Below are positions 1 through 64,000 of a stretch of 64,000 bases of DNA, piece by piece. A program made the position numbers and the translations under genes. How positions within the stretch are numbered: the first letter of the stretch is position 1; each line of letters opens with the position of its first letter. Under the pieces are notes generated by a model, which saw nothing but the letters and a program-made list of their open reading frames with translations, ran no database searches and was not told the origin of the DNA. This stretch comes from Burkholderiales bacterium (GTDB lineage Bacteria > Pseudomonadota > Gammaproteobacteria > Burkholderiales > JAHFRG01): positions 1 through 64,000 of the forward strand of contig DASZZH010000015.1 in assembly GCA_035543335.1 (NCBI GenBank), written 5' to 3'.

Positions 1-138
1 CAGTTCCACCGCTTCAGCGACCTGGGCACGCGCGGTATAATCCTGGTAGGCTGGAATCGCCACCGCCGCCAAAATACCAATGATCGCTACCACGATCATC
101 AGCTCAATCAAGGTAAAGCCTTTTTGCAGGTGTTTCAT
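1..138 (-). CDS. pilA: Type IV major pilin (prepilin), N-terminal part
   Basis: Only the first 46 codons are in the window; the rest lies off the left edge. The N-terminus has a short basic leader (MKHLQKG) followed by the invariant [22 protein letters not shown] helix start, so the prepilin peptidase cuts between G and F and the conserved E5 is present. This helix builds the core of type IV pili. The ATG is preceded by a clear GGAGG, and a sigma-54-like promoter lies about 60 bp further upstream. Confident as a type IV pilin; whether it is PilA or a minor pilin cannot be told from the N-terminus alone. Confidence 0.9.
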
Positions 139-196
139 AAACCCTCCAAATTGAACAGTAATGGTAATAAAAATTTGTTGCAAGCTTTATGTGAAA

Positions 197-211
197 GCAC
201 AAGGCGTGCCA
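197..211 (-). promoter_or_regulatory. Sigma-54 (RpoN) promoter of the pilin gene
   Basis: On the minus strand the sequence reads TGGCACGCCTTGTGC, matching the -24/-12 consensus TGGCACG-N4-TTGC at all but one fixed position, with correct GG-to-GC spacing. Predicted transcription starts near 185, giving a leader of about 45 nt with a GGAGG ribosome site before the pilin ATG. Pilin genes in proteobacteria are commonly RpoN/PilR dependent, so the location fits. Confidence 0.75.
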
Positions 212-405
212 TTTTACTGTACTTAATGATTCTTACAATTCATAAAGATAAAATGAGAAAAGTATCTAAAAGTACCAAAGTGCCGTTTTCCGTCCGATTC
301 GACCCATAATTGAGTCGCGAAACTTACCCCTGTCAAGTTACGACCACTAAGATTAAACCCTTATTTCTGTTATCATCGGTCTCAGATGAATCTCGCTCTT
401 TTGTT

Positions 406-430
406 GGTTCTGGTGCAACAATTTCACAAT
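406..430 (+). repeat. Solo end of the 101-bp MITE-like family
   Basis: Starts GGTTCTGGTGCAACAA and matches the left end of the 2423-2523 element at 23 of 25 positions. No matching right end is found 101 bp away. It faces rightward, so together with the right end at 2523 it would bracket the glycosyltransferase/deacetylase pair. It is either a broken copy or the outer end of a larger element. Confidence 0.55.
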
Positions 431-546
431 TGATATGGCCTCTCGCCAGTGTCCGCTTTTGGCCGATTCGCAACTTGGAGGTAAGCGATCCAAACCGGTC
501 ATTCCCTCTGGCTGCTAATCCGGGGCTTTGGTTCGAGCCTCGATCT

Positions 547-631
547 GGGAGCCAAGGCGAAACTAGAACGTGGGGAAAACGTGGGGAATTGGCGCGCGTT
601 GGCGTGTTCAGGCGAGTGAGGGCGGGCCGTT
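547..631 (+). repeat. Left arm of long inverted repeat (partner 3113-3195)
   Basis: Bases 547-588 are an exact reverse complement of 3154-3195 (42 of 42), and similarity continues more loosely to about 631 (GGCGAGTGAGGGCGGGC against 3113-3130). Inside the arm an 11-bp unit containing ACGTGGGGA is repeated in tandem. The arms enclose the glycosyltransferase, deacetylase, small ORFs, IS3 tail and tRNA-Asn fragment. This looks like the ends of an integrated or rearranged element. Confidence 0.8.
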
Positions 632-697
632 AGAACAACAAATTAGACGAATAACATCATTAGATTTTCCTATCACTTGTGCGAAGATGATCGAACG

Positions 698-1450
698 ATG
701 CGTGAGAACGACGTCTATCTATCGGTGGTAATTCCCGCGTGGAATGGCGGAGAACGCATACATGCGACAATTCACGCCGTAGCTGAGTGGGCTCGGACCC
801 AGGATTTTCGTTCCGAGATCGTCGTAGTCGACGACGGAAGCAATGTAGTGGCGGCAGGATTGCTTTCCGGCCTCGGCGAGAGCGAACCAAAAATCATTGT
901 TCTCCGAAACGCGACCAACCGTGGAAAAGGCAGCAGCGTCGCGCGGGGCATGCTGGCGGCGACGGGAAAGTACCGGGTGTTCATCGATGCTGATCTCGCG
1001 TATCCACCAAGCGAAATATCCAGGATCATGCGCGAGCTCGAATTTGGCTGGGATCTGGCCATTGCGTGCCGCACTCTACCGGAGTCACGATACGTGATGA
1101 GTCCCGGTCATTTTCATTATCTCTACACCCGCCATCTCATGAGCCGGCTGTACAACAGGATCGCGCAGGTGCTCCTATTGCCCGGCATTCACGATACGCA
1201 GGCGGGACTCAAGGGTTTTTCGAGCGCCGCGGCAAGCATCGTTTTTTCCCGGCTTACGATTACACGATTCGGCTTCGATCTTGAGTGCCTGCTCATTGCG
1301 CGCGCTCACAACCTCCGGATCATCCAGACTCCGGTGGAATTCCATTATGACAACGAGCCCAGCACGGTGAGGCTCCTGCGCGACGGCGCGGGGATGATTG
1401 CCGACCTCGCCAAAGTGCGTTTCAAAGGCTGGCGGGGTGACTATTCCTGA
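698..1450 (+). CDS. Family 2 glycosyltransferase, polyprenyl-phosphate sugar type
   Basis: About 250 aa, GT-A fold. Visible motifs: LSVVIPAWNGG at the start, EIVVVDDGS, N-x-GKGSSVARGM and FIDADLAYPP (the metal-binding DxD region), all in the order seen in dolichyl/undecaprenyl-phosphate sugar transferases (DPM1/ALG5/ArnC-like). It most likely loads a sugar onto a polyprenyl phosphate at the cytoplasmic membrane. No C-terminal membrane segments are seen. ATG at 698 is chosen because the GT domain starts right after it; a TTG at 677 is possible. The stop overlaps the next gene, so the two are translationally coupled. It lies inside the 42-bp inverted repeat, so acquisition by transfer is likely. 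Substrate unknown. Confidence 0.8.
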   Translation: MRENDVYLSVVIPAWNGGERIHATIHAVAEWARTQDFRSEIVVVDDGSNVVAAGLLSGLGESEPKIIVLRNATNRGKGSSVARGMLAATGKYRVFIDADLAYPPSEISRIMRELEFGWDLAIACRTLPESRYVMSPGHFHYLYTRHLMSRLYNRIAQVLLLPGIHDTQAGLKGFSSAAASIVFSRLTITRFGFDLECLLIARAHNLRIIQTPVEFHYDNEPSTVRLLRDGAGMIADLAKVRFKGWRGDYS

Positions 1451-2300
1451 CAAAAGGCTGATCATCAATGCCGACGATTTTGGACTATCCGAGGGCGTAA
1501 GTCGGGGTATTGTCTTCGCTGCCGAGAATGGAATTGTTACCTCCACGTCGGTGATAGTGAATATGCCGGGATGGAAGGACACCGCGAGCCTGGCGCGCAG
1601 CGCGGATTCCCGACTCAGCTTCGGCTTGCATCTGAATCTTGTCGTGGGAAAGCCGCTGACGTCGGTACCGACGTTATTGGACGCGCACACCAGCGAGTTT
1701 CTTTCTATCGCCCAGCTTACAATGCGCGCCCTCACGGGCCGGATTGATCCCGCTGATGTTGCCCGTGAGTGCACCGCACAGCTGGAAAGGCTCACTGCGA
1801 TTCACATCAATGTTACGCACGTTGATAGCCATCGGCACTCGCATGCGCTTCCGCAACTTGCATCCGTTGTTGCGCGGATAGCTCGCGAAAATCGGATCAG
1901 ATTTATCCGGCGGCCGCTCGAGCCGCTTCCATTCAATCCCGGGAACTGGCGCGCTACGGTGAAAAAGGCTGCTCTCGCGGCGGCTTGGCGCATGCACGGT
2001 GGGGATCGTGCCTCCAGCGGCATCGACCACTTCTATGGAATCTCGCTTCAGGGGGAAAAAGATTTCGCCTCCGAGCTCAACGTGCTGATTGACCGCCTTC
2101 CGATAGGCACGAGCGAACTCATGGTCCATCCGGGCTACGTTGATGAGGAAGTAGCGGCAGTGGACGGATACACCTCTGAGCGAGCGGCCGAGCTTGCAGC
2201 ATTGACGTCTCCAGCGCTACGCCAGCGTCTCGATGCCCGTGGAATTACGCTCGTGAATTTTCTCGACCCGTTGGGAGCATCTCGCACGCCACAAAACTGA
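1437..2300 (+). CDS. YdjC/ChbG-family carbohydrate deacetylase
   Basis: About 287 aa. Begins LIINADDFGLSEGVSRGI, the first metal/catalytic motif of the family; THVDSHRHSH supplies the histidine pair and ELMVHPGY the late motif. The family removes acetyl groups from N-acetyl sugars. GTG at 1437 is chosen because it overlaps the upstream stop and puts the ADDFG motif at the usual position; the frame is open further upstream. Coupled to a polyprenyl-sugar transferase, it probably deacetylates the lipid-linked sugar made by that enzyme (compare ArnC/ArnD and HpnI/HpnK logic); this is inference. A second family member, hpnK, lies at 51.4 kb. Confidence 0.82.
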   Translation: MTIPDKRLIINADDFGLSEGVSRGIVFAAENGIVTSTSVIVNMPGWKDTASLARSADSRLSFGLHLNLVVGKPLTSVPTLLDAHTSEFLSIAQLTMRALTGRIDPADVARECTAQLERLTAIHINVTHVDSHRHSHALPQLASVVARIARENRIRFIRRPLEPLPFNPGNWRATVKKAALAAAWRMHGGDRASSGIDHFYGISLQGEKDFASELNVLIDRLPIGTSELMVHPGYVDEEVAAVDGYTSERAAELAALTSPALRQRLDARGITLVNFLDPLGASRTPQN

Positions 2301-2422
2301 AAAAATGTGAAACTGCAGAGCGATCCAGCCAAGTGTGCACGGCAGGGCGCGGCGCAAGAGGTCGGGTACGCTTGCTTTGATTACTGCGGCACAAAGATGG
2401 ATCTCACGGTGGAGCTCAAAAC

Positions 2423-2523
2423 GGTTCTGGTGCAACAACTTCACAACCCTACGACGGCTAGTGGTTGAAAGGTTCCCTAAATCACAATGGATGGTGGACC
2501 CGAATCAACTTTGCATCAGAACC
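2423..2523 (+). mobile_element. 101-bp MITE-like element, copy 1
   Basis: Exactly 101 bp, bounded by GGTTCTGGTGCAA and TTGCATCAGAACC inverted ends. A second copy of exactly the same length, inverted, is at 3679-3779; the two align without gaps, with long identical stretches in the first 40 bases. The ends resemble IS6-family termini (GGTTCTGTTGCAAAG type), but no transposase is present. No clean target duplication is visible. Confidence 0.7.
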
Positions 2524-2598
2524 CTTTTCGGTTTGTTGCCACCGCTCTCGGCGATCCTGGATCGCCTGGTTGACGAGGCGAAGTTGTGATCTTTGTCA

Positions 2599-2730
2599 TT
2601 GACAGGGCGAGGTTGTGAGGGCAATCTCCAAGGTAACCGCTGGCGCGTCCTCCTCAATCGCCAGCTCTTTAAAGCGGCGCTTTGGCTGATCGTGGCCGGC
2701 GCCGTTTTTCTTTGGTGGTGGTCCGCATGA
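2599..2730 (+). CDS. Small membrane peptide, 43 aa, unknown
   Basis: A 43-codon frame from a TTG. Its C-terminal half is a hydrophobic segment (LFKAALWLIVAGAVFLWWW), so one membrane helix is likely. Its TGA overlaps the ATG of the next small frame (ATGA), an arrangement typical of coupled genes in phages and plasmids. No good ribosome site is seen and no family is recognised; it may be a remnant. Confidence 0.3.
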   Translation: MTGRGCEGNLQGNRWRVLLNRQLFKAALWLIVAGAVFLWWWSA

Positions 2731-2831
2731 GTGGATCCTTCTCGCTAGCGACCGCAGCAGTTGCTAGCGATCTTGCTCGAGGCGACGCTAGCGATTCTGC
2801 CGGCGAGCTGCTAGCGTTCTGGTGCGCCTAA
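2727..2831 (+). CDS. Small peptide, 34 aa, overlapping the previous frame
   Basis: ATG at 2727 shares ATGA with the stop of the 43-aa frame. The 34-aa product is Ala/Ser/Asp rich. The underlying DNA carries GCTAGCG four times (2744, 2763, 2787, 2810), so this may be a repeat-bearing site rather than a gene. Low confidence. Confidence 0.22.
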   Translation: MSGSFSLATAAVASDLARGDASDSAGELLAFWCA

Positions 2832-2905
2832 TGGCACGAATCATTTTTTCTTTAAATTGATCCACAAATGGAATGTCGTCATCGAGGTAATTCCTGATTG
2901 CGTGT

Positions 2906-3034
2906 TTAAGCGGGCTGGCTTTGAACCCGAGCCTGCGGCGCCGGCGGTCGGTAGCCCAGGCTGCTATGCGGTCGCTCGGTGTTGTAGCGCCTGAGCCATT
3001 GATCGACGATCACCTGCAGCCCTTTAATCCGTAG
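2906..3034 (-). pseudogene. IS3-family transposase OrfB, C-terminal remnant
   Basis: The minus strand encodes VIVDQWLRRYNTERPHSSLGY followed by RPPAP and a TAA at 2908-2906. ERPHSSLGYRPP is the signature of the end of IS3-family integrase-type transposases. Everything upstream of about 3034 is missing and is replaced by a tRNA-Asn fragment, so the element is truncated and dead. It marks a rearrangement boundary. Confidence 0.85.
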
Positions 3035-3041
3035 AACAGCT

Positions 3042-3080
3042 TCCCGACAAGGACTCGAACCTCGACCTGCGGATTAACAG
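3042..3080 (-). pseudogene. 3' half of a tRNA-Asn (attachment-site fragment)
   Basis: Read on the minus strand: CTGTTAATCCGCAGGTC (anticodon loop with GTT), then a foldable T arm around GGTTCGAGTCC, then GTCGGGA as the 3' acceptor strand. The 5' half is absent and the anticodon stem cannot pair, so this is a partial duplicate. Fragments running from the anticodon loop to the 3' end are typical leftovers of tRNA-targeting integrases, so this probably marks one end of a former island. No intact tRNA-Asn is in the window. Confidence 0.72.
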
Positions 3081-3112
3081 GCGCTATAAGTAGCTACTCT
3101 TAAACGTAACGT

Positions 3113-3221
3113 AGCCCGCCCTCATTCGCCAACGCTCGCCGACGTTTGCTGAGTTCCCCACGTTTTCCCCACGTTCTAGTTTCGCCTTGGCTCCCCATTG
3201 TGGGCAAAACTGGGCACTGGC
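3113..3221 (-). repeat. Right arm of long inverted repeat, with attached second repeat
   Basis: 3154-3195 is the exact reverse complement of 547-588. The adjoining 3189-3221 (GGCTCCCC, then GGGCAAAACTGGGCACTGG) recurs inverted at 4271-4302 with a few changes. The block is therefore a junction shared by two larger rearranged segments. From here to about 3490 I see no recognisable gene. Confidence 0.75.
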
Positions 3222-3490
3222 AGATGCTAGTGGAACTGGCTTATCGTTCAAGGTGAGGGAGATGGGGCATCCCCAAGGGGCTACCACCGGAGCTTATCCC
3301 GAAGCTCAAGACCAGCCGGGCACTGTCTTGAACGGGAACAATCAATTCGCCCGTTTCAATCCAGCGGCCGGCCTGGCTTATAAACCCGTCAAGACACTTA
3401 CGGCCGTTTCAAGCACCATGTCACACTACGTTACACAACGTTACAAATTTTCTGTTTATCACTCTTATATTTTTTGCAACGATGCGGTAT

Positions 3491-3590
3491 TGTCAACTTA
3501 AGTTGAAAATCAGGGTACAGCCTATAATATCTTGACGTTCGGCATCCGTTTCGAACATTATTTGTGGTAGCCGTAAAAGTTAAGTTGACA
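3491..3590. mobile_element. 100-bp inverted-repeat element
   Basis: Bounded by TGTCAACTTAA (3491-3501) and its exact reverse complement TTAAGTTGACA (3580-3590), total 100 bp; the left end extends into a 14-bp palindrome. It is AT-rich and non-coding and lies directly upstream of a pilin remnant, where a promoter would be expected. A second MITE-like type is the simplest reading; a regulatory palindrome pair is the alternative. Confidence 0.5.
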
Positions 3591-3595
3591 GTGCC

Positions 3596-3736
3596 GTGAT
3601 TACGCATAAGCGACAATCAGGCTTTACCTTGATCGAACTTGTGGTCGTCATTGTTATTTTGGGCATACTTGCTGCGGTGGTTCTGGTGCAAAGTCAGTTC
3701 AGGACTACTAGCTGTCGTGTTCGAATGGGCATTTGA
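3596..3736 (+). pseudogene. Pilin/pseudopilin N-terminal remnant cut by a MITE
   Basis: From a GTG: leader VITHKRQSG, then FTLIELVVVIVILGILAAV, the class III signal and first helix of type IV pilins and type II pseudopilins. After AAV the frame runs directly into the 101-bp element (starting at 3679) and stops at 3734-3736. The rest of the gene is gone. It is a broken pilin-type gene, unrelated in detail to the one at the left edge. Confidence 0.8.
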
Positions 3737-3779
3737 ACCACAACCCATCGTAGGGTTGTAAAGTTGTTGCACCAGAACC
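3679..3779 (-). mobile_element. 101-bp MITE-like element, copy 2
   Basis: Exactly 101 bp with GGTTCTGGTGCAA inverted termini. Its reverse complement aligns gap-free with copy 1 (2423-2523), including identical ACAACCCTACGA internal sequence. It interrupts the pilin remnant. The bases after both copies (CTTTT) are alike, hinting that the true right boundary or target preference extends slightly further. Confidence 0.72.
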
Positions 3780-3806
3780 CTTTTGTTTGATGAAAGATAA
3801 AAAGCT

Positions 3807-4058
3807 ATGAAGAACATTAAAATAGGTTCGGACATACATCATTGCCTAAAAATATTAGCGGCTCAGAACGATCGGAGTATTTGCGAACTGGTAGAGGCAC
3901 TGCTGCTGCAGGGGATGAAACAGATTGTGCTCAAGCAGAAGCGTAAAGGGGTGCTCCCCAAGAAGGGGTCACTTATCTCCCGGCTTGTTCAGGCTGCAGA
4001 AGAAATTCGGAGGGTGCCGCAAAATGGGCGGCGTAAGCTTCCCAAGCGGTCTAGCTAA
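3807..4058 (+). CDS. Small ribbon-helix-helix-like protein
   Basis: 83 aa. The N-terminal 40 residues (MKNIKIGSDIHHCLKILAAQ, then ICELVEALLLQGM) follow the beta strand, helix, helix pattern of CopG/Arc-type DNA-binding proteins; the basic C-terminus could contact DNA. Such proteins are usually antitoxins or plasmid/phage repressors. No toxin partner follows: the next gene is an acetamidase 400 bp away. AT-rich, in keeping with the surrounding mobile debris. Function inferred from pattern only. Confidence 0.5.
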   Translation: MKNIKIGSDIHHCLKILAAQNDRSICELVEALLLQGMKQIVLKQKRKGVLPKKGSLISRLVQAAEEIRRVPQNGRRKLPKRSS

Positions 4059-4244
4059 AAAGTTCTACACAGATTCATTTTTAGTAGCGGAGGGGTCGCG
4101 GCGACCTTGAGCTTCAAACTCCGGCAGCGGAGATGAACAAAAACTGTCCATGTTGAGTCTGGTTTCCGTTGCCCCGTTTGGGGAGCCGATCAAGGCAGCA
4201 CGACGCACTCTGACCAGCGCCCAGCTTCATCTCTGTTGGCATGC

Positions 4245-4302
4245 ATCGACGGATTCGAACCGACATAATCCAGTGCCCAGATTTGCCCTCTACGGGGAGC
4301 CA
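4245..4302 (-). repeat. tRNA-like 3' fragment plus junction repeat
   Basis: The minus strand contains GTCGGTTCGAATCCG, a T-arm-like sequence, directly next to a copy (4271-4302) of the repeat found at 3189-3221. The T arm is imperfect and the acceptor end is unclear, so the tRNA assignment is weak. The pairing of a tRNA-like end with the same repeat at two places suggests an attachment-type junction. The rest of 4059-4464 shows no gene. Confidence 0.4.
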
Positions 4303-4464
4303 TCTAGGTGCAAAGCTGGGCACATCGTATCTATCCACTTGGCACAAATACTCAACCAGCTCACTCACGCCTCAGGTGCCTCTAATCTTTCTTGTTGTGC
4401 TATGCTAATTTTTCGCGCCGCTTCCGCGTGCGCCATCAAATCATTCTCTAAGGAGGCTCCCGAA

Positions 4465-5736
4465 ATGACTATATCATCGGTTTCATTCGCAATTAAGCAG
4501 GCGCCAATGGTTGCTGTGGCGACGTTCGCCTGCGCGGTCACGCTCGCACAGGCCGCGGATTTCAAGATCCTGCAACCGCTTGGCGACAAGCCTATGGCGG
4601 TGAAAAAGGGTGTCCTGCCGTGGGGTGGATATTACGTCCCGTCAACTCCTGAAACGGTACGTTGGGGAAGTCTGCCGAACGCCGAAGCTAAGCCCGTGCT
4701 CACGGTACCGTCGGGAAGCGTGGTCACGTTTGATACCGTTTCGCACGAAGGGATTCTCGAAGATCAAGGCAAGGACCCGGTCAGATATTTCGGCCAGTTC
4801 GGCATCAAACCTGGACAGGTGCTGAATGACGCCAAGACGATTGCAGCGTCAAGCGTCGAACACGATTTCGCCAAGGACGGTCCGCACATCGTGACCGGGC
4901 CGGTCGAAATTGAAGGCGCGAAAACAGGCGATGTGCTCAAGGTTGAGATTCTGTCGCAACAATTCCGTGTTCCTTACGGTGTCATCTCCAACCGCCATGG
5001 CAAGGGCGCCTTGCCGGGCGAATTCCCGGAAAACATAGGGCCTGAAGACGGCGCGGATGCGGCACATCCAGACCTTTACCACAACGTTTCTGTTTTCGTG
5101 CCTATCCAGCAGACAGACGGCAAATGGTACGCGGTAATCAAAGACGAAGGCGGCGTTACAGCACGCTTTCCGCTGCAGCCGTTCAACGGTCTCTTCGGTG
5201 TAGCGGTCAACACCAGGGAGAAGCCACATTCGGTTCCACCGGGCGAATACGCCGGAAACATGGACTTGAATGAACTCACCATCGGCGCGACGCTCTACAT
5301 CCCGATTCAGGTTGACGGCGCACTGTTCTACGCCGGTGATCCGCACTTTGTGCAGGGCGACGGCGAAGTGGCGCTTACTGCTGTGGAAGGCTCGTTGCGC
5401 TCAACATTTCGGCTCACCGTGCTGCACGCAGGCGACCCCGCTCTGCCGATGCAGGCGCCGATGAAGAATCCGTTTGCGGAAAACTCGAAATACTGGATTC
5501 CCATCGGGCTCAACGCCGACCTGAATGAAGCAATGAAAGATGCGACGCGCCAGACGATTCAGTTTCTGAGCCAGAAGATCGGGATGGATCGTGCTGCGGC
5601 ATTAGCCTATACAAGCGCCGCAGTGGACTTTGAAGTAACCCAGGTGGTTGATAAGGTCAAAGGCGTGAACGGCATGATTCGGAAATCCGATTTCCATGCC
5701 GGGCCGCGGCGGGCCTATCCTGCGGCCGGAAAATAA
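4465..5736 (+). CDS. Exported acetamidase/formamidase family protein
   Basis: 423 aa from the ATG that follows AAGGAGG; the frame is open further upstream but has no ribosome site there. Residues 1-31 form a signal peptide ending AVTLAQA-ADF. The mature part matches the FmdA_AmdA family: GSVVTFDTVSHEG near the start, HIVTGPVEIEGAKTGDVLKVEIL, and GDPHFVQGDGEVALTAVE, which holds the His/Asp/Glu residues of the active-site region. Family members hydrolyse short amides to ammonia and acid. The secreted form is less common than the cytoplasmic one and its substrate is unknown. It stands alone, flanked by mobile-element debris. Confidence 0.85.
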   Translation: MTISSVSFAIKQAPMVAVATFACAVTLAQAADFKILQPLGDKPMAVKKGVLPWGGYYVPSTPETVRWGSLPNAEAKPVLTVPSGSVVTFDTVSHEGILEDQGKDPVRYFGQFGIKPGQVLNDAKTIAASSVEHDFAKDGPHIVTGPVEIEGAKTGDVLKVEILSQQFRVPYGVISNRHGKGALPGEFPENIGPEDGADAAHPDLYHNVSVFVPIQQTDGKWYAVIKDEGGVTARFPLQPFNGLFGVAVNTREKPHSVPPGEYAGNMDLNELTIGATLYIPIQVDGALFYAGDPHFVQGDGEVALTAVEGSLRSTFRLTVLHAGDPALPMQAPMKNPFAENSKYWIPIGLNADLNEAMKDATRQTIQFLSQKIGMDRAAALAYTSAAVDFEVTQVVDKVKGVNGMIRKSDFHAGPRRAYPAAGK

Positions 5737-6181
5737 CACTCTAGGAGTCAGAGACGAATTATTTTTAAAGCGATTAAAATTTTACTTCCAGCATTTAGCG
5801 TTCGCAAAAAATGCTGAGCTGACCGGCCTTTTCTGTACCAGGTTGAACGTAGTAGGGTTCAATTTATGAAGCGCTGGCGAACGACCGCTTCTGGCCGAAA
5901 GCGGGCGTTCGCCTATGTCTGCTTTCAGCCAACGGCGGGCGCCGGCCGAATTCGCTTTACTGGCGCGGGCGAGCTTATCTCAGTAAAGTTAAACAACGCC
6001 GAAAAATTCTAATCCGCATTGGATCAAGGTTCGGGAACAGCTCATTGATATGAGTTGCACTCTTTCAAAAAATGGTACGAACGTTCAGCACCTCGAGGGT
6101 TGACGCGCTTCCAGTGATGGTGCCAGTTTTTAAGTGGTTCGCAATGTACTTTCATCAATGATTGGTTGGGGATTCGTTGGT
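5737..6181. other. Non-coding stretch downstream of the acetamidase
   Basis: No gene seen. Around 5875-5930 there is decayed repeat-like sequence containing inverted GCGAACG / CGTTCGC pieces that could fold. The stretch is AT-rich in places and leads into the 11-bp repeat clusters from 6182. It probably belongs to the integrated element that ends at tRNA-Arg. Confidence 0.4.
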
Positions 6182-6384
6182 GTTTTGTAGGTAGTTTGTA
6201 GGCGTTTTGTAGAACGCTTGTACCCTTTTAGTAGGCTTACGGTACGCCAACACGGGCACTTTTATGCGGTTTATATCGGCACTAGATTTATTGGATATTG
6301 CAACTATGCCGCTGAAATCACTGGAAACGCAGCCAGTAGATCGAGCTGTAGGGGAAATGTACGGGAAATGTACGGGAAATGTAG
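6182..6384. repeat. Two clusters of 11-bp spaced direct repeats
   Basis: Cluster A has (G)TTTTGTAG-type units at 6182, 6194 and 6204. Cluster B has GGGAAATGTAC at 6352, 6363 and GGGAAATGTAG at 6374. Both are spaced about 11 bp, one helical turn, which is how arm-type binding sites for tyrosine integrases or excisionases are often laid out. They lie 0.7-1.1 kb upstream of the excisionase-like and integrase genes. The function is inferred. Confidence 0.55.
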
Positions 6385-6540
6385 AAAAAACGAAGTTAAA
6401 TAGTCGGTTTTTTGCGAACAGATCCCTCGTTATTAGTGCATAGGGAGATATTCCTGCAACTAGGTGCGCAGCATCAGCACATGAACTGGAAGTGAACAAC
6501 GGCAATTCTCCATTTCACCGCATCTTCCCTATTCTTGACA

Positions 6541-6800
6541 GGTCCTTGTGCAGTCAGGTAGCCTGTTATCAGCTCGCTGAATCAACTATGTGATAGTTCA
6601 GCCGAGTCACGCGGCGGGAAGATCCCTATGATTTAATCCCCCGAGGAAAGCCGCGGCGCTTGATGAGCAAGTGTATTCAAGCATGAGGTCCTACCTCTAA
6701 GGCTACGGATCGCCTGATCCGATGGTTGACCGGTGCTAACTCTTGATGACAAGAACAGAGCCCGGCCAATCGGTTGCGGGAGATTGTGTCTCCCAAGACC
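6541..6800 (+). ncRNA. Candidate structured RNA (hairpin-rich)
   Basis: No good reading frame, but a dense run of perfect or near-perfect hairpins: ACTAT/ATAGT (6585-6597), an outer GCGGC/GCCGC helix (6611-6615 with 6650-6654) enclosing GGGA/TCCC (6616-6626), GCTTGA/TCAAGC (6658-6682), GAGGT/ACCTC (6685-6697), CGGATC/GATCCG (6706-6721), TCTTG/CAAGA (6741-6754), GGGAGA/TCTCCC (6778-6794). This density is hard to get by chance and suggests a folded RNA, or DNA hairpins used by the element. No known family recognised. Strand is assumed from the downstream genes. Confidence 0.45.
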
Positions 6801-6912
6801 AGGCAACGGGGCGCGTACCACTCTATTTCAGTCATTGTTGCGGCTGGGAGCGGTACGCAAGTAAATCTCCATTTACACGCTTGCCCCTCTCCCTGCCGCG
6901 GGAGAGTTGACC

Positions 6913-7038
6913 ATGCGTTCCTGCCGCAAGGCAGAGGTATCGGGCAAACGTTCGGTTATCGAACGGCCCGATGCCTTCCAACTGTGTTTTAACGTGCCCG
7001 CCGAAGCAATGGCGGACTCGGTCCTGCGCGTCTGGTAG
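6913..7038 (+). CDS. Small ORF (41 aa) coupled to the excisionase-like gene
   Basis: ATG preceded by GGGAGAG at a good distance; the 41-aa frame (starting MRSCRKAEVSGKRSV) ends in TAG two bases before the ATG of the next gene. This spacing implies translational coupling with the HTH protein and integrase. The peptide has no recognised domain. It may be a leader peptide or a genuine small element protein. Confidence 0.5.
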   Translation: MRSCRKAEVSGKRSVIERPDAFQLCFNVPAEAMADSVLRVW

Positions 7039-7040
7039 CC

Positions 7041-7340
7041 ATGAATACGCTCACCCTCAAGGAAGCCGCGAAGTTCCTGCACATCCACCCCGTTACCCTG
7101 CAAGAGAAGGCGCGCGCGGGTGAGATTCCGGGAGCCAAGGTTGGCAAGTGCTGGGTTTTTCTTGATGTTGACCTGGTGCAATACCTACGCTCAAAATATC
7201 GACAGCGGGCGTTGCAGGGTGAACATAAGGAGGTTCATAAATGTCACTCTACAAACGCAAAGGCTCACCGCACTGGTGGGTTAGATTTACCCACAACGGA
7301 CAGCGCATACAGCAAAGTACTGGGACTGAAGACAAACTGA
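7041..7340 (+). CDS. Excisionase-like helix-turn-helix protein
   Basis: 99 aa. The first 50 residues (LTLKEAAKFLHIHPVTLQEK, then ARAGEIPGAKVGKCWVF) are a MerR-like helix-turn-helix of the excisionase/AlpA type (HTH_17), in which a winged helix reads DNA and bends it. The C-terminal part overlaps the integrase start by 100 bp and may be poorly constrained. Sitting directly before the integrase, it is likely the recombination directionality factor or a regulator of integrase. A plain regulator is the alternative. Confidence 0.75.
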   Translation: MNTLTLKEAAKFLHIHPVTLQEKARAGEIPGAKVGKCWVFLDVDLVQYLRSKYRQRALQGEHKEVHKCHSTNAKAHRTGGLDLPTTDSAYSKVLGLKTN

Positions 7341-8269
7341 AGGCCCAGGAGTATCACGACAAGCTGAAGGCGTCCCTGTGGGTTCAACAGAGGCTCGGTG
7401 CAAGGCCGAGCCACAGTTGGAACGATGCAGTAGTGAAATGGCTGCAGGAGACAAGCCACAAAGCCACGCATGAAACTGATATCAGCAGGCTGCGTTGGCT
7501 CGATAAGCACTTGGGCGGTATGTCGCTGGAGTCGATCACGCGCGAAACCATTGCCAAAATAGGCGAGATCAAAGCACGTGAATCGAGCGAAGCGACTGCA
7601 AACCGCAGTGTGGCGCTTATCCGGGCGATTCTCAGAAAAGCGGTATTTGATTGGGAATGGCTTGATCGAGTGCCCAGGGTGCGGTTGTTCAAGGAACAGA
7701 CGCGCAGAATCAGGTGGATTACTCGCATCGAAGCAGAACGGTTGCTGAGTTTTCTGCCGGCGCACCAAGCGGACATGGCCCGCTTCGCTCTTAATACCGG
7801 GCTAAGGCAAGCCAATGTCACGGGCTTGGAGTGGTCGCAGATCGACATGTCGCGCCGTGTGGCTTGGGTGCACGCTGACCAGGCGAAAGCGCGAAAAGCG
7901 ATTGCGGTTCCGTTGAACGATGAGGCAGTTGAAGTGATACGGCGGCAAATCGGCAAACACCCTCAACGTGTGTTTTCCTATCGCGGCCGGCCGGTGAAAC
8001 AGGTCAACACCAAGCTTTGGCACAAAGCATTGCGCAAAGCCGGTATTGAAAACTTCCGCTGGCATGATCTTCGACATACCTGGGCAAGCTGGCACGTGCA
8101 AGCTGGAACACCGATCTACGAGCTTCAGGAACTGGGCGGTTGGGAATCTGCAGAGATGGTGCGCCGTTACGCTCACTTGGCACCTGAGCATTTAGCAAAA
8201 GCTGCCGCAAGAATTATGCCGATTGGTACAAAAATGGCTACAGTAGAAAAGCAAAAAGGTGCAGCGTAA
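7241..8269 (+). CDS. Tyrosine-type site-specific integrase
   Basis: 342 aa. Start fixed by a perfect AAGGAGG eight bases before the ATG, although this overlaps the upstream gene by 100 bp. N-terminal arm-binding part (MSLYKRKGSPHWWVRFTHNG), SAM-like core-binding part around 60-150, then the catalytic domain: R in ALNTGLRQANVTGLEW, H-x-x-R in WHDLRHTWASW, then GGWES and the nucleophile Y in MVRRYAHL. All catalytic residues are intact. The 3' end lies 20 bp from tRNA-Arg, the likely integration target. The element carried to its left has largely decayed. Confidence 0.92.
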   Translation: MSLYKRKGSPHWWVRFTHNGQRIQQSTGTEDKLKAQEYHDKLKASLWVQQRLGARPSHSWNDAVVKWLQETSHKATHETDISRLRWLDKHLGGMSLESITRETIAKIGEIKARESSEATANRSVALIRAILRKAVFDWEWLDRVPRVRLFKEQTRRIRWITRIEAERLLSFLPAHQADMARFALNTGLRQANVTGLEWSQIDMSRRVAWVHADQAKARKAIAVPLNDEAVEVIRRQIGKHPQRVFSYRGRPVKQVNTKLWHKALRKAGIENFRWHDLRHTWASWHVQAGTPIYELQELGGWESAEMVRRYAHLAPEHLAKAAARIMPIGTKMATVEKQKGAA

Positions 8270-8289
8270 CGACTAAGTTGTTGAACGAT

Positions 8290-8365
8290 TGGCGCGCCCT
8301 ACTGGATTCGAACCAGTGACCTTTGGCTTCGGAGGCCAACACTCTATCCACTGAGCTAAGGGCGC
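8290..8365 (-). tRNA. tRNA-Arg (anticodon CCG)
   Basis: 76 nt including encoded CCA. Acceptor GCGCCCT pairs with AGGGCGC, followed by discriminator G and CCA. The anticodon stem TTGGC/GCCAA holds loop CTCCGAA, giving anticodon CCG for codon CGG. T arm GGTTCGAATCC is intact. It is read away from cytochrome c5; its 3' end faces the integrase gene, as expected for an attachment site. Confidence 0.96.
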
Positions 8366-8475
8366 GTATTGATTGGTGTTTTAAACGCTTACAGTTTAGC
8401 GTTTTCCCTTGCAAGCGTCTATGACTGCCGCACGATTCCCGCTATAATTACGGCTTTTTCAGGCAGGGATTTTCC

Positions 8476-9015
8476 ATGAGCGACGAGCATACCTCGCCCA
8501 TCCAGACGCCCAAACAATTGATTGCGGTGGTTCTGGCCGCTTTTCTGGTTCCCGTCTTTACCTTCATTTTTATTTCGCAACTGGTGGTGGGCAGTTTCGG
8601 CGACGTGAGCAAAAACGATCCGGCGATGTCGCCGGAAGCAGTGGCCAAACGCTTGAAGCCGGTTGGTGAAGTCGTAGTGGCGGACACTGTCGTTGGAGCC
8701 GCAAATCAATCCGCGGTAAGATTCAACGAGCCCGTCCCTGTGCAGCCCGCACCGGTCGCAGCTAATATTGTTGCTGTCAACGGCAAGGCGGTGTTTGAAG
8801 CCAACTGCGCCGTATGCCATGTGCCGGGCGTGACGAATGCGCCGAAGTTTGGCGACAAAGCGGCCTGGGCCCCGCGCATTAAGACCGGAATTGACAATCT
8901 TTACCGTAGCGCGCTCAACGGGAAAAACATCATGCCCGCCAAAGGCGGCAACGCCGCATTGGCCGATGCCGAAGTCAAAGCCGCAGTGGATTACATGGTC
9001 AGCCAGTCAAAATAA
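8476..9015 (+). CDS. Membrane-anchored cytochrome c5-type protein
   Basis: 179 aa. Residues about 14-40 form one transmembrane anchor (LIAVVLAAFLVPVFTFIFIS); a Pro/Val-rich linker follows, then a monohaem domain with CAVCH and a later MPAKGG that supplies the methionine ligand, in the order typical of cytochrome c5/c555. It probably shuttles electrons in the periplasm, for instance to a terminal oxidase. A rho-independent terminator follows directly, so it is likely a single-gene unit. Product family is clear; the redox partner is unknown. Confidence 0.88.
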   Translation: MSDEHTSPIQTPKQLIAVVLAAFLVPVFTFIFISQLVVGSFGDVSKNDPAMSPEAVAKRLKPVGEVVVADTVVGAANQSAVRFNEPVPVQPAPVAANIVAVNGKAVFEANCAVCHVPGVTNAPKFGDKAAWAPRIKTGIDNLYRSALNGKNIMPAKGGNAALADAEVKAAVDYMVSQSK

Positions 9016-9034
9016 ATCCACGTGCATATAAGAC

Positions 9035-9064
9035 AGGCGCAGAATTCAATCTGCGCCTTTTTTG
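9035..9064 (+). terminator. Rho-independent terminator after cytochrome c5
   Basis: Stem AGGCGCAG (9035-9042) pairs perfectly with CTGCGCCT (9051-9058) around an 8-nt loop, followed by a run of T. Confidence 0.9.
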
Positions 9065-9200
9065 CTTCGGCATAACCATGCGCTTCGCGAATGGTTAGCC
9101 TCCGACACAATAAGCCCGCTTCCGCGGGCGTATTGTCTTTGTCATTTTCCGGTTTGGATATTATCTTTGTTCTCAACCTTTCCAGCCTGACTTCTACCTA

Positions 9201-10028
9201 ATGGCAACTTACGCAATCGGTGACATCCAGGGCTGCTTCAGCGCCTTGCAGCGGCTGCTAGACAAAATTCATTTTGACGAATCCTGCGACCGGCTGTGGT
9301 TTGTCGGCGATCTGGTGAACCGCGGCCCGGATTCGCTGGCAACGCTGCGTTTCGTGAAAAGCCTGGACGAACGCGCGATCACGGTGCTTGGCAATCATGA
9401 TCTGCATTTGCTGATGGTCGCCGAAGACCGCGCCAAGACCCACAAGAACGACACTTTACAAGGCGTGCTGGATGCGTCCGACCGCGAAGAATTGCTGGAT
9501 TGGCTCAGGCGCCAGCGCATGATGCATGCGGAAAACGGCTACGCCATGGTGCATGCCGGCCTGTTGCCTTCGTGGTCAGTGGGAAAGGCGCTCTCCCTGG
9601 CGCACGAAGTCGAAGAAGCATTGCGTGGAGAAAATTATCGCGAACTGGCGGCGCGCATGTATGGAAATCAACCCGCACAATGGCGCGATGATTTAAGCGG
9701 GATGAATAGACTGCGCGTCATCATCAACGCCATGACCCGGCTGCGCGTGTGCACTCAGGACGGCGTGATGGAATTTGCGCACAATGGAAAACCCGAAAAC
9801 GCGCCGCCTGGATTCATACCGTGGTACGACGTGCCTGGACGCGCGAGCCGGGACACCGTAATTATTTGCGGGCACTGGTCAGCGCTGGGTCTTGTTCTAC
9901 GCGAGAATCTTGTGGCGCTGGACACGGGCTGCTTGTGGGGAGGAAATCTGACTGCTGTGTGTCTGGAAAACCGCCGGGTATTCCAGGCTTCCTGTGACGA
10001 ACAGCAAGCCCCAACTGGCTGGCAATAG
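9201..10028 (+). CDS. apaH: Symmetrical diadenosine tetraphosphatase
   Basis: 275 aa, the normal length. Metallophosphoesterase motifs in order: GDIQGC near residue 7, GDLVNRGPDS, GNHD, then MVHAG and CGHWSALG. Splits Ap4A into two ADP and, in gammaproteobacteria, also decaps NpnN-RNA. Alone on the plus strand, convergent with the frameshifted acyltransferase, whose shifted frame runs into the apaH 3' end. Confidence 0.95.
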   Translation: MATYAIGDIQGCFSALQRLLDKIHFDESCDRLWFVGDLVNRGPDSLATLRFVKSLDERAITVLGNHDLHLLMVAEDRAKTHKNDTLQGVLDASDREELLDWLRRQRMMHAENGYAMVHAGLLPSWSVGKALSLAHEVEEALRGENYRELAARMYGNQPAQWRDDLSGMNRLRVIINAMTRLRVCTQDGVMEFAHNGKPENAPPGFIPWYDVPGRASRDTVIICGHWSALGLVLRENLVALDTGCLWGGNLTAVCLENRRVFQASCDEQQAPTGWQ

Positions 10029-10712
10029 CCGCTTCCGCGGCGCGCGCGAGCTCCCTGCGGTTTTTCCCTTCCGCCGCAATCGGTCCGGCGAATATCAGTT
10101 CCGCACCCATCTCGCGCTGCGCCAGAATTTTCAGCAGTGAACCCAACAAACTCATATCGTCCACATACGCCGCCTCGGTGTTGATCACACCGTCCCGATT
10201 CACAAAAGTATCGCCACCGGATACACCCTCGCCTGCGCCAGCACCGCGGGCTCGAGCAGTGAAGAATGAAAAGCGCGCAGGTAAGTACCGTCAGTGGTCG
10301 TGCTCTCGGGAAAAACCGCGATGCAATCGCCGTTGATGAGCGCCTGGCTGATATTCTGATTGATGCGCGCGGTATCGCGGCGCTTCGCGCGCTCGATAAA
10401 CAAAGTACCGGCCTTTTCGCACAGCCATCCTATCAACGGCCAGGTACGCACTTCCGCCTTGGCGACGAAACGCGCCGGATACTGGATATAGAGCAGGTAA
10501 ATATCCAGCCAGGAAATATGGTTGGCGACCAGCATGGAGTCGCGCGGCAGGATTTCAGGCGGATTACCCCGGATTGCAAGCCGGATATTCAGGATGTCGA
10601 AAAGCTTTAACGACCAGCGCTTGAGCGTTTGCGCTTGCCGTGCCTTGCTGAAACTGGAAAAGAAAACCGCAAGCCACACGGCGTAGAGGAAATGCGCAAT
10701 AAGCCGCGCCAA
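9862..10712 (-). pseudogene. plsC: 1-acyl-glycerol-3-phosphate acyltransferase, frameshifted
   Basis: The first frame (10712 to 10200) carries an N-terminal membrane segment, NHISWLD (H-x4-D catalytic motif) and FPESTTTDG, then stops just after VYPVAILL. The expected continuation, NRDGVINTEAAYVDD then MSLLGSLLKIL, is present in another frame starting at 10203. Adding one T to the T4 run at about 10204-10207 restores VAILFVNRDGVINTEAAY, so a single-base loss explains everything. Either a recent frameshift or a homopolymer error; the rest looks intact. In the shifted frame the C-terminus runs past apaH's end without its own early stop. Confidence 0.85.
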
Positions 10713-10825
10713 GCGGTGGCAGCGGGTGAAGATGCCGGTTGGGCTGCTTATCTTTTGATTCTATCAGGCAAACCGGACAACCAGGCCGGACGCGTTGCCC
10801 AAGCGCCCTCGGATAGGATTTATTA

Positions 10826-11281
10826 CTAGTGCGCGACTCGAGAGACGCCGCCGCCGGCAATGATGCGTACGCGCTCGCCGGGCCTGAATTGTTCATCCGC
10901 TTCCTGGGTGATGGCGACGGTGTTGCCACTGTCCAGTTTCACGACGATTTCCAAACCGTCCTTGCGCGTGACCGCTTCTTCGGCCGCGGAGCCCACGATC
11001 CCGCCCGCCACGGCGCCGATTATCGCCGCCACCGCGCTGCCTTTGCCGCTGCCCACCGTGCTACCGGCGACGCCGCCGACTGCGCCGCCCGCCACCGTGC
11101 CGATCGGAGTCTTGGTGCCCTCGATCCTCACTGGGCGCACGCTTTCCACCGTGCCGTTTCTGACGTTTTGCTCCTGACGCGCCTGGCCGCGCGAATAAGC
11201 GCTGCCGGAGAGGCTTTGCGCACAGCCGCCCAACAGCATGCCGGTTGCGAGCAAGGCAATCAACAAAGACAAGTTTTTCAT
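10826..11281 (-). CDS. Glycine-zipper outer-membrane lipoprotein (SlyB/Pcp-like)
   Basis: 151 aa. Signal with lipobox LLGGC, then a Gly/Ala-rich 2TM glycine-zipper region (TVAGGAVGGVAGSTVGSGKG) around residues 60-100 and a small beta-rich C-terminal domain. Matches the SlyB/Pcp/OmlA-type lipoproteins found in the outer membrane. Exact role is not known; such proteins are often envelope-stress induced. Stands between the acyltransferase and a PfkB-type kinase, all on the minus strand. Confidence 0.85.
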   Translation of the reverse strand: MKNLSLLIALLATGMLLGGCAQSLSGSAYSRGQARQEQNVRNGTVESVRPVRIEGTKTPIGTVAGGAVGGVAGSTVGSGKGSAVAAIIGAVAGGIVGSAAEEAVTRKDGLEIVVKLDSGNTVAITQEADEQFRPGERVRIIAGGGVSRVAH

Positions 11282-11296
11282 TCGAGCCTCCTGAAT

Positions 11297-12232
11297 CTAC
11301 CAGATATTCGTCCCGAAATGCCGTCGGTACAACACCCCGATCTCCGCGCGGTTTGCGCTGTGGTTCTGGCCGCCACGCCGTGCAATTTTAATCGCTCCCA
11401 TCAACGAAGCAAGCCGCCCAATGGTCCCCCAATCCATACCCTGGGCAATCCCGTAGAGCAAGCCGGCGCGGTAGGCATCGCCGCAACCGGTGGGATCCAC
11501 CACTGCCTCCGCTTTAACGCATGGAATCTCGATGCGTTTACCCCCGGCATAGATCAAGGAGCCGCAAGCACCCAATGTGACAACCAGGGCTTTGACAAGT
11601 TTTGCCAGTTCCTCAATTTTTTTGCCAGTCTTCTCCTGCAAAAGCTGCGCTTCGTAATCGTTCGCCGTGACAAAATCGGCTTGATTGATGAAATTGAGCA
11701 ATTCCCCGCCGTCAAACATCGGCAAGCCTTGGCCGGGATCGAACACAAACGGGATGCCCTGCTCATGAAATTCGCGCGCATGCTGCAGCATGCCCTCGCG
11801 GCCGTCGGGTGAAATGATGCCCAGTTTCACGCCATCCGCATCCGACACATGATTGTAATGTGAGTAGTTCATCGCGCCTGGATGAAACGCGGTGATTTGG
11901 TTGTCGTCGAGGTCGGTGGTGATGAAGGCCTGCGCAGTAAACGTGTCCGGCACCTGGCGCACGTGCTTTTGCGAGAGCTTGAGCTTCTCCAAGCGGTAGG
12001 CATAAGGCTGATAGTCTTCGCCCACGGTGGCCATGATGAGCGGATCGCCACCCAGCACTCTCAGGCTGTAAGCGATATTGCCGGCGCAGCCGCCGAATTC
12101 GCGGCGCATGTCCGGTACCAGAAACGAGACATTAAGAATGTGAATCTGCTCGGGCAGAATGTGGTTCTTGAAATAATCCTTGAACACCATGATGGTGTCG
12201 TAGGCGATTGAGCCGCAAATCAGCGTACGCAC
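11297..12232 (-). CDS. PfkB-family sugar/nucleoside kinase
   Basis: 311 aa from a GTG. PfkB fold: GGCAGNIAYSLRVLG near residue 48 is the first signature, and VVDPTGCGDAYRAG near 250 is the second, holding the catalytic Asp. Similar proteins in betaproteobacteria are annotated adenosine kinase or carbohydrate kinase. It lies about 80 bp downstream of the DUF692 gene on the same strand but has no obvious link to it. Substrate not deducible. Confidence 0.85.
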   Translation of the reverse strand: MRTLICGSIAYDTIMVFKDYFKNHILPEQIHILNVSFLVPDMRREFGGCAGNIAYSLRVLGGDPLIMATVGEDYQPYAYRLEKLKLSQKHVRQVPDTFTAQAFITTDLDDNQITAFHPGAMNYSHYNHVSDADGVKLGIISPDGREGMLQHAREFHEQGIPFVFDPGQGLPMFDGGELLNFINQADFVTANDYEAQLLQEKTGKKIEELAKLVKALVVTLGACGSLIYAGGKRIEIPCVKAEAVVDPTGCGDAYRAGLLYGIAQGMDWGTIGRLASLMGAIKIARRGGQNHSANRAEIGVLYRRHFGTNIW

Positions 12233-12314
12233 ACTAGCCCCTCGGGCTTAAGGAAAATTAAACGGGGGTAATGATAACACGGCACCTTGATCGCACTCCG
12301 GGCCGTGTCGTCAA

Positions 12315-13172
12315 TTACATCGCGGCTTTTTGCAGTATTGGCTCTGCGATTCGCCGGGCGTGATTAAGTTCGGCGAGGAGGTCTTTGAGAGGGGGGATAT
12401 TATCGTCGCGCTCGATCATGGTCGAGACCGGGCCGAAGCGTCTGACGGCTTGCTCATAGAGCGCCCACACCGGGTCAATGATCGGATGGTCATGGGTATC
12501 CACGATGTAATTTCCACAGTTCTGATGCCCCGCCAGATGAAATTGCTGCACCCGCTCGATGGGGATGCCGTTGAGATAGTCCTCGGGGTCAAAGCCGTGG
12601 TTGAAGCTGCTCACATAGATGTTGTTGATGTCGAGCAGGATTAAGCAGTCGGCTTGCTCTGCGATATGGGTTAAGAACTCCCACTCGGTGAGTTGGGACT
12701 GCCTATAGGTGACATAGCTTGAGACGTTTTCCAAAAGAATCCTTCTGCCCAGGTAATCCTGAACCTGCTTGACTCTATCTGTCACATGCTGAATGGCTTC
12801 CTCGGTATAGGGTAGCGGCATCAAATCATGCAGGTTTAATCCGCCTACGCCCGTCCAGCATAAGTGGTCGGAGATCCATTTGGGCTCGATTCGGTCGGCC
12901 AAGGATTTAAGTTGTTTGAGGTAATCCGGGTTTAAGGGATCCGAGCCGCCAATCGAGAGCGACACGCCATGCATGACCACCGGGTAATCGGCACGAACCC
13001 GATCCAGGTAATACAAGGGTTTGCCACCTGGCACCAGGTAGTTCTCGGACAGAACCTCAAACCAATCCACTGCTGGACGCGTAGACACAATCTCCTCGTA
13101 GTGGGGGATGCGCAGACCCAGGCCAAAACCTAAATACTCGGGCTTGCGGGATTTGGGAGTAAGGCGGGACAT
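12315..13172 (-). CDS. bufB: DUF692/MNIO enzyme, bufferin maturase type
   Basis: 285 aa. Visible family motifs: [14 protein letters not shown] at the N-terminus, [44 protein letters not shown] and HLAGHQ with THDHPI, which supply the His/Asp/Glu ligands of the multinuclear iron site. Established: MNIO enzymes oxidise Cys residues of small Cys-rich precursors; with bufferins the products bind copper. Here two Cys-rich precursors lie directly upstream on the same strand, so this enzyme very likely acts on them. A DUF2063 (BufC) partner, usual in such loci, is not found nearby. A hairpin terminator sits between the precursor genes and this gene. Confidence 0.88.
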
Positions 13173-13180
13173 GGGGAGTG

Positions 13181-13215
13181 AAAGAAAACGGACACCTGGT
13201 CATGAAGTGCCCGTT
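13181..13215 (-). terminator. Terminator-like hairpin between bufA copy and bufB
   Basis: On the minus strand AACGGGCAC (13215-13207) pairs with GTGTCCGTT (13195-13187), followed by TTCTTT. The same motif (AACGGACACC with GGGCGTCCGTT) follows the orphan precursor at 41467-41510, so the two genes share a downstream element by descent. Here it would lower bufB transcription relative to the precursors. Confidence 0.7.
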
Positions 13216-13223
13216 ATATGAGA

Positions 13224-13343
13224 TTACGAACCTTTAATTTGCTTACAAGCCTTGGCGTCCAGCGCAACAAAGCCTTGACCCTTGCAGACGTCAACGCCGG
13301 CGCAGGCTAAGGCAATGCCTGTGAGTTTCTTAACTGCGGTCAT
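13224..13343 (-). CDS. Internally deleted bufferin precursor, 39 aa
   Basis: Starts MTAVKKLTGIALA, the same 13 residues as the orphan precursor at 41.5 kb, then jumps to CAGVDVCKGQGFVALDAKAC and a short tail. It keeps Cys at 14, 20 and 33 with spacings of 6 and 13, exactly those of the last three Cys of the full-length precursors; about 44 codons (rest of signal peptide plus the first three core Cys) are missing. The frame is clean, with a stop and terminator. Without most of the signal peptide it probably stays in the cytoplasm, if made. Either a relic or a minimal cytoplasmic variant. Confidence 0.7.
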   Translation of the reverse strand: MTAVKKLTGIALACAGVDVCKGQGFVALDAKACKQIKGS

Positions 13344-13451
13344 GGTTCAGTCTCTAATTGAAATACTCAAGTTGAATGGGATGGATCGATAACTTTACCA
13401 CTTGTTTCCCTGGCCGGCTTTAAGAGACTTTAGTTATGGACCCGGCTGGCT

Positions 13452-13697
13452 TCACTTAGCTTTCGCGCACTCATCGGCCCCCATAAACACAAAGCCATGC
13501 CCTTTGCAGGTGTTTTGCCCTTTGCAGGAGCTGGTCGCGGTCTTGCAATCACTCAAGCCCTTGCAGCCGTTGACGCCGGCGCAGGCCACTTTGCCCGAAG
13601 ATCCGTAGCTTCCTGATTCAGTAGCACACCCGGCAACAAACACGCTGGCGGCTGCCACTGCCAATGCGATGCCCGAAATTCTCTTAACTGCGTTCAT
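13452..13697 (-). CDS. bufA: Bufferin-type Cys-rich precursor peptide
   Basis: 81 aa, preceded by AAGGAGG. N-terminal signal (MNAVKRISGIALAVAAAS) ending VFVAGC, which also reads as a lipobox, so it may be a lipoprotein. Six core Cys at 39, 45, 51, 58, 64 and 77 in CKG/CKTA repeats (NGCKGLSDCKTATSSCKGQ). Small exported Cys-rich peptides encoded beside a DUF692 enzyme are the substrates of MNIO enzymes; bufferins buffer copper in the periplasm. A TATAAT lies about 180 bp upstream on the minus strand without a clear -35. Exact bufferin subfamily not determined. Confidence 0.82.
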   Translation of the reverse strand: MNAVKRISGIALAVAAASVFVAGCATESGSYGSSGKVACAGVNGCKGLSDCKTATSSCKGQNTCKGHGFVFMGADECAKAK

Positions 13698-13901
13698 GGT
13701 ATAACCTCCTTAAGATTAGATTGGAACCCATACCGGAATTAAGGCCTTTTGTTAGCCCCAGGCCTTGTGTGGGCAGACCGGCTTCCCGCACCCCACCCCA
13801 TTGCCTTGATACGTAATGCAAAAGGAAGCGGATGTAGCCAGACAACTGTTGGTCGCATCACAGGGGCTCACCTTACATTATAGGAAACGGTTTTGTGCCG
13901 T

Positions 13902-14279
13902 CTAGGCAAACAGCACCAGCGCCCAGACCAAGGGGACGTTAATCAAACTGATAAACACGGCGGCGCTGCCTAAGTCCTTGGCACGCTTGGCCAAGGGATG
14001 CCGCTCCATGGAAATGCGGTCCACCACCGCTTCGATGGCCGAATTGACCAGCTCGACAATCAAGACCAGCAGCACGCTGGCGAGCATCAGCGCGTGACCC
14101 ACGCCGCTCGCCGGGAGCCACCCGGCGAGCGGTATCAAAATAACGGCGAGCAGGACTTCCTGGCGAAACGCGGTTTCGTTTTTGAATGCAGAGACAAGCC
14201 CGTCGCGCGAATAAAGGAATGCGTTCCAAATGCGGGCGAGGCCGGTTTTGCTTTTCTGCGGGTGGTCCGGGGTTTCCAT
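13902..14279 (-). CDS. dgkA: Diacylglycerol kinase
   Basis: 125 aa, the normal size. N-terminal amphipathic stretch then three membrane helices; the family signature ELVNSAIEAVVDRI holds the catalytic Glu and Asp. Recycles diacylglycerol to phosphatidic acid in the inner membrane. Starts 11 bp after a 50-aa small gene and downstream of tpx, probably one transcript. Confidence 0.95.
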   Translation of the reverse strand: METPDHPQKSKTGLARIWNAFLYSRDGLVSAFKNETAFRQEVLLAVILIPLAGWLPASGVGHALMLASVLLVLIVELVNSAIEAVVDRISMERHPLAKRAKDLGSAAVFISLINVPLVWALVLFA

Positions 14280-14289
14280 GGCGCTTCGG

Positions 14290-14442
14290 CTAATGCTGCG
14301 TCTGCAGCCGGCTTAACGAGCCCGCTTTGATGTCCGGCACCGGAATGAATTTCTCGCTGGCATCGGGCGTGATGTCCACCGCCCGGGGTCTTGCCTTGTC
14401 CGGCGCGAACAAGGCGATTAAATTTAACCGCCGGTAATCCAT
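14290..14442 (-). CDS. Small conserved-looking protein, 50 aa, unknown
   Basis: ATG preceded by GGGAGGACGAG, a strong ribosome site. The 50-aa product (starts MDYRRLNLIALFAPDKARPR) ends 11 bp before dgkA and begins 22 bp after tpx, same strand. It is soluble and fairly basic at the N-terminus. I do not recognise a family. Its tight fit between two genes and its good start favour a real gene. Confidence 0.55.
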   Translation of the reverse strand: MDYRRLNLIALFAPDKARPRAVDITPDASEKFIPVPDIKAGSLSRLQTQH

Positions 14443-14463
14443 CTCGTCCTCCCGGACCCGGTG

Positions 14464-14964
14464 TTATCGCAGCGCTTTCAGCGCCGCGTCGTAATTCGGC
14501 TCGTTCTTGATTTCCGGCACCATCTCTGCGTGCAGCACTTTGTCGTCGCCGTCGAGCACCACCACCGCGCGCGCAGTCACCCCCCCAAGCGGCGAATCGG
14601 TAATCGCTACGCCGTAGTTTTTCATGAACTCCGCGCCGCGCATGGTGGAAAGGGTCATCACATTGTTCAAGCCTTCAGCGCCGCAAAAGCGTGCTTGCGC
14701 AAACGGCAAATCGGCGGAAATCACCAGCACCACGGTATTGTTGAGCTTGTTCGCCTCTTCATTGAATCGGCGCGTGGATTTCTGGCAGGTCGGGGTATCG
14801 AGGCTGGGTACGATGTTGAGCACTTTGCGCTTTCCCGCGAAATCCTTGAGGCTCACATCCTTGAGATCCTTGTTAACCAGCTTGAAATCCGGCGCCTTCT
14901 GACCTACGGCCGGGAAATGGCCTGCGACTGTGATGGGATTGCCTGCGAGAGTGACTTTTGCCAT
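14464..14964 (-). CDS. tpx: Thiol peroxidase
   Basis: 166 aa. Peroxiredoxin fold with the peroxidatic Cys in [11 protein letters not shown] (near 60) and the resolving Cys in ARFCGAEG (near 94), the Tpx pattern. Reduces alkyl hydroperoxides with thioredoxin. Followed by a small ORF and dgkA. Confidence 0.96.
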
Positions 14965-15071
14965 GACGGGTTCTCCTTAATTTAATTGCCTGAAATAAAA
15001 AAGCAGATTTCGTAAAGTATGCCTTGCATGTAAGGCGCGCGCAACCAAGCATATTTTTATGATCAACTCGC

Positions 15072-15854
15072 TTATTGATAGAACAGGAACAAACGGTAAC
15101 CGGAAGGCTCGAGGTCGCCGCTGTCGATAAAAAGCTTGGTGGTGAATTCGTTGTTCGCTTCCATGCCGCGGTTCGCATCCACGCCGCCCGCCAGATAGTC
15201 CGCGGGAGTGAGCACGCGGCGCGCCACCATCTGGGCCTGAGTATTGGTAAAAGTGAGTTCCAATGCCGGATAGGCTTGGGCGAACGGCGCGCGATTGCGC
15301 AGCGTGGCGGTGAGGATGATGAGGTTCGGCCGCTGCGGGTCGGCCTGCAAATCGGAGGCTTCGATGCTTATCCATTCGGCATAGCGCGGCAAATCCACCG
15401 CGCACTGCAACAGCTCGCAATAGCGCTGCAAAAAGGGCTTGGTTTCGGGATAGTAAGCGGCAATCGGCACGCGGAAAAAATAAGCCGCCTGCGCCGCCAG
15501 CATGAGAAGCAGCAGCAACGCAGCGGCAGACCAGGCGATTGTTTTGGCTGGACTGTGTTCTGCTTTCTCCAAAGCCTCGTCGGTGAATTTGAGCGGTTTC
15601 GCCTGCTTGCCGCTCACCTTGGTTTGCAGTTTGGGTACCGTTTCCGGGGCGCTGGTTTTCTGCGGCATGCTGCGCGCTTGCAGGACGGTTTCGCGCAGAG
15701 CACCCGGCGCATCGTCCAGCGTGGCAAGGCTGTCGAGGGCGTTGAAAATTTCCGCGCACTGGCCGCAGCGCACTCGGCCCTCGCCCGCCCGCAAATCCTC
15801 GTGCCGCACCCGGAACGTGGTGTGGCAGCTTGGGCAAGTGGTGACCATGCTCAT
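15072..15854 (-). CDS. Zinc-ribbon DUF3426 membrane protein
   Basis: About 260 aa. Begins MSMVTTCPSCHTTFRVR and VRCGQCAEIFNALDSL, a Cys4 zinc ribbon (MJ0042 type). A Pro/Lys-rich linker, one membrane helix near 130-155 (ALLLLLMLAAQAAYFF) and the DUF3426 domain follow. The ATG at 15854, after AGAGGTG, is chosen over an upstream start that would overlap prmA. Almost always follows prmA in betaproteobacteria; role unknown, possibly envelope or regulation. Confidence 0.85.
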   Translation of the reverse strand: MSMVTTCPSCHTTFRVRHEDLRAGEGRVRCGQCAEIFNALDSLATLDDAPGALRETVLQARSMPQKTSAPETVPKLQTKVSGKQAKPLKFTDEALEKAEHSPAKTIAWSAAALLLLLMLAAQAAYFFRVPIAAYYPETKPFLQRYCELLQCAVDLPRYAEWISIEASDLQADPQRPNLIILTATLRNRAPFAQAYPALELTFTNTQAQMVARRVLTPADYLAGGVDANRGMEANNEFTTKLFIDSGDLEPSGYRLFLFYQ

Positions 15855-15859
15855 CGCGC

Positions 15860-16747
15860 TCACCTCTTGGTTCCGGCTAGACACACCCAACCGGAATCTT
15901 CATCCGCCTTACGCATGCCAAACCATTGCAGATAAGCCTCTTCGACTTCGCGCGCCTGGTCGGTGAGAATGCCGGATAACACGATGGCGCCGCCGCATCG
16001 AGTGGCTTGCGCAAGCAGCGGTGCTAGCAGCTTCAACGGATTGGCCAGGATGTTGGCGAGCACCACATCGGCCTCGAACAGCGGCAACTCGTTTGGAGTA
16101 TAAAACTCTGCATCGACTTTATTCTGCCGTGCATTGGTCCTGCTCGAGTCAAGCGCTTGCGCGTCGCAGTCCACGCCCACCGCACGTTGCGCGCGGAGTC
16201 TTTTAGCCGCAAGGGCAAGAATCCCGGACCCGCAGCCGTAGTCAAGCACCTGTTCCCCACCTTTGAGATGCGCATCCAGCCAGTTTAAGCACATACGGGT
16301 GGTCGGATGGCTGCCGGTGCCAAACCCCAGACCGGGGTCAAGAATGAGATTAAGCGCATAAGCATCAGGCACAGCATGCCAAGTCGGCACCACCCACAGG
16401 CGCGGCGAAATCTGCATCGGCGCAAACTGCGACCGCACCAAACGCACCCAATCCCGGTCCGGCACATCGGCAACAGTAAACTTGGGGTGAACGAGATGCG
16501 CTGTGAGCGACGCGGTTTTGACGATGGCGGTGATATCCACGCCGGCGGGAAACAGGCCGTTTACCCGGCTGGACTGCCATAGGGTCGGGGACGACTCGCC
16601 CGGTTCGTCGAAAACCGGCTGCTCATCCGGGGTTCCGGCATGGGCATCGGAAACGTCCACGGACAGCGCACCCAGTTGCAGCAGCACCTCGCTCAGGATT
16701 TCGGCTTGTTCCGCATTCGCTTCGAGAGTAAGCGACAGCCAGTTCAT
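15860..16747 (-). CDS. prmA: Ribosomal protein L11 methyltransferase
   Basis: 295 aa from the ATG giving MNWLSLTLEAN; the frame is open nine codons further up. N-terminal L11-recognition domain, then a class I SAM methyltransferase: GTGSHPTTRMCL, VLDYGCGSGILALAA, VVLANILANPL. Trimethylates L11. Overlap with the preceding accC operon and following DUF3426 gene is the usual arrangement. Confidence 0.95.
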   Translation of the reverse strand: MNWLSLTLEANAEQAEILSEVLLQLGALSVDVSDAHAGTPDEQPVFDEPGESSPTLWQSSRVNGLFPAGVDITAIVKTASLTAHLVHPKFTVADVPDRDWVRLVRSQFAPMQISPRLWVVPTWHAVPDAYALNLILDPGLGFGTGSHPTTRMCLNWLDAHLKGGEQVLDYGCGSGILALAAKRLRAQRAVGVDCDAQALDSSRTNARQNKVDAEFYTPNELPLFEADVVLANILANPLKLLAPLLAQATRCGGAIVLSGILTDQAREVEEAYLQWFGMRKADEDSGWVCLAGTKR

Positions 16748-16770
16748 TGTTGTATCCAAGACCGCAGTTT

Positions 16771-18126
16771 TCATTGATTCTTTTTGTATCCAGCCAATTT
16801 CTGTTCCAGATAATGAATGCTGGTCCCCCCGCGCAGGAAAGCGGCGTCCAGCATCAGTTCCTGATGCAGCGGGATGTTGGTCTTGATGCCTTCGACGATC
16901 ATTTCCGAAAGAGCGATGCGCATGCGCGCTATCGCCTGCGCACGCGTATCGCCATAGGCAATCAGCTTGCCGATCATCGAGTCATAATACGGCGGCACGA
17001 AATAATTCTGGTAGACGTGGGAGTCCATGCGTATGCCCGGACCGCCGGGTGTGTGATAGGAAGTAATCCGCCCTGACGAGGGAACGAATTTGTACGGGTC
17101 TTCGGCGTTGATGCGGCATTCGACGGCGTGTCCTTTCAGCGCCACGTCCTTCTGCCGAATACGCAATTTTTCTCCCGCTGCAATGCGGATTTGTCCCTGC
17201 ACCAAGTCGATGCCGGTCACCATTTCGGTGACCGTGTGCTCGACCTGCAGGCGCGTGTTCATTTCGATGAAATAAAACTCGCCGTTTTCGTAGAGAAATT
17301 CAAACGTGCCGGCGCCGCGGTAGCCGATCTTGCGGCAGGCGTCGGCACAGCGCTCACCGATTTTACCGCGCTGCTTCGGATGCAAATTCGGCGCGGGCGC
17401 CTCCTCGATGATTTTCTGGTGCCGTCGCTGCATCGAGCAATCGCGGTCGCCCAGGAAAATGGCATTGCGATACTCGTCGGCGAGCACCTGAATTTCGATG
17501 TGACGCGGATTTTCAAGGAATTTCTCCATATAAACGGTGGGATTGCCGAAAGCGGCTTGCGCTTCGGAACGCGTCATCGCCACTGCGTTCATCAGGGCCG
17601 CTTCGGTATGCACCACGCGCATGCCGCGTCCCCCGCCGCCGCCCGCCGCCTTGATGATCACGGGGTAGCCGACAGTGCGCGCGATTTTCACGATTTGCTC
17701 GGGTGAATCGGGAAGGCTGCCGTCCGAACCCGGCACGCAGGGCACGCCCGCTTTCTTCATCGCCGCCTTGGCGCTCACCTTGTCGCCCATCAGGCGAATC
17801 GTTTCCGGACGCGGGCCGATGAAGACGAAGCCGCTCTTCTCCACGCGCTCGGCGAAATCGGCGCTTTCAGATAGGAAGCCATAACCGGGATGAACCGCCT
17901 CAGCGTCGGTCACTTCCGCGGCGCTGATGATGGCGGGAATGTTGAGATAGCTCTGGTCGGATGGCGCCGGGCCGATGCACACCGATTCGTCAGCAAGCTT
18001 CACATACTTGGCTTCGGCATCCGCCTCGGAATGCACGGCCACGGTCTTGATGCCCATTTCGCGGCAGGCGCGCTGGATGCGCAGGGCGATCTCACCGCGA
18101 TTGGCAATCAGAATTTTTTCAAACAT
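16771..18126 (-). CDS. accC: Biotin carboxylase subunit of acetyl-CoA carboxylase
   Basis: 451 aa from [23 protein letters not shown]-grasp enzyme: Gly-rich loop [29 protein letters not shown] and [16 protein letters not shown], all intact. Carboxylates biotin on AccB in the first step of fatty acid synthesis. accB lies upstream but is separated by a 273-bp repeat element instead of the usual short gap. Confidence 0.97.
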
Positions 18127-18214
18127 GTGAAAAACCGGGGGGAGTAAAAAGTGAGGCGTGAAGTGTAAAAGCAAAAATAAGCGCGGAATAAGACTGAAGC
18201 CCCTGAGCAGTTAG

Positions 18215-18487
18215 CAGGGTGTTGAAGAACTCCACGGGGCCGCGGCGTCGGCTTTCCGGGATGGGATGCGCGAAGCGAGCCGCGTCGAATAGCCGTTGCA
18301 TATTCGCTAGGCGAGCGACAAAGCAGACCACCCGGAAAGCCACGCCCCATTCGGGTTTGCACGAAAATGCCCATCTGCTGCGTTGCGCTCCTCGGCATCG
18401 TAGTCCGGGCTACGACCTTCGTCGCGCGCCTTGCATCTGGGCATTTTCGTGTCAAACGCGGCTCCCGGAGAGTTTTTCAACACCCTG
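18215..18487. mobile_element. 273-bp MITE-like element between accB and accC
   Basis: Ends CAGGGTGTTGAAGAACTCC (18215-18233) and, inverted, CAGGGTGTTGAAAAACTC (to 18487). Non-coding; the interior contains GTAGTCCGGGCTAC, a perfect hairpin near 18400, and repeated GCGTTGCGCTCC / GTCGCGCGCC pieces typical of dispersed repeats in proteobacterial genomes. It fills nearly all of the accB-accC spacer, splitting an operon that is normally tight. Family name not known to me. Confidence 0.65.
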
Positions 18488-18516
18488 TTAACTCCTCGCT
18501 TGTCACTCCTTACTCC

Positions 18517-18981
18517 TTACCCAATAACGAACAGCGGTTCGCCGTATTCCACCGGCTGGCCGTTCTCTGCCAGGATTTCCTTGATCACCCCGGCGCGGTC
18601 CGCTTCGATTTCGTTAAGCAGTTTCATCGCCTCGATGATGCACAGCGTGTCACCGGCATTGACCCGCTGCCCGACTTCGACAAACGCTTTGGCGCCGGGG
18701 CTGGCCGAGCGGTAGAAGGTGCCGACCATCGGCGATTTCACCACATGCCCCTCAGGTTCGGCGGGCGCTGCCGGCGCACCGGCAGCCGCGGTTACTGCAG
18801 GGGTTGCGGGTTGGACGACGGTTGCACTTGCTGGCTGCGCAACGGGAGTCACGGTGGCCTGCACCGATGACTGGCTTACCCGGCTGATGCGAACTTTTTC
18901 CTCGCCTTCGGTGATTTCCAGTTCGGCAATCCCCGACTGCTCCACCAGATCGATCAGCTTTTTAAGTTTTCTTAAATCCAT
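18517..18981 (-). CDS. accB: Biotin carboxyl carrier protein
   Basis: 154 aa. N-terminal [17 protein letters not shown], an Ala/Pro/Val-rich linker at about 45-80, and the biotinyl domain with [13 protein letters not shown] holding the biotinylated Lys. Partner of AccC. Downstream of aroQ, the standard aroQ-accB-accC order. Confidence 0.97.
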
Positions 18982-19056
18982 AGCTGGCCTCTACCAATGT
19001 GTGAGCCCCAAAGCTCGAGAAGAACCGCGTTGACGCAGCGGGACGGCTTCAGAGAC

Positions 19057-19488
19057 TCATGTTTGCAGGGCGAACTCAAACGCCAGCTCGTAACTCTTAG
19101 CGCCGAGACCGCTAATCACCCCTACCGCCAGGTCGGAAAAATATGAATGGTGGCGGAAGGATTCGCGGGCATGAATATTTGAAAGATGAACTTCGATAAA
19201 AGGGATTTTCACTGCGGCGAGCGCGTCGCGGATGGCAACGCTGGTGTGGGTATATGCCGCCGGGTTGATGATGATGAACTCCACCCCTTCCTTGCTTGCC
19301 TGCTGGATGCGTTCCACCAAGGTGTTCTCGGCGTTGCTCTGGAAACAGGTGAGCCTGGCGCCCGCCTGTTTGGCGCGTTCCTTAAGGCGAACATCAATCG
19401 CCTCGAGGGTGTCGTGACCGTAATGTTCCGGCTCACGGGATCCCAGCAGATTTAAATTGGGGCCGTGCAGAACCAGGATATTTTTCAT
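19057..19488 (-). CDS. aroQ: 3-dehydroquinate dehydratase, type II
   Basis: 143 aa from [20 protein letters not shown]. Shikimate pathway. Active-site motifs: HYG with the catalytic Tyr, [13 protein letters not shown] and [16 protein letters not shown] with the catalytic His region. ATG at 19488 is chosen by family alignment; six further codons upstream are open. Confidence 0.96.
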
Positions 19489-19582
19489 ACACCAAAGTTT
19501 GCACAATTTCGTCTAAATTGTCCACTTTTTCGCTGAACTTCGCCGAAATTACGGCAAAATGCTTGAAGGTAATGCTGGGTTT

Positions 19583-20104
19583 TTAGAGCAGAGGGGTGAT
19601 TATGGCGTCGAGCTTGGCCTGCGTCAATCCGCCTAGCTGGGTGCTGACGATCTTGCCCTTACGGTCGAGAATAGCGGTGAACGGCAGTGCCCCGGCACGA
19701 TTGCCGGCCTTGCGCGACAACTCCATGGCATCGAGATCCCCCAGCAAAACCGGGTAGTTAATGCCTACTTCCTTAATATAGGCTTCCACTGCGTCCTTTT
19801 TATCCAGGGCCACCCCGACGAAAACCAGTCCGCGGTCGCGATATTTGTCTTGAATCTTCACGAACTGGGGGATTTCCTCACGGCAAGGCGGGCACCAGGT
19901 CGCCCAAAAATTGACCACCAGCACCTTGCCCCGCCACTGCGCCAGATCCTGATTTTGCCCGTTGAGGTCTGGAATATTGGCGGCGAACAGCGCTTGGGCA
20001 TCTGCTTCCGCCACTGCCGGCGCCTTAGCTTGCCAGCCGAAAAACATGCCGGCGCCCAAGGCCAGAACCGCAACAGCAAAAAAGAGGAGCGCGCGCTTGC
20101 CCAT
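19583..20104 (-). CDS. TlpA/ResA-like thioredoxin
   Basis: 173 aa. N-terminal membrane anchor (ALLFFAVAVLALGAGMFFG), then an AhpC/TSA-Redoxin fold with FWATWCPPCREE as the active CxxC. A periplasmic thiol-disulfide reductase, often used for cytochrome c maturation. Directly abuts dsbD, which would feed it electrons from the cytoplasm. Confidence 0.92.
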   Translation of the reverse strand: MGKRALLFFAVAVLALGAGMFFGWQAKAPAVAEADAQALFAANIPDLNGQNQDLAQWRGKVLVVNFWATWCPPCREEIPQFVKIQDKYRDRGLVFVGVALDKKDAVEAYIKEVGINYPVLLGDLDAMELSRKAGNRAGALPFTAILDRKGKIVSTQLGGLTQAKLDAIITPLL

Positions 20105-21922
20105 TTATTTCAAGACCGCGCCTAGAGTGGCGATGAATTTTTCCGGGCTCTGATAGCCGACCACCCGCACGCCCTTAATCTCATTTCCCTGCTTATCGAA
20201 AAACAGGGTTCCCGGCGGACCGAACAACCCAAAGCGTTTCATCATGGCGGCATCCTCCGCGGTATTCGCCGTCACATCGGCCTGCAGCAAAACGACATCT
20301 TTGAGTTTGGCTTGCACCGCGGGGTCGGTAAAAGTGAAGCGCTCCATTTCCTTGCATGACACGCACCAGTCAGCGTAAAAATCGTACATGACATATTTGC
20401 CTCCGGCTTGCGCTACCACCTGATCAAGTTCCGCATTGCTTTTGACGCGTTGGAATTTGAGCCCCTGCACGGGCTGGGTGGGGCCGTTAAGCTGGGCCAG
20501 TGGCCGCAATATATCGCGCCCGCCAGAGAACACGCCAACTAAAAGTGCAATTCCTGCGACCAGGGCGATGATGCCGATTCCTTTCCCCAGTCGCGCGTAG
20601 CCCAACGCTTCAGCAGGTAGCGGATCGACGGCTTTCAGGTACACCGCCCAGACGATCAGCAGTGTCGCCCACAAAGCCATGTGTACTTGCGGCGAAATTA
20701 ATGGTGAAATGATCCAGATCGCCACACCGAGCAGCAGCACCCCGAAAAACCGTTTCACCGCATCCATCCACGGGCCCGCCTTGGGCAAGAACGTACCTGC
20801 GGAAATGCCCACCGCCAAGAGCGGCACACCCATGCCCAGCGCCATGGCAAACAAGCTCGAGCCCCCCAAAACAACATCGCGCGACTGACTGATATAAAGC
20901 AGCGCGCCTGCAAGCGGCGCGGCCACGCAGGGGCTTACAATCAGCGCGGAAAGCCCGCCTATGACGAACGCACCGGCAAGATTGCCAGCTTTGATGCGAT
21001 TCGCCGCATCATTCAATCTCCCTTGAACGGAGGCGGGAAGCTGCAGCTCATACCAACCAAACACGGACAGCGCAAGAGCTACGAAAAGCGCGGCAAACGC
21101 ACCGAGCACCCAGGCGTTTTGCAGCGCGTTGGAAAGCAGCGTTCCGCTCAAGCCCGCCGCCACGCCGGCGACGGCGTAGGTAATCGCCACGCCCAGCACA
21201 TAGGCTCCGGACAACGCCAGTCCGCGGGCCTTGGTCATTGTTTGTTTCTGCCCAACGATGATGCCGGAGAGAATCGGGATCATCGGAAACACGCAAGGCG
21301 TAAATGCCAGCAACAAGCCAAAACCGAAAAAGCTTGCGACGATAAACCAGAAGCTTCCGCCTTTAAGCAAATTGGCGATTTGCGATGATTCATCGTTGGC
21401 AGCCGGGTCATTGGAACTAAGCAGCGGGCTGGGCGATGCGGCGGCTTTCAGGCCCTGCAGGCTGGCGATTGGGGCGGGAGCAGCAGACAACCGGCTGGTT
21501 GCGGCAACCAGACTCAGATGCGCGCTCTGCTCAAGCGGGGTGTAGCACACGCCCGCATCGGCACAGCCTTGCGACACCGCTTTCAGGGTCAACGTCTGGC
21601 TTGGTCCCAGCGCTTGCTTAAGCGGCAGCTTGATTTTGAGGTCACGCCGATAGGTTTCGACGCGCCCGAAAAACTGGTCCTGATGCATTTCGCCCGCCGG
21701 TATCTGCGGCTTGCCCAGGGAAAATCCCGCCGGCTGCACTTCAAACCGGAAACGCTCGCGATACAGGTAATAACCGTCGGCGATTTGATAGCGGATTTCG
21801 ATATTGCCGGGGTCGAGCATTTGCGCCGAAAAACGGAACGCCTTTTCCGGCTCGAGCAATTCCGGCTCCGCCGCGCGCGCAAGCAGGGAAAACAGCATCA
21901 GCAAAAAGAACAGCAGACGCAT
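20105..21922 (-). CDS. dsbD: Thiol:disulfide interchange protein DsbD
   Basis: 605 aa. Three parts are visible: an N-terminal periplasmic domain with GCADAGVCYTPLE; a membrane domain with eight helices whose redox Cys lie in AFTPCVFPMIP and SPCVAAPLAGAL; and a C-terminal thioredoxin domain with YADWCVSCKEME. Moves electrons from cytoplasmic thioredoxin to periplasmic partners. Tail-to-head with the TlpA-like gene and preceded by cutA. Confidence 0.96.
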   Translation of the reverse strand: MRLLFFLLMLFSLLARAAEPELLEPEKAFRFSAQMLDPGNIEIRYQIADGYYLYRERFRFEVQPAGFSLGKPQIPAGEMHQDQFFGRVETYRRDLKIKLPLKQALGPSQTLTLKAVSQGCADAGVCYTPLEQSAHLSLVAATSRLSAAPAPIASLQGLKAAASPSPLLSSNDPAANDESSQIANLLKGGSFWFIVASFFGFGLLLAFTPCVFPMIPILSGIIVGQKQTMTKARGLALSGAYVLGVAITYAVAGVAAGLSGTLLSNALQNAWVLGAFAALFVALALSVFGWYELQLPASVQGRLNDAANRIKAGNLAGAFVIGGLSALIVSPCVAAPLAGALLYISQSRDVVLGGSSLFAMALGMGVPLLAVGISAGTFLPKAGPWMDAVKRFFGVLLLGVAIWIISPLISPQVHMALWATLLIVWAVYLKAVDPLPAEALGYARLGKGIGIIALVAGIALLVGVFSGGRDILRPLAQLNGPTQPVQGLKFQRVKSNAELDQVVAQAGGKYVMYDFYADWCVSCKEMERFTFTDPAVQAKLKDVVLLQADVTANTAEDAAMMKRFGLFGPPGTLFFDKQGNEIKGVRVVGYQSPEKFIATLGAVLK

Positions 21923-21937
21923 GTCACAGGAATGAAA

Positions 21938-22273
21938 CTAGTTGTTTTTGACGGGCAGCGTCTCCGCCACGATCCATTCCAGATAGGCTGCCGATCCGGT
22001 GGTTATAGGGACAGCAATCAACTCGGGAAGTTCGTAAGGATGGTGCTGTTTTACCAGCTTTTCCACTTGAGGAAAATGCGTTTTGATGGTTTTGATGAAA
22101 ACCGGCACTTCGGGCGCGGTTTCGATTTTTCCCTTCCAGCGGTAAATCGATGTGCATTCAGCCATGACATTGATGCATGCCGCAAGCCGTGCCTCCACGA
22201 GTTTGTTCGCGAGTTTGAAAGCAGACTCGCGATCGGGAAGATTGGTGATGACGAGAATCGCCTCGGGTTTCAT
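21938..22273 (-). CDS. cutA: Divalent-cation tolerance protein CutA
   Basis: 111 aa. Small ferredoxin-like trimeric protein; motifs KLANKLVEARLAACINV, SIYRWKGKIE and HPYELPELIAVPI are characteristic. Linked genetically to copper tolerance in E. coli, although the molecular role is unclear. cutA-dsbD adjacency is conserved in proteobacteria. Confidence 0.95.
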   Translation of the reverse strand: MKPEAILVITNLPDRESAFKLANKLVEARLAACINVMAECTSIYRWKGKIETAPEVPVFIKTIKTHFPQVEKLVKQHHPYELPELIAVPITTGSAAYLEWIVAETLPVKNN

Positions 22274-22355
22274 GGTAATCCGGGTTTGAGTTTGCGCCTA
22301 TTCTACCCGGTTCCGGACCATTCAGAGACGCCCGTGTCGCGGGCCGTGTGGCGGA

Positions 22356-22895
22356 CTAGTTTTGAGGTGCGACTGAGCTTAACACCCCGCTTGCGAGGAG
22401 TTTTCTGCCAATGCTTTGAAACGCGGCAAGGTATGCGCTTTGAAACGCGCATTCATAGCCGCTGACAATGGCGCCGACCTCGGAACTCGACTTGAACGTG
22501 CCCAGTTCTTCCCCGCCGGGTAGATACGCGGTGACGCTCACGTCGGCATAGAACACTTTCATCAAGGGATTGAATGAGCCCTTACCGCTTACTTTGATAA
22601 TCACATCCGGCGTCGGCATCTGCTCGCGCGGCAGAACCTGGGAGACCAAGGGCGCGAAAGCGTCAAGCGCTGCGTTGCGCACCAGCCGCCCTTCTGGATA
22701 GTAGATCTCAGTGTAATAGTAATAGTGCGAGGTCCATTGCGTGAGCTGCTCCGGCGTCATGTCCACGGCAAGGCGGATGGGCAACGGGTCGTCGGCCGTG
22801 GCGGCGGGATTATCCGGCAAGGTGGGCGCGACACCACACCCTGCCAGCAAGGTGAGCAGCAGGGCGGAAAACGTTTTTAAGACAGGGGGTGTCAT
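22356..22895 (-). CDS. Hypothetical lipoprotein
   Basis: 179 aa. Signal peptide with lipobox LLAGC. The mature part has an unusual Tyr run (SHYYYYTEIYYPE) and a beta-rich domain without motifs I recognise. Divides the cutA-dsbD group from an NAD-epimerase gene. Probably envelope located. Confidence 0.6.
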   Translation of the reverse strand: MTPPVLKTFSALLLTLLAGCGVAPTLPDNPAATADDPLPIRLAVDMTPEQLTQWTSHYYYYTEIYYPEGRLVRNAALDAFAPLVSQVLPREQMPTPDVIIKVSGKGSFNPLMKVFYADVSVTAYLPGGEELGTFKSSSEVGAIVSGYECAFQSAYLAAFQSIGRKLLASGVLSSVAPQN

Positions 22896-22939
22896 GGCAC
22901 TGATACAATATCCGTAAGACGAAACGGCGCCAATTAAGT

Positions 22940-23824
22940 TCAGTGCCGCCGGTCGCGGGCTTGCGCCGCGGCAATGCCATCAGCGACCACTGGATAATGC
23001 AATTTCACTTGCAGCTCGCGCTTCATGCGCCGGTTGGCAAGCCGCCTTGATTCCTGCATGAAGGAAAGCAGAGTTTCAGACAGCTCTTGCCCCGCTTCGG
23101 CTTGCGGAATGCGCGGCGGGCGCGGCAAGCCGAAGGAGTCCGCGACCAAATCGAAATAATCGCCCATCTTGAGCTCCGAATCGTCGCTGGTGTTGTACAC
23201 CCTTCCCGGTCGCCCCAGGCGCAGCGCGGCAATTACAATGCGCGCCAAGTCATCGGCGTGGATGTGATTAGTGTAGGCGTCCTGATCCGGGAGCAGCGCC
23301 GGGGTTCCGCTTTTTAAACGCTCAAACGGCAAGCGGTCTTCGGCGTAGATCCCCGGCACGCGCAAAATGCTCACGCGCACGCCGCTGCGCATTCCCCAAT
23401 CGCGGACCCGGCGCTCGGCGTCGAGGCGGCGCCTGGCGCGCTCGGTCTGGGGTTTGAGCGGCCGCGTTTCGGGAACGATTTCGCCGCCGCAATGGCCATA
23501 CACACCGCTGGTACTGATGTAGATGAGGCGATGTGGTAAAATTTTTCCCTTGGTCAGCGCGGCAAGCAGATGCGCGGTGCGCGTGTCGCGGGTGCCGAGT
23601 GAAGGCGGCGGAGCAAAATGTACCACGTCATGCGCTAGGCCGCCGAGCATGGTGAACGTCTCCGGCTTATCGAGGTCTCCGGGAATCGGCGTAATGCCGT
23701 ACGTGCGCAGTAAATCGAAGCGCGCGGGCGAATGCGAAAGCGCATAGATGCGATAGCCACCGCGAAGTTGACGCACCATGCGCAGGGCAATATCGCCGCA
23801 GCCGACAATCAAAAGCCGTCTCAT
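22940..23824 (-). CDS. NAD(P)-dependent epimerase/dehydratase-like protein
   Basis: 294 aa from MRRLLIVGCGDIALRMV, a Rossmann start with the atypical GCGDIA in place of GxxGxxG (YeeZ-like extended SDR). YISTSGVYG resembles the Ser/Tyr catalytic stretch. Substrate unknown. ATG at 23824 chosen because the Rossmann motif begins there; 15 more codons are open upstream. Divergent from the ferredoxin-reductase gene, with a shared promoter region of about 85 bp. Confidence 0.8.
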   Translation of the reverse strand: MRRLLIVGCGDIALRMVRQLRGGYRIYALSHSPARFDLLRTYGITPIPGDLDKPETFTMLGGLAHDVVHFAPPPSLGTRDTRTAHLLAALTKGKILPHRLIYISTSGVYGHCGGEIVPETRPLKPQTERARRRLDAERRVRDWGMRSGVRVSILRVPGIYAEDRLPFERLKSGTPALLPDQDAYTNHIHADDLARIVIAALRLGRPGRVYNTSDDSELKMGDYFDLVADSFGLPRPPRIPQAEAGQELSETLLSFMQESRRLANRRMKRELQVKLHYPVVADGIAAAQARDRRH

Positions 23825-23908
23825 GCTGTTAATTGTAGAATAAATTTTAGAATGATGGCGGGTCACCACTATAAGAGGCGGTAAATCCCGCCTTAAGGAT
23901 TTGAGTTA

Positions 23909-24940
23909 ATGCCCTTCCAGATCACTATCAAGCCCAGCGAACACGTCTTTTCCGTCGGGCCCGGCGAAGCGATACTCGAAGCCGCCTTGCGCCAGGGCTT
24001 TGCCCTCCCCTACGGCTGCCGCAACGGCGCCTGCGGCTCGTGCAAAGGCAAAATCCTGCAGGGCACGGTGGATTACGGCGTTTATCAGGAAAGCGCGCTG
24101 AGTAGCGTGGAAAAACACGCCGGCATGGCGCTCTTCTGCCAGTCCAAGCCACAAAGCGATATGGTTATCGAATGCCGTGAAATCAACGCGGTCAAGGACA
24201 TTCAAATCAGGAAACTGCCGTGCCGCTTGCAGAAAATGGAGCGGCCGGCGGACGATGTCATGGTGCTTTACCTCAAGCTTCCCGCGAATGAGCGCTTACA
24301 GTTCCTCGCCGGCCAGTACATTGACATTCTCATGAAGGACGGCAAGCGCAGAAGCTTCAGCATGGCCAATCCGCCGCATGACGACGAGCATATCCAGTTG
24401 CACGTCCGCAATATCGTCGGCGGGGCATTCACCGACTATGTATTCAATAAAATGAAAGAGCGCGAAATCTTGCGCTTCGAAGGGCCGCTCGGCACGTTTT
24501 TTCTACGCGAGGATTCCGACAAGCCGATTATCTTCGTCGCCAGCGGCACCGGCTTCGCCCCCATCAAGGGCATCATCGAGCACGCGTTTTACAAAAGCAT
24601 AAAGCGGGAAATGGTGCTGTATTGGGGCGCGTGCATCCCGCCTGATTTATACATGCGCGAACTGCCGCTGCTCTGGGCCAGGGAGCACACCAACTTCCGC
24701 TTCATCCCGGTGCTTTCAGAAGCCCGGCCCGAGGACGAATGGCATGGCCGCTCCGGTTTCGTTCACCGGGCGGTGATGGAAGATTTTACGGACATGAGCG
24801 GCTTTCAAGTCTACGCCTGCGGCGCGCCGGTGATGGTGGACGCCGCGCGCTGCGATTTCACTTCGATGTGCAACCTGTCGCTCGAAGAGTTTCACTCGGA
24901 CGCGTTTACTTTTTCCAACGATCCCAAGCCGGCTGCCTGA
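23909..24940 (+). CDS. [2Fe-2S] ferredoxin-NAD(P)H oxidoreductase (AscD-like)
   Basis: 343 aa. N-terminal plant-type ferredoxin domain with YGCRNGACGSCKGKI and a late Cys in ALFCQSKP, then an FAD-binding part (RSFSMANPP) and an NAD-binding part (FVASGTGFAPIKGI). Resembles CDP-6-deoxy-delta-3,4-glucoseen reductase and methane/phenol oxygenase reductase components. No matching oxygenase or dideoxysugar genes are present, so its partner is unknown. Such standalone copies are common in betaproteobacteria. Confidence 0.85.
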   Translation: MPFQITIKPSEHVFSVGPGEAILEAALRQGFALPYGCRNGACGSCKGKILQGTVDYGVYQESALSSVEKHAGMALFCQSKPQSDMVIECREINAVKDIQIRKLPCRLQKMERPADDVMVLYLKLPANERLQFLAGQYIDILMKDGKRRSFSMANPPHDDEHIQLHVRNIVGGAFTDYVFNKMKEREILRFEGPLGTFFLREDSDKPIIFVASGTGFAPIKGIIEHAFYKSIKREMVLYWGACIPPDLYMRELPLLWAREHTNFRFIPVLSEARPEDEWHGRSGFVHRAVMEDFTDMSGFQVYACGAPVMVDAARCDFTSMCNLSLEEFHSDAFTFSNDPKPAA

Positions 24941-25032
24941 ACCGCCAGGGCGCCAGGATCTGTCGTTGCGAGGAGCGCGAAGCGCGACCAAGCAATCTCG
25001 CTGTTTTCCGGGGTTTGCGTCTTGGCGGTTCA
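24938..25032. repeat. Inverted repeat/REP-like unit between convergent genes
   Basis: GAACCGCCAGG at the left and CTTGGCGGTTC at the right can pair across the 95-bp spacer; the core contains CGTTGCGAGGAGCGCGAAGCGCG, a piece typical of dispersed repeats. With a T-run on the minus side it may end both convergent transcripts. Confidence 0.55.
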
Positions 25033-25037
25033 AAAAA

Positions 25038-26264
25038 TCAAAGCGCTGCCTTACGCCTGCCGCCAGTGACGTTGCCTAGCTGACGGAATGCCAAATCCAG
25101 GCTTTTGCGGTAATGCACGCTGGCGGCTTCGTTCCGGCCGGTCTTTTCGTACAGCTTTGCAAGTTCACGATGCGCGGTGGGGGTTGGCTCGACGCTGATG
25201 CTGGCTTCGAGATAACTTTGCGCCTTGCCCCACAGCGCCTGATGCACGCACAGCTTGCCGAGGGTCAGCAACAAACACGCATCGCGGCGGTGGGAAATGA
25301 GCCAGCTTTCGGCGCGCTGGATTTGCTTGAGTGTTTCCGCATCCTGGCCCAGGCATTCGGAATAATGGCAAATCAAATCGCTGTCCCATTCATTTTCCAG
25401 GCTTTCCTCGATGATTTCATGCGCCAGGCGGCAGCCGCCGAGCGCCATGAAGCAGCGCGCAGCGGTGGCGGCGACGCGAAGGTTTTTCTTGTCGGTCGAA
25501 GGAATCTTCCGCCAGTATTCCTTCAGCGCCCGCACATCCCCCGCTTGGCGTTTGAGGTTTTCCTGCGTGGCATACAACCGCATTCCCCGCGCTTGAGTCT
25601 CATCATAGACGCCGCGTTTTTCTAGTTGCGCGATGAGTTGCAGCACCTGTTCCCAGTTTTTCGCCTGCTGCTGCGCGCGAAGTTCGAGCCGCAGCGCCGC
25701 TACGTGCTTTTTCGAGGAGTCTTTATTGAGCGACCAAAGCAAATCCAGCGCTTCTATGGGACGGCGCTGGTCGAGCAGCATTTCGGCTTTTATAATCACG
25801 CGCGCCGTGGCGACATCGGGCGCTTCTTTTTCCGCTTTGGCCAGATACTCGTCGCGCTTTTCGAAAGCTTTTACTTCATGCGCCGCGCGCGCGGCAAGCA
25901 GGGCCGTCAATCCCGGCGATTCGCCAAGTTCCAGCGCGTTGGCCGCCGCTTTTTCCGCCTTGCCGTAACGGCCCTCGAAAAAATGCCTCAAGGCCTCTGC
26001 AAATGCTTGGCGCGCTTTTTCGCCGCGGCGGCGCAGACGATAGGCGCGTACCTGCGCCGGCAGGCGCAGGGTATGCACGGCAAGGCGCACCAGGAAATAA
26101 ACGACGATGAATGCGCCAAGCAGCAGCAGTATCGCCAGATTGAGCGACAGCTCTATGCGGTAGGGCGATTGAACCACCAGCACATAGCCATTGCTGAAGC
26201 CGAACGCGAGCGTGAGCCCCACCGCGAGGGCAAAAATCGCAATCAGCCAGAACAGGGCTTTCAC
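25038..26264 (-). CDS. hemY: HemY, heme-biosynthesis-associated TPR membrane protein
   Basis: 408 aa from a GTG overlapping the hemX stop by 4 bp (GTGA). Two N-terminal membrane helices (ALFWLIAIFALAVGLTLAFG and a second near 45) and a long TPR-like helical region. Conserved partner of hemX after hemCD in beta/gammaproteobacteria; biochemical role not settled. Confidence 0.9.
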   Translation of the reverse strand: MKALFWLIAIFALAVGLTLAFGFSNGYVLVVQSPYRIELSLNLAILLLLGAFIVVYFLVRLAVHTLRLPAQVRAYRLRRRGEKARQAFAEALRHFFEGRYGKAEKAAANALELGESPGLTALLAARAAHEVKAFEKRDEYLAKAEKEAPDVATARVIIKAEMLLDQRRPIEALDLLWSLNKDSSKKHVAALRLELRAQQQAKNWEQVLQLIAQLEKRGVYDETQARGMRLYATQENLKRQAGDVRALKEYWRKIPSTDKKNLRVAATAARCFMALGGCRLAHEIIEESLENEWDSDLICHYSECLGQDAETLKQIQRAESWLISHRRDACLLLTLGKLCVHQALWGKAQSYLEASISVEPTPTAHRELAKLYEKTGRNEAASVHYRKSLDLAFRQLGNVTGGRRKAAL

Positions 26265-27310
26265 CGTGCTGCCTTGTCGCGACCGAGCTTGAACTTGCGC
26301 ACCGCCTCGAGACTCGCGGTAATATCGGGCAGTTCGATGCTGATGGGGCTTTCCTGTAGCTGTTGCAGGCTCCCCAGCATAACCTTGGTGACCTTGGCGC
26401 TGTCGTCGTAATAGCGGGTGAGCCACTCCTGCGCGGAAGCCAAGTCGGCCTTGTAGCTCACTTCATCGTGCAGCATCAACGCCAGGCGCGCGCTCAGGAG
26501 TCTCAACTTCAAGTTCTCGCGCAGGAAAAACACCTGGTTGGGCGCGAGAAGCGGAATTTCATGCTCGGCAGTATTCTGGATGCGCACCAATTGTTTCATA
26601 TCCTGCCAGATTTCGCGCGCGAATTTAAGCCACGCGTTCTGCGCAGCCTGTTGTGCTGCTTCGGATTGGTCCGAACGCGGGCGTACATCCATGGCTAGCG
26701 GCAACGTGTCGACAGCGGCATTCAAATTGTCGAGGCGCACGCTGATGGCCGCCGAGTCCACGTAAGGCACGGCCTTCAGGCGTTCGATGTCCTTGTTAAT
26801 GACTTTGCGCAGCGGGATGAGCTGCGGGCGGTCGACGCGCTGCAATCGCGCTTCCGCCGCCTGCAGCGCAATCAAGGCCGCCTTGACGTTGCCGGCGAGC
26901 TGCAATTGCTGGCTCGCAATGTTGAGTATCTGCTCGACTTCGGCGAGCGCCCATTCATCGCGGTTGCGCGAGAGCTCCTGATACAGCGCTTCCATAGCGA
27001 CTTGCTGGTTTTGCGACTCGGCGAGCTTGCTTTCCAGCAAACCCAGCTTCACCTGCGTTTCGCGCACCGCTTCCTGCGTGTCCTTGACGATGGCGCGGTT
27101 GTCCTTGACGATGCCATCGGTCTCAGCCAAGCGCTTAGCGAACTCCTGCTGCAATGCTACTATCTGGCCGCGCGTGTCATACCACAGCCAGCCCATTAGC
27201 GCCGCGGCCATAAGCGCGGCGATGAGCGCCAGGTTCAGGCGTCTTAGCGCTTTGGTGTCGGGCGCCGTCGCCTCTACCGGCATAGTTTCAGATTGCGGAT
27301 TTTCACTCAT
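26261..27310 (-). CDS. hemX: HemX, uroporphyrinogen-III methyltransferase-like membrane protein
   Basis: 349 aa. One membrane helix near 27-47 (LALIAALMAAALMGWLWY), then a long coiled coil rich in Glu/Gln and a helical HemX domain. Despite the name it lacks a SAM methyltransferase domain. Position hemC-hemD-hemX-hemY supports the call. Confidence 0.92.
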   Translation of the reverse strand: MSENPQSETMPVEATAPDTKALRRLNLALIAALMAAALMGWLWYDTRGQIVALQQEFAKRLAETDGIVKDNRAIVKDTQEAVRETQVKLGLLESKLAESQNQQVAMEALYQELSRNRDEWALAEVEQILNIASQQLQLAGNVKAALIALQAAEARLQRVDRPQLIPLRKVINKDIERLKAVPYVDSAAISVRLDNLNAAVDTLPLAMDVRPRSDQSEAAQQAAQNAWLKFAREIWQDMKQLVRIQNTAEHEIPLLAPNQVFFLRENLKLRLLSARLALMLHDEVSYKADLASAQEWLTRYYDDSAKVTKVMLGSLQQLQESPISIELPDITASLEAVRKFKLGRDKAAR

Positions 27311-27315
27311 GAACT

Positions 27316-28122
27316 TTATTGCGCTTCGGCGTCAAACCACTCGATCAAGCCTTGCACCAAACCTTCGTCACCTGCAGCCGTTACGATGACATTATCCAGC
27401 CCCAGCGCACGCGCCACTTTGGCAATGCGCGGATGCGGCACGAAGAGGTTTGATTTTATCAGCATATTCTGTCCTTTCTGCCCGGCCATCTCGAAAAGAT
27501 TGCGCAAACCTTCGCTGCTCGTCACGGTGACCGCATCCGGCGCATGCTTTTGCCACAACTCCAACCATGTCGCCGCATCCGCCGCAGGCTTGACACGCCG
27601 ATAGCATTCCGCGTATTCGACTTTAGCGCCGCGCTCAGTGAGCGTGTCCGCGAGAAGCACGCGTCCGCCCTGCCCGCGAAAAATCACCACGCGCTTTCCG
27701 TTCACGTCACGCAATTGCGGAAGTTCGAGAAGAGCTTCGCTGTCAAAACGCGACGCGGGGCAAATCGCTTCTTTCACGCCAAAGCGCTGCAATTCCCTCA
27801 GGCTGCCTGCGCCGACGGTTGCGAATTTGAGCTTTGCCGGCAGTGCACGCCGCACGGCAATCAAGCTCATCGCCCTGTTCACCGCGTTGGCGCTCACGAA
27901 AATAGCGAGGTCAAATTCCTCGAGCCGCGCGACGAGCCGCTCCAACGGTTGTGTGTCGGCCACGTCCCGGATTTCCAGCGCCGGAAACAGGACAGCGCAA
28001 CCGCCGGCGGCGCGGATTAAATCCGCAAGCCGATGTGCCTGCCCCGCCGGCCGCGTCACCACGATATTGCGTCCCGCCAACGCGGATTTAGACGGCGCCG
28101 ATTTAGAGCGGACATCAATCAT
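27316..28122 (-). CDS. hemD: Uroporphyrinogen-III synthase
   Basis: 268 aa from an ATG that overlaps the hemC stop (ATGA). The sequence is divergent, as is usual for HemD, but [26 protein letters not shown]-like [12 protein letters not shown], and [14 protein letters not shown] fit the two-domain fold. Closes hydroxymethylbilane to uroporphyrinogen III. Confidence 0.92.
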
Positions 28123-29069
28123 GCGCTTTCCAGTTCGGCGAGGATTTGGGCCGCGCCTTTGGCTTTTAATTCCTGCGCCAGCGATTCGCCCAGCGCTTCC
28201 GGCTGCCCGCATTTTCCGCGTTTTTCCGCGCGGATCAGGCGGCGGCCGTCCGGGGTCGCGACAAAGCCGCGCAGCCAGATTTCATCATTTTGGATTTCGG
28301 CGTAACCGCCCAGCGGCACCTGGCAACTGCCGGAAAGCGCCCGGCTCATGGCGCGCTCGGCGCTGACGCATAGCGCGGTTTGCTGGTGATTCAAGGGCCG
28401 CAGCAACTCAAGCAGATCCCGGCGGGAGGCCAAGCATTCAATTCCCAGCGCGCCTTGTCCCGGCGCCGGCAGGCTTTGCTCGGGACTTAATAATGCGGTT
28501 ATGCGGCTTTCCAATCCGAGGCGCTTGAGCCCGGCTGCCGCAAGAATAATGGCGGCATAACGCTCTTCATCGAGTTTCTTGAGGCGCGTGCCGACATTTC
28601 CGCGCAGCGAATTCACCTCGAGATGCGGAAAGCACGCGCGCAGCTGGCTTTCCCTTCGCAGGCTGGAGGTGCCGACCACGCTGCCCGCAGGCAATTCGGC
28701 AGGCGATTTGTAACGGTTCGACACGAACGCATCGCGCGGATCCTCGCGCTCGGTGATGGCCGCCAGAGTAAAACCTGAAGGCAGACGCATCGGCAGGTCT
28801 TTCATTGAATGCACCGCAATGTCCGCGCGTCCTTCCTGCAAAGCCTGCTCCAGTTCCTTCACGAACAAACCCTTGCCGCCGATTTTGGCGAGTGGCGCGT
28901 CCAGCAGCGTATCGCCTTGCGTGGTCATGCCGAGAATCCTGATCTCGAGTTTTGGGTAGAGCGCGCTGAGTCGGGTATGAATGAAACGCGCCTGCCACAG
29001 CGCAAGCGCGCTTTCACGCGAGGCGATGACAATTTTGGCAGGAACGGTGGTTGAGGGAGATGGGCTCAA
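28119..29069 (-). CDS. hemC: Porphobilinogen deaminase
   Basis: About 316 aa. [16 protein letters not shown] at the N-terminus, [18 protein letters not shown], and [12 protein letters not shown] with the Cys that binds the dipyrromethane cofactor. The start is unclear: TTG at 29069 gives [14 protein letters not shown], which best fits family length; no ATG lies close and the frame stays open to 29141. Shares the algR-hemC junction with a repeat end. Confidence 0.93.
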
Positions 29070-29130
29070 AATGTTTTCTGGCGCACGGGTGAGGCTCAAG
29101 AAAGTTTCCGCGACTATTTTAACATGCACC

Positions 29131-29173
29131 CTCGTCCGCAACGCGCTACGCGAGGGGCTTAATCAGAGGTTCC
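29131..29173. repeat. Solo end of the GGAACCTCTGATTAAG repeat family
   Basis: This 43-bp stretch (ending CTTAATCAGAGGTTCC) matches the right end of the 580-bp element at 43860-43902 closely, including the preceding CCGCAACGCGC. It ends exactly at the algR stop codon, as the other copy ends at the hpnA stop. Confidence 0.65.
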
Positions 29174-29928
29174 TAGCGCGTGAATTCCTTGACGAGGTAC
29201 TGCTGGCGGCGGCTCACCGGCAGTTTTTCTTCCACCCCCTTCAGCACCACCACCCAGTACGGCTCGTTGCCTTCCTCGGTTACTTTGTCAAATCCGGTGA
29301 TGCTGTCCTTCGCCACCAGGCAGCTGCGGTGGACGCGGATGAAGCGTGCCGCGAATTCCTCTTCCAGGCTGGTGAGCGGTTCCTCCAGCAAATACTCGCG
29401 CGCCGCGGTGCGTATCGTCACATATTTCAATTCGGCCTTGAGATAGATGATGTCGGCAACCGGAACCAGTATGATTTTGCCGCGCTCCTGTACGCTCAAG
29501 TTGGTGCGCGGCTGCCTTGCCAATTGCTGCAGCTGTGCCTGCTTCGGCGGATGGCCCAGTTGCGCTTTCTGCAAAGCGGCGAGCAGCCGTTCGCCGCGCA
29601 CGGGCTTGAGCAGATAATCCACCGCGTTGACTTCGAACGCCTGAATCGCGTAGACATCGAAGGCGGTGGTGAAAATAATGGCGGGTATCGGCTCCAGCTT
29701 TAACAGATGGCGCGCGACCTCGATGCCGTCCATTTCCGGCATGCGGATGTCGAGCAGCAACAAGTCTGCCGGTTCGCGCGAAATCAAATCCAGCGCTTCG
29801 CGGCCATTCGCCACGTCCGCCACCACCACATGGGGGAAGCTTTCCGCGCAATCGGCGAGCAGCTCTTTGAGGCGGTTGCGCGCCGGCGCTTCGTCGTCCA
29901 CGATCATGATGCGCATGGGGTCGGTCAT
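29173..29928 (-). CDS. algR: LytTR response regulator AlgR
   Basis: 251 aa. Receiver domain with DDE near residue 11, phospho-Asp in LLLLDIRMPEMDG (near 59) and Lys in YLLKPVR; LytTR DNA-binding domain from about 140 (IYLKAELKYVTIRT, FIRVHRSCLVA). Overlaps its sensor kinase by 4 bp. In pseudomonads AlgR controls alginate and type IV pili; here the targets are unknown, though a pilin lies at the left edge. Confidence 0.9.
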   Translation of the reverse strand: MTDPMRIMIVDDEAPARNRLKELLADCAESFPHVVVADVANGREALDLISREPADLLLLDIRMPEMDGIEVARHLLKLEPIPAIIFTTAFDVYAIQAFEVNAVDYLLKPVRGERLLAALQKAQLGHPPKQAQLQQLARQPRTNLSVQERGKIILVPVADIIYLKAELKYVTIRTAAREYLLEEPLTSLEEEFAARFIRVHRSCLVAKDSITGFDKVTEEGNEPYWVVVLKGVEEKLPVSRRQQYLVKEFTR

Positions 29929-30938
29929 TTTTCCGCACGCAAATAGGGAATGACGATGTGCACCTCGTAGGAACCGCTGCGCTCCGTGGCGGTGAAGCTC
30001 GCCTCCACGTCAAAATGCAGGCTCAAGCGCTCGCGAATGTTCTGCACTGCCATTTTGTTGCCAACGCGATGGCCGCCGTCGCGCCGGTAAGGGTTGCGCA
30101 GCACGGCATGCACCTGGTCATTGCTCAGATAAATATTGATGCTGATAACGCCCGGCTCGGTTCTCGGCTCGATGCCGTGATAGACGGCGTTCTCCAAAAG
30201 CGGCTGCAACACCAGCGCCGGTATTTTTGCATCTTCCGGCATGTTATCAATGTGCCACTCCACCTGCAGGCGACCGCCCAGCCGCAATTTCTCCAGGCTC
30301 AAATAACCCCGGCACAAATCCACTTCGTCGCGCAAAGTGGAAAGTTCGCGGCTGTCGGCCATCAGCACCCGGTATAAATCGGCAAGGTCTTCCAGCGCCA
30401 TCTCGGCGCGCTTCGCGTCCGAGCGGATCAGGCTCAACACGGCGTTGATGCTGTTGAACAGGAAATGCGGACGGATGCGCGCTTGAAGCGCCTGCAGCCG
30501 CGCTTCGGACAGCGCCGGCGAAAGCGCGCGGTTGCGCAAATCGAAATAGGCAAGCAGGGCCGCCGTCAACAGGACGCAGAACAACTCATAGCGCCACGGG
30601 CCGGCGTCACCCGCGCCGTAAATGCTGATGCCGAGAAAATAAATCGAGAGAGTTATCGCCGATTCCAGAATCAGCACCAGCCCGGCGCCGAGGTAATAGT
30701 TCAATTGACCCAGCCAGGGATTGGCGAGCATCAGCATCAACAGGCTCACTACCAGCACCGGCTCGGCCAGCGCCACCATGCCGGTGAATTCCTGCAGGGT
30801 TTGCGCGATGGACGCGCTTTTAAGCGCCGCCGCAATCAGACACGCGCCGTTTACCACCAGCACAATGCGCAGCAGGACGCCGAGGTTGCGGAAATTCGGC
30901 AGGGTACGGGGGGTGGAGTTTTGATTTATACTTCGCAT
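29925..30938 (-). CDS. algZ: Sensor histidine kinase, AlgZ/LytS type
   Basis: 337 aa from MRSINQNSTPRTLPNFRNLG; upstream codons overlap the divergent argH region and are unlikely. Several membrane helices in the first 150 residues, then the His_kinase motif LQARIRPHFLFNSINAVLSL with the phospho-His, and an unusual short ATPase part (LVLQPLLENAVYHGI). Pairs with AlgR. Divergent from argH. Confidence 0.9.
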   Translation of the reverse strand: MRSINQNSTPRTLPNFRNLGVLLRIVLVVNGACLIAAALKSASIAQTLQEFTGMVALAEPVLVVSLLMLMLANPWLGQLNYYLGAGLVLILESAITLSIYFLGISIYGAGDAGPWRYELFCVLLTAALLAYFDLRNRALSPALSEARLQALQARIRPHFLFNSINAVLSLIRSDAKRAEMALEDLADLYRVLMADSRELSTLRDEVDLCRGYLSLEKLRLGGRLQVEWHIDNMPEDAKIPALVLQPLLENAVYHGIEPRTEPGVISINIYLSNDQVHAVLRNPYRRDGGHRVGNKMAVQNIRERLSLHFDVEASFTATERSGSYEVHIVIPYLRAEK

Positions 30939-31011
30939 TTTGGCAGCGTACGGGTGGCCGTTACCGCTGCTAAGCGTTACATAGTGCACCACTTTTGACA
31001 AGAAGCACGTC

Positions 31012-32406
<1,395 letters not shown>

Positions 32407-32738
32407 AAACCGTTCGTGGTGAGCCCTTCGACAAAGCCTCCGTTCGGCCTGAGCCTAGCGCAGCGTGATCGAAGGCTTTCTCGAACGGGGCTTGGCCTAC
32501 CGTCTCGCGTTTTGGCTTCGTCACTTGGCGACTCACAGGGGATACCAAAAACCCTAACTGCTGTAATACTATTTCGCTCTGCCCCCCAATTGTTTAAGTT
32601 GATTACTTGAGCACTTGATTCCGATGTAGTATGAGAAAAATACGAACAAATGCGGCAATATAAAGCCGCTTTTTTGCGGGCTATTTCATCTTAGGCCGAA
32701 GAGTTCTGCCAACATCTAATGAAACAAAGGAGGATGTT

Positions 32739-33176
32739 ATGCGATTCAAACTAGCCCTTATTTCTGCAATCTTTCTTCTGGTTTTCGTTGCTGCTGGGTG
32801 TGCGACAATGAGTGACGTTGTTACAGCGAAGGCTGATGGCACAAGCGAAACTTACCCCGTAAATGCAGATCAAGCGTGGGAAATTTCGAAAACCGTATTT
32901 CGCTGGGAGGGCGCGGATGCGATCGAGGAACACCGAGACCAAGGATACATGGTCACCAGCAGCGGAATAACCGGTTATTCCTATGGGGCGGTCATGGGAG
33001 CATGGGTTGATAAAATTGACGCGAACCACACTAAAGTCACGGTAGTCACAAAAAGGCGTGTCAAACTCGACGCATTCACCACCATGATGGAATCAACATA
33101 TCATAAGCGGTTTGCCCAGGCAGTAGCGATAGTAAAACGTGGAGAACCACTTCCATTAAAAGCTCCATCAGAGTAG
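32739..33176 (+). CDS. Hypothetical lipoprotein between the direct repeats
   Basis: 145 aa, preceded by AAAGGAGG. Signal with lipobox VAAGC. The mature part has no motif I recognise; the alternating pattern (TKVTVVTKRRVKLDAF) suggests a beta-rich fold. More AT-rich than argH. Bounded by R1 and R2, both ending in integron-core-like sites, so it may be the first cassette of the array. Confidence 0.6.
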   Translation: MRFKLALISAIFLLVFVAAGCATMSDVVTAKADGTSETYPVNADQAWEISKTVFRWEGADAIEEHRDQGYMVTSSGITGYSYGAVMGAWVDKIDANHTKVTVVTKRRVKLDAFTTMMESTYHKRFAQAVAIVKRGEPLPLKAPSE

Positions 33177-33265
33177 ATCCACGTGGACATGAAACGGAAC
33201 ATGACAGGGTAGCCTTCGCCGAAGTTTGGGGTACGGTGGCACCATGGGACCAAGCTGCTTATCCC

Positions 33266-33653
33266 CGCGATCCGGCGCGCCCGCAAGCAACTTAGTTAAA
33301 AGCCGTTCGTGGTGAGCCTGTCGAACCACTTAAGAAATAACGCCGGTGGCAGACCGGCGGCTGGTGACTTTCTTTTGCGTCGCCAAAAGAAAGTCACCAA
33401 AGAAAACGCGCCCCCGGTTCGCCGATTTCCCCTGCGTTCCTCAGCCAAACCGGGCGCTGCGCAACTCGCGCTACGCGCTCAGACAGTGCTCGCTGACTTC
33501 CCCCGCTTTGGCTTCGCCACTTGGCGGCTCACAGGGGATACCAAATACCCAAACTGACAAAAATTATTCCGCCTCTACACTAATTGTTTAAGATATGTGC
33601 AAAATGCTGCAATATCATAAAGCCGCTTTTCGGCGGTCTATTTCACGTTAAGT
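33266..33653 (+). repeat. Direct repeat R2, ending in an attC-like core
   Basis: Second copy of R1: begins with a duplicate of the argH end (CGCAAGCAACTTAGTTAA), carries the same internal blocks and ends GTTAAGT (33647-33653), a GTTRRRY core seven bases before the next gene. About 170 bp extra between the blocks contains a perfect 15-bp hairpin. Confidence 0.7.
33363..33398. repeat. Perfect 15-bp stem hairpin
   Basis: GGTGACTTTCTTTTG and CAAAAGAAAGTCACC pair without mismatch around a 6-nt loop. The sequence is of a type widely dispersed in proteobacterial genomes. It lies in R2 but is absent from R1. Confidence 0.8.
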
Positions 33654-33659
33654 GTCGCG

Positions 33660-34241
33660 ATGAGCGCTGTCCCGAACAGCAGCCAGTTTCGTGAGGACCT
33701 CGACCTTGCCGGGCAGCTTGCCGTTCGGGCGCGCGTGTTTCTCGATATCTGGTGGGTCTACGAAGGCAAGCCTACTCGCGGAAAGTATCTGGCGACAATG
33801 AGCCGGTTTTCGGAATTCTACCGCTTCGAGCCGCACGCGCATTTCGTCGCGATGGTGATGTATCTCTCGCAGCTCTTTGAGCCGTGAGGCGACACGCTAA
33901 ACCTACCCACTCTCGTCGAAAAGGCCCCTTCCGTAGGACTTCCCACTTCTGTGCCCGAACAGGGGCTGTCGATTCTCGAAACTGTAAAACCTCTCGTCTC
34001 GAAAGTCATGATTCTTCGAAGCAACCTTTTCGCACACCGAAGCGCCAAGCTCTCGTATGCGGAGGTCTTCGAGTTGGCTGAAGTCAATGACCAACTGCGG
34101 GACCTCAGCGATGCCGCACTTCGCATCGCAAACCTCCTTGGCGACGCCGCAGGGGTCGGCGAGAAGATCGTTCATGCTCTCTCTCCCGTTCACGCGGAGG
34201 GAGTGCTCAAGACGTTAGCGGGTTCGCATGCCGACATCTAA
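33660..34241 (+). pseudogene. AbiU2-like HEPN-domain protein with in-frame TGA
   Basis: One frame of 193 codons broken by a single TGA at 33885-33887. Before it: MSAVPNSSQFREDLDLAGQL and HFVAMVMYLSQLFEP; after it, in the same frame: GDTLNLPTLVEKAP and VMILRSNLFAHRSAKLSYAE. The LR-x-N-x-FAHRS stretch is the HEPN R-x4-6-H-type motif of AbiU2, an abortive-infection RNase-like family. A CGA to TGA change would explain the stop. A GTG at 33951 might restart the C-terminal part. The stop codon overlaps the following attC, as in integron cassettes. Confidence 0.72.
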
Positions 34242-34314
34242 CCGCACGATCGACACGGACCGTTTGGCAGCGGGCTGCGCGCTGCCAAACGGCTGGTCAT
34301 CGTGGTCGTTAGGT
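34236..34314 (+). other. attC recombination site 1 (integron cassette)
   Basis: 79 bp from ATCTAAC (RYYYAAC box, overlapping the cassette gene's stop) to GTTAGGT (GTTRRRY core). The interior is a long imperfect palindrome: CGTTTGGCAGC pairs with GCTGCCAAACG, and outer CACGAT with ATCGTG. This is the standard attC layout. Confidence 0.82.
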
Positions 34315-34328
34315 GGCAGAAAGGTTCC

Positions 34329-34802
34329 GTGAAGATTTCGAAGAGCACTCGTCACGCGAAACTCACCGGTGATTTCTCTGAGCACCTTGTCCTTTATTGG
34401 CTCTCGAAGTACGGGTTTGAGTGTGCACGCGTGGATCACACCGGCATTGATTTGATTGCCCAGAACCCAAAGAGTCGGGAGCGGATGGGAATTTCAGTGA
34501 AATCCCGTTCGCGTACCGAAGGGAGCGAGAAGGACGATGTCCGCATTGATCGTGACAAGCTGCAAAAAACTGAGCGTGCATCACGTGCTTTCGGTTGTTC
34601 GCCATACTTGGCAATCGTCGTTGATGGCGCTAATCTTATTCGCTGTTTTGTGCTCCCCTTAAAAACTCTTTACCGTCTCTACCCGAGCTGCAGATTACGC
34701 AACACTGGCTGGAGAATGACCGATAAGGCTCTAGCTCGTTACTACGAGCATCCCGAGGTGAAGATCTTTGAATTCATGACTGACACAAAGCGGTGGTGGT
34801 AA
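34329..34802 (+). CDS. PD-(D/E)xK-like nuclease-fold protein, cassette gene
   Basis: 157 aa from a GTG with AAAGG just before it. GDFSEHLVLYWLSKYGFECA then DHTGIDLIAQNP and GISVKSRSR match the order helix, Asp, then (E/Q/S)-V-K of restriction-endonuclease-fold proteins; the second acidic residue is replaced by Ser, so activity is uncertain. Lies 14 bp after the attC core, as cassette genes do. Possible defence or DNA-repair role; no partner methylase is seen. Confidence 0.55.
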   Translation: MKISKSTRHAKLTGDFSEHLVLYWLSKYGFECARVDHTGIDLIAQNPKSRERMGISVKSRSRTEGSEKDDVRIDRDKLQKTERASRAFGCSPYLAIVVDGANLIRCFVLPLKTLYRLYPSCRLRNTGWRMTDKALARYYEHPEVKIFEFMTDTKRWW

Positions 34803-34810
34803 TTACTGCC

Positions 34811-34879
34811 ACCTAACACCACGTTCGAAAGAGATGCGTGCAAGAAAGGCGCGCGCCGCTGAGCTGAGACATTGTAAGT
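34811..34879 (+). other. attC-like site 2, degenerate
   Basis: Begins ACCTAAC (RYYYAAC) eight bases after the cassette stop and ends ATTGTAAGT in place of a clean GTTRRRY. The GCGCGCCGCTGAGCTGAGAC stretch resembles the same part of site 3. Likely a decayed attC. Confidence 0.5.
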
Positions 34880-34891
34880 GACCAAACCAAT

Positions 34892-35431
34892 ATGCATTAC
34901 GATGCAATTATTGATTTTTGGTTTAATGAGATAGAGGCAAAATGTTGGTGGAAAAAAGATAGTGATTTTGATCGATTGATAGCGGACAGGTTTCTGGAAA
35001 TCCATAATGCGGCAACAAAATGCGAGTTATATGTCTGGAGAGACAGTCCTTTGGGAAGACTCGCAGAAGTTATCGTTTTGGACCAGTTTTCCCGCAATAT
35101 ATATCGCGGCACTCCTTTGTCGTTTGCATACGATCCGCTTGCACTAGCTTTGGCGCAGGAAGCGATAAATGCAAAAACGAATCAATCATTAGGCCCGGAT
35201 CAAAAGGCATTTCTGTACATGCCCTTCATGCATAGCGAGTCCCCTGTAATCCATGAACTCGCCTTGGAACTATTCAAGGAACCCGGGTTGGAATCTAATT
35301 TAAAGTTCGAAATCCAGCACAAAGCCATCATTGATAGGTTTGGCCGTTATCCACATAGGAATGAAATTCTGGGCCGGCAATCTACCGAAGAGGAAATAAG
35401 TTTCCTAAAAGAGGCAGGGTCCTCTTTTTAA
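34892..35431 (+). CDS. DUF924 family protein, cassette gene
   Basis: 179 aa. YDAIIDFWFNEIEAKCWWKK, VIVLDQFSRNIYRGT, LYMPFMHSES and RFGRYPHRNEILGR are the hallmarks of DUF924, an all-helical TPR-like family of unknown function. Full length. Clearly more AT-rich than the core genes around it, in line with acquisition as a cassette. Confidence 0.88.
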   Translation: MHYDAIIDFWFNEIEAKCWWKKDSDFDRLIADRFLEIHNAATKCELYVWRDSPLGRLAEVIVLDQFSRNIYRGTPLSFAYDPLALALAQEAINAKTNQSLGPDQKAFLYMPFMHSESPVIHELALELFKEPGLESNLKFEIQHKAIIDRFGRYPHRNEILGRQSTEEEISFLKEAGSSF

Positions 35432-35459
35432 TTATGAGTGAATTTTCTTATAACAATTT

Positions 35460-35510
35460 TCTCAACCCGGACGCACTTGATCGGCGCGCCGCTGAGTTCG
35501 CACGTTAGGC
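35460..35510 (+). other. attC-like site 3
   Basis: TCTCAAC at the left (one mismatch to RYYYAAC) and GTTAGGC at the right (perfect core), about 51 bp. The halves around GGCGCGCCGC pair imperfectly. It precedes the next cassette gene by 25 bp. Confidence 0.65.
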
Positions 35511-35535
35511 GCTGCTAATCCGATTAGAGGCAAAG

Positions 35536-36234
35536 ATGTTCGTCGGACATTATGGTGTGAGTTTTGCGGCGAAGAGTGTGGAGAAGACGCTCCCCCTGTG
35601 GCTGTTATTTGTGGCCGTGCAGATCGTGGATGTCTTCTGGGCTATTTTCGTTCTGCTTGGCATTGAGAAGGCGCGGATCGTACCCGGCATCACGGCCTCC
35701 AATCCACTTGACCTGTACTACATGCCGTACACCCATAGCCTTATAGCTGCGGTCGCATGGTCAGGACTCGCGTTCGCCGCATACAGGTTCATTCCGACCT
35801 TCAAGGGTTCAACCAAGGCTGCGCTGATCTTGGCAGGTGCGGTGTTCTCTCACTGGGTGCTGGATCTCATCGTCCATCGGCCTGATCTTCCGTTGTATGA
35901 CGACACTCTAAAGATGGGATTTGGTCTCTGGAATTACCCCGTTGTCGCCTTTGCATTGGAAGCCGCGATCTTGTTTGGAGGCATCGTGCTCTATCTTCGA
36001 TCGACTACTTCAAATTCCGGGATTGGAAAGTACGGAGTGGCATTATTTGGATTTATTATGCTTCCGATACAGGCCACGGTCTTTTTTGGTCCTCCTCCTC
36101 CTTCGGACCGCGCCGCCGCGCTCACAGCATTGGTCCTTTACGTAGTTTTTGCATGGATCGCCTCCTGGCCCGAAAGAAAGCGGATACCTCTTGGAAATAC
36201 AACGTCCGAACCCACAATCCAACATCGCGCTTAA
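35536..36234 (+). CDS. Membrane protein, YdjM-like metal-dependent hydrolase type
   Basis: 232 aa with about six membrane helices. MFVGHYGVSFAAKS, MPYTHSLIAAVAWSG and FSHWVLDLIVHRPDLPLYD place His/Asp residues as in the YdjM/LexA-regulated DUF457 family of membrane-bound predicted hydrolases. Function unknown. Cassette gene by position. Confidence 0.7.
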   Translation: MFVGHYGVSFAAKSVEKTLPLWLLFVAVQIVDVFWAIFVLLGIEKARIVPGITASNPLDLYYMPYTHSLIAAVAWSGLAFAAYRFIPTFKGSTKAALILAGAVFSHWVLDLIVHRPDLPLYDDTLKMGFGLWNYPVVAFALEAAILFGGIVLYLRSTTSNSGIGKYGVALFGFIMLPIQATVFFGPPPPSDRAAALTALVLYVVFAWIASWPERKRIPLGNTTSEPTIQHRA

Positions 36235-36295
36235 TCCGACGCTCGAGCGGACGCGCGCAAAAGGCGAGCGCACCTCTTACGGACAAGCCTTAGGT
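36217..36295 (+). other. attC-like site 4, degenerate core
   Basis: ATCCAAC (RYYYAAC) overlaps the end of the membrane-protein gene; the right core reads CTTAGGT in place of GTTRRRY. The interior CCGACGCTCGAGCGGACGCG is typical of chromosomal-integron attC sites. Confidence 0.55.
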
Positions 36296-36314
36296 AACAT
36301 CACGCTTCTCTTCC

Positions 36315-36563
36315 ATGAATGTGAACCTCAGCCCATTTGATGAGTTGGTCACCAAACTCCGAGAGCATGGCTTTGGCGAGGGCGCTGACGAAATTGCAAT
36401 GCTGATGAGTTCAACTTGGACTACCTCGTCCGAGTTCATCGGCGAGCTTGGACGGGCAGTGCTTCGATTTCAGCGCGAGCACCCGATTATTTCAACCGAT
36501 TTGCGGGATGCGCTCGACCGCTGCATGAGACAGGTTCGGATTGTTTGGCCGGATATTCAGTAA
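36315..36563 (+). CDS. Hypothetical small protein, last cassette gene
   Basis: 82 aa, helical (FDELVTKLREHGFGEGADEI, LGRAVLRFQREHP). No domain recognised. Starts 20 bp after attC-like site 4 and is followed by CAAGCGTTAGAAC, a last core-like site that overlaps the adh stop codon. Confidence 0.55.
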   Translation: MNVNLSPFDELVTKLREHGFGEGADEIAMLMSSTWTTSSEFIGELGRAVLRFQREHPIISTDLRDALDRCMRQVRIVWPDIQ

Positions 36564-36588
36564 GCATGAGACACACGCCGCCCAAGCG

Positions 36589-37713
36589 TTAGAACACCAC
36601 CACCTGGCGTACAGCTTTTCCCTCGGCCAGGCGGTCAAATCCTAAATTGATGTCCTCGAGTTTGAGCCGCCCGCTCAACAGCCGGTCAACCGGCAGCCGT
36701 CCTTGCTGGTACAGCGCGATGTAGCGCGGGATGTCGCGCATTGGAACACAGGTGCCGATGTAGCTGCCTTTCACGGTGCGCTCTTCGGCCACCAAGTTCA
36801 CCGCCGGCAGCGGGAAGGTGGCCGTGGGCGGCGGCAGGCCTGCGGTGACCGTCGTCCCGCCACGCCGCGTGATTTTGTAGGCGAGTTCCAGCGCTTTCAC
36901 CGACCCGGCCAATTCGATCGCGAATTCCACGCCGCCCGCGCTTGCCGCGCGTACTTGCTCGGCGCAGTCCGGTGAAGCGGCGTTGAAAGTATCGGTCGCG
37001 CCCAGGCTCTTGGCGAGCGTGAGCTTGTCTTCGGAAAGATCGACGGCGACGATTCGGCGCGCGCCGGCCAGAATCGCGCCGAGAACGGAAGCCAGCCCCA
37101 CTCCGCCCAGCCCGACCACCGCTACTGTCGAGCCCGGAGTGACGCGCGCCGTGTTCAGCACCGCGCCGACGCCGGTTAACACGGCGCAGCCGAACAGCGC
37201 CGCTTTGTCGAGCGGCAGATCCGGGTCTATCTTGACGAGCGAGCGGCGCGATACCGTGGCGTACTGTGCAAACGCCGAAACGCCCATGTGGTGATTAAGT
37301 AGCGTTGCGCCGCGCCTGAGTCGCCGCGCGCCGGAGAGGAGCGAGCCCGCGACATTGGCCGCCGCCCCGGGCTCGCACAGCGCAGGCCGGCCTTCGGCGC
37401 AGGGCAGGCAATGGCCGCAGCTCGGCACGAACACCATCACCACATGGTCGCCCGGCTTGAGGTCATCAACGCCCGCGCCCAACTCTTCGACAATTCCGGC
37501 CGCTTCATGGCCGAGCACCATGGGGGTGGGCCGCGGCCGGTCGCCGTTGATGACCGACAGATCCGAATGGCACAAACCGGCGGCAGCGATTCTGACCAGC
37601 ACCTCGTCATGCCCGGGCGGATCGAGTTCGATGTCCTCCACCGAGAGCGGCCTGGACGCGGCATAGGGCAGTTTAGAGCCCATCTGATTCAGCACGGCGG
37701 CTTTAATTTTCAT
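36589..37713 (-). CDS. Zinc-dependent alcohol dehydrogenase, MDR family
   Basis: 374 aa from the ATG giving MKIKAAVLNQMGSKLP. Catalytic zinc ligands in GLCHSD and GHEAAG, structural zinc in CGHCLPCAEGRPALC, NAD-binding VAVVGLGGVGLASVLG. Class III-like length with the extra loop, but not a clear glutathione-dependent FrmA. Substrate unknown. Convergent with the cassette array. Confidence 0.88.
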   Translation of the reverse strand: MKIKAAVLNQMGSKLPYAASRPLSVEDIELDPPGHDEVLVRIAAAGLCHSDLSVINGDRPRPTPMVLGHEAAGIVEELGAGVDDLKPGDHVVMVFVPSCGHCLPCAEGRPALCEPGAAANVAGSLLSGARRLRRGATLLNHHMGVSAFAQYATVSRRSLVKIDPDLPLDKAALFGCAVLTGVGAVLNTARVTPGSTVAVVGLGGVGLASVLGAILAGARRIVAVDLSEDKLTLAKSLGATDTFNAASPDCAEQVRAASAGGVEFAIELAGSVKALELAYKITRRGGTTVTAGLPPPTATFPLPAVNLVAEERTVKGSYIGTCVPMRDIPRYIALYQQGRLPVDRLLSGRLKLEDINLGFDRLAEGKAVRQVVVF

Positions 37714-37790
37714 AAGCAATCTCCGGGAACCTACGCTTCCATTCAAGTGTAGAAGATTACACCGTTAATGGCATCCGCATGGCCAACAAA

Positions 37791-37813
37791 AAAGCCGGCA
37801 GCGCCGGCTTTTT
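37791..37813 (-). terminator. Terminator after grxD
   Basis: GCCGGC (37794-37799) pairs with GCCGGC (37803-37808) over a 3-nt loop, with A/T runs on both sides; it would stop minus-strand transcription of grxD. Confidence 0.9.
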
Positions 37814-37827
37814 GCGTATGAGAGAAA

Positions 37828-38133
37828 TTATTTAAGCAATTTCTGCAGCTCGCCGTTCTGATACATTTCGGCCAGGATATCCGAGCCGCCGACGAATTCG
37901 CCGTTCACGTAAAGCTGCGGGATAGTCGGCCAGTTGGTGAATTCCTTGATGCCCTGGCGGATGGCCGGGTCTTCCAACACGTTGACCGAAAAGAAATCCT
38001 GCACGCTGCAGGCCCGGAGTATCCGCACCATGTTGGCGGAAAAGCCGCATTGCGGGAAATCCGGTGTGCCTTTCATATACAGCACCACGGGGTGCTCGGT
38101 GACCTGTTTTTTGATAAGTTCCTGCGCGCTCAT
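37828..38133 (-). CDS. grxD: Monothiol glutaredoxin
   Basis: 101 aa. GTPDFPQCGFS gives the CGFS active site; WPTIPQLYVNGEFVGGSDI binds glutathione. Carries and transfers [2Fe-2S] clusters. Closes the hemA-prfA-prmC-grxD run. Confidence 0.96.
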   Translation of the reverse strand: MSAQELIKKQVTEHPVVLYMKGTPDFPQCGFSANMVRILRACSVQDFFSVNVLEDPAIRQGIKEFTNWPTIPQLYVNGEFVGGSDILAEMYQNGELQKLLK

Positions 38134-38182
38134 GCCTGCTCCATCATCAAATTAAACCGACATATTATAAACGTTTTCGCTT

Positions 38183-39028
38183 TCAAGCTATCTGACCGCC
38201 ACAAACGCGGGGAATTCCCGCCAAATCCGCCGCGGAAAACAAATTGAAAAACCCGCTTGCGGCCAGCAAGCTGCGACAGGCCTCGGCTTGACCGTAACCA
38301 TGCTCAAACAGCAAGCAGCCGCCCCCATGCAAATGGCGCGGTGCGCGGCTGGCGATGTGCTTGATGCACTCCAGCCCGTCGCTTCCCGCCAGCAGCGCTG
38401 GTCCCGGCTCGAAACGCAAATCGCCCTGTTGCAAATGCGGATCGGACGCCGCGACATAAGGCGGGTTTGAAACGATGAGATCGAATTTTTCATCATTCAA
38501 CGCAGCATACCAGTCGCTTTGCTGAAAACGAATCGAATTCGTTTCGCCCAGCAGGTTTTGCGCGTTTTGTTTCGCCACTTCCAGCGTAGCAGCGGAATAA
38601 TCCACCGCATTGATTTGTGCGAGAGGCCGATGTCTGGCGAGCGCAACCGCGACATTGCCGCAGCCAGTGCCAAGGTCCAGCACTTTGCAAGATTTGTTTT
38701 GCGGGATGCGCGCCAGCGCCAGCTCAACCAACAGTTCCGTCTCAGGACGGGGAATCAGCACCGCCGGTGTCACTTTGAAATTGAGGCCGTAGAACTCGCG
38801 CTCGCCGAGAATGTAGGCCACCGGCTCGCCCGTTCGCCGGCGTTTGACGAATGTGTAATAGGCCGCCGCCTGTCCCGGGCTCAATGGCTCATCGTCATGC
38901 GCCACGAGAAATACACGGTCCGCCCCAAGCACCGCCTGCAGCAGCGGCCGCGCATCGCCGGCTTCAAGGCCCGTATGGCGCAGCGCTTGCGCAATGCGGA
39001 TGGATTTTTCCAACGCGACTGCTGACAT
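38183..39028 (-). CDS. prmC: Release factor glutamine methyltransferase
   Basis: 281 aa. ATG at 39028 overlaps the prfA stop (TGATG). VLDLGTGCGNVAVALA binds SAM and LIVSNPPYVA is the NPPY motif that holds the Gln. Methylates the GGQ Gln of RF1, encoded just upstream. Confidence 0.96.
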   Translation of the reverse strand: MSAVALEKSIRIAQALRHTGLEAGDARPLLQAVLGADRVFLVAHDDEPLSPGQAAAYYTFVKRRRTGEPVAYILGEREFYGLNFKVTPAVLIPRPETELLVELALARIPQNKSCKVLDLGTGCGNVAVALARHRPLAQINAVDYSAATLEVAKQNAQNLLGETNSIRFQQSDWYAALNDEKFDLIVSNPPYVAASDPHLQQGDLRFEPGPALLAGSDGLECIKHIASRAPRHLHGGGCLLFEHGYGQAEACRSLLAASGFFNLFSAADLAGIPRVCGGQIA

Positions 39029-40110
39029 CAATTCTCCTCGGCCAATGTTGCAAGCAGCTCAGCGTGGTGTTCGGCCATCAGCACGTCGGTCAATTCGCTC
39101 AAATCGCCGTCCATGATCTGATCAATCTTGTGCAGCGTGAGATTGATGCGGTGATCGGTGATGCGTCCCTGTGGAAAATTGTAGGTGCGGATGCGCTCGG
39201 AACGGTCGCCGCTGCCAATCAGCGACTTGCGGGTCGCGGCCTGCTTCGCCTGCTGCTCGCGCAACTGTTTATCCTTGATGCGCGCGGCGAGAATCGCCAG
39301 CGCCTGCGCCTTGTTCTTGTGCTGCGAGCGGCCGTCCTGGCATTCCGCCACGATGCCGGTCGGCAAATGCGTGACCCGCACCGCGGAATCGGTCTTGTTG
39401 ATGTGCTGCCCGCCGGCGCCGGAGGCGCGGTAGGTGTCGATGCGCAGTTCCGCGGGATTCAACACCACTTCGGAAATTTCATCGACTTCGGGCAACACCG
39501 CCACGGTGCAGGCGGAAGTATGAATGCGCCCCTGCGTTTCGGTCGCCGGCACGCGCTGCACGCGATGGCCGCCGGATTCGAATTTAAGCTTGGAATACGC
39601 GCCGCGGCCGATGATCTCGGCGATGATTTCCTTGTAGCCGCCGATGTCGGAGGGGCTTTCCGAAATCACTTCCACCTGCCAGCGCTGCCGCTCGGCATAG
39701 CGCGAATACATGCGGAATAAATCCCGCGCGAACAAGGCGGACTCTTCGCCGCCGGTGCCGGCGCGGATTTCCAGAAAAATGTTGCGCTCATCGTTGGGAT
39801 CCTGCGGCAGGAGCTTTTTTTGCAGCTCGTTTTCGAGGCGCACGAGCTTTTCCTTTCCCTCGCGGATTTCGGCTTCGGCAAACTCGCGCATCAGCGGGTC
39901 GGACTGCATGTCCAGCGCCGCTTCGATGTCACGCTGGTTCAACCGGTAGGTCTGATACAACTCGACGATGGGCGTAATCTCCGCATGCTCGCGCGTGAGC
40001 TTGCGGTAATTTTCCATGTCCGCGGCGGCGTTCTCGTGGCTTAGGAGTTGGTTGAGTTGGTCGAGGCGTTTGCTGAGTTGCGAGAGCTTGCCGGCGATGC
40101 TGGGTTTCAT
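39028..40110 (-). CDS. prfA: Peptide chain release factor 1
   Basis: 360 aa. Contains the GGQ loop ([20 protein letters not shown]); reads UAA/UAG. Overlaps hemA by 4 bp (ATGA). Normal length. Confidence 0.97.
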
Positions 40111-41360
40111 TCGGATCGGTGCAGCTGATAAAGGCGGTTGATCAAGGCCGCCAGTTGTTCGCGCTCATCGGCTCCCGCGTGGTTCAGCGCTTGAGTGGGA
40201 ACATGCAGGAACTTGTTGAGCAGCGCCTGGCTCAATTGCTCCACCACCTGCTGCGGGTCGGCGCCGCGCTGAAGCTGTCTGAGCGCGCGCTGCAATTCTT
40301 TTCTGCGGCTGCGCTCGGCGTGGTCGCGAAGCGCGCGGATGGTCGGCACCAGCTCTCGGCTTTCCAGCCAGTGCACGAAATTCGTGACATTGGAATCAAT
40401 GATCGCTTCCGCCTGCGCCACGGCGTTATGGCGCACGCCCAGCCCGCTTTGCACCATGTGCCCGAGGTCGTCCACGGTATAGAGGAACACATCGTCGAGC
40501 TTGCCTACTTCGGCTTCGACATCGCGCGGCACGGCAAGGTCGATGAGGAGGAGCGGCCGATGCTTGCGCGCTTTAATCGCCCGCTCCAGCATGCCCTTGC
40601 CCAATATCGGCAACGGGCTCGCGGTGCTGGTGACGATAATGTCGTTGACGGCAAGCTGCTCCGGCAGCTCATTGAGCGTAATGGTCTCGGCACCGAGGCG
40701 TTGCGCCAGAGTTTGCGCGCGCTCCAGCGTGCGGTTGGCCACCGTGATGCGCTTCGGTTTGTGCGCCGCGAAGTGGGTCGCGCACAATTCAATCATCTCG
40801 CCTGCGCCGATCAGGAGCAGATGTTGTTCGGCAATTGCGGGAAAGATGCGCTCGGCCACGCGCACGGCGGCGGCGGCCATGGAAATCGAACAGGCCCCGA
40901 TATCGGTGTGGCTGCGCACTTCCTTCGCCACCGAAAACGAGCGCTGAAAGAGTTTGTGCAATAGCAGGCCCAAAGTTCCCGCTTCTTCCGCGGTGCGCAC
41001 CGCCTGCTTGATTTGCCCCAGGATTTGCGGCTCGCCCAGCACCATCGAATCGAGGCCGCTGGCGACACGGAAGGCGTGCTTCACCGCTTTTTCCTGCGGC
41101 AGGGTGTAAAGATAAGGTTGCAGGCTCAGGGTCTTGAGATGGTGGTAATCGGCGAGCCAATCCACCGCCGCTTTCGGCTCCGGCGTATTGCAATAGACCT
41201 CGGTGCGGTTGCAGGTGGAAATGATGGCCGCTTCCGCAACCGGCCTGCGGTTCACCAGGTCCCGCAAGGCTACACCCAAAGTTTGCGCGTGAAACGCGAC
41301 CCGCTCGCGCATGGCCAAGGGGGCGGTCTGGTGGTTGATGCCAAAGGCAAATAACTGCAT
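40107..41360 (-). CDS. hemA: Glutamyl-tRNA reductase
   Basis: 417 aa. [11 protein letters not shown] holds the catalytic Cys; [17 protein letters not shown] and the NADPH-binding domain ([14 protein letters not shown]) follow. First committed step of C5 heme synthesis. Downstream of an orphan bufferin-like gene that has its own terminator. Confidence 0.97.
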
Positions 41361-41466
41361 GCCGTGACCTGTAGAAACAGAAAAAGCGGAGAGTATTATA
41401 GCATTGGGGCGTTTGGGAAAAGCTCGGCACGCAAGTACTGCGTCAGGGCCCGCCCATACGCGCTGG

Positions 41467-41510
41467 AAAAAGAAAACGGACGCCCGTCGGTTAAAGCGAA
41501 GGTGTCCGTT
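41467..41510 (-). terminator. Terminator after the orphan bufferin-like gene
   Basis: On the minus strand AACGGACACC pairs with GGGCGTCCGTT, followed by TTCTTTTTCC. Near-identical in stem to the terminator at 13181-13215. Confidence 0.85.
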
Positions 41511-41537
41511 GAGTGATTAACTACGGGTACCTAGCCT

Positions 41538-41795
41538 TTATTTGGCCTTGGCCTTGGCTTTGGCGGCATTGCAATCTTTTTCGGTCATGGCGACGAAGCC
41601 CGTGCCCTTGCAGCCGTTCTGGCCCTTGCAGGCGTTCTTGGCGGTCTTGCAGTCGCTCTTGCCCTTGCAAGCGTTCACGCTTTCACAGTGCATTTTGCCT
41701 TCGGCCGCCACGGCTTGACCTACGCCGGCAGTAACAAACATGCCGGCCGCGGCAACGGCCAAAGCAATACCTGTGAGTTTTTTAACAGCGGTCAT
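41538..41795 (-). CDS. Orphan bufferin-type Cys-rich precursor
   Basis: 85 aa, preceded by AGGAGA. Signal peptide MTAVKKLTGIALAVAAAGMF ending near AVAA. Six Cys at 37, 43, 49, 56, 62 and 75, the same spacing (6, 6, 7, 6, 13) as the precursor at 13.5 kb, with CKGKSDCKTAKNACKGQNGC. C-terminal KAKAKAK tail. No DUF692 enzyme is nearby, so BufB at 12.3 kb would have to modify it in trans. Similar small proteins are also seen without an enzyme. Confidence 0.8.
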   Translation of the reverse strand: MTAVKKLTGIALAVAAAGMFVTAGVGQAVAAEGKMHCESVNACKGKSDCKTAKNACKGQNGCKGTGFVAMTEKDCNAAKAKAKAK

Positions 41796-42098
41796 GGTTT
41801 ATATCTCCTGAAGTTGCAAAAAGCCCGGTTTTTTAGCCCGGCAGGCAAGCCGGACTATTCATAATGCGACCGAGCTGCGCATTGATGAATTCTGATGATT
41901 GGTGCCTTGGTCGAGAAAGCCCTGCATTTCCTAACAGTAACGTGCTCACCAAGGGTTGAGTTGACGGGCTTCTCGCCCGTTCGCGCGCCCAAATTTATGC
42001 CGACTGCCCCCAAATACGGTAAAATTTACGATTTGGATTCACTTTCCCGGGCGCGCGGTCTGCCGCCGCGCCACCAAGTGTAGGGGTTTTTTAAGGAA

Positions 42099-43322
<1,224 letters not shown>

Positions 43323-43337
<15 letters not shown>

Positions 43338-43902
43338 GTCCCGCGCGTGCACGACGGTGTGTTTTCCGGCTGTCGGGCGCGAAGCGAGGAGCGCCGTTGG
43401 GTGGTTACCCAATAAGCGACGAGCGCTAAAGCCCGGCGGTTGGAAAGCGCCCCGGACTCGGTCTCGCGCAGGGCGCGCGGACACGTTACTGGCAAAGCCA
43501 GCTGTTTGCGGGAAGCGCGCCATTGGCCCGCCTTCCGCTCCGGATGGCTCCGCCAACGCCGTGTCGGCGGGCCTGGTACCGGAAGGGGCGCAAGCTGCCG
43601 CAAGGAACACAATAAAACGGGGCGCTCATGCTGCCGCTCCCGCACCCAAGCTTCGCTTACCGTGTCGCGGCAGCCGTCCCATCCGGGTTGCGGCGAATGA
43701 ACGGCCGTCTGCGGCGAACCCTCACCCCATCCCTCTCCCGCAAGCGGGAGAGGGAGCGTTCGTTCCTTCTCCCCCAGGGAGAAGGTTAGGATGAGGGCGG
43801 CTCGGGCTTGCGTTACTACTCAGTAGCGCTTCGCCCTTGCGCCTTGCATCCTGCCGTTCCTCGCCCGCAACGCGCATCGCGAAGGACTTAATCAGAGGTT
43901 CC
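43323..43902. mobile_element. 580-bp element with perfect 19-bp inverted ends
   Basis: GGAACCTCTGATTAAGTCC (43323-43341) and its exact reverse complement (43884-43902). No transposase; the interior holds a proline/arginine-like open stretch without support and a Ctcacccc-type dispersed repeat near 43720-43790 with the hairpin CTCTCCCGC/GCGGGAGAG. The ends look like those of IS5-type elements (inference). It supplies the ispG stop codon and abuts the hpnA stop. Confidence 0.72.
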
Positions 43903-44898
43903 TTAGCCGCAATAGCCGTTGGCGCGGAACCAATCCACCGCGTCTTTCAGCGCTTGTTCCACCGCCCGCGGATGGTAGCCCAGTTCGCGTTGCGCCTTCT
44001 CAATCGAAAAAAACATGTATTTTTTGGAAAGCCGCACGCCATCCACGGTCGCGCGCGGCTCGCTCCCGTCGGTGAGCCACGCCCAGGCTTCGGCAAGATA
44101 AGCAATCGGCAAAACCAGATTGTGGGGCAGCCTCACACGGGGCGGTTTATGCCCGGCAATTTTCGCCACTACGGTCAAAATTTCCTTGAGCGTCATGTTG
44201 CGTGCGCCGAGGATGTAGCGCTCGCCGATGGTGCCGCGCTCATAAGCCAGCCAATGCCCTTCCGCGACATCGTCCACATGCACCAGATTGAGGCCGGTGT
44301 CCACATAAGCCGGCGTGCGACCGCAGGCTGCATCCAGCACCATGCGCCCCGTAGGTGTGGGCTTGATGTCGCGCGGCCCGACCGGCGTGGAGGGATTAAC
44401 GATGACCGCGGGCAAGCCCTGCTCCTGCACCAGCTTTTTCACTTCCGCCTCGGCCATGAATTTCGAGCGTTTGTAATGCCCAATCATGTCGGCGAACGCC
44501 ACCGGTGTATTTTCATCCGCCGGCGTGCCGTCGGCATTCAAGCCCAAAGTCGCGACACTGCTGGTATAGACGATGCGTTTCACGCCGGTCTTTAGCGCCG
44601 CCTGCATGATGTTAAGCGTGCCGTTGACGTTGCTTTGATAAAGCTCATCGGGGTTGCGCGTCCACAGGCGGTAATCGGCAGCGGCGTGAAACAGCGAATT
44701 ACAGCCTTCTAATGCGCGCTCAAGCGAGGCTTTGTCGGTGAGATTGCCCTGCGCGATTTCCACGGGCAACTCCTCGATGTTGCGGCGGTCGCTGGTGGGA
44801 CGCAGCAAGACTTTCACGCGGTGTCCTGCGGCGATAAGTCTGCGCGCGAGCGCCGAGCCGACAAAACCCGAAGCGCCGGTAACCAGACTGGCAGTCAT
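43903..44898 (-). CDS. hpnA: Hopanoid-associated sugar epimerase HpnA
   Basis: 331 aa extended SDR: VTGASGFVGSALARRL (NAD binding), YTSSVATLG and GHYKRSKF (YxxxK-type catalytic pair). Typical HpnA of hopanoid loci; the exact reaction is not established. Downstream of hpnG on the minus strand. Confidence 0.93.
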   Translation of the reverse strand: MTASLVTGASGFVGSALARRLIAAGHRVKVLLRPTSDRRNIEELPVEIAQGNLTDKASLERALEGCNSLFHAAADYRLWTRNPDELYQSNVNGTLNIMQAALKTGVKRIVYTSSVATLGLNADGTPADENTPVAFADMIGHYKRSKFMAEAEVKKLVQEQGLPAVIVNPSTPVGPRDIKPTPTGRMVLDAACGRTPAYVDTGLNLVHVDDVAEGHWLAYERGTIGERYILGARNMTLKEILTVVAKIAGHKPPRVRLPHNLVLPIAYLAEAWAWLTDGSEPRATVDGVRLSKKYMFFSIEKAQRELGYHPRAVEQALKDAVDWFRANGYCG

Positions 44899-44914
44899 GT
44901 GACAGCGCTAATAG

Positions 44915-45619
44915 CTACTGCAAGCACAATTTCGGGCCGGCGAGCCGGGCGATGGTTTGCAGCGTCGCCTGCGCCGCACGGAAGTTCTTGCCCAACCCGA
45001 TCAGCGCGCCAATATCCGCAGGGTGGGCAAGCAGGGAGAATAAAAGTCTGGTGAGATGCAGGCGCCCGTATTCGTCGCTGGCGCGGATTACGCTGCGGGG
45101 AAGGGTCATGTCGGCGGTATCCACCACCGCGCGCACCGCTACAAACGGCACGCCGGCCTGCTTCGCCGCTTGCACAATCGCCGCGCTTTCCATATCCACC
45201 GCCACTGCACCGCTCGCTTGCGCCAGGGACCGTTTTTGGGCGGAGCCGGTCATGACGGAAAGACACTCGATCAACGCGCCGTCGCTCACCATGACATGTC
45301 GGGCGACGCAAGTATGAATACGGCTGCGCCAAGCTTCGTCAACCGGAAACTGGTTTTGGTCCGCGGCATGGATTTGCCGGGGCAATACCAGGGTTCCCGG
45401 ACCCAACTTGGGATCAAGCCCGCCGGTGACACCCCAGCTCAACAACGCAGTGGCTCCGGCATCGAGCAGGGAATGCGCCGCGCGCCGGGCTTTGTCCCTG
45501 CCGATGCCGCTGACTTGAATCCAGCCGGCGTCATTAAGTGAAATGCGTTCGCCCGGTTTGACTTTCCTCCCCAGCAGACAACGCGCCTCAAGCGGCAGCG
45601 CGGCGACGATGCCGATCAC
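44915..45619 (-). CDS. hpnG: Hopanoid-associated phosphorylase HpnG
   Basis: 234 aa from a GTG overlapping the shc stop (GTGA). Nucleoside-phosphorylase fold: VIGIVAALPLEARCLLG, SWGVTGGLDP, VAVDMESAAIVQAA. Converts adenosylhopane to a ribosyl-hopane by releasing adenine. Translation is coupled to shc. Confidence 0.92.
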   Translation of the reverse strand: MIGIVAALPLEARCLLGRKVKPGERISLNDAGWIQVSGIGRDKARRAAHSLLDAGATALLSWGVTGGLDPKLGPGTLVLPRQIHAADQNQFPVDEAWRSRIHTCVARHVMVSDGALIECLSVMTGSAQKRSLAQASGAVAVDMESAAIVQAAKQAGVPFVAVRAVVDTADMTLPRSVIRASDEYGRLHLTRLLFSLLAHPADIGALIGLGKNFRAAQATLQTIARLAGPKLCLQ

Positions 45620-47580
45620 GCTCCGTGGTGGCTGCGCTGATTGTAGTAACGCGCCAGTGCCCACAACGGGAAAAACTTGTCGTAACCGTGGTACTTCAGA
45701 TAAAACACGCGAGGGAAGCCTGGCGCCGTGAATCCCGGATCATTCCACAAGCCATTAGCCTGTTGTGTACCCAGCAGGTGTTCCGCGCCGCGCGCGACTT
45801 CCGGCGCATCCGCTTCGCCCGCCGCCATCAGCGCGAGCATCGCCAAAGCCGTCTGGAATGCGGTGCTGGAATTGCCCTGGCCGGCTTTTTCCGGACTGAA
45901 ATAAGTGTCGTTGCCTTCGCCCCAGCCGCCGTCGGGACGCTGCATGCGTTTAAGCCACTCCACCGCGCGCCGGATATACAACTGGCCCGGCGCTTCTTGA
46001 GCAAGCTCCAGCGCCGCCAGCACCGACCAGGTGCCGTAGAGGTAATTCGTGCCCCAGCGGCCGAACCAGGAACCGTTTTTTTCCTGCTCGCTCTTCAGGA
46101 ATTCGAGGCAGCGCTTCCACACCGCCTGATACTTGCCGAACGGCGCCAGCAACGCGATGCAGCGCCCGCTCACGTCGCTGGTCGGCGGATCGAGCAGCGC
46201 GCCATGATCGGCAAACGGGATTTCGTTGAGATAGTAATAAGTATTGTCGACATCGAATGCGGCAAAGCCGCCGTTCTTCGATTGCATGCCGCACACCCAT
46301 TCCGCCGCGCGCCGCAAGCTCTCGGCGTAGCGCACTCTGTCCACCCGGTGCATCGCCCAGCCCACCGCGGCGGTGTCATCGATGTCCGGATAATGACCAT
46401 TGCCAAACTGAAATGGCCAGCCGCCGCCCTGAAGCTCCGGCCTTGAATCGCGCCAGTCGCCAGGCTCATCGAGAAGCTGCCGTTCCTTGAGCCAGTCGAG
46501 CGCGCGCAAAACCTCCGGCGTGGCTTGTTCACCCTCGGCTTGATGCAGCGCTAGTACAGCAAGCGCGGTATCCCAAACCGGAGAGGAACACGGCTGGCAA
46601 TGCGCAGAGTCTTCGTTGATCACCAGTAATTTCTTGAGCGCCCTCCTGGTAGTCTGCCGGTAAGGATGGTCGGCGGGATAACCCAGCCGTGCCAGCGCTT
46701 CATGCGCGTTGACCATTGCGGGGAAAATCGCGCCCAGTCCGTCTTCGCCGTTAAGCCGTTCGATAAACCACTGCTCGGCCTTCTTCATTGCATGGCGGCG
46801 GATGAAGCCAGGAATCGCCGGCTCCAGAAACTTGCCAAAGCGCTCCAGACGCAGTAACAGCCAGTTCAGGCGCGAGCGCACTGGAAAATAATTTTTTTCC
46901 TGCTCAGGGGGGACGGTGAAAAGTTCGCGAATACCTGTCCCGCGCGGATTCCTGGCCTGCGCTTTCAGGCTGCAGAGAATCGCCAGCGGCACCATCACAG
47001 TGCGCGACCAGTAGGACACCTTGCTCAAATGGAACGGGAACCAGCGCGGCAGCAGCATGATTTCCACCGGCACTATCGGCACGCCGCGCCAGGGAATTTG
47101 CCCGAACAGGGCGAGGGCGATGCGGGTAAATACATTGCAGCGCGCCGCGCCACCATGCGCGAGGATAGCCTCGCGCGCCTTCACCATGTGCGGCGCGTCC
47201 GGGCTGTCGCCCGCGATCTTCAGCGCGTAATAGACCTTGACCGAGCAGCTGATATCGAAATCGCCGCCGTGATAAAGCACCCAGCCGCCGTGCGCGTCCT
47301 GGTTGCGGCGCAGGGACACCGCAATTTTTCTTTCGAGCTCAACGTCAATTTCATCCATGAAATGCATCATCAGGATGTATTCGGCGGGAATAGTGCAGTC
47401 GGCTTCGAGCTCGAAGCACCAGTAGCCTTTTTCGTGCTGCAGTGCGAGCAGCGCATCGCGCGCGGCGCTGATCGTTTCCCATAACGCCGCTTGGCGTGTG
47501 CCGATCAAGCGCACATTGCTGTGTTCGTGCGCTCGGGCGGGGTTGCCCGATACTGCCAGCTCTTGGTATCGTTCCGGCAT
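45616..47580 (-). CDS. shc: Squalene-hopene cyclase
   Basis: 654 aa. DIDDTAAVGWAM is the DxDD protonation motif (residues near 390-400). QW-type repeats are visible (DGGWGEGNDTYF, NGSWFGRWGTNY, GGWVLYHGG). Cyclises squalene to hopene/hopanol at the membrane. Normal length. Confidence 0.97.
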   Translation of the reverse strand: MPERYQELAVSGNPARAHEHSNVRLIGTRQAALWETISAARDALLALQHEKGYWCFELEADCTIPAEYILMMHFMDEIDVELERKIAVSLRRNQDAHGGWVLYHGGDFDISCSVKVYYALKIAGDSPDAPHMVKAREAILAHGGAARCNVFTRIALALFGQIPWRGVPIVPVEIMLLPRWFPFHLSKVSYWSRTVMVPLAILCSLKAQARNPRGTGIRELFTVPPEQEKNYFPVRSRLNWLLLRLERFGKFLEPAIPGFIRRHAMKKAEQWFIERLNGEDGLGAIFPAMVNAHEALARLGYPADHPYRQTTRRALKKLLVINEDSAHCQPCSSPVWDTALAVLALHQAEGEQATPEVLRALDWLKERQLLDEPGDWRDSRPELQGGGWPFQFGNGHYPDIDDTAAVGWAMHRVDRVRYAESLRRAAEWVCGMQSKNGGFAAFDVDNTYYYLNEIPFADHGALLDPPTSDVSGRCIALLAPFGKYQAVWKRCLEFLKSEQEKNGSWFGRWGTNYLYGTWSVLAALELAQEAPGQLYIRRAVEWLKRMQRPDGGWGEGNDTYFSPEKAGQGNSSTAFQTALAMLALMAAGEADAPEVARGAEHLLGTQQANGLWNDPGFTAPGFPRVFYLKYHGYDKFFPLWALARYYNQRSHHGA

Positions 47581-47599
47581 TCGTTATTTCTCCGAACTG

Positions 47600-48664
47600 C
47601 TATCCTGGCGCGGCTTGCAACGAGGCGGCACGCGGCAACCCAAACGCTGTCATGTTAAAAAGCCACTTCGGCATGGTGTCGCTGCCGACTGTAAGCTGTG
47701 TTGCCAAAATCGTCGCTTTCACCGCGCGCCGGGAAATCTTCACTTCGTTGCCCGACGTAAAATCGCGGTTGGCGCTGATTTTGCGCAAAGTCAGCACCGC
47801 CATGCCGAGCGCCCAGAAGCAGAACTTGCGTATGCCGGTCTCATATCTCGGGATGAGCAGCGTGTAAGCCAAAGCGTTGCGCAAATGCGCATGGGCAATG
47901 GCAATCAGTTTTTCCAGCCCGGCCGCAAAAGCGGCATCGTGGCGCTCCCTGGAAAGATTACGCAAGTCAAAACCGCTTTCACGAAACACGTCCTGCGGCA
48001 GCCAGCAGGCGCCGCGGCCGAGGTCTTCCCAGATGTCTTTCAAAATATTGGTCATCTGCAAACCCTGGCCAAACGAGGTCGACAATTCTAGCATTTTTTG
48101 GCGGTTTTTCCCGATTCCAACGGAGTAATCGCAAAACAGTTCAGTGAGCATTTCTCCCACCACACCGGCCACGTGGTAGCAGTAGCTGTCGAGCTGCGGC
48201 AGATCTTTCAAGCCATAAGGACTGGGGTTGGACTGGAACAGCGCCATGCCGTTCGCCATGATGCGCACGCAGCGCTCCATCGCCCCACGCTGGTTGTGGC
48301 TGAAACCGTGGGTGAGGCGGATGACCTGCGGCGTATTTTTGATCAGATCCTTTTCCGCTTCCTGCGTGGAACTCGAGAGCAGCGGATAAAACTCGGCGGC
48401 GAAAGTTTCAGGCGCCGCTTCACCGGCAACCACCTGGATGAACTGGTCGGAGAAATAGCGCTTTTGCCCGGCGCTCAAGGCCGGTTCGTCTTCAATGGTG
48501 TCGGCGATGCGGCACAAGAGATAGGCATTGCTCACCGCGCTGCGCAAAGCAGAGGGAAGCTGTGGGATGGTCAGCGCAAATGTGCGCGATACCCCCTGCA
48601 GGATATGCTCCTGATACGCTTCACCGCTGAGTTGTTTGCCTCGCTCCGCCTGCCCATCCGGCAT
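47600..48664 (-). CDS. Squalene synthase (farnesyl-diphosphate farnesyltransferase)
   Basis: 354 aa. GVSRTFALTIPQL, LLCRIADTIEDEP (first Asp-rich motif) and NILKDIWEDLGRG (second motif, aspartates kept), so a trans-isoprenyl head-to-head synthase. It is one gene in the position where many bacteria have hpnC-hpnD-hpnE; the sequence resembles the single-enzyme squalene synthases of methanotrophs and eukaryotes more than HpnC or HpnD. Makes squalene for Shc directly downstream. Confidence 0.88.
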   Translation of the reverse strand: MPDGQAERGKQLSGEAYQEHILQGVSRTFALTIPQLPSALRSAVSNAYLLCRIADTIEDEPALSAGQKRYFSDQFIQVVAGEAAPETFAAEFYPLLSSSTQEAEKDLIKNTPQVIRLTHGFSHNQRGAMERCVRIMANGMALFQSNPSPYGLKDLPQLDSYCYHVAGVVGEMLTELFCDYSVGIGKNRQKMLELSTSFGQGLQMTNILKDIWEDLGRGACWLPQDVFRESGFDLRNLSRERHDAAFAAGLEKLIAIAHAHLRNALAYTLLIPRYETGIRKFCFWALGMAVLTLRKISANRDFTSGNEVKISRRAVKATILATQLTVGSDTMPKWLFNMTAFGLPRAASLQAAPG

Positions 48665-48763
48665 CTTGAAAATCCCCGGTTGCCACGCCTGTTAGCGTCC
48701 GGCGCAAGGGGCACATTGTAGCTCAAATCGCCTGGAAGGGCTGCTGCACCCCATTATCTGCTG

Positions 48764-49939
48764 ATGGGCATGTTAAAATTTGCACTCGGAACCGGTCTAA
48801 GGAAACTCACCATCATCGCCCCTACCCTCATCGCTTTCGCGCTCACGCTGGCTTCACTGGCCTACCTTGCTTTTGCCCTGCTGCGCGTCATTGCTTTCGG
48901 GAAACAACGCGCAGGTCCGAGTGCATACCAGCCGCCCATCAGTTTGCTGAAGCCGGTTTGCGGGTTGGAACCCGAGCTCTACCAGAACCTGCGTACGTTT
49001 TGCGACCAGGATTATCCCGATTACCAAATCATCTTCGGCGTGCGCGATCCCAATGACCCGGCGATTGCCGTCATCAAACGCCTCATCCGGGAATTTCCGC
49101 AACGCCACGCTGCCCTGATCGTGGATGAAACCGTCACCGGCACCAATTTCAAGGTGAGCAACCTCGCCAATATGTACCGCGCGGTAGAGCATGATCTGTT
49201 GGTCATTGCCGACAGCGATATGCGAGTGGGACGCGATTATCTCGGCGCGGTTGCCGCCCCGTTCGCCGATCTGCAAGTCGGCGCCGCGACTTGTCTTTAC
49301 ATGGGCGTGCCAGTTGATGGCTTCGCTTCGCGGTTGGGCGCGATGTTCATCAACGATTGTTTCGCCCCCTCGGTTTTGGTCGCGCTTTCCTTTCAGGAGT
49401 TGCGCTACTGCTTCGGTGCGACCATGGCGGTACGGCGCCCGGCACTCGAAAAAATGGGCGGCTTTGCCGTCCTCACCGATCAACTCGCCGATGACCACAT
49501 GCTGGGCAAGCGCATAGCGGAACAAGGCCTTAAAGTCGCGTTGCCGGCCTACGTCGTTGAAAACCATGTATGGGAATCCGGCTTCAAAGCGCTGTTTCTG
49601 CACGAGCTGCGCTGGGCGCGCACCATCCGCGCCATGCAACCTGTCGGTTATGCGTTCTCCTTCATCACTTATCCGGTTGCGGTTTCGGCCCTCTTAGTCC
49701 TGATTTTTCCCATGAAAGCCGCGGGGTTAACGTTACTGGCGGTTTCGGTTATAATGCGCGCTTTACTGCACTGGTCAGTACACGCCGGTTTCCGCATACC
49801 GGGACCCACTCAGGCCTGGCTCGCGCCATTTCGGGATCTTTTGAGTTTCGTGGTTTGGGTGGTAAGCTTCTTTGGGCGGAGCGTGCAATGGCGGGAACAG
49901 AATTTTTCGGTCCGGAGGGACGGACAGTTAACGAAATAA
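48764..49939 (+). CDS. hpnI: Hopanoid glycosyltransferase HpnI
   Basis: 391 aa, ceramide-glucosyltransferase-like GT2: N-terminal membrane helix, ISLLKPVCGLEPELYQNL, IADSDMRVG (metal site), LADDHMLGKR and RWARTIRAMQP (Q/R-x-x-R-W region), C-terminal helices. Adds N-acetylglucosamine to bacteriohopanetetrol. First gene of the plus-strand half of the hopanoid locus; the start could be the second ATG. Confidence 0.92.
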   Translation: MGMLKFALGTGLRKLTIIAPTLIAFALTLASLAYLAFALLRVIAFGKQRAGPSAYQPPISLLKPVCGLEPELYQNLRTFCDQDYPDYQIIFGVRDPNDPAIAVIKRLIREFPQRHAALIVDETVTGTNFKVSNLANMYRAVEHDLLVIADSDMRVGRDYLGAVAAPFADLQVGAATCLYMGVPVDGFASRLGAMFINDCFAPSVLVALSFQELRYCFGATMAVRRPALEKMGGFAVLTDQLADDHMLGKRIAEQGLKVALPAYVVENHVWESGFKALFLHELRWARTIRAMQPVGYAFSFITYPVAVSALLVLIFPMKAAGLTLLAVSVIMRALLHWSVHAGFRIPGPTQAWLAPFRDLLSFVVWVVSFFGRSVQWREQNFSVRRDGQLTK

Positions 49940-49955
49940 AGGAGCACGCTATCTC

Positions 49956-51380
49956 ATGATGAAGACCCTGTTTTTGAACCCTCCGTCATATGAAGGGTTC
50001 GACGGCGGCGCCGGCTCACGCTATCAGGCGCGGCGGGAAATCCGCTCGTTCTGGTATCCCACCTGGCTCGCCCAGCCCGCGGCACTCGTCCCCGGCGGCA
50101 AACTGATCGACGCGCCCGCGCGCGGCCTGTCGCTCAACGACATTCTGCCGCTCGCCAACGATTATGAACTCGCCATTCTGCATACCAGCACGCCATCTTT
50201 TGAATCCGACGCCAAAGTCGCTGAAGCGCTTAAAGCCAAAAACCCCAAGCTCATGATTGGCTTCATCGGCGCGCACGTGGCCGTGCAATCCGAGCTTTCG
50301 CTTAAGCATTCGCCCGCGATTGACTTCGTCGCGCGCAACGAATTCGATTTCACTGTCCACGATGTCGCCTCCGGTCGTCCGCTTGCGGAAATCGACGGCA
50401 TCAGCCACAAGGTCAATGGCAAGGTGGTGCATAACCGCGACCGCGCCATGATCGAAAACATGGACCAGCTGCCGTGGGTCGTCGACGTCTATAAGCGTGA
50501 CCTGGTGATCGAAGATTATTTCATCGGCTATTTGCAGCACCCCTACGTTTCGCTTTACACCGGCCGCGGCTGCAAATCGCGCTGCACCTTCTGCCTGTGG
50601 CCGCAGACCATCGGTGGCCACCGTTACCGCACCAGGAGTCCGGGAAACGTGGTGGCGGAAATCGCGCACGCCAAGGAATATTTCCCGCAGGTCAAGGAGT
50701 TCTTCTTCGACGACGACACCTTCACCGACGACCTGCCGCGCGCCGAGGAGATTGCCAAAGGGCTCGGCAAGCTGGGTGTCACCTGGTCGTGCAACGCCAA
50801 GGCTAATGTGCCGTACGCTAGCCTGAAAGTAATGAAGGAAAACGGCTTGCGCTTGCTCCTGGTCGGCTTCGAGACCGGCAGCCAGCAGATCCTGCTCAAC
50901 ATCAAGAAGGGCATGCATGTCGACATGGCGCGCCGTTTCATGGCGGATTGCCACAAACTCAGCGTGGTGGTGCACGGCACTTTCATCATGGGCCTGCCCG
51001 GCGAAACGCACGCAACCATTGAAGAGACCATCCGCTTCGCCAAGGAGATCAACCCGCACACGATTCAGGTCTCGTTGGCCGCCGCCTATCCCGGAACTTA
51101 CCTGCACAAACAGGCGATGGACAACGGCTGGTTGCTGCGCGACTCCACGCACATCGTCGCGCAAGAAGGCTTCCAAGTCAGCTCGCTCAACTATCCGCAC
51201 CTTTCTCACGAAGAAATTTTCAAGGCGCTGGAAAAATTCTACAAGCGCTTCTACTTCCGCCCGAGCAAGATCGCCGAAATCACGTTTGAAATGATGCAAA
51301 GCTGGGAGATGACCAAGCGCCGGCTGCGCGAAGGCGTGGAATTCTTTCGCTTTCTTTACGGGCGGGAAGATCGGGTTTGA
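49956..51380 (+). CDS. hpnJ: Radical SAM enzyme HpnJ
   Basis: 474 aa. N-terminal B12-binding-like part (FESDAKVAEALKAKNPKLMI), then GRGCKSRCTFCLWPQ, the Cx3Cx2C cluster motif. Contracts the glucosamine ring to the cyclitol ether of bacteriohopanetetrol. Overlaps hpnK. Confidence 0.93.
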   Translation: MMKTLFLNPPSYEGFDGGAGSRYQARREIRSFWYPTWLAQPAALVPGGKLIDAPARGLSLNDILPLANDYELAILHTSTPSFESDAKVAEALKAKNPKLMIGFIGAHVAVQSELSLKHSPAIDFVARNEFDFTVHDVASGRPLAEIDGISHKVNGKVVHNRDRAMIENMDQLPWVVDVYKRDLVIEDYFIGYLQHPYVSLYTGRGCKSRCTFCLWPQTIGGHRYRTRSPGNVVAEIAHAKEYFPQVKEFFFDDDTFTDDLPRAEEIAKGLGKLGVTWSCNAKANVPYASLKVMKENGLRLLLVGFETGSQQILLNIKKGMHVDMARRFMADCHKLSVVVHGTFIMGLPGETHATIEETIRFAKEINPHTIQVSLAAAYPGTYLHKQAMDNGWLLRDSTHIVAQEGFQVSSLNYPHLSHEEIFKALEKFYKRFYFRPSKIAEITFEMMQSWEMTKRRLREGVEFFRFLYGREDRV

Positions 51381-52246
51381 AGCGGCTCATCGTCACGGCT
51401 GACGACTTCGGCGCATCCCTTCCCGTCAACGAGGCAATCGAGCAGGCACACCGCCAGGGCATTCTCACCACCGCGAGCTTGATGGTGGGTGCCGCAGCAG
51501 TCCGGGATGCGGTGGAGCGCGCCAAGCGCCTGCCCTCGCTCAAAGTCGGCTTGCATGTGGTCCTCGTCCGCGGCCGTCCGCTTTTACCTCCCGACCAGGT
51601 TCCCGACCTGGTTGACACGCAGGGGAATTTTTCCTCGCGGCTCGCCCGCGCCGGCGTGAATTTCTTCTTTCGCTCCAAGGTAAGACGCCAGCTCGAGGCG
51701 GAAATCCGCGCGCAGTATGAAGCGTTCCGCGCCACCGGCCTCGTACTAGATCACGTCAACGCCCACAACCACATGCATCTGCACCCGACGGTGCTCGGCC
51801 TCATCCTCAAAATCGGACCGGGCTACGGCGCGCACGCGGTGCGCCTGCCTAACGAGCCTTTCATTTATTCCTGGCGCGCCGCAAGAAATGCGCTCACGCT
51901 GCGTATCGCCAATTCGCTGCTGCTCAAGCCCTGGATAACCCTCATGCGCTGGCGCTTGAATAAAGCCGGGGTGGCTTGCAACGAATACCTGTTCGGAATG
52001 AGCGACTCCGGCCGGATGAACGAACAGCGCGTGCTCGGCCTCCTTGCCCATCTGCCGCACGGCGTCTCGGAAATGTACTTCCATCCGGCGCTTGAAGCCT
52101 GGGACGGCATGGACCCCGGGATGGCGCACTATGACCATCAAGCCGAGTTCCAGGCCCTGGTGAGCCCGGCGGTCGCGCGGGCCGTGCACCAGCACCAGAT
52201 AGAAAAAATCAGTTTCGGCGATCTCCCGGCCAAACCTTTTTCTTGA
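51377..52246 (+). CDS. hpnK: Hopanoid N-acetylglucosaminyl deacetylase HpnK
   Basis: 289 aa from a TTG overlapping the hpnJ stop. YdjC fold: LIVTADDFGASLPVNEAI and NAHNHMHLHPTVL metal motifs, MYFHPALE late motif. Removes the acetyl group added by HpnI, giving the substrate for HpnJ. Confidence 0.92.
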   Translation: MKRLIVTADDFGASLPVNEAIEQAHRQGILTTASLMVGAAAVRDAVERAKRLPSLKVGLHVVLVRGRPLLPPDQVPDLVDTQGNFSSRLARAGVNFFFRSKVRRQLEAEIRAQYEAFRATGLVLDHVNAHNHMHLHPTVLGLILKIGPGYGAHAVRLPNEPFIYSWRAARNALTLRIANSLLLKPWITLMRWRLNKAGVACNEYLFGMSDSGRMNEQRVLGLLAHLPHGVSEMYFHPALEAWDGMDPGMAHYDHQAEFQALVSPAVARAVHQHQIEKISFGDLPAKPFS

Positions 52247-52304
52247 ATCGCATGAATCCCGGCAAGTCACAACGCAGCTTCGCTTCCACGAACGGGGACA
52301 GCTC

Positions 52305-54929
52305 TTGCTAGACAGCTTTGGTAATCAGTATCGCCGCGTCGTGGTGCGCCTGGTGGAGTTCTCTGCCCGCAACGCCAAAGGCTTGGTGGCGATCGTCTTG
52401 CTGTTGACCGCGGTGTTTCTCTACTACACCGCAACCCACTTAAGCCTCGACACCGATCCCAACCAAATGCTCGATCCCCAGCTGCGCTTCCGCCAGCTGG
52501 AAGAGGATATGCAGAAGGCCTTCCCGCAGTTTTCCGATTTGATTGTGGTGGTGATCGAAGGCGACAGCGCCGGACATGCCGATTCAGCCTCGCAAAAACT
52601 TATCGCACGGCTGAAGCAGGAAACAAAGGCGCTCGAATCAATTTACGACCCCGAGCAAACCAGTTTCTTTTCCCAGAACGGGCTGCTTTATCTCGACAAA
52701 AAAGAATTGCTGCAGCTTTCCGACCGCCTGACCGAGGCGGCGCCATTTCTTGGCACTCTGGCGCAGGACCCCAGCTTGCGCGGCCTGTTTACCGTGCTCG
52801 GCCGGGCACTCGATGAAAATTTGAGCCCCGACTACCGCACCCGCCTCAAGAACATGCTGGACAGCATCAGCGGCATCGCCGAGGCTTTGTCCGCCGGGCG
52901 CCTGCTCAAGCAATCCTGGCGCGGCCAGTTCATCGAAGGCACAATGGCCCAAGGCAACGACCGGCGGCACTTTATTCTTATCAAACCCAAATTCGATTAC
53001 TCCTCGATGCAGCCGGGCCGAGAGGGAATTAACACCGTCCGCCGGGTCGCGCAGGAATTACAGCTCGACCCGCAACATGGAGTGCGCGTACGTCTCACCG
53101 GAGACGTTCCCATCCAGGATGAAGAGCTGGACAGTGTTGCACGCGGCGCGGGTCTGGCCAGCCTGTTCTCCACTTTGCTGGTGTGCGTGATTTTGGTCCT
53201 GGGGCTGCGCTCGACCCGATTGGTGGCCGCGATTCTGGCCACGCTGTTTGTTGGCCTGATTTGGACTGCGGCTTTTACCGCTTTTGCCATCGGCCATCTT
53301 AATTTGATTACAGTGACCTTCGCCGTGCTGTTCATCGGCCTGGGTGTCGATTTCGGCATTCAGTTCGGCATGCGTTACAAGGAAGAACTGCATCGCACCA
53401 AGGATGGCGATAAAGCGTTAAGCGAGGCCGCCTATGGCGCGGGCGGGATGTTGACGCTGGCAGCGGTCGCCGCCGCCATCAGCTTTTTCTCCTTTACCCC
53501 CACCAGTTACCGCGGGCTTGCCGAGCTTGGCGTTATTTCCGGCGTGAGCATGTTCATCGCCCTGTTTTCCAATCTCACTCTGTTGCCGGCGCTGCTCAAG
53601 CTCATGCCGGTGGACATGGAAAGCAAACTGCCCAAGAGCAGCATGCTTATCCGCTTGCGCTTTCCGGTGCGGCGCCACCGGAAAGGCATCCTCCTCGCGG
53701 CTATGCTGGCGGCAGTGGTTTCGCTGGCGCTGCTGTCACAGGTGCGCTTCGACTTCAACCCCCTCAACATGAAGGATCCGAACACCGAGTCGGTCGCCAC
53801 CTTCCTCGACATGCTGAACGACCCCAATACCACGCCCTACACCATTGATGTCCTCACCACTAACCTCAACGAGGCCAAGGAGGTCGCGGCAAAACTGGAG
53901 AAGCTCGCGGTGGTGGACAAAGCGGTGACACTCGCCAGCTTTGTGCCCGACGACCAGGACGAAAAGCTTGCGGTCATCGCTGACATGGCGCTGGTGCTGC
54001 AACCGCTGGTTACTCCGGCGCGGGTTGCCGCGCCGAGCACGCATGAAGAGTTCCAGTCCGTGGAACAGTTTCAGAAAAAATTGCAGGAAGCCGGTGGGAA
54101 AAATCCCGATTCCGCTTTTGCCGCAAGCATGAAGCGTCTGGCCAACGCTCTGGAAAAGCTTAAATCCGTCCCCGGCTGGCCGGACCAGGCGCTCCAGCAA
54201 CTGCGCGACGGCGTGGTAGGCGACTTGCCGCAGAATCTGGCGCATTTGCGCAAGCTCCTGCAACCGCAGCGCATCGAGCTCAAGGACGTGCCGCAGGATT
54301 TGCGGGAAAGATATGTCGCTGCCGACGGCCGCGCCCGGGTTGAGGTTTTTCCAAAAATCAATGTAACCGACAACAAGGAATTGCGCCGCTTTGTGTACGA
54401 GGTGCAAAAAGTCGTGCCCCAGGCCATCGGCACGCCGGTGGCGCTGGTCGAAGGTGGCGACACGGTAGTGCAGGCCTGCCTGCAAGCCACCGTGATCGCC
54501 TTGTTCGCAGCGTTAATCCTGCTGCTCCTGGTATTGCAAAGCGTCTCCGGGGCGTTTCTGGTGTTGCTGCCGCTGATCCTGGCAATGGCGATAACCGCGG
54601 CAAGTTCCGTGATTCTCGACCTGCCGCTTAACCTGGCGAACATCATTGCGCTGCCGCTGCTGCTGGGCTTAGGGATAGCCTTCGGCATTTACCTGGTGAT
54701 GCGCCAAAGAAGCGAGCTCGACGTCGAGCACCTGTTTCGCAGCAGCACGCCGCGCGCCGTGTTGTTCAGCGCGCTTACCACCGTGGTTTCGTTCGGCTCG
54801 CTGGCTTTCTCCGAACACCGCGGCATGGCCGGCATGGGTCTTTTACTCACCCTTGCCTTGTCGTTTGCGCTGCTCTGCACCCTGGTGGTTTTGCCGGCAA
54901 TCATGAGCGCCATCGAGGACAAGCGGTGA
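52305..54929 (+). CDS. hpnN: Hopanoid RND transporter HpnN
   Basis: 874 aa MMPL-type protein: two repeats, each with a large periplasmic loop and a membrane bundle (LLVCVILVLGLRSTRLVAAI; LFAALILLLLVLQSVSGAFL). Needed in Rhodopseudomonas for moving hopanoids to the outer membrane. TTG start after GGGGACAG; overlaps the next gene by 4 bp. Confidence 0.93.
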   Translation: MLDSFGNQYRRVVVRLVEFSARNAKGLVAIVLLLTAVFLYYTATHLSLDTDPNQMLDPQLRFRQLEEDMQKAFPQFSDLIVVVIEGDSAGHADSASQKLIARLKQETKALESIYDPEQTSFFSQNGLLYLDKKELLQLSDRLTEAAPFLGTLAQDPSLRGLFTVLGRALDENLSPDYRTRLKNMLDSISGIAEALSAGRLLKQSWRGQFIEGTMAQGNDRRHFILIKPKFDYSSMQPGREGINTVRRVAQELQLDPQHGVRVRLTGDVPIQDEELDSVARGAGLASLFSTLLVCVILVLGLRSTRLVAAILATLFVGLIWTAAFTAFAIGHLNLITVTFAVLFIGLGVDFGIQFGMRYKEELHRTKDGDKALSEAAYGAGGMLTLAAVAAAISFFSFTPTSYRGLAELGVISGVSMFIALFSNLTLLPALLKLMPVDMESKLPKSSMLIRLRFPVRRHRKGILLAAMLAAVVSLALLSQVRFDFNPLNMKDPNTESVATFLDMLNDPNTTPYTIDVLTTNLNEAKEVAAKLEKLAVVDKAVTLASFVPDDQDEKLAVIADMALVLQPLVTPARVAAPSTHEEFQSVEQFQKKLQEAGGKNPDSAFAASMKRLANALEKLKSVPGWPDQALQQLRDGVVGDLPQNLAHLRKLLQPQRIELKDVPQDLRERYVAADGRARVEVFPKINVTDNKELRRFVYEVQKVVPQAIGTPVALVEGGDTVVQACLQATVIALFAALILLLLVLQSVSGAFLVLLPLILAMAITAASSVILDLPLNLANIIALPLLLGLGIAFGIYLVMRQRSELDVEHLFRSSTPRAVLFSALTTVVSFGSLAFSEHRGMAGMGLLLTLALSFALLCTLVVLPAIMSAIEDKR

Positions 54930-55918
54930 AGCTCGGCATCGCCATCGCTGCGCTCGCCGGTCTGCTGGCGGCGGTTTTGCTTATCGGTTACCACGGCTTT
55001 ATCGCGGTATCCGATATTCTGCTCACCGCCGGCTGGGGACTGGTGGTGGTGAGCCTGTTTCACCTGCTGCCGGTGACGCTTTCTTCATTGGCTTGGCGCC
55101 GTTTGTTGCGCAGTACCTGGCGTCACAGCTTGCCGGTATTTTTCTGGGCGCGCTCGGTGCGCGAAGCCGTGGGCAGTCTGCTGCCGGTCATGCAAGTCGG
55201 CGGCGAGCTTGTCGGCGCGAGAATCCTCACTTTCCACGGCGCCAAAGCCGGCATCGCCGGCGCCAGCGTGGTGGTGGATCTGACGCTCGAAACCATCGCA
55301 CAATTCTTTTTCACGCTGCTCGGACTGCTGCTACTGGTATTGCTGGGCAGCTCGGAACAGACGGTGCGCTGGGCGGCAGCGGGCCTTGCCGTCGCCGCGC
55401 TGGCCCTGGCCGGCTTTGTCTTCGCCCAACGCAAGGGAATGTTCAAGCTGCTGGAAAATTTTATCGAAAAAATCGCCGACAAATGGGAATGGCTGTCGCT
55501 GGGGAAAATCGACAACCTGCACGACACCATCCAGAAACTCTACGGCGAGCGCCACACGCTGCTTATCGCCGGAGTGACGCATTTTCTGTCGTGGATCATT
55601 AGCGCAGGCGAGGTCTGGCTGGCGCTTTATTTCATGGGCAATCCCGTGAGTTTCCTGGAAGTGCTGATACTGGAAAGCTTGAGCCACGCCGTGCGCAGCG
55701 CGGCATTCGTGGTGCCGGGTGCCCTGGGAGTGCAGGAAGGCGCGTACATGCTGCTGGGCGAAGTGTTGGGCCTTTCTCCGGAAATGGGGCTGGCGCTGTC
55801 CCTGGTGAAACGGGTGCGTGATTTGCTGCTGGGCATTCCCGCGTTGCTGGGATGGCAGGCGGTGGAAAGCGGCCGCCTGTGGTTCAGGCCAAACCGCAAC
55901 AAAAGCGACGGACGTTGA
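54926..55918 (+). CDS. hpnL: HpnL, lysylphosphatidylglycerol-synthase-like membrane protein
   Basis: 330 aa, about eight membrane helices, UPF0104 type: VREAVGSLLPVMQVGGELVG and LGVQEGAYMLLG are the family motifs. Common in hopanoid loci; its role is unproven, possibly lipid flipping or transfer together with HpnN. Start overlaps hpnN (ATGA-type). Confidence 0.9.
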   Translation: MKLGIAIAALAGLLAAVLLIGYHGFIAVSDILLTAGWGLVVVSLFHLLPVTLSSLAWRRLLRSTWRHSLPVFFWARSVREAVGSLLPVMQVGGELVGARILTFHGAKAGIAGASVVVDLTLETIAQFFFTLLGLLLLVLLGSSEQTVRWAAAGLAVAALALAGFVFAQRKGMFKLLENFIEKIADKWEWLSLGKIDNLHDTIQKLYGERHTLLIAGVTHFLSWIISAGEVWLALYFMGNPVSFLEVLILESLSHAVRSAAFVVPGALGVQEGAYMLLGEVLGLSPEMGLALSLVKRVRDLLLGIPALLGWQAVESGRLWFRPNRNKSDGR

Positions 55919-56029
55919 GAGAAGTTCTCATTTCACCGGAAAATGGCGCAGCGGTATTTTGAATTGCGACCCAAGCTGGTAAAATATTCGCGTTTTGTGT
56001 GCGTTCTTGCCAGGTTCGCTTAGTCGCGC

Positions 56030-56434
56030 ATGTTTCGCGCGCATTACACAAATTTCGCAATCGTGAAAAAACCAAAACTATCTGCCGTAACCTTTGTGCT
56101 ATTCTTTTTTCTAAATGGGTACGGCCTTGCCTTCGCGCACGCCGTCGTGGTTGAATCCAGCCCGCGCGAAAGCGCGGTGCTCGAGCAGGCGCCGGACCGC
56201 ATCCAACTGCGTTTTAACGTCAAAATTGAAAAAACGCTCACCCATGTGAGTCTCACCAAAGGCGGCAAGCAAAGGATTAAACTGCCGCCCTCCGATTTCA
56301 GCCAAAGCGCGCCGGAAAGACTGGAAGTGCTTTTGCCGCCTCTGGAACCGGGGGATTACTTGCTGCGCTATTCGGTGCTGGCTGCTGACGGCCATACCAC
56401 CCAAGGGGCACTGCGCTTCAGCATTGCCAGGTAA
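56030..56434 (+). CDS. copC: CopC-like periplasmic copper-binding protein
   Basis: About 134 aa, or 123 from the GTG at 56063, which gives a better signal peptide (KKPKLSAVTFVLFFFLNGYG). Mature protein starts near HAVVVESSPRESAVLEQAP, placing the N-terminal copper His; ADGHTTQGALRFSI holds the late His. Delivers or buffers copper in the periplasm. Three bp before copD. Confidence 0.9.
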   Translation: MFRAHYTNFAIVKKPKLSAVTFVLFFFLNGYGLAFAHAVVVESSPRESAVLEQAPDRIQLRFNVKIEKTLTHVSLTKGGKQRIKLPPSDFSQSAPERLEVLLPPLEPGDYLLRYSVLAADGHTTQGALRFSIAR

Positions 56435-56437
56435 CAC

Positions 56438-58047
56438 ATGACTCTGCTTGCCGGTTTTCTGTCGATTCTGTCTCATGCACTGTTGCTGATCGGCATGTCG
56501 GCGGCGGTGGGCGGGCTGATTTTTCTGCTCGCCGTGCTGCTGCCGCTTGCCAACACCGGCAGCGCGGCACGGCTTGCGATAAGGCGTTCGCTCATCGTTC
56601 TGGTCTGGGGCGCCGCCCTGCTTGCGCTCGGGCAAGTCCTGGGATTGCTGATGGAGCTCTGGGCGCTCGCGGATGAGTCGGGCGGGTGGCTCATCGCCGC
56701 GTTTTTTTCTACGGGGTTCGCTCACGCGGGACTGCTGCATATCGCATTTGCCCTTGCTTTGGCTTTAAGCGGCGCGTGGCTTATCCAACAACCGGCATCA
56801 GGTGCCGCCTGGGCTGCATCCCTCGCCGCTGCGATTCTCCTGATGATAAGCGGCGCCTGGCTGGTGCACGCGGTAAGCCGCCTCGAAGGCACGGTGCCAT
56901 TGATGGTAATGACGATACTGCACCAACTGGGCGCTGCCGTGTGGGTGGGCGGCATCATTCATCTTGTCTCGCTGTGGCGGCAAACGCGCAATGGCGCCGG
57001 CGCGCCGCTCTGGCCGCGCGTGCTGGCGCGTTTTTCACCTCTAGCCGTGCTTGCCGTTTTGCCTCTGATCGGCACCGGCATTTATCTGTGGTGGGGTTAT
57101 ATCGGCGATTGGGAAGGATTAATCGGCACGGCATACGGCATCATGGTCTTGACCAAGGTGGCATTGCTCGTCGCCGCCCTCACTCTCGGCGCGATGAATT
57201 TCTTTCTCACGCGGCGCTGGACCCGGCAGGGCGACACCCATGGCGTGCTGTCGCGAGTGCCGGTTTTTGTTGAGGCCGAGTTGAGCATCGTGATCGTTGT
57301 CTTGCTCACTGCCGCGGCGCTTACTTCGCTGCCGCCTTCAATAGATGTCGCAGCCGAAAAGGCGACGCCTGCTGAAGTCTGGGAAGTGCTCAAACCGGGG
57401 AAACCACGTCTCGCCCCTCCGCCGCGCCAGGAATATCTGGCGAGCTCCACGTCTTCTTTCGATTTGCTCACTCCGCAAAATACCTTAGACAAAATGCAGA
57501 GCGAATTCAATCACAATGTTTCGGGTGTGCTGGTGCTGATCGTGGGCCTGGCCGCCATGCTCGATCGCACTGGAAAATTCCCGTGGGCGAAGCAGTGGCC
57601 TTTGCTCTTTATCCTGCTCGCGGTGTTTCTGGTTCTGGTCGGCGAACCGAACGGCTGGCCGCTGGGCTACGAAGGATTCTGGGAAACCCTGGTCATCCCT
57701 TCAGTGATTCAGCACCGTTTGTCCACGCTGGTGGTGGCTGGGCTGGCGCTCGTCGAGTGGCGGGTGCGGGCGGGCGGGCCGAAACACGCTGGCGCTTTGT
57801 GTTTCCCCTGCTGTGCATCACCGGCGGCGCGCTGCTTCTCACCCATTCGCACACCTTGCTTACCGTCAAATCTCAGTTCCTAATCGAAGTATCGCACTCG
57901 CTTCTGGGATTTTTCTCGGTGATGATGGGAGCGGGACGCTGGCTGGAATTGCGTCTTCCCCCGCCCACCAACCGCCTGCCGGGGTGGACTTGGAGGTTTT
58001 CCCTGGTAATGGTCGGTTTGGTACTGTTATTTTACCGCGAGGTTTGA
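56438..58047 (+). pseudogene. copD: CopD-type copper resistance membrane protein, frameshifted near the end
   Basis: The main frame codes for many membrane helices (HALLLIGMSAAVGGLIFLLA; HQLGAAVWVGGIIHLVSLWR is the CopD signature) to about residue 445, then ends in an unrelated tail (CFPCCASPAARCFS). The proper continuation, RWRFVFPLLCITGG then LLLTHSHTLLTVKSQF, lies in another frame and ends at 58047. One extra G in GGGCGGGCGGG near 57770-57781 explains the shift. Loss of the end would remove one or two helices and a His-x-His. Real mutation or sequencing error in a G/C run. Confidence 0.85.
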
Positions 58048-58808
58048 GAAGGCTCGTCTTCGTCGTCTTCGAATTTTGTTGGCGGCGGGTTGCCATCGTA
58101 GATCAGGAACGTGCGGTGCTGCCGGTAGGCGTCGCGAATGAACACATAGCGATCGAGCGCCGCCTCATCCACAATCTTCAAACTGCTTGAAGCACGCGCC
58201 CGTGCATCGATCGCCCCCAGCGCGCCCAGCGGCAAGGTCACGGCGAGGGTGCTGATATAAAACAGGCCGTTGGTCACCGTGCTCATCGCCAAGCCGGGGC
58301 TGTCGCGCACGGTATTGGGGCCCAGCAGCGGAATCACCAGGTACGCACCTTCAGGAGCGCCATAGACACCGAGTGTCTGTCCCAAATCTTCCTCGTGAGG
58401 CCGCATGCCTACCTTGCTCGCCACATCGACCAAGCCCAATGCGCCTACCGTGCTGTTGATCAGAAAGCGGCCCAAATCGGCTGTTCCCTGTTTGACCTTG
58501 CCCTGGAAAAAATCGTTAAGAATGGTGTTGAGGTAACCCAGATTGTCAAAAAAATTGGAGACGGAATTTCTGACCGGCTCGGGCGTGACTTTGACATAGC
58601 CCTCGGCGACCGGCTTGATGACCGCGCGGTCCAATGCGTCGTTGAATTTGTAGATGCTGCGGTTCACCCCTTCAAAGGGATCGCCGTTGTTTTCCCCCTT
58701 GGGGGTGTTGGCGCAACCCGAAACGAGCATCACCAGTGCGGCGAGCACCGGCAAAACGGCATTTTTGTTCTTGCGGCCAATGCGGATCGCATTCTGATGT
58801 GATTCCAT
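58032..58808 (-). CDS. mlaA: Outer-membrane lipid asymmetry lipoprotein MlaA (VacJ)
   Basis: 258 aa. Lipobox LVSGC, then NDPFEGVNRSIYKFND-like GDPFEGVNRSIYKFNDALD, GRFLINSTVGALGLVDVAS and GVYGAPEGAYLVIPLLGP. Removes misplaced phospholipids from the outer leaflet. Convergent with copD, overlapping its repaired end by 16 bp. In hopanoid loci it goes with hpnM and hpnN. Confidence 0.95.
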   Translation of the reverse strand: MESHQNAIRIGRKNKNAVLPVLAALVMLVSGCANTPKGENNGDPFEGVNRSIYKFNDALDRAVIKPVAEGYVKVTPEPVRNSVSNFFDNLGYLNTILNDFFQGKVKQGTADLGRFLINSTVGALGLVDVASKVGMRPHEEDLGQTLGVYGAPEGAYLVIPLLGPNTVRDSPGLAMSTVTNGLFYISTLAVTLPLGALGAIDARARASSSLKIVDEAALDRYVFIRDAYRQHRTFLIYDGNPPPTKFEDDEDEPSQTSR

Positions 58809-58863
58809 CGCTTCTTCCCAGTGATAAAGGCTGTCATAACACCGGGAGTATTACCCGGTTCGT

Positions 58864-60624
58864 TTATTTTTTGGAGCCGGCCGGCTTGGAATACTGCGCG
58901 ATCTGTCCTTGCAACTTGGCAATCAGCACGTCGCCGCCCTGGTCGCGGATGACGTTGCCGTACTCCGAGCGCTTGATCGCCAGGTCGCTCACCCCATCGA
59001 CGATAATGTTGATGATTCGCCAGTTGCCGTTCTTGCGGCGCAGTACATAATCAAAGTGTATCTTCTCGCCATTCGGCGTGGAAAGCAAGGTATGCACCAG
59101 CGCATCACCCTTGCCGGTGGCTTCTTCGGAGAGCGCCTTGAAGCTCTCGCCCGAGTAGCCGTCAAAACGATAGGCGTAAGTCGCTATGCTCAGCTTGGCG
59201 AAGACGTCCACGTAGGTTTTTTTCTGCTCGTCGGAAAGCTTCTCCCAATAGCGGCCGGCGGCAAATTGCGCGATGCCGGCGAGGTCATGGCTTTCCTCAA
59301 TCGCCGGCGCGAGCTTCTTGTAGCGGCCATCGTAGCCGAGCTTCTGCGCCTCCGACATCGCTGAAATCAGCGTGGCTTGAAAGCGCTCCACCACCACCGC
59401 GGCATTGTCTGAGGCTGCCGCGTGAGATGGAATCACCGAAGTTGCGAGCAACAAACCGGCCACCAGGGGCAGCATAATGGATGTCAAACCGGCTTTTTCC
59501 GTTCCTGCGCGGTCGTAAACACGGCCCTTCCAGCGCGAACGCTCCCCGCGGAAATACCGCAGCGCCGAATCCCAGGTCATGGCGAGATAAAACATAGCGG
59601 TTACCGGCAGGCTCAACGCCCAAAGCGGCGATCTGCCGTAAAACCTGAGCGTGGGCAGATAAGATAAGATCATGGCCGCCAGGGCCGTGGCGGCGAGACT
59701 GCGCGTCGCTGAGCCGGCCGCAAACAGGCCGGCGGCGGGCGCAACAAAGGCAATCACCATTATTGCGGTGCAAACAAGCAGCAAGGCGATTGAGTAATGC
59801 AATTGCGTAAAAGCGGTTCGCGTCACCATATTCCAGATCTGCCTCAATTGTTGGTAGGGACGGATGCTTTGCACCGAGTGTGTCAGCCCCATCCAGGTTT
59901 TATGTCCCATGAGCTTGACGCGTTTGGCGAGAGCGCAATCGTCGATCAGCTCATCCTTGATCGCCGCAAATCCGCCGATCTCCTCAAGCACCTGTTTCTT
60001 GAGCAGGATGCAGCCGCCCGCCGCAGCTGCCACTTCGCGATACCCTGAATTCGACAGGCGAAACGGATAAAGCATTTTGAAGAAATATACAAAAGCCGGC
60101 ATCAAGAGTTTTTCCCAAAAGTTGCCCATTGTCGGCACCGCCATCAATGAAATGAATGACACGTTATGCTTCTGCATCTGTTCCCGCAATGTCGCGATGA
60201 GGCCGGGCTTGAGTTCAATGTCGGCGTCCAAAAGCATGATAAGCGGGGTGGTAACCTGCTGCTGCCCCTGTTCCAGCGCCCACAGTTTCCCGCTCCAGCC
60301 CGCGCCCAGAGGCCGGCCTTCCATCAAAGTCAGTTTGGGCGCCGGAATTCGCTTTACAAGCTCCCCCGTTCCGTCCGTGGACTGATCATTCACCACTATT
60401 ACGGAAAGGTTACGTCCCTGGATGTTTAACGCTGCAAGCGTTTTTTCGACGACAGCCGCTTCGTTGCGGGCGGGAATGAGAACGGTGACATCGCTCAAGT
60501 CATCGGCACCGGGCCGAGCGTCGAGAAACGGCCGGGAAGACCAGGGGCGCCAAGGAACCAGCAGCACGGCGAGCCAGATTAAAACGGAGACTGCCGTCAA
60601 AGCAATTCCCAGCGTTTCCATCAC
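58864..60624 (-). CDS. hpnB-hpnM: HpnB glycosyltransferase fused to HpnM/MlaC-like protein
   Basis: 586 aa in one unbroken frame. Residues 1-380 are HpnB: helix, VTVLIPARNEAAVVEKTL, LDADIELKPG and ELIDDCALAKRVK, then three helices. Residue 384 is a Met that starts MLPLVAGLLLATSVIPSHAA, a typical signal peptide, followed by an MlaC/Ttg2 domain (residues 410-580: VVERFQATLISAMSEAQ, FAKLSIATYAYRFDGYSGE, VDGVSDLAIKRSEYG). The second part has normal HpnM length. The usual stop between the genes is missing and no good ribosome site precedes Met384. So either a true fusion with an extra membrane pass, or cleaved or internally started. Confidence 0.88.
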   Translation of the reverse strand: MMETLGIALTAVSVLIWLAVLLVPWRPWSSRPFLDARPGADDLSDVTVLIPARNEAAVVEKTLAALNIQGRNLSVIVVNDQSTDGTGELVKRIPAPKLTLMEGRPLGAGWSGKLWALEQGQQQVTTPLIMLLDADIELKPGLIATLREQMQKHNVSFISLMAVPTMGNFWEKLLMPAFVYFFKMLYPFRLSNSGYREVAAAAGGCILLKKQVLEEIGGFAAIKDELIDDCALAKRVKLMGHKTWMGLTHSVQSIRPYQQLRQIWNMVTRTAFTQLHYSIALLLVCTAIMVIAFVAPAAGLFAAGSATRSLAATALAAMILSYLPTLRFYGRSPLWALSLPVTAMFYLAMTWDSALRYFRGERSRWKGRVYDRAGTEKAGLTSIMLPLVAGLLLATSVIPSHAAASDNAAVVVERFQATLISAMSEAQKLGYDGRYKKLAPAIEESHDLAGIAQFAAGRYWEKLSDEQKKTYVDVFAKLSIATYAYRFDGYSGESFKALSEEATGKGDALVHTLLSTPNGEKIHFDYVLRRKNGNWRIINIIVDGVSDLAIKRSEYGNVIRDQGGDVLIAKLQGQIAQYSKPAGSKK

Positions 60625-60670
60625 CAGAGTTGCGTCAGTTTGGAATCATCCCGAAAGGCGGGACTGCGGT

Positions 60671-61765
60671 CTAATGCTTGCTGACCTTGAGCGGAATATA
60701 ATTCTTGGCGGTTTCTTCATAAAGAACGGGCAGCTCAGGGGCGAAAATGCCTTCGGTGCGCGGTCCGTTCAGAAACACCCTGAGCGCATTTAGCGGGCGC
60801 GCAAACGTGTCGTTGATGGCGGTCGGCTCGTAGCCGCAATGCACCATGCAGTCGGCGCACTTCGGGTTGCGGCCGACGCCGTACTTATCCCAATGCGTGG
60901 TTTCCATCAGTTCCTTGAAGCTCGAAGCATATCCTTCGTCAACGAGTAGATAACACGGCTTCTGCCAGCCGAACACGTTGCGCGTCGGGTTGCCCCAGGG
61001 TGTGCATTGATAGCTCTGGTTGCCGGCGAGAAAATCGAGGAACATGCTCGACTGGTTGAAGCGCCACTTCTTGCCTTTGCCGAGCCTGAACAAGTCACGG
61101 AACAGCTGCTTCGATCCGTGGCGGCGCAGGAAAATCTCCTGCTGCGGCGCATGCTGGTAGCTGTAGCCAGGCGAGATGGTCACACCCTCCAGGCCGAGCT
61201 CCATGCAATAATCCATGAACGCCGCGATCTCTTCCGCGGATTCGCCCTGGAACACCGTGCAGTTGGCGGTGACGCGGAAACCTTTGGCCAGCGCGAGCTT
61301 GATCGCGTCCACCGCACGGTCGAACACACCTTCCTGGCACACCGAGGCATCGTGGCGTTCACGCAGGCCGTCCAAGTGCACCGAGAACGTCAGGTAAGGC
61401 GAGGGCGTGAATTCGTTGATGCGTTTTTTCATCAGCAGCGCGTTGGTGCAGAGATAGATGAATTTCTTGCGCGCGACAATACCTTCGACGATTTTGACGA
61501 TGTCCTTGTGAATCAGCGGCTCGCCGCCCGGGATCGAAACCACCGGCGCGCCGCACTCATCGACCGCGGCCAGGCATTCTTCCATGCTCAAGCGTTTGTT
61601 GAGAATTTCGTCGGGATAATCGATCTTGCCGCAGCCGGCGCAGGCCAGATTGCAGCGAAACAGCGGTTCCAGCATCAACACCACGGGATAGCGCTTCACC
61701 CCGCGCAGTTTCTGGTCGATGACGTATTTGGCGACACGATATTTCTGAATTAAGGGTACGCCCAT
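60671..61765 (-). CDS. hpnH: Radical SAM adenosylhopane synthase HpnH
   Basis: 364 aa. EPLFRCNLACAGCGKIDYP is the Cx3Cx2C cluster motif; GGEPLIHKDIV and a C-terminal Cys group (CADCMVHCGYEP) follow. Joins the 5'-deoxyadenosyl group to diploptene, the first side-chain step. Upstream of the HpnB-HpnM fusion, same strand. Confidence 0.95.
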   Translation of the reverse strand: MGVPLIQKYRVAKYVIDQKLRGVKRYPVVLMLEPLFRCNLACAGCGKIDYPDEILNKRLSMEECLAAVDECGAPVVSIPGGEPLIHKDIVKIVEGIVARKKFIYLCTNALLMKKRINEFTPSPYLTFSVHLDGLRERHDASVCQEGVFDRAVDAIKLALAKGFRVTANCTVFQGESAEEIAAFMDYCMELGLEGVTISPGYSYQHAPQQEIFLRRHGSKQLFRDLFRLGKGKKWRFNQSSMFLDFLAGNQSYQCTPWGNPTRNVFGWQKPCYLLVDEGYASSFKELMETTHWDKYGVGRNPKCADCMVHCGYEPTAINDTFARPLNALRVFLNGPRTEGIFAPELPVLYEETAKNYIPLKVSKH

Positions 61766-61777
61766 TAGATGTCCTGT

Positions 61778-62734
61778 TTACGTGGTGCCGGTCTTGGTTT
61801 GCTCGGCTTTTTTCAGCGTCAACGACTTCGGCAGACGGAACGTGGTGGTTTCACGGATGCCGTCCATCGCGCGAGTGGTTTCCACTCCAAACGTCGCGAG
61901 CCGGTCGAGCACCCTTTGCACCAGCACTTCCGGCGTGGAGGCCCCCGAGGTGATGCCCACTTTCTTGATGTCTGCGAACCAGGATTTATCGAGTTCGGTC
62001 TCGTCCTGAATCAGATAGGCGGGCAGGCCGTGCTGCTTGCCGACTTCGCGGAGCCGGTTGGAATTGGAACTGTTGCGCGCCCCCACCACCAGCAGCAGGC
62101 TCACTTCGTCGGCGAGCGCCTTCACCGCGTTCTGGCGGTTTTGCGTCGCGTAGCAAATGTCGTCGAGTTCCGGGCCTTGAATCGTGGGGAAGCGTTTTTT
62201 CAACGCCTCGATCACGTCGCGGGTGTCATCAATGCTGAGCGTGGTCTGGGTCACGTACGCAAGCCTGTCGGGATTTTCGACTTTCAGGGCACCGACATCT
62301 TCTATGGTCGAAACCACGTAAACCCTGCCTTCCACCGACCCCATCGTGCCTTCCACTTCCTCGTGGCCGATATGGCCGATGATGATGATTTCATAGCCGC
62401 GCTTGCTGTATTGCTGCGCCTGCAGGTGCACTTTGGTCACCAGCGGGCAGGTGGCGTCTATTACTTGCAGCTTTCTTTGCCTGGCTTTATCCACCACCGC
62501 GGTGGATACCCCGTGGGCGCTGAAGATGGTGACTGAGCCGGTGGGCACCGCATCCAGGTCTTCGATAAAAACCGCGCCGCGCGTTTGCAGCCCTTCCACC
62601 ACGTGCAGATTGTGCACGATTTCATGAAAGACATACACCGGCGGACCGTAGATGTCGAGCGCGAGTTCCACGATATCGATTGCCCGCACAACACCTGCGC
62701 AAAAACCTCTCGGCTGGGCCAGCACGACTTCCAT
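61778..62734 (-). CDS. ispH: 4-hydroxy-3-methylbut-2-enyl diphosphate reductase
   Basis: 318 aa. GFCAGVVRAIDIVE, DATCPLVTKVH and GARNSSNSNRL carry the cluster Cys and substrate residues. Last step of the MEP pathway. The gene lies 13 bp upstream of hpnH, so isoprenoid supply and hopanoid synthesis share a transcript. Confidence 0.96.
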   Translation of the reverse strand: MEVVLAQPRGFCAGVVRAIDIVELALDIYGPPVYVFHEIVHNLHVVEGLQTRGAVFIEDLDAVPTGSVTIFSAHGVSTAVVDKARQRKLQVIDATCPLVTKVHLQAQQYSKRGYEIIIIGHIGHEEVEGTMGSVEGRVYVVSTIEDVGALKVENPDRLAYVTQTTLSIDDTRDVIEALKKRFPTIQGPELDDICYATQNRQNAVKALADEVSLLLVVGARNSSNSNRLREVGKQHGLPAYLIQDETELDKSWFADIKKVGITSGASTPEVLVQRVLDRLATFGVETTRAMDGIRETTTFRLPKSLTLKKAEQTKTGTT

Positions 62735-63127
62735 TTAATAGCCTTCCTTAGTGCTCAATTCGGTTGTTATAGAGGCAATCTTTAAAAGACTCCGTGCAGT
62801 CGATCAAAGTTCATCGGTGAAGCACATTTTAGAATTCTTCGACCGTTGCCGCCAGCAGTCAAATCTTTCGACGAGGCTTCCCGCGAAAGATGTGATATAT
62901 CATTGATTATCTTTAACAGTTGGCATGAATTAAGCGGTGGCGTATAATACGTCCCCTTCACCAGGGCTGTCAAGCAAAAAACCTTCCAAACTAAGGACCT
63001 GTGGGTCTGTCGCAGCCTTGCGTGACAACAAAAACGATTACGCAGGTGAGTTCCGCTGATTTCGTTGCCGGTTTGCGCCGCTCAGCTTATGATTCAGGCA
63101 ATTAATTGGTGAACAGAACAGAGCAAA
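62735..63127. other. ispH-dxs divergent intergenic region
   Basis: No gene seen. Holds the dxs promoter (62920-62948) and about 170 bp of 5' untranslated leader, which contains short inverted pieces (GGACCTGTGGGTCT near 62995) but no riboswitch I recognise. Confidence 0.5.
62920..62948 (+). promoter_or_regulatory. Sigma-70 promoter of dxs
   Basis: TTGGCA at 62920-62925 and TATAAT at 62943-62948, separated by exactly 17 bp. A near-consensus promoter pointing to dxs, with a predicted start near 62955 and a leader of about 170 nt. Confidence 0.85.
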
Positions 63128-64000
63128 ATGTCTCTTGCCGCTAAGTATCCGCTGCTTGCCGCCATCCATTCGCCGGAAGACCTGCGTGCACTTCCCGAGG
63201 ACCAGCTCGTTCCGTTCTCGGAGGAGTTGCGCAATTACCTCATTGACACGGTTTCCGGTTGTGGCGGGCATTTTGCCGCGGGACTGGGCACCATCGAGCT
63301 CACTATTGCGCTGCATTATGTTTTCAATACGCCGGAAGATCGGTTGGTATGGGATGTCGGCCATCAATGTTATCCACACAAGATTCTCACCGGCCGTCGT
63401 GATCGTATCGGCACCATCCGGCAAAAAAACGGTTTGACGCCGTTCCTGAAACGCGAGGAAAGCCCTTACGACTCGTTCGGCGCGGGACATTCTAGCACTT
63501 CGATCAGCGCCGCACTCGGCATGGCCATCGCCGCCGCGAAGCAAGGCGGCGACCGCAAAGCGGTGGCGATTATCGGCGACGGCGGCATGACCGCGGGTCT
63601 TGCCTACGAAGCGCTCGACCATGCGGGCGGCATGAAGGACATCGACCTGCTGGTGATCCTCAACGACAACGACATGTCAATTTCGCCCAATGTCGGCGCA
63701 CTGTCGAGTTATCTCGCGCGACTGCTCTCCGGCAAGGTTTACAGCACGGTTCACGAAAGCGGCAAGAAGGTCCTGAAAAAATTCCCGACGATGTGGGACC
63801 TGGCGCTGCGCACCGAAAAGCACATGAAGGGCATGGTCACTCCCGGCCCTGGCACGTTTTTCGAGGAACTGGGTTTCAACTACATCGGCCCCATCAGCGG
63901 ACACGACATCCCCACGCTGGTCAAAATCCTCAAAAACCTGCGCGACCTCAAGGGGCCGCGGCTTTTGCATGTGGTAACCAGGAAGGGCAAGGGCTACGCC
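63128..64000 (+). CDS. dxs: 1-deoxy-D-xylulose-5-phosphate synthase, N-terminal part
   Basis: 291 codons in the window; it continues off the right edge. [34 protein letters not shown] and [16 protein letters not shown] are the TPP-binding and catalytic motifs (GDG...N region [14 protein letters not shown]). First step of the MEP pathway. ATG after a weak AGAG site. Confidence 0.95.

Follow-up and report, generated by a model that had tools for sequence, protein, structure and literature searches.

A bufferin-2 system in a Burkholderiales bacterium whose bufB and bufC genes appear to have been separated by an operon split

How does a bufferin-type MNIO enzyme work when no gene for its partner protein lies beside it? 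This question is raised by a locus in the window, i.e., the 64,000-nucleotide stretch of contig DASZZH010000015.1 from a Burkholderiales bacterium that was analyzed here. MNIO enzymes and their partners have been described as encoded together almost without exception (PMC12668002). For this locus, the initial annotation offered three options: a self-sufficient MNIO, a partner encoded elsewhere, or a different mode of leader recognition. Judging from sequence comparisons, we suggest, with a probability of about 0.85, that it belongs to a bufferin-2 (BufA2-type, "captophorin") system in which the partner gene bufC is encoded in trans after an operon split, bufB having been lost from the old site. 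A rare split of the operon is our best reading of why bufB and bufC are separate.

The MNIO gene, the full precursor and the shortened copy that had been annotated between 12315 and 13697 are all present, on the minus strand. The enzyme gene, bufB (12315-13172, minus strand), encodes an MNIO (DUF692) bufferin maturase of 285 residues. The initial annotation had proposed DUF692-subfamily HMMs as a check, and these place the product in the BufB equivalog (NCBIfam MNIO_BufB, NF050167; 397.6 bits, cutoff 310). It scores 283.5 bits against the HvfB equivalog, under the cutoff of 360, and thus lies outside the HvfB subfamily. Pfam PF05114 matches it with an E-value of 1.4e-116, and structure matching finds the MNIO fold, with similarity to 3bww, TglH and MbnB. 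The full precursor, bufA2 (13452-13697, minus strand), encodes 81 residues and is a BufA2 by the NCBIfam definition (NF050166; 80 bits, cutoff 60). Its six core cysteines (39, 45, 51, 58, 64 and 77) have the spacing 6-6-7-6-13 that had been noted before, and a seventh, the lipobox Cys24, lies in a hydrophobic leader that reads as a lipoprotein-type signal ending in VAGC. The shortened copy (13224-13343, minus strand) has 39 residues and three cysteines with spacing 6-13. It matches BufA2 partially, at the C-terminus (28.9 bits, cutoff 60), and falls outside the BufA2 definition, its signal core being lost. The leader is joined to Cys1-Cys2 and this in turn to the C-terminus (repeats D1 and D2). 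Thus, the description as a bufferin-type locus with an MNIO and precursors holds, except that the short copy looks less like a functional precursor than like a product of deletion; as its sequence reads, it is probably non-functional, with no working signal peptide.

Two genes outside the system flank these three, a PfkB-type kinase gene on the left (11297-12232, minus strand), as had been read before, and a diacylglycerol-kinase-like gene, dgkA, on the right (13902-14279, minus strand). Both were placed by synteny with contig C93 of G081 and contig C41 of G036, two congeners. In agreement with the initial annotation, the window holds no DUF2063 gene: a genome-wide search with PF09836 has matches only on two other contigs, C28 and C25, and tblastn of both DUF2063 proteins encoded there finds nothing in the window under E 0.2.

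A window with no partner gene would suit a BufB that is self-sufficient, any bufC elsewhere being a leftover with no role here, and MovX has been reported to be active with no separate partner (PMC12452194). However, MovX carries a fused winged-helix/RRE domain, whereas the window BufB shows no extra or fused recognition domain in Pfam, where the match spans residues 16-276 of 285. In the HvfABC system, HvfB yields no product without HvfC, which it also requires for its active iron state (PMC13419390).

The window genome is a draft of 2.25 Mb in 41 contigs, 98.5% complete with 0% contamination. Genome-wide profile searches, of the kind that had been proposed for DUF2063, detect two MNIOs and two DUF2063 proteins, HvfC on C28 and a second protein on C25. 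HvfC is part of a complete hvfABC (oxazolin-type) locus (L001:1030-2981, minus strand; NCBIfam). The C25 protein, 261 residues long, is encoded by an orphan gene (C25:24772-25554) and scores 68.1 bits against PF09836 (cutoff 27.2). Against the HvfC equivalog it reaches 36.4 bits where the cutoff is 142, and so it is not HvfC. Instead, it is 76% and 69% identical to the proteins encoded directly after bufB in G081 and G036, respectively, and by these sequence comparisons it is the BufC orthologue. Its size is that of a BufC, about 260 residues with DUF2063 and an RRE-like domain, the fold being read from the 76%-identical G081 orthologue. The model of that orthologue, folded in place of the C25 protein (mean pLDDT 95.7), resembles NGO1945 (3dee), TglI and RRE proteins, which indicates the DUF2063 plus RRE make-up of PME-type 1 partners. 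Adjacency to an MNIO gene, which is usual but not strictly defining for BufC, is seen in G081 and G036 and is absent in the window genome. The full-length bufC on C25 strongly supports the option of a partner encoded elsewhere; the results support neither a self-sufficient MNIO nor a different leader-recognition mode.

HvfC is itself intact on C28 and might be thought to serve BufB as well. However, HvfC resembles the C25 protein only remotely (26% over 126 residues), and the genome has a clear orthologue of BufC. Each family also selects its own substrates, as FonBC, an HvfA-type system, left an NACKG motif unprocessed (PMC12668002). We therefore regard such partner cross-talk as extremely unlikely and favor the C25 protein as the partner.

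The relatives show how the two genes are normally arranged. In both congeners compared, G081 and G036, bufB and then bufC follow an ABC-transporter gene, with ssb after them, and the two overlap by ATGA. The initial annotation had held that a BufC gene next door in related genomes would count against its proposal, and both congeners have one. In an order sample of 200 genomes, all 23 other genomes with a BufB-type match of at least 371 bits have an adjoining BufC-type match. Among the nearest named relatives, BufC adjoins BufB in 79 of 80 (75 strictly, and four as overlapping long frames). The BufB and BufC trees are congruent, both placing the near relatives in the order (G081, G036), the window genome, G172 and G073.

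Two other genomes touch on this linkage. In SPGG2 (L134:4631-7735; G200), bufA2-bufB is followed by an ABC exporter gene in the place of bufC, and the genome has no match to PF09836. A full-length BufC profile finds a C-terminal half of BufC cut by a contig end, plus an N-terminal remnant, on other contigs, and SPGG2 was therefore rejected as a truly partnerless case; PF09836 used by itself can overlook a BufC. It may be a second case of a bufB/bufC split. In G084, a BufC-like gene lacking its N-terminal part (L214:5655-6254, plus strand) has no adjoining BufB and is likely what remained once bufB had been lost.

The old site on C25 can be recognized directly. Its flanks are collinear on both sides with the bufBC locus of G081 and G036, and of the two genes only bufC is there. 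Within the 180 bp before bufC is a bufA-leader remnant, MPVAVKKLTSMALAA, followed by a stop (alignment score 45-46, shuffle maximum 32). Downstream of this remnant lies a stretch similar to the bufB 5' end of the window and to that of G036 (0 of 1000 shuffles each), which includes the exact 12-mer CCATGTCCCGCC at the start of bufB. A mini-ORF of 11 residues (MSRPRSRTQTA) runs in frame from this bufB start, and its TGA overlaps the bufC ATG (ATGA). To go by these alignments, the scar has the form expected after an in-frame deletion inside bufB, and the mini-ORF may preserve translational coupling to bufC. Scans for promoters and terminators did not rise above chance, and the orphan bufC showed no obvious promoter.

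At the window site, the segment with bufA2, the short copy and bufB (12236-13900) is absent from both congeners, in which pfkB and dgkA are 31-35 bp apart. Because of this short spacing, the three genes most simply arrived here, by insertion or relocation, in this lineage. Since the start of bufB is present both here and on C25, a duplication with a later loss accounts best for the arrangement, and this is the order of events that we infer. With a draft genome in 41 contigs, it could be asked whether bufB and bufC truly adjoin in the organism and were parted in assembly or binning. However, both loci lie within long contigs (72 and 313 kb) with flanks collinear with the congeners, and the diverged scar before bufC is unlike the product of a misjoin, so that an artefact is scarcely credible. 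We retain the operon split as the probable source of the arrangement.

If the split is real, is the separated bufC still in use? For bufC, pN/pS is 0.24 between the window genome and G081 and 0.30 between it and G036, against 0.24 between the operon copies of G036 and G081, a rough test since dS is near saturation. For bufB, the values are 0.12-0.14. Residues unique to one bufC number 35 in the window genome against 30 and 14 in the congeners. Given the value of 0.30 with G036 and these 35 unique residues, mild relaxation of bufC is conceivable. Nevertheless, as far as so rough a test at near-saturated dS can tell, bufC on C25 is under purifying selection. An intact and constrained bufC, and a pair kept in nearly all near relatives, speak against the self-sufficient BufB with a leftover partner gene described above, which we consider very unlikely. 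It is equally improbable that BufB of this lineage is partner-independent and that the orphan bufC has been kept for some other use, e.g., to assist a different enzyme or to mask signal peptides.

A further possibility is a system in decay, in which the bufA remnant, the short bufA2 copy and the separation of bufB from bufC are stages on the way to loss and nothing is modified any more. The short copy, the bufA remnant and the bufB deletion at C25 would fit, as would the N-truncated orphan bufC in G084, another genome of the same order. However, the genome has intact copies of bufB and bufC together with two complete bufA2 genes, and pN/pS is low for both bufB and bufC. We hold decay to be highly doubtful.

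The second of these complete bufA2 genes stands alone at 41538-41795 (minus strand; 81.2 bits against the BufA2 profile) and has an ordinary Sec signal with no lipobox. It sits between ispG-like and hemA-like genes, a position that is kept in G081 and G036, and is likely a further substrate in trans. G036 has two more stand-alone lipoprotein-type BufA2 genes (L212:2316-2612 and L213:2169-2423, both minus strand) that are related to the window precursor. Since stand-alone BufA2 genes are found in the window genome, G081 and G036, precursors in trans are common to the genus. The VAGC lipobox had been called unusual for such a protein. This was not borne out, as a crude lipobox pattern matched 20 of 101 collected BufA2-like precursors, and a share of about 16% has been published (PMC12452194). 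A lipobox is thus common in BufA2, and at this frequency it was rejected as the mark of a special function.

Elsewhere in the window genome, a 175-residue frame on C36 near 93.4-94.0 kb (L075:1447-1974, plus strand) has a BufA2-like leader, LTGIALATAAAGMF, CRGH/CRT cysteine repeats and a Tyr/Pro-rich tail, YWYYCADANAYYPYVQECPGGWQQV. It has no match in Pfam, and is a possible extended or fused precursor. A weak BufA2 match on C39 was discarded, as it appears inside the coding region of a translation factor and is not a bufferin.

From these observations and by analogy with related systems, we propose the following course. In the ancestral state, bufA, bufB and bufC formed one operon. The bufA2/bufB segment would then have come between pfkB and dgkA in this lineage, and an in-frame deletion would have removed bufB from the old site, while bufC stayed. 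In the cytosol, BufB and BufC (DUF2063 plus RRE) are expected to form a heterodimer, in which BufC would grip the precursor via its signal-peptide leader. This would parallel HvfABC, where the signal peptide is the leader (PMC13419390), and preliminary data have been reported for the bufferin signal peptide as part of the BufB-BufC recognition sequence (PMC12452194). BufB would then oxidize core cysteines to copper-binding 5-thiooxazoles. Modified peptides would finally be exported by Sec, the window copy lipid-anchored and the 41.5-kb copy soluble. The sequence comparisons show what the genes are, their orthology, the ancestral order, the scar and the constraint on bufC; the complex, its chemistry and a role in copper handling are assigned to these proteins by analogy.

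Compared with known systems, this one most resembles the bufferin-2 (Buf2/BufA2, Buf_6/12Cys) clusters, which share the six-cysteine BufA2 with a Sec-type signal, the BufB-type MNIO and a BufC-type DUF2063 plus RRE partner in the genome. Tandem precursors, stand-alone precursors and lipoprotein signals have all been described for bufferin-2 (PMC12452194). It differs from these clusters in the place of bufC, which does not directly follow bufB but occupies the ancestral site on a different contig. With the HvfABC/oxazolin and EGKCG clusters (captophorins), one of which is present in full on C28, it shares the enzyme and partner superfamilies, but the precursor motif is xxCKG here as opposed to EGKCG, and the MNIO and partner subfamilies differ. 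The MovX-type MNIO likewise has no adjoining partner gene, but has the fused recognition domain that the window BufB lacks, and here a partner gene is present in the genome. SPGG2 is alike in having bufA2-bufB with no adjoining bufC and a BufC fragment on another contig, and unlike in that its BufC is cut by the contig end and an ABC exporter gene follows its bufB.

This is, then, a known kind of system in an unusual gene arrangement. Since the partner was found on C25, the lack of an adjacent partner gene does not count as evidence that an MNIO is self-sufficient, and the whole genome needs to be searched. The window genome provides a natural split of a pair that has been described as nearly always encoded together (PMC12668002). 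HvfB and HvfC that were made separately and then mixed were inactive, whereas some heterodimer formed when they were co-expressed (PMC13419390). In light of that result, the distant bufB and bufC loci offer a natural experiment on whether a single transcript has to encode both proteins.
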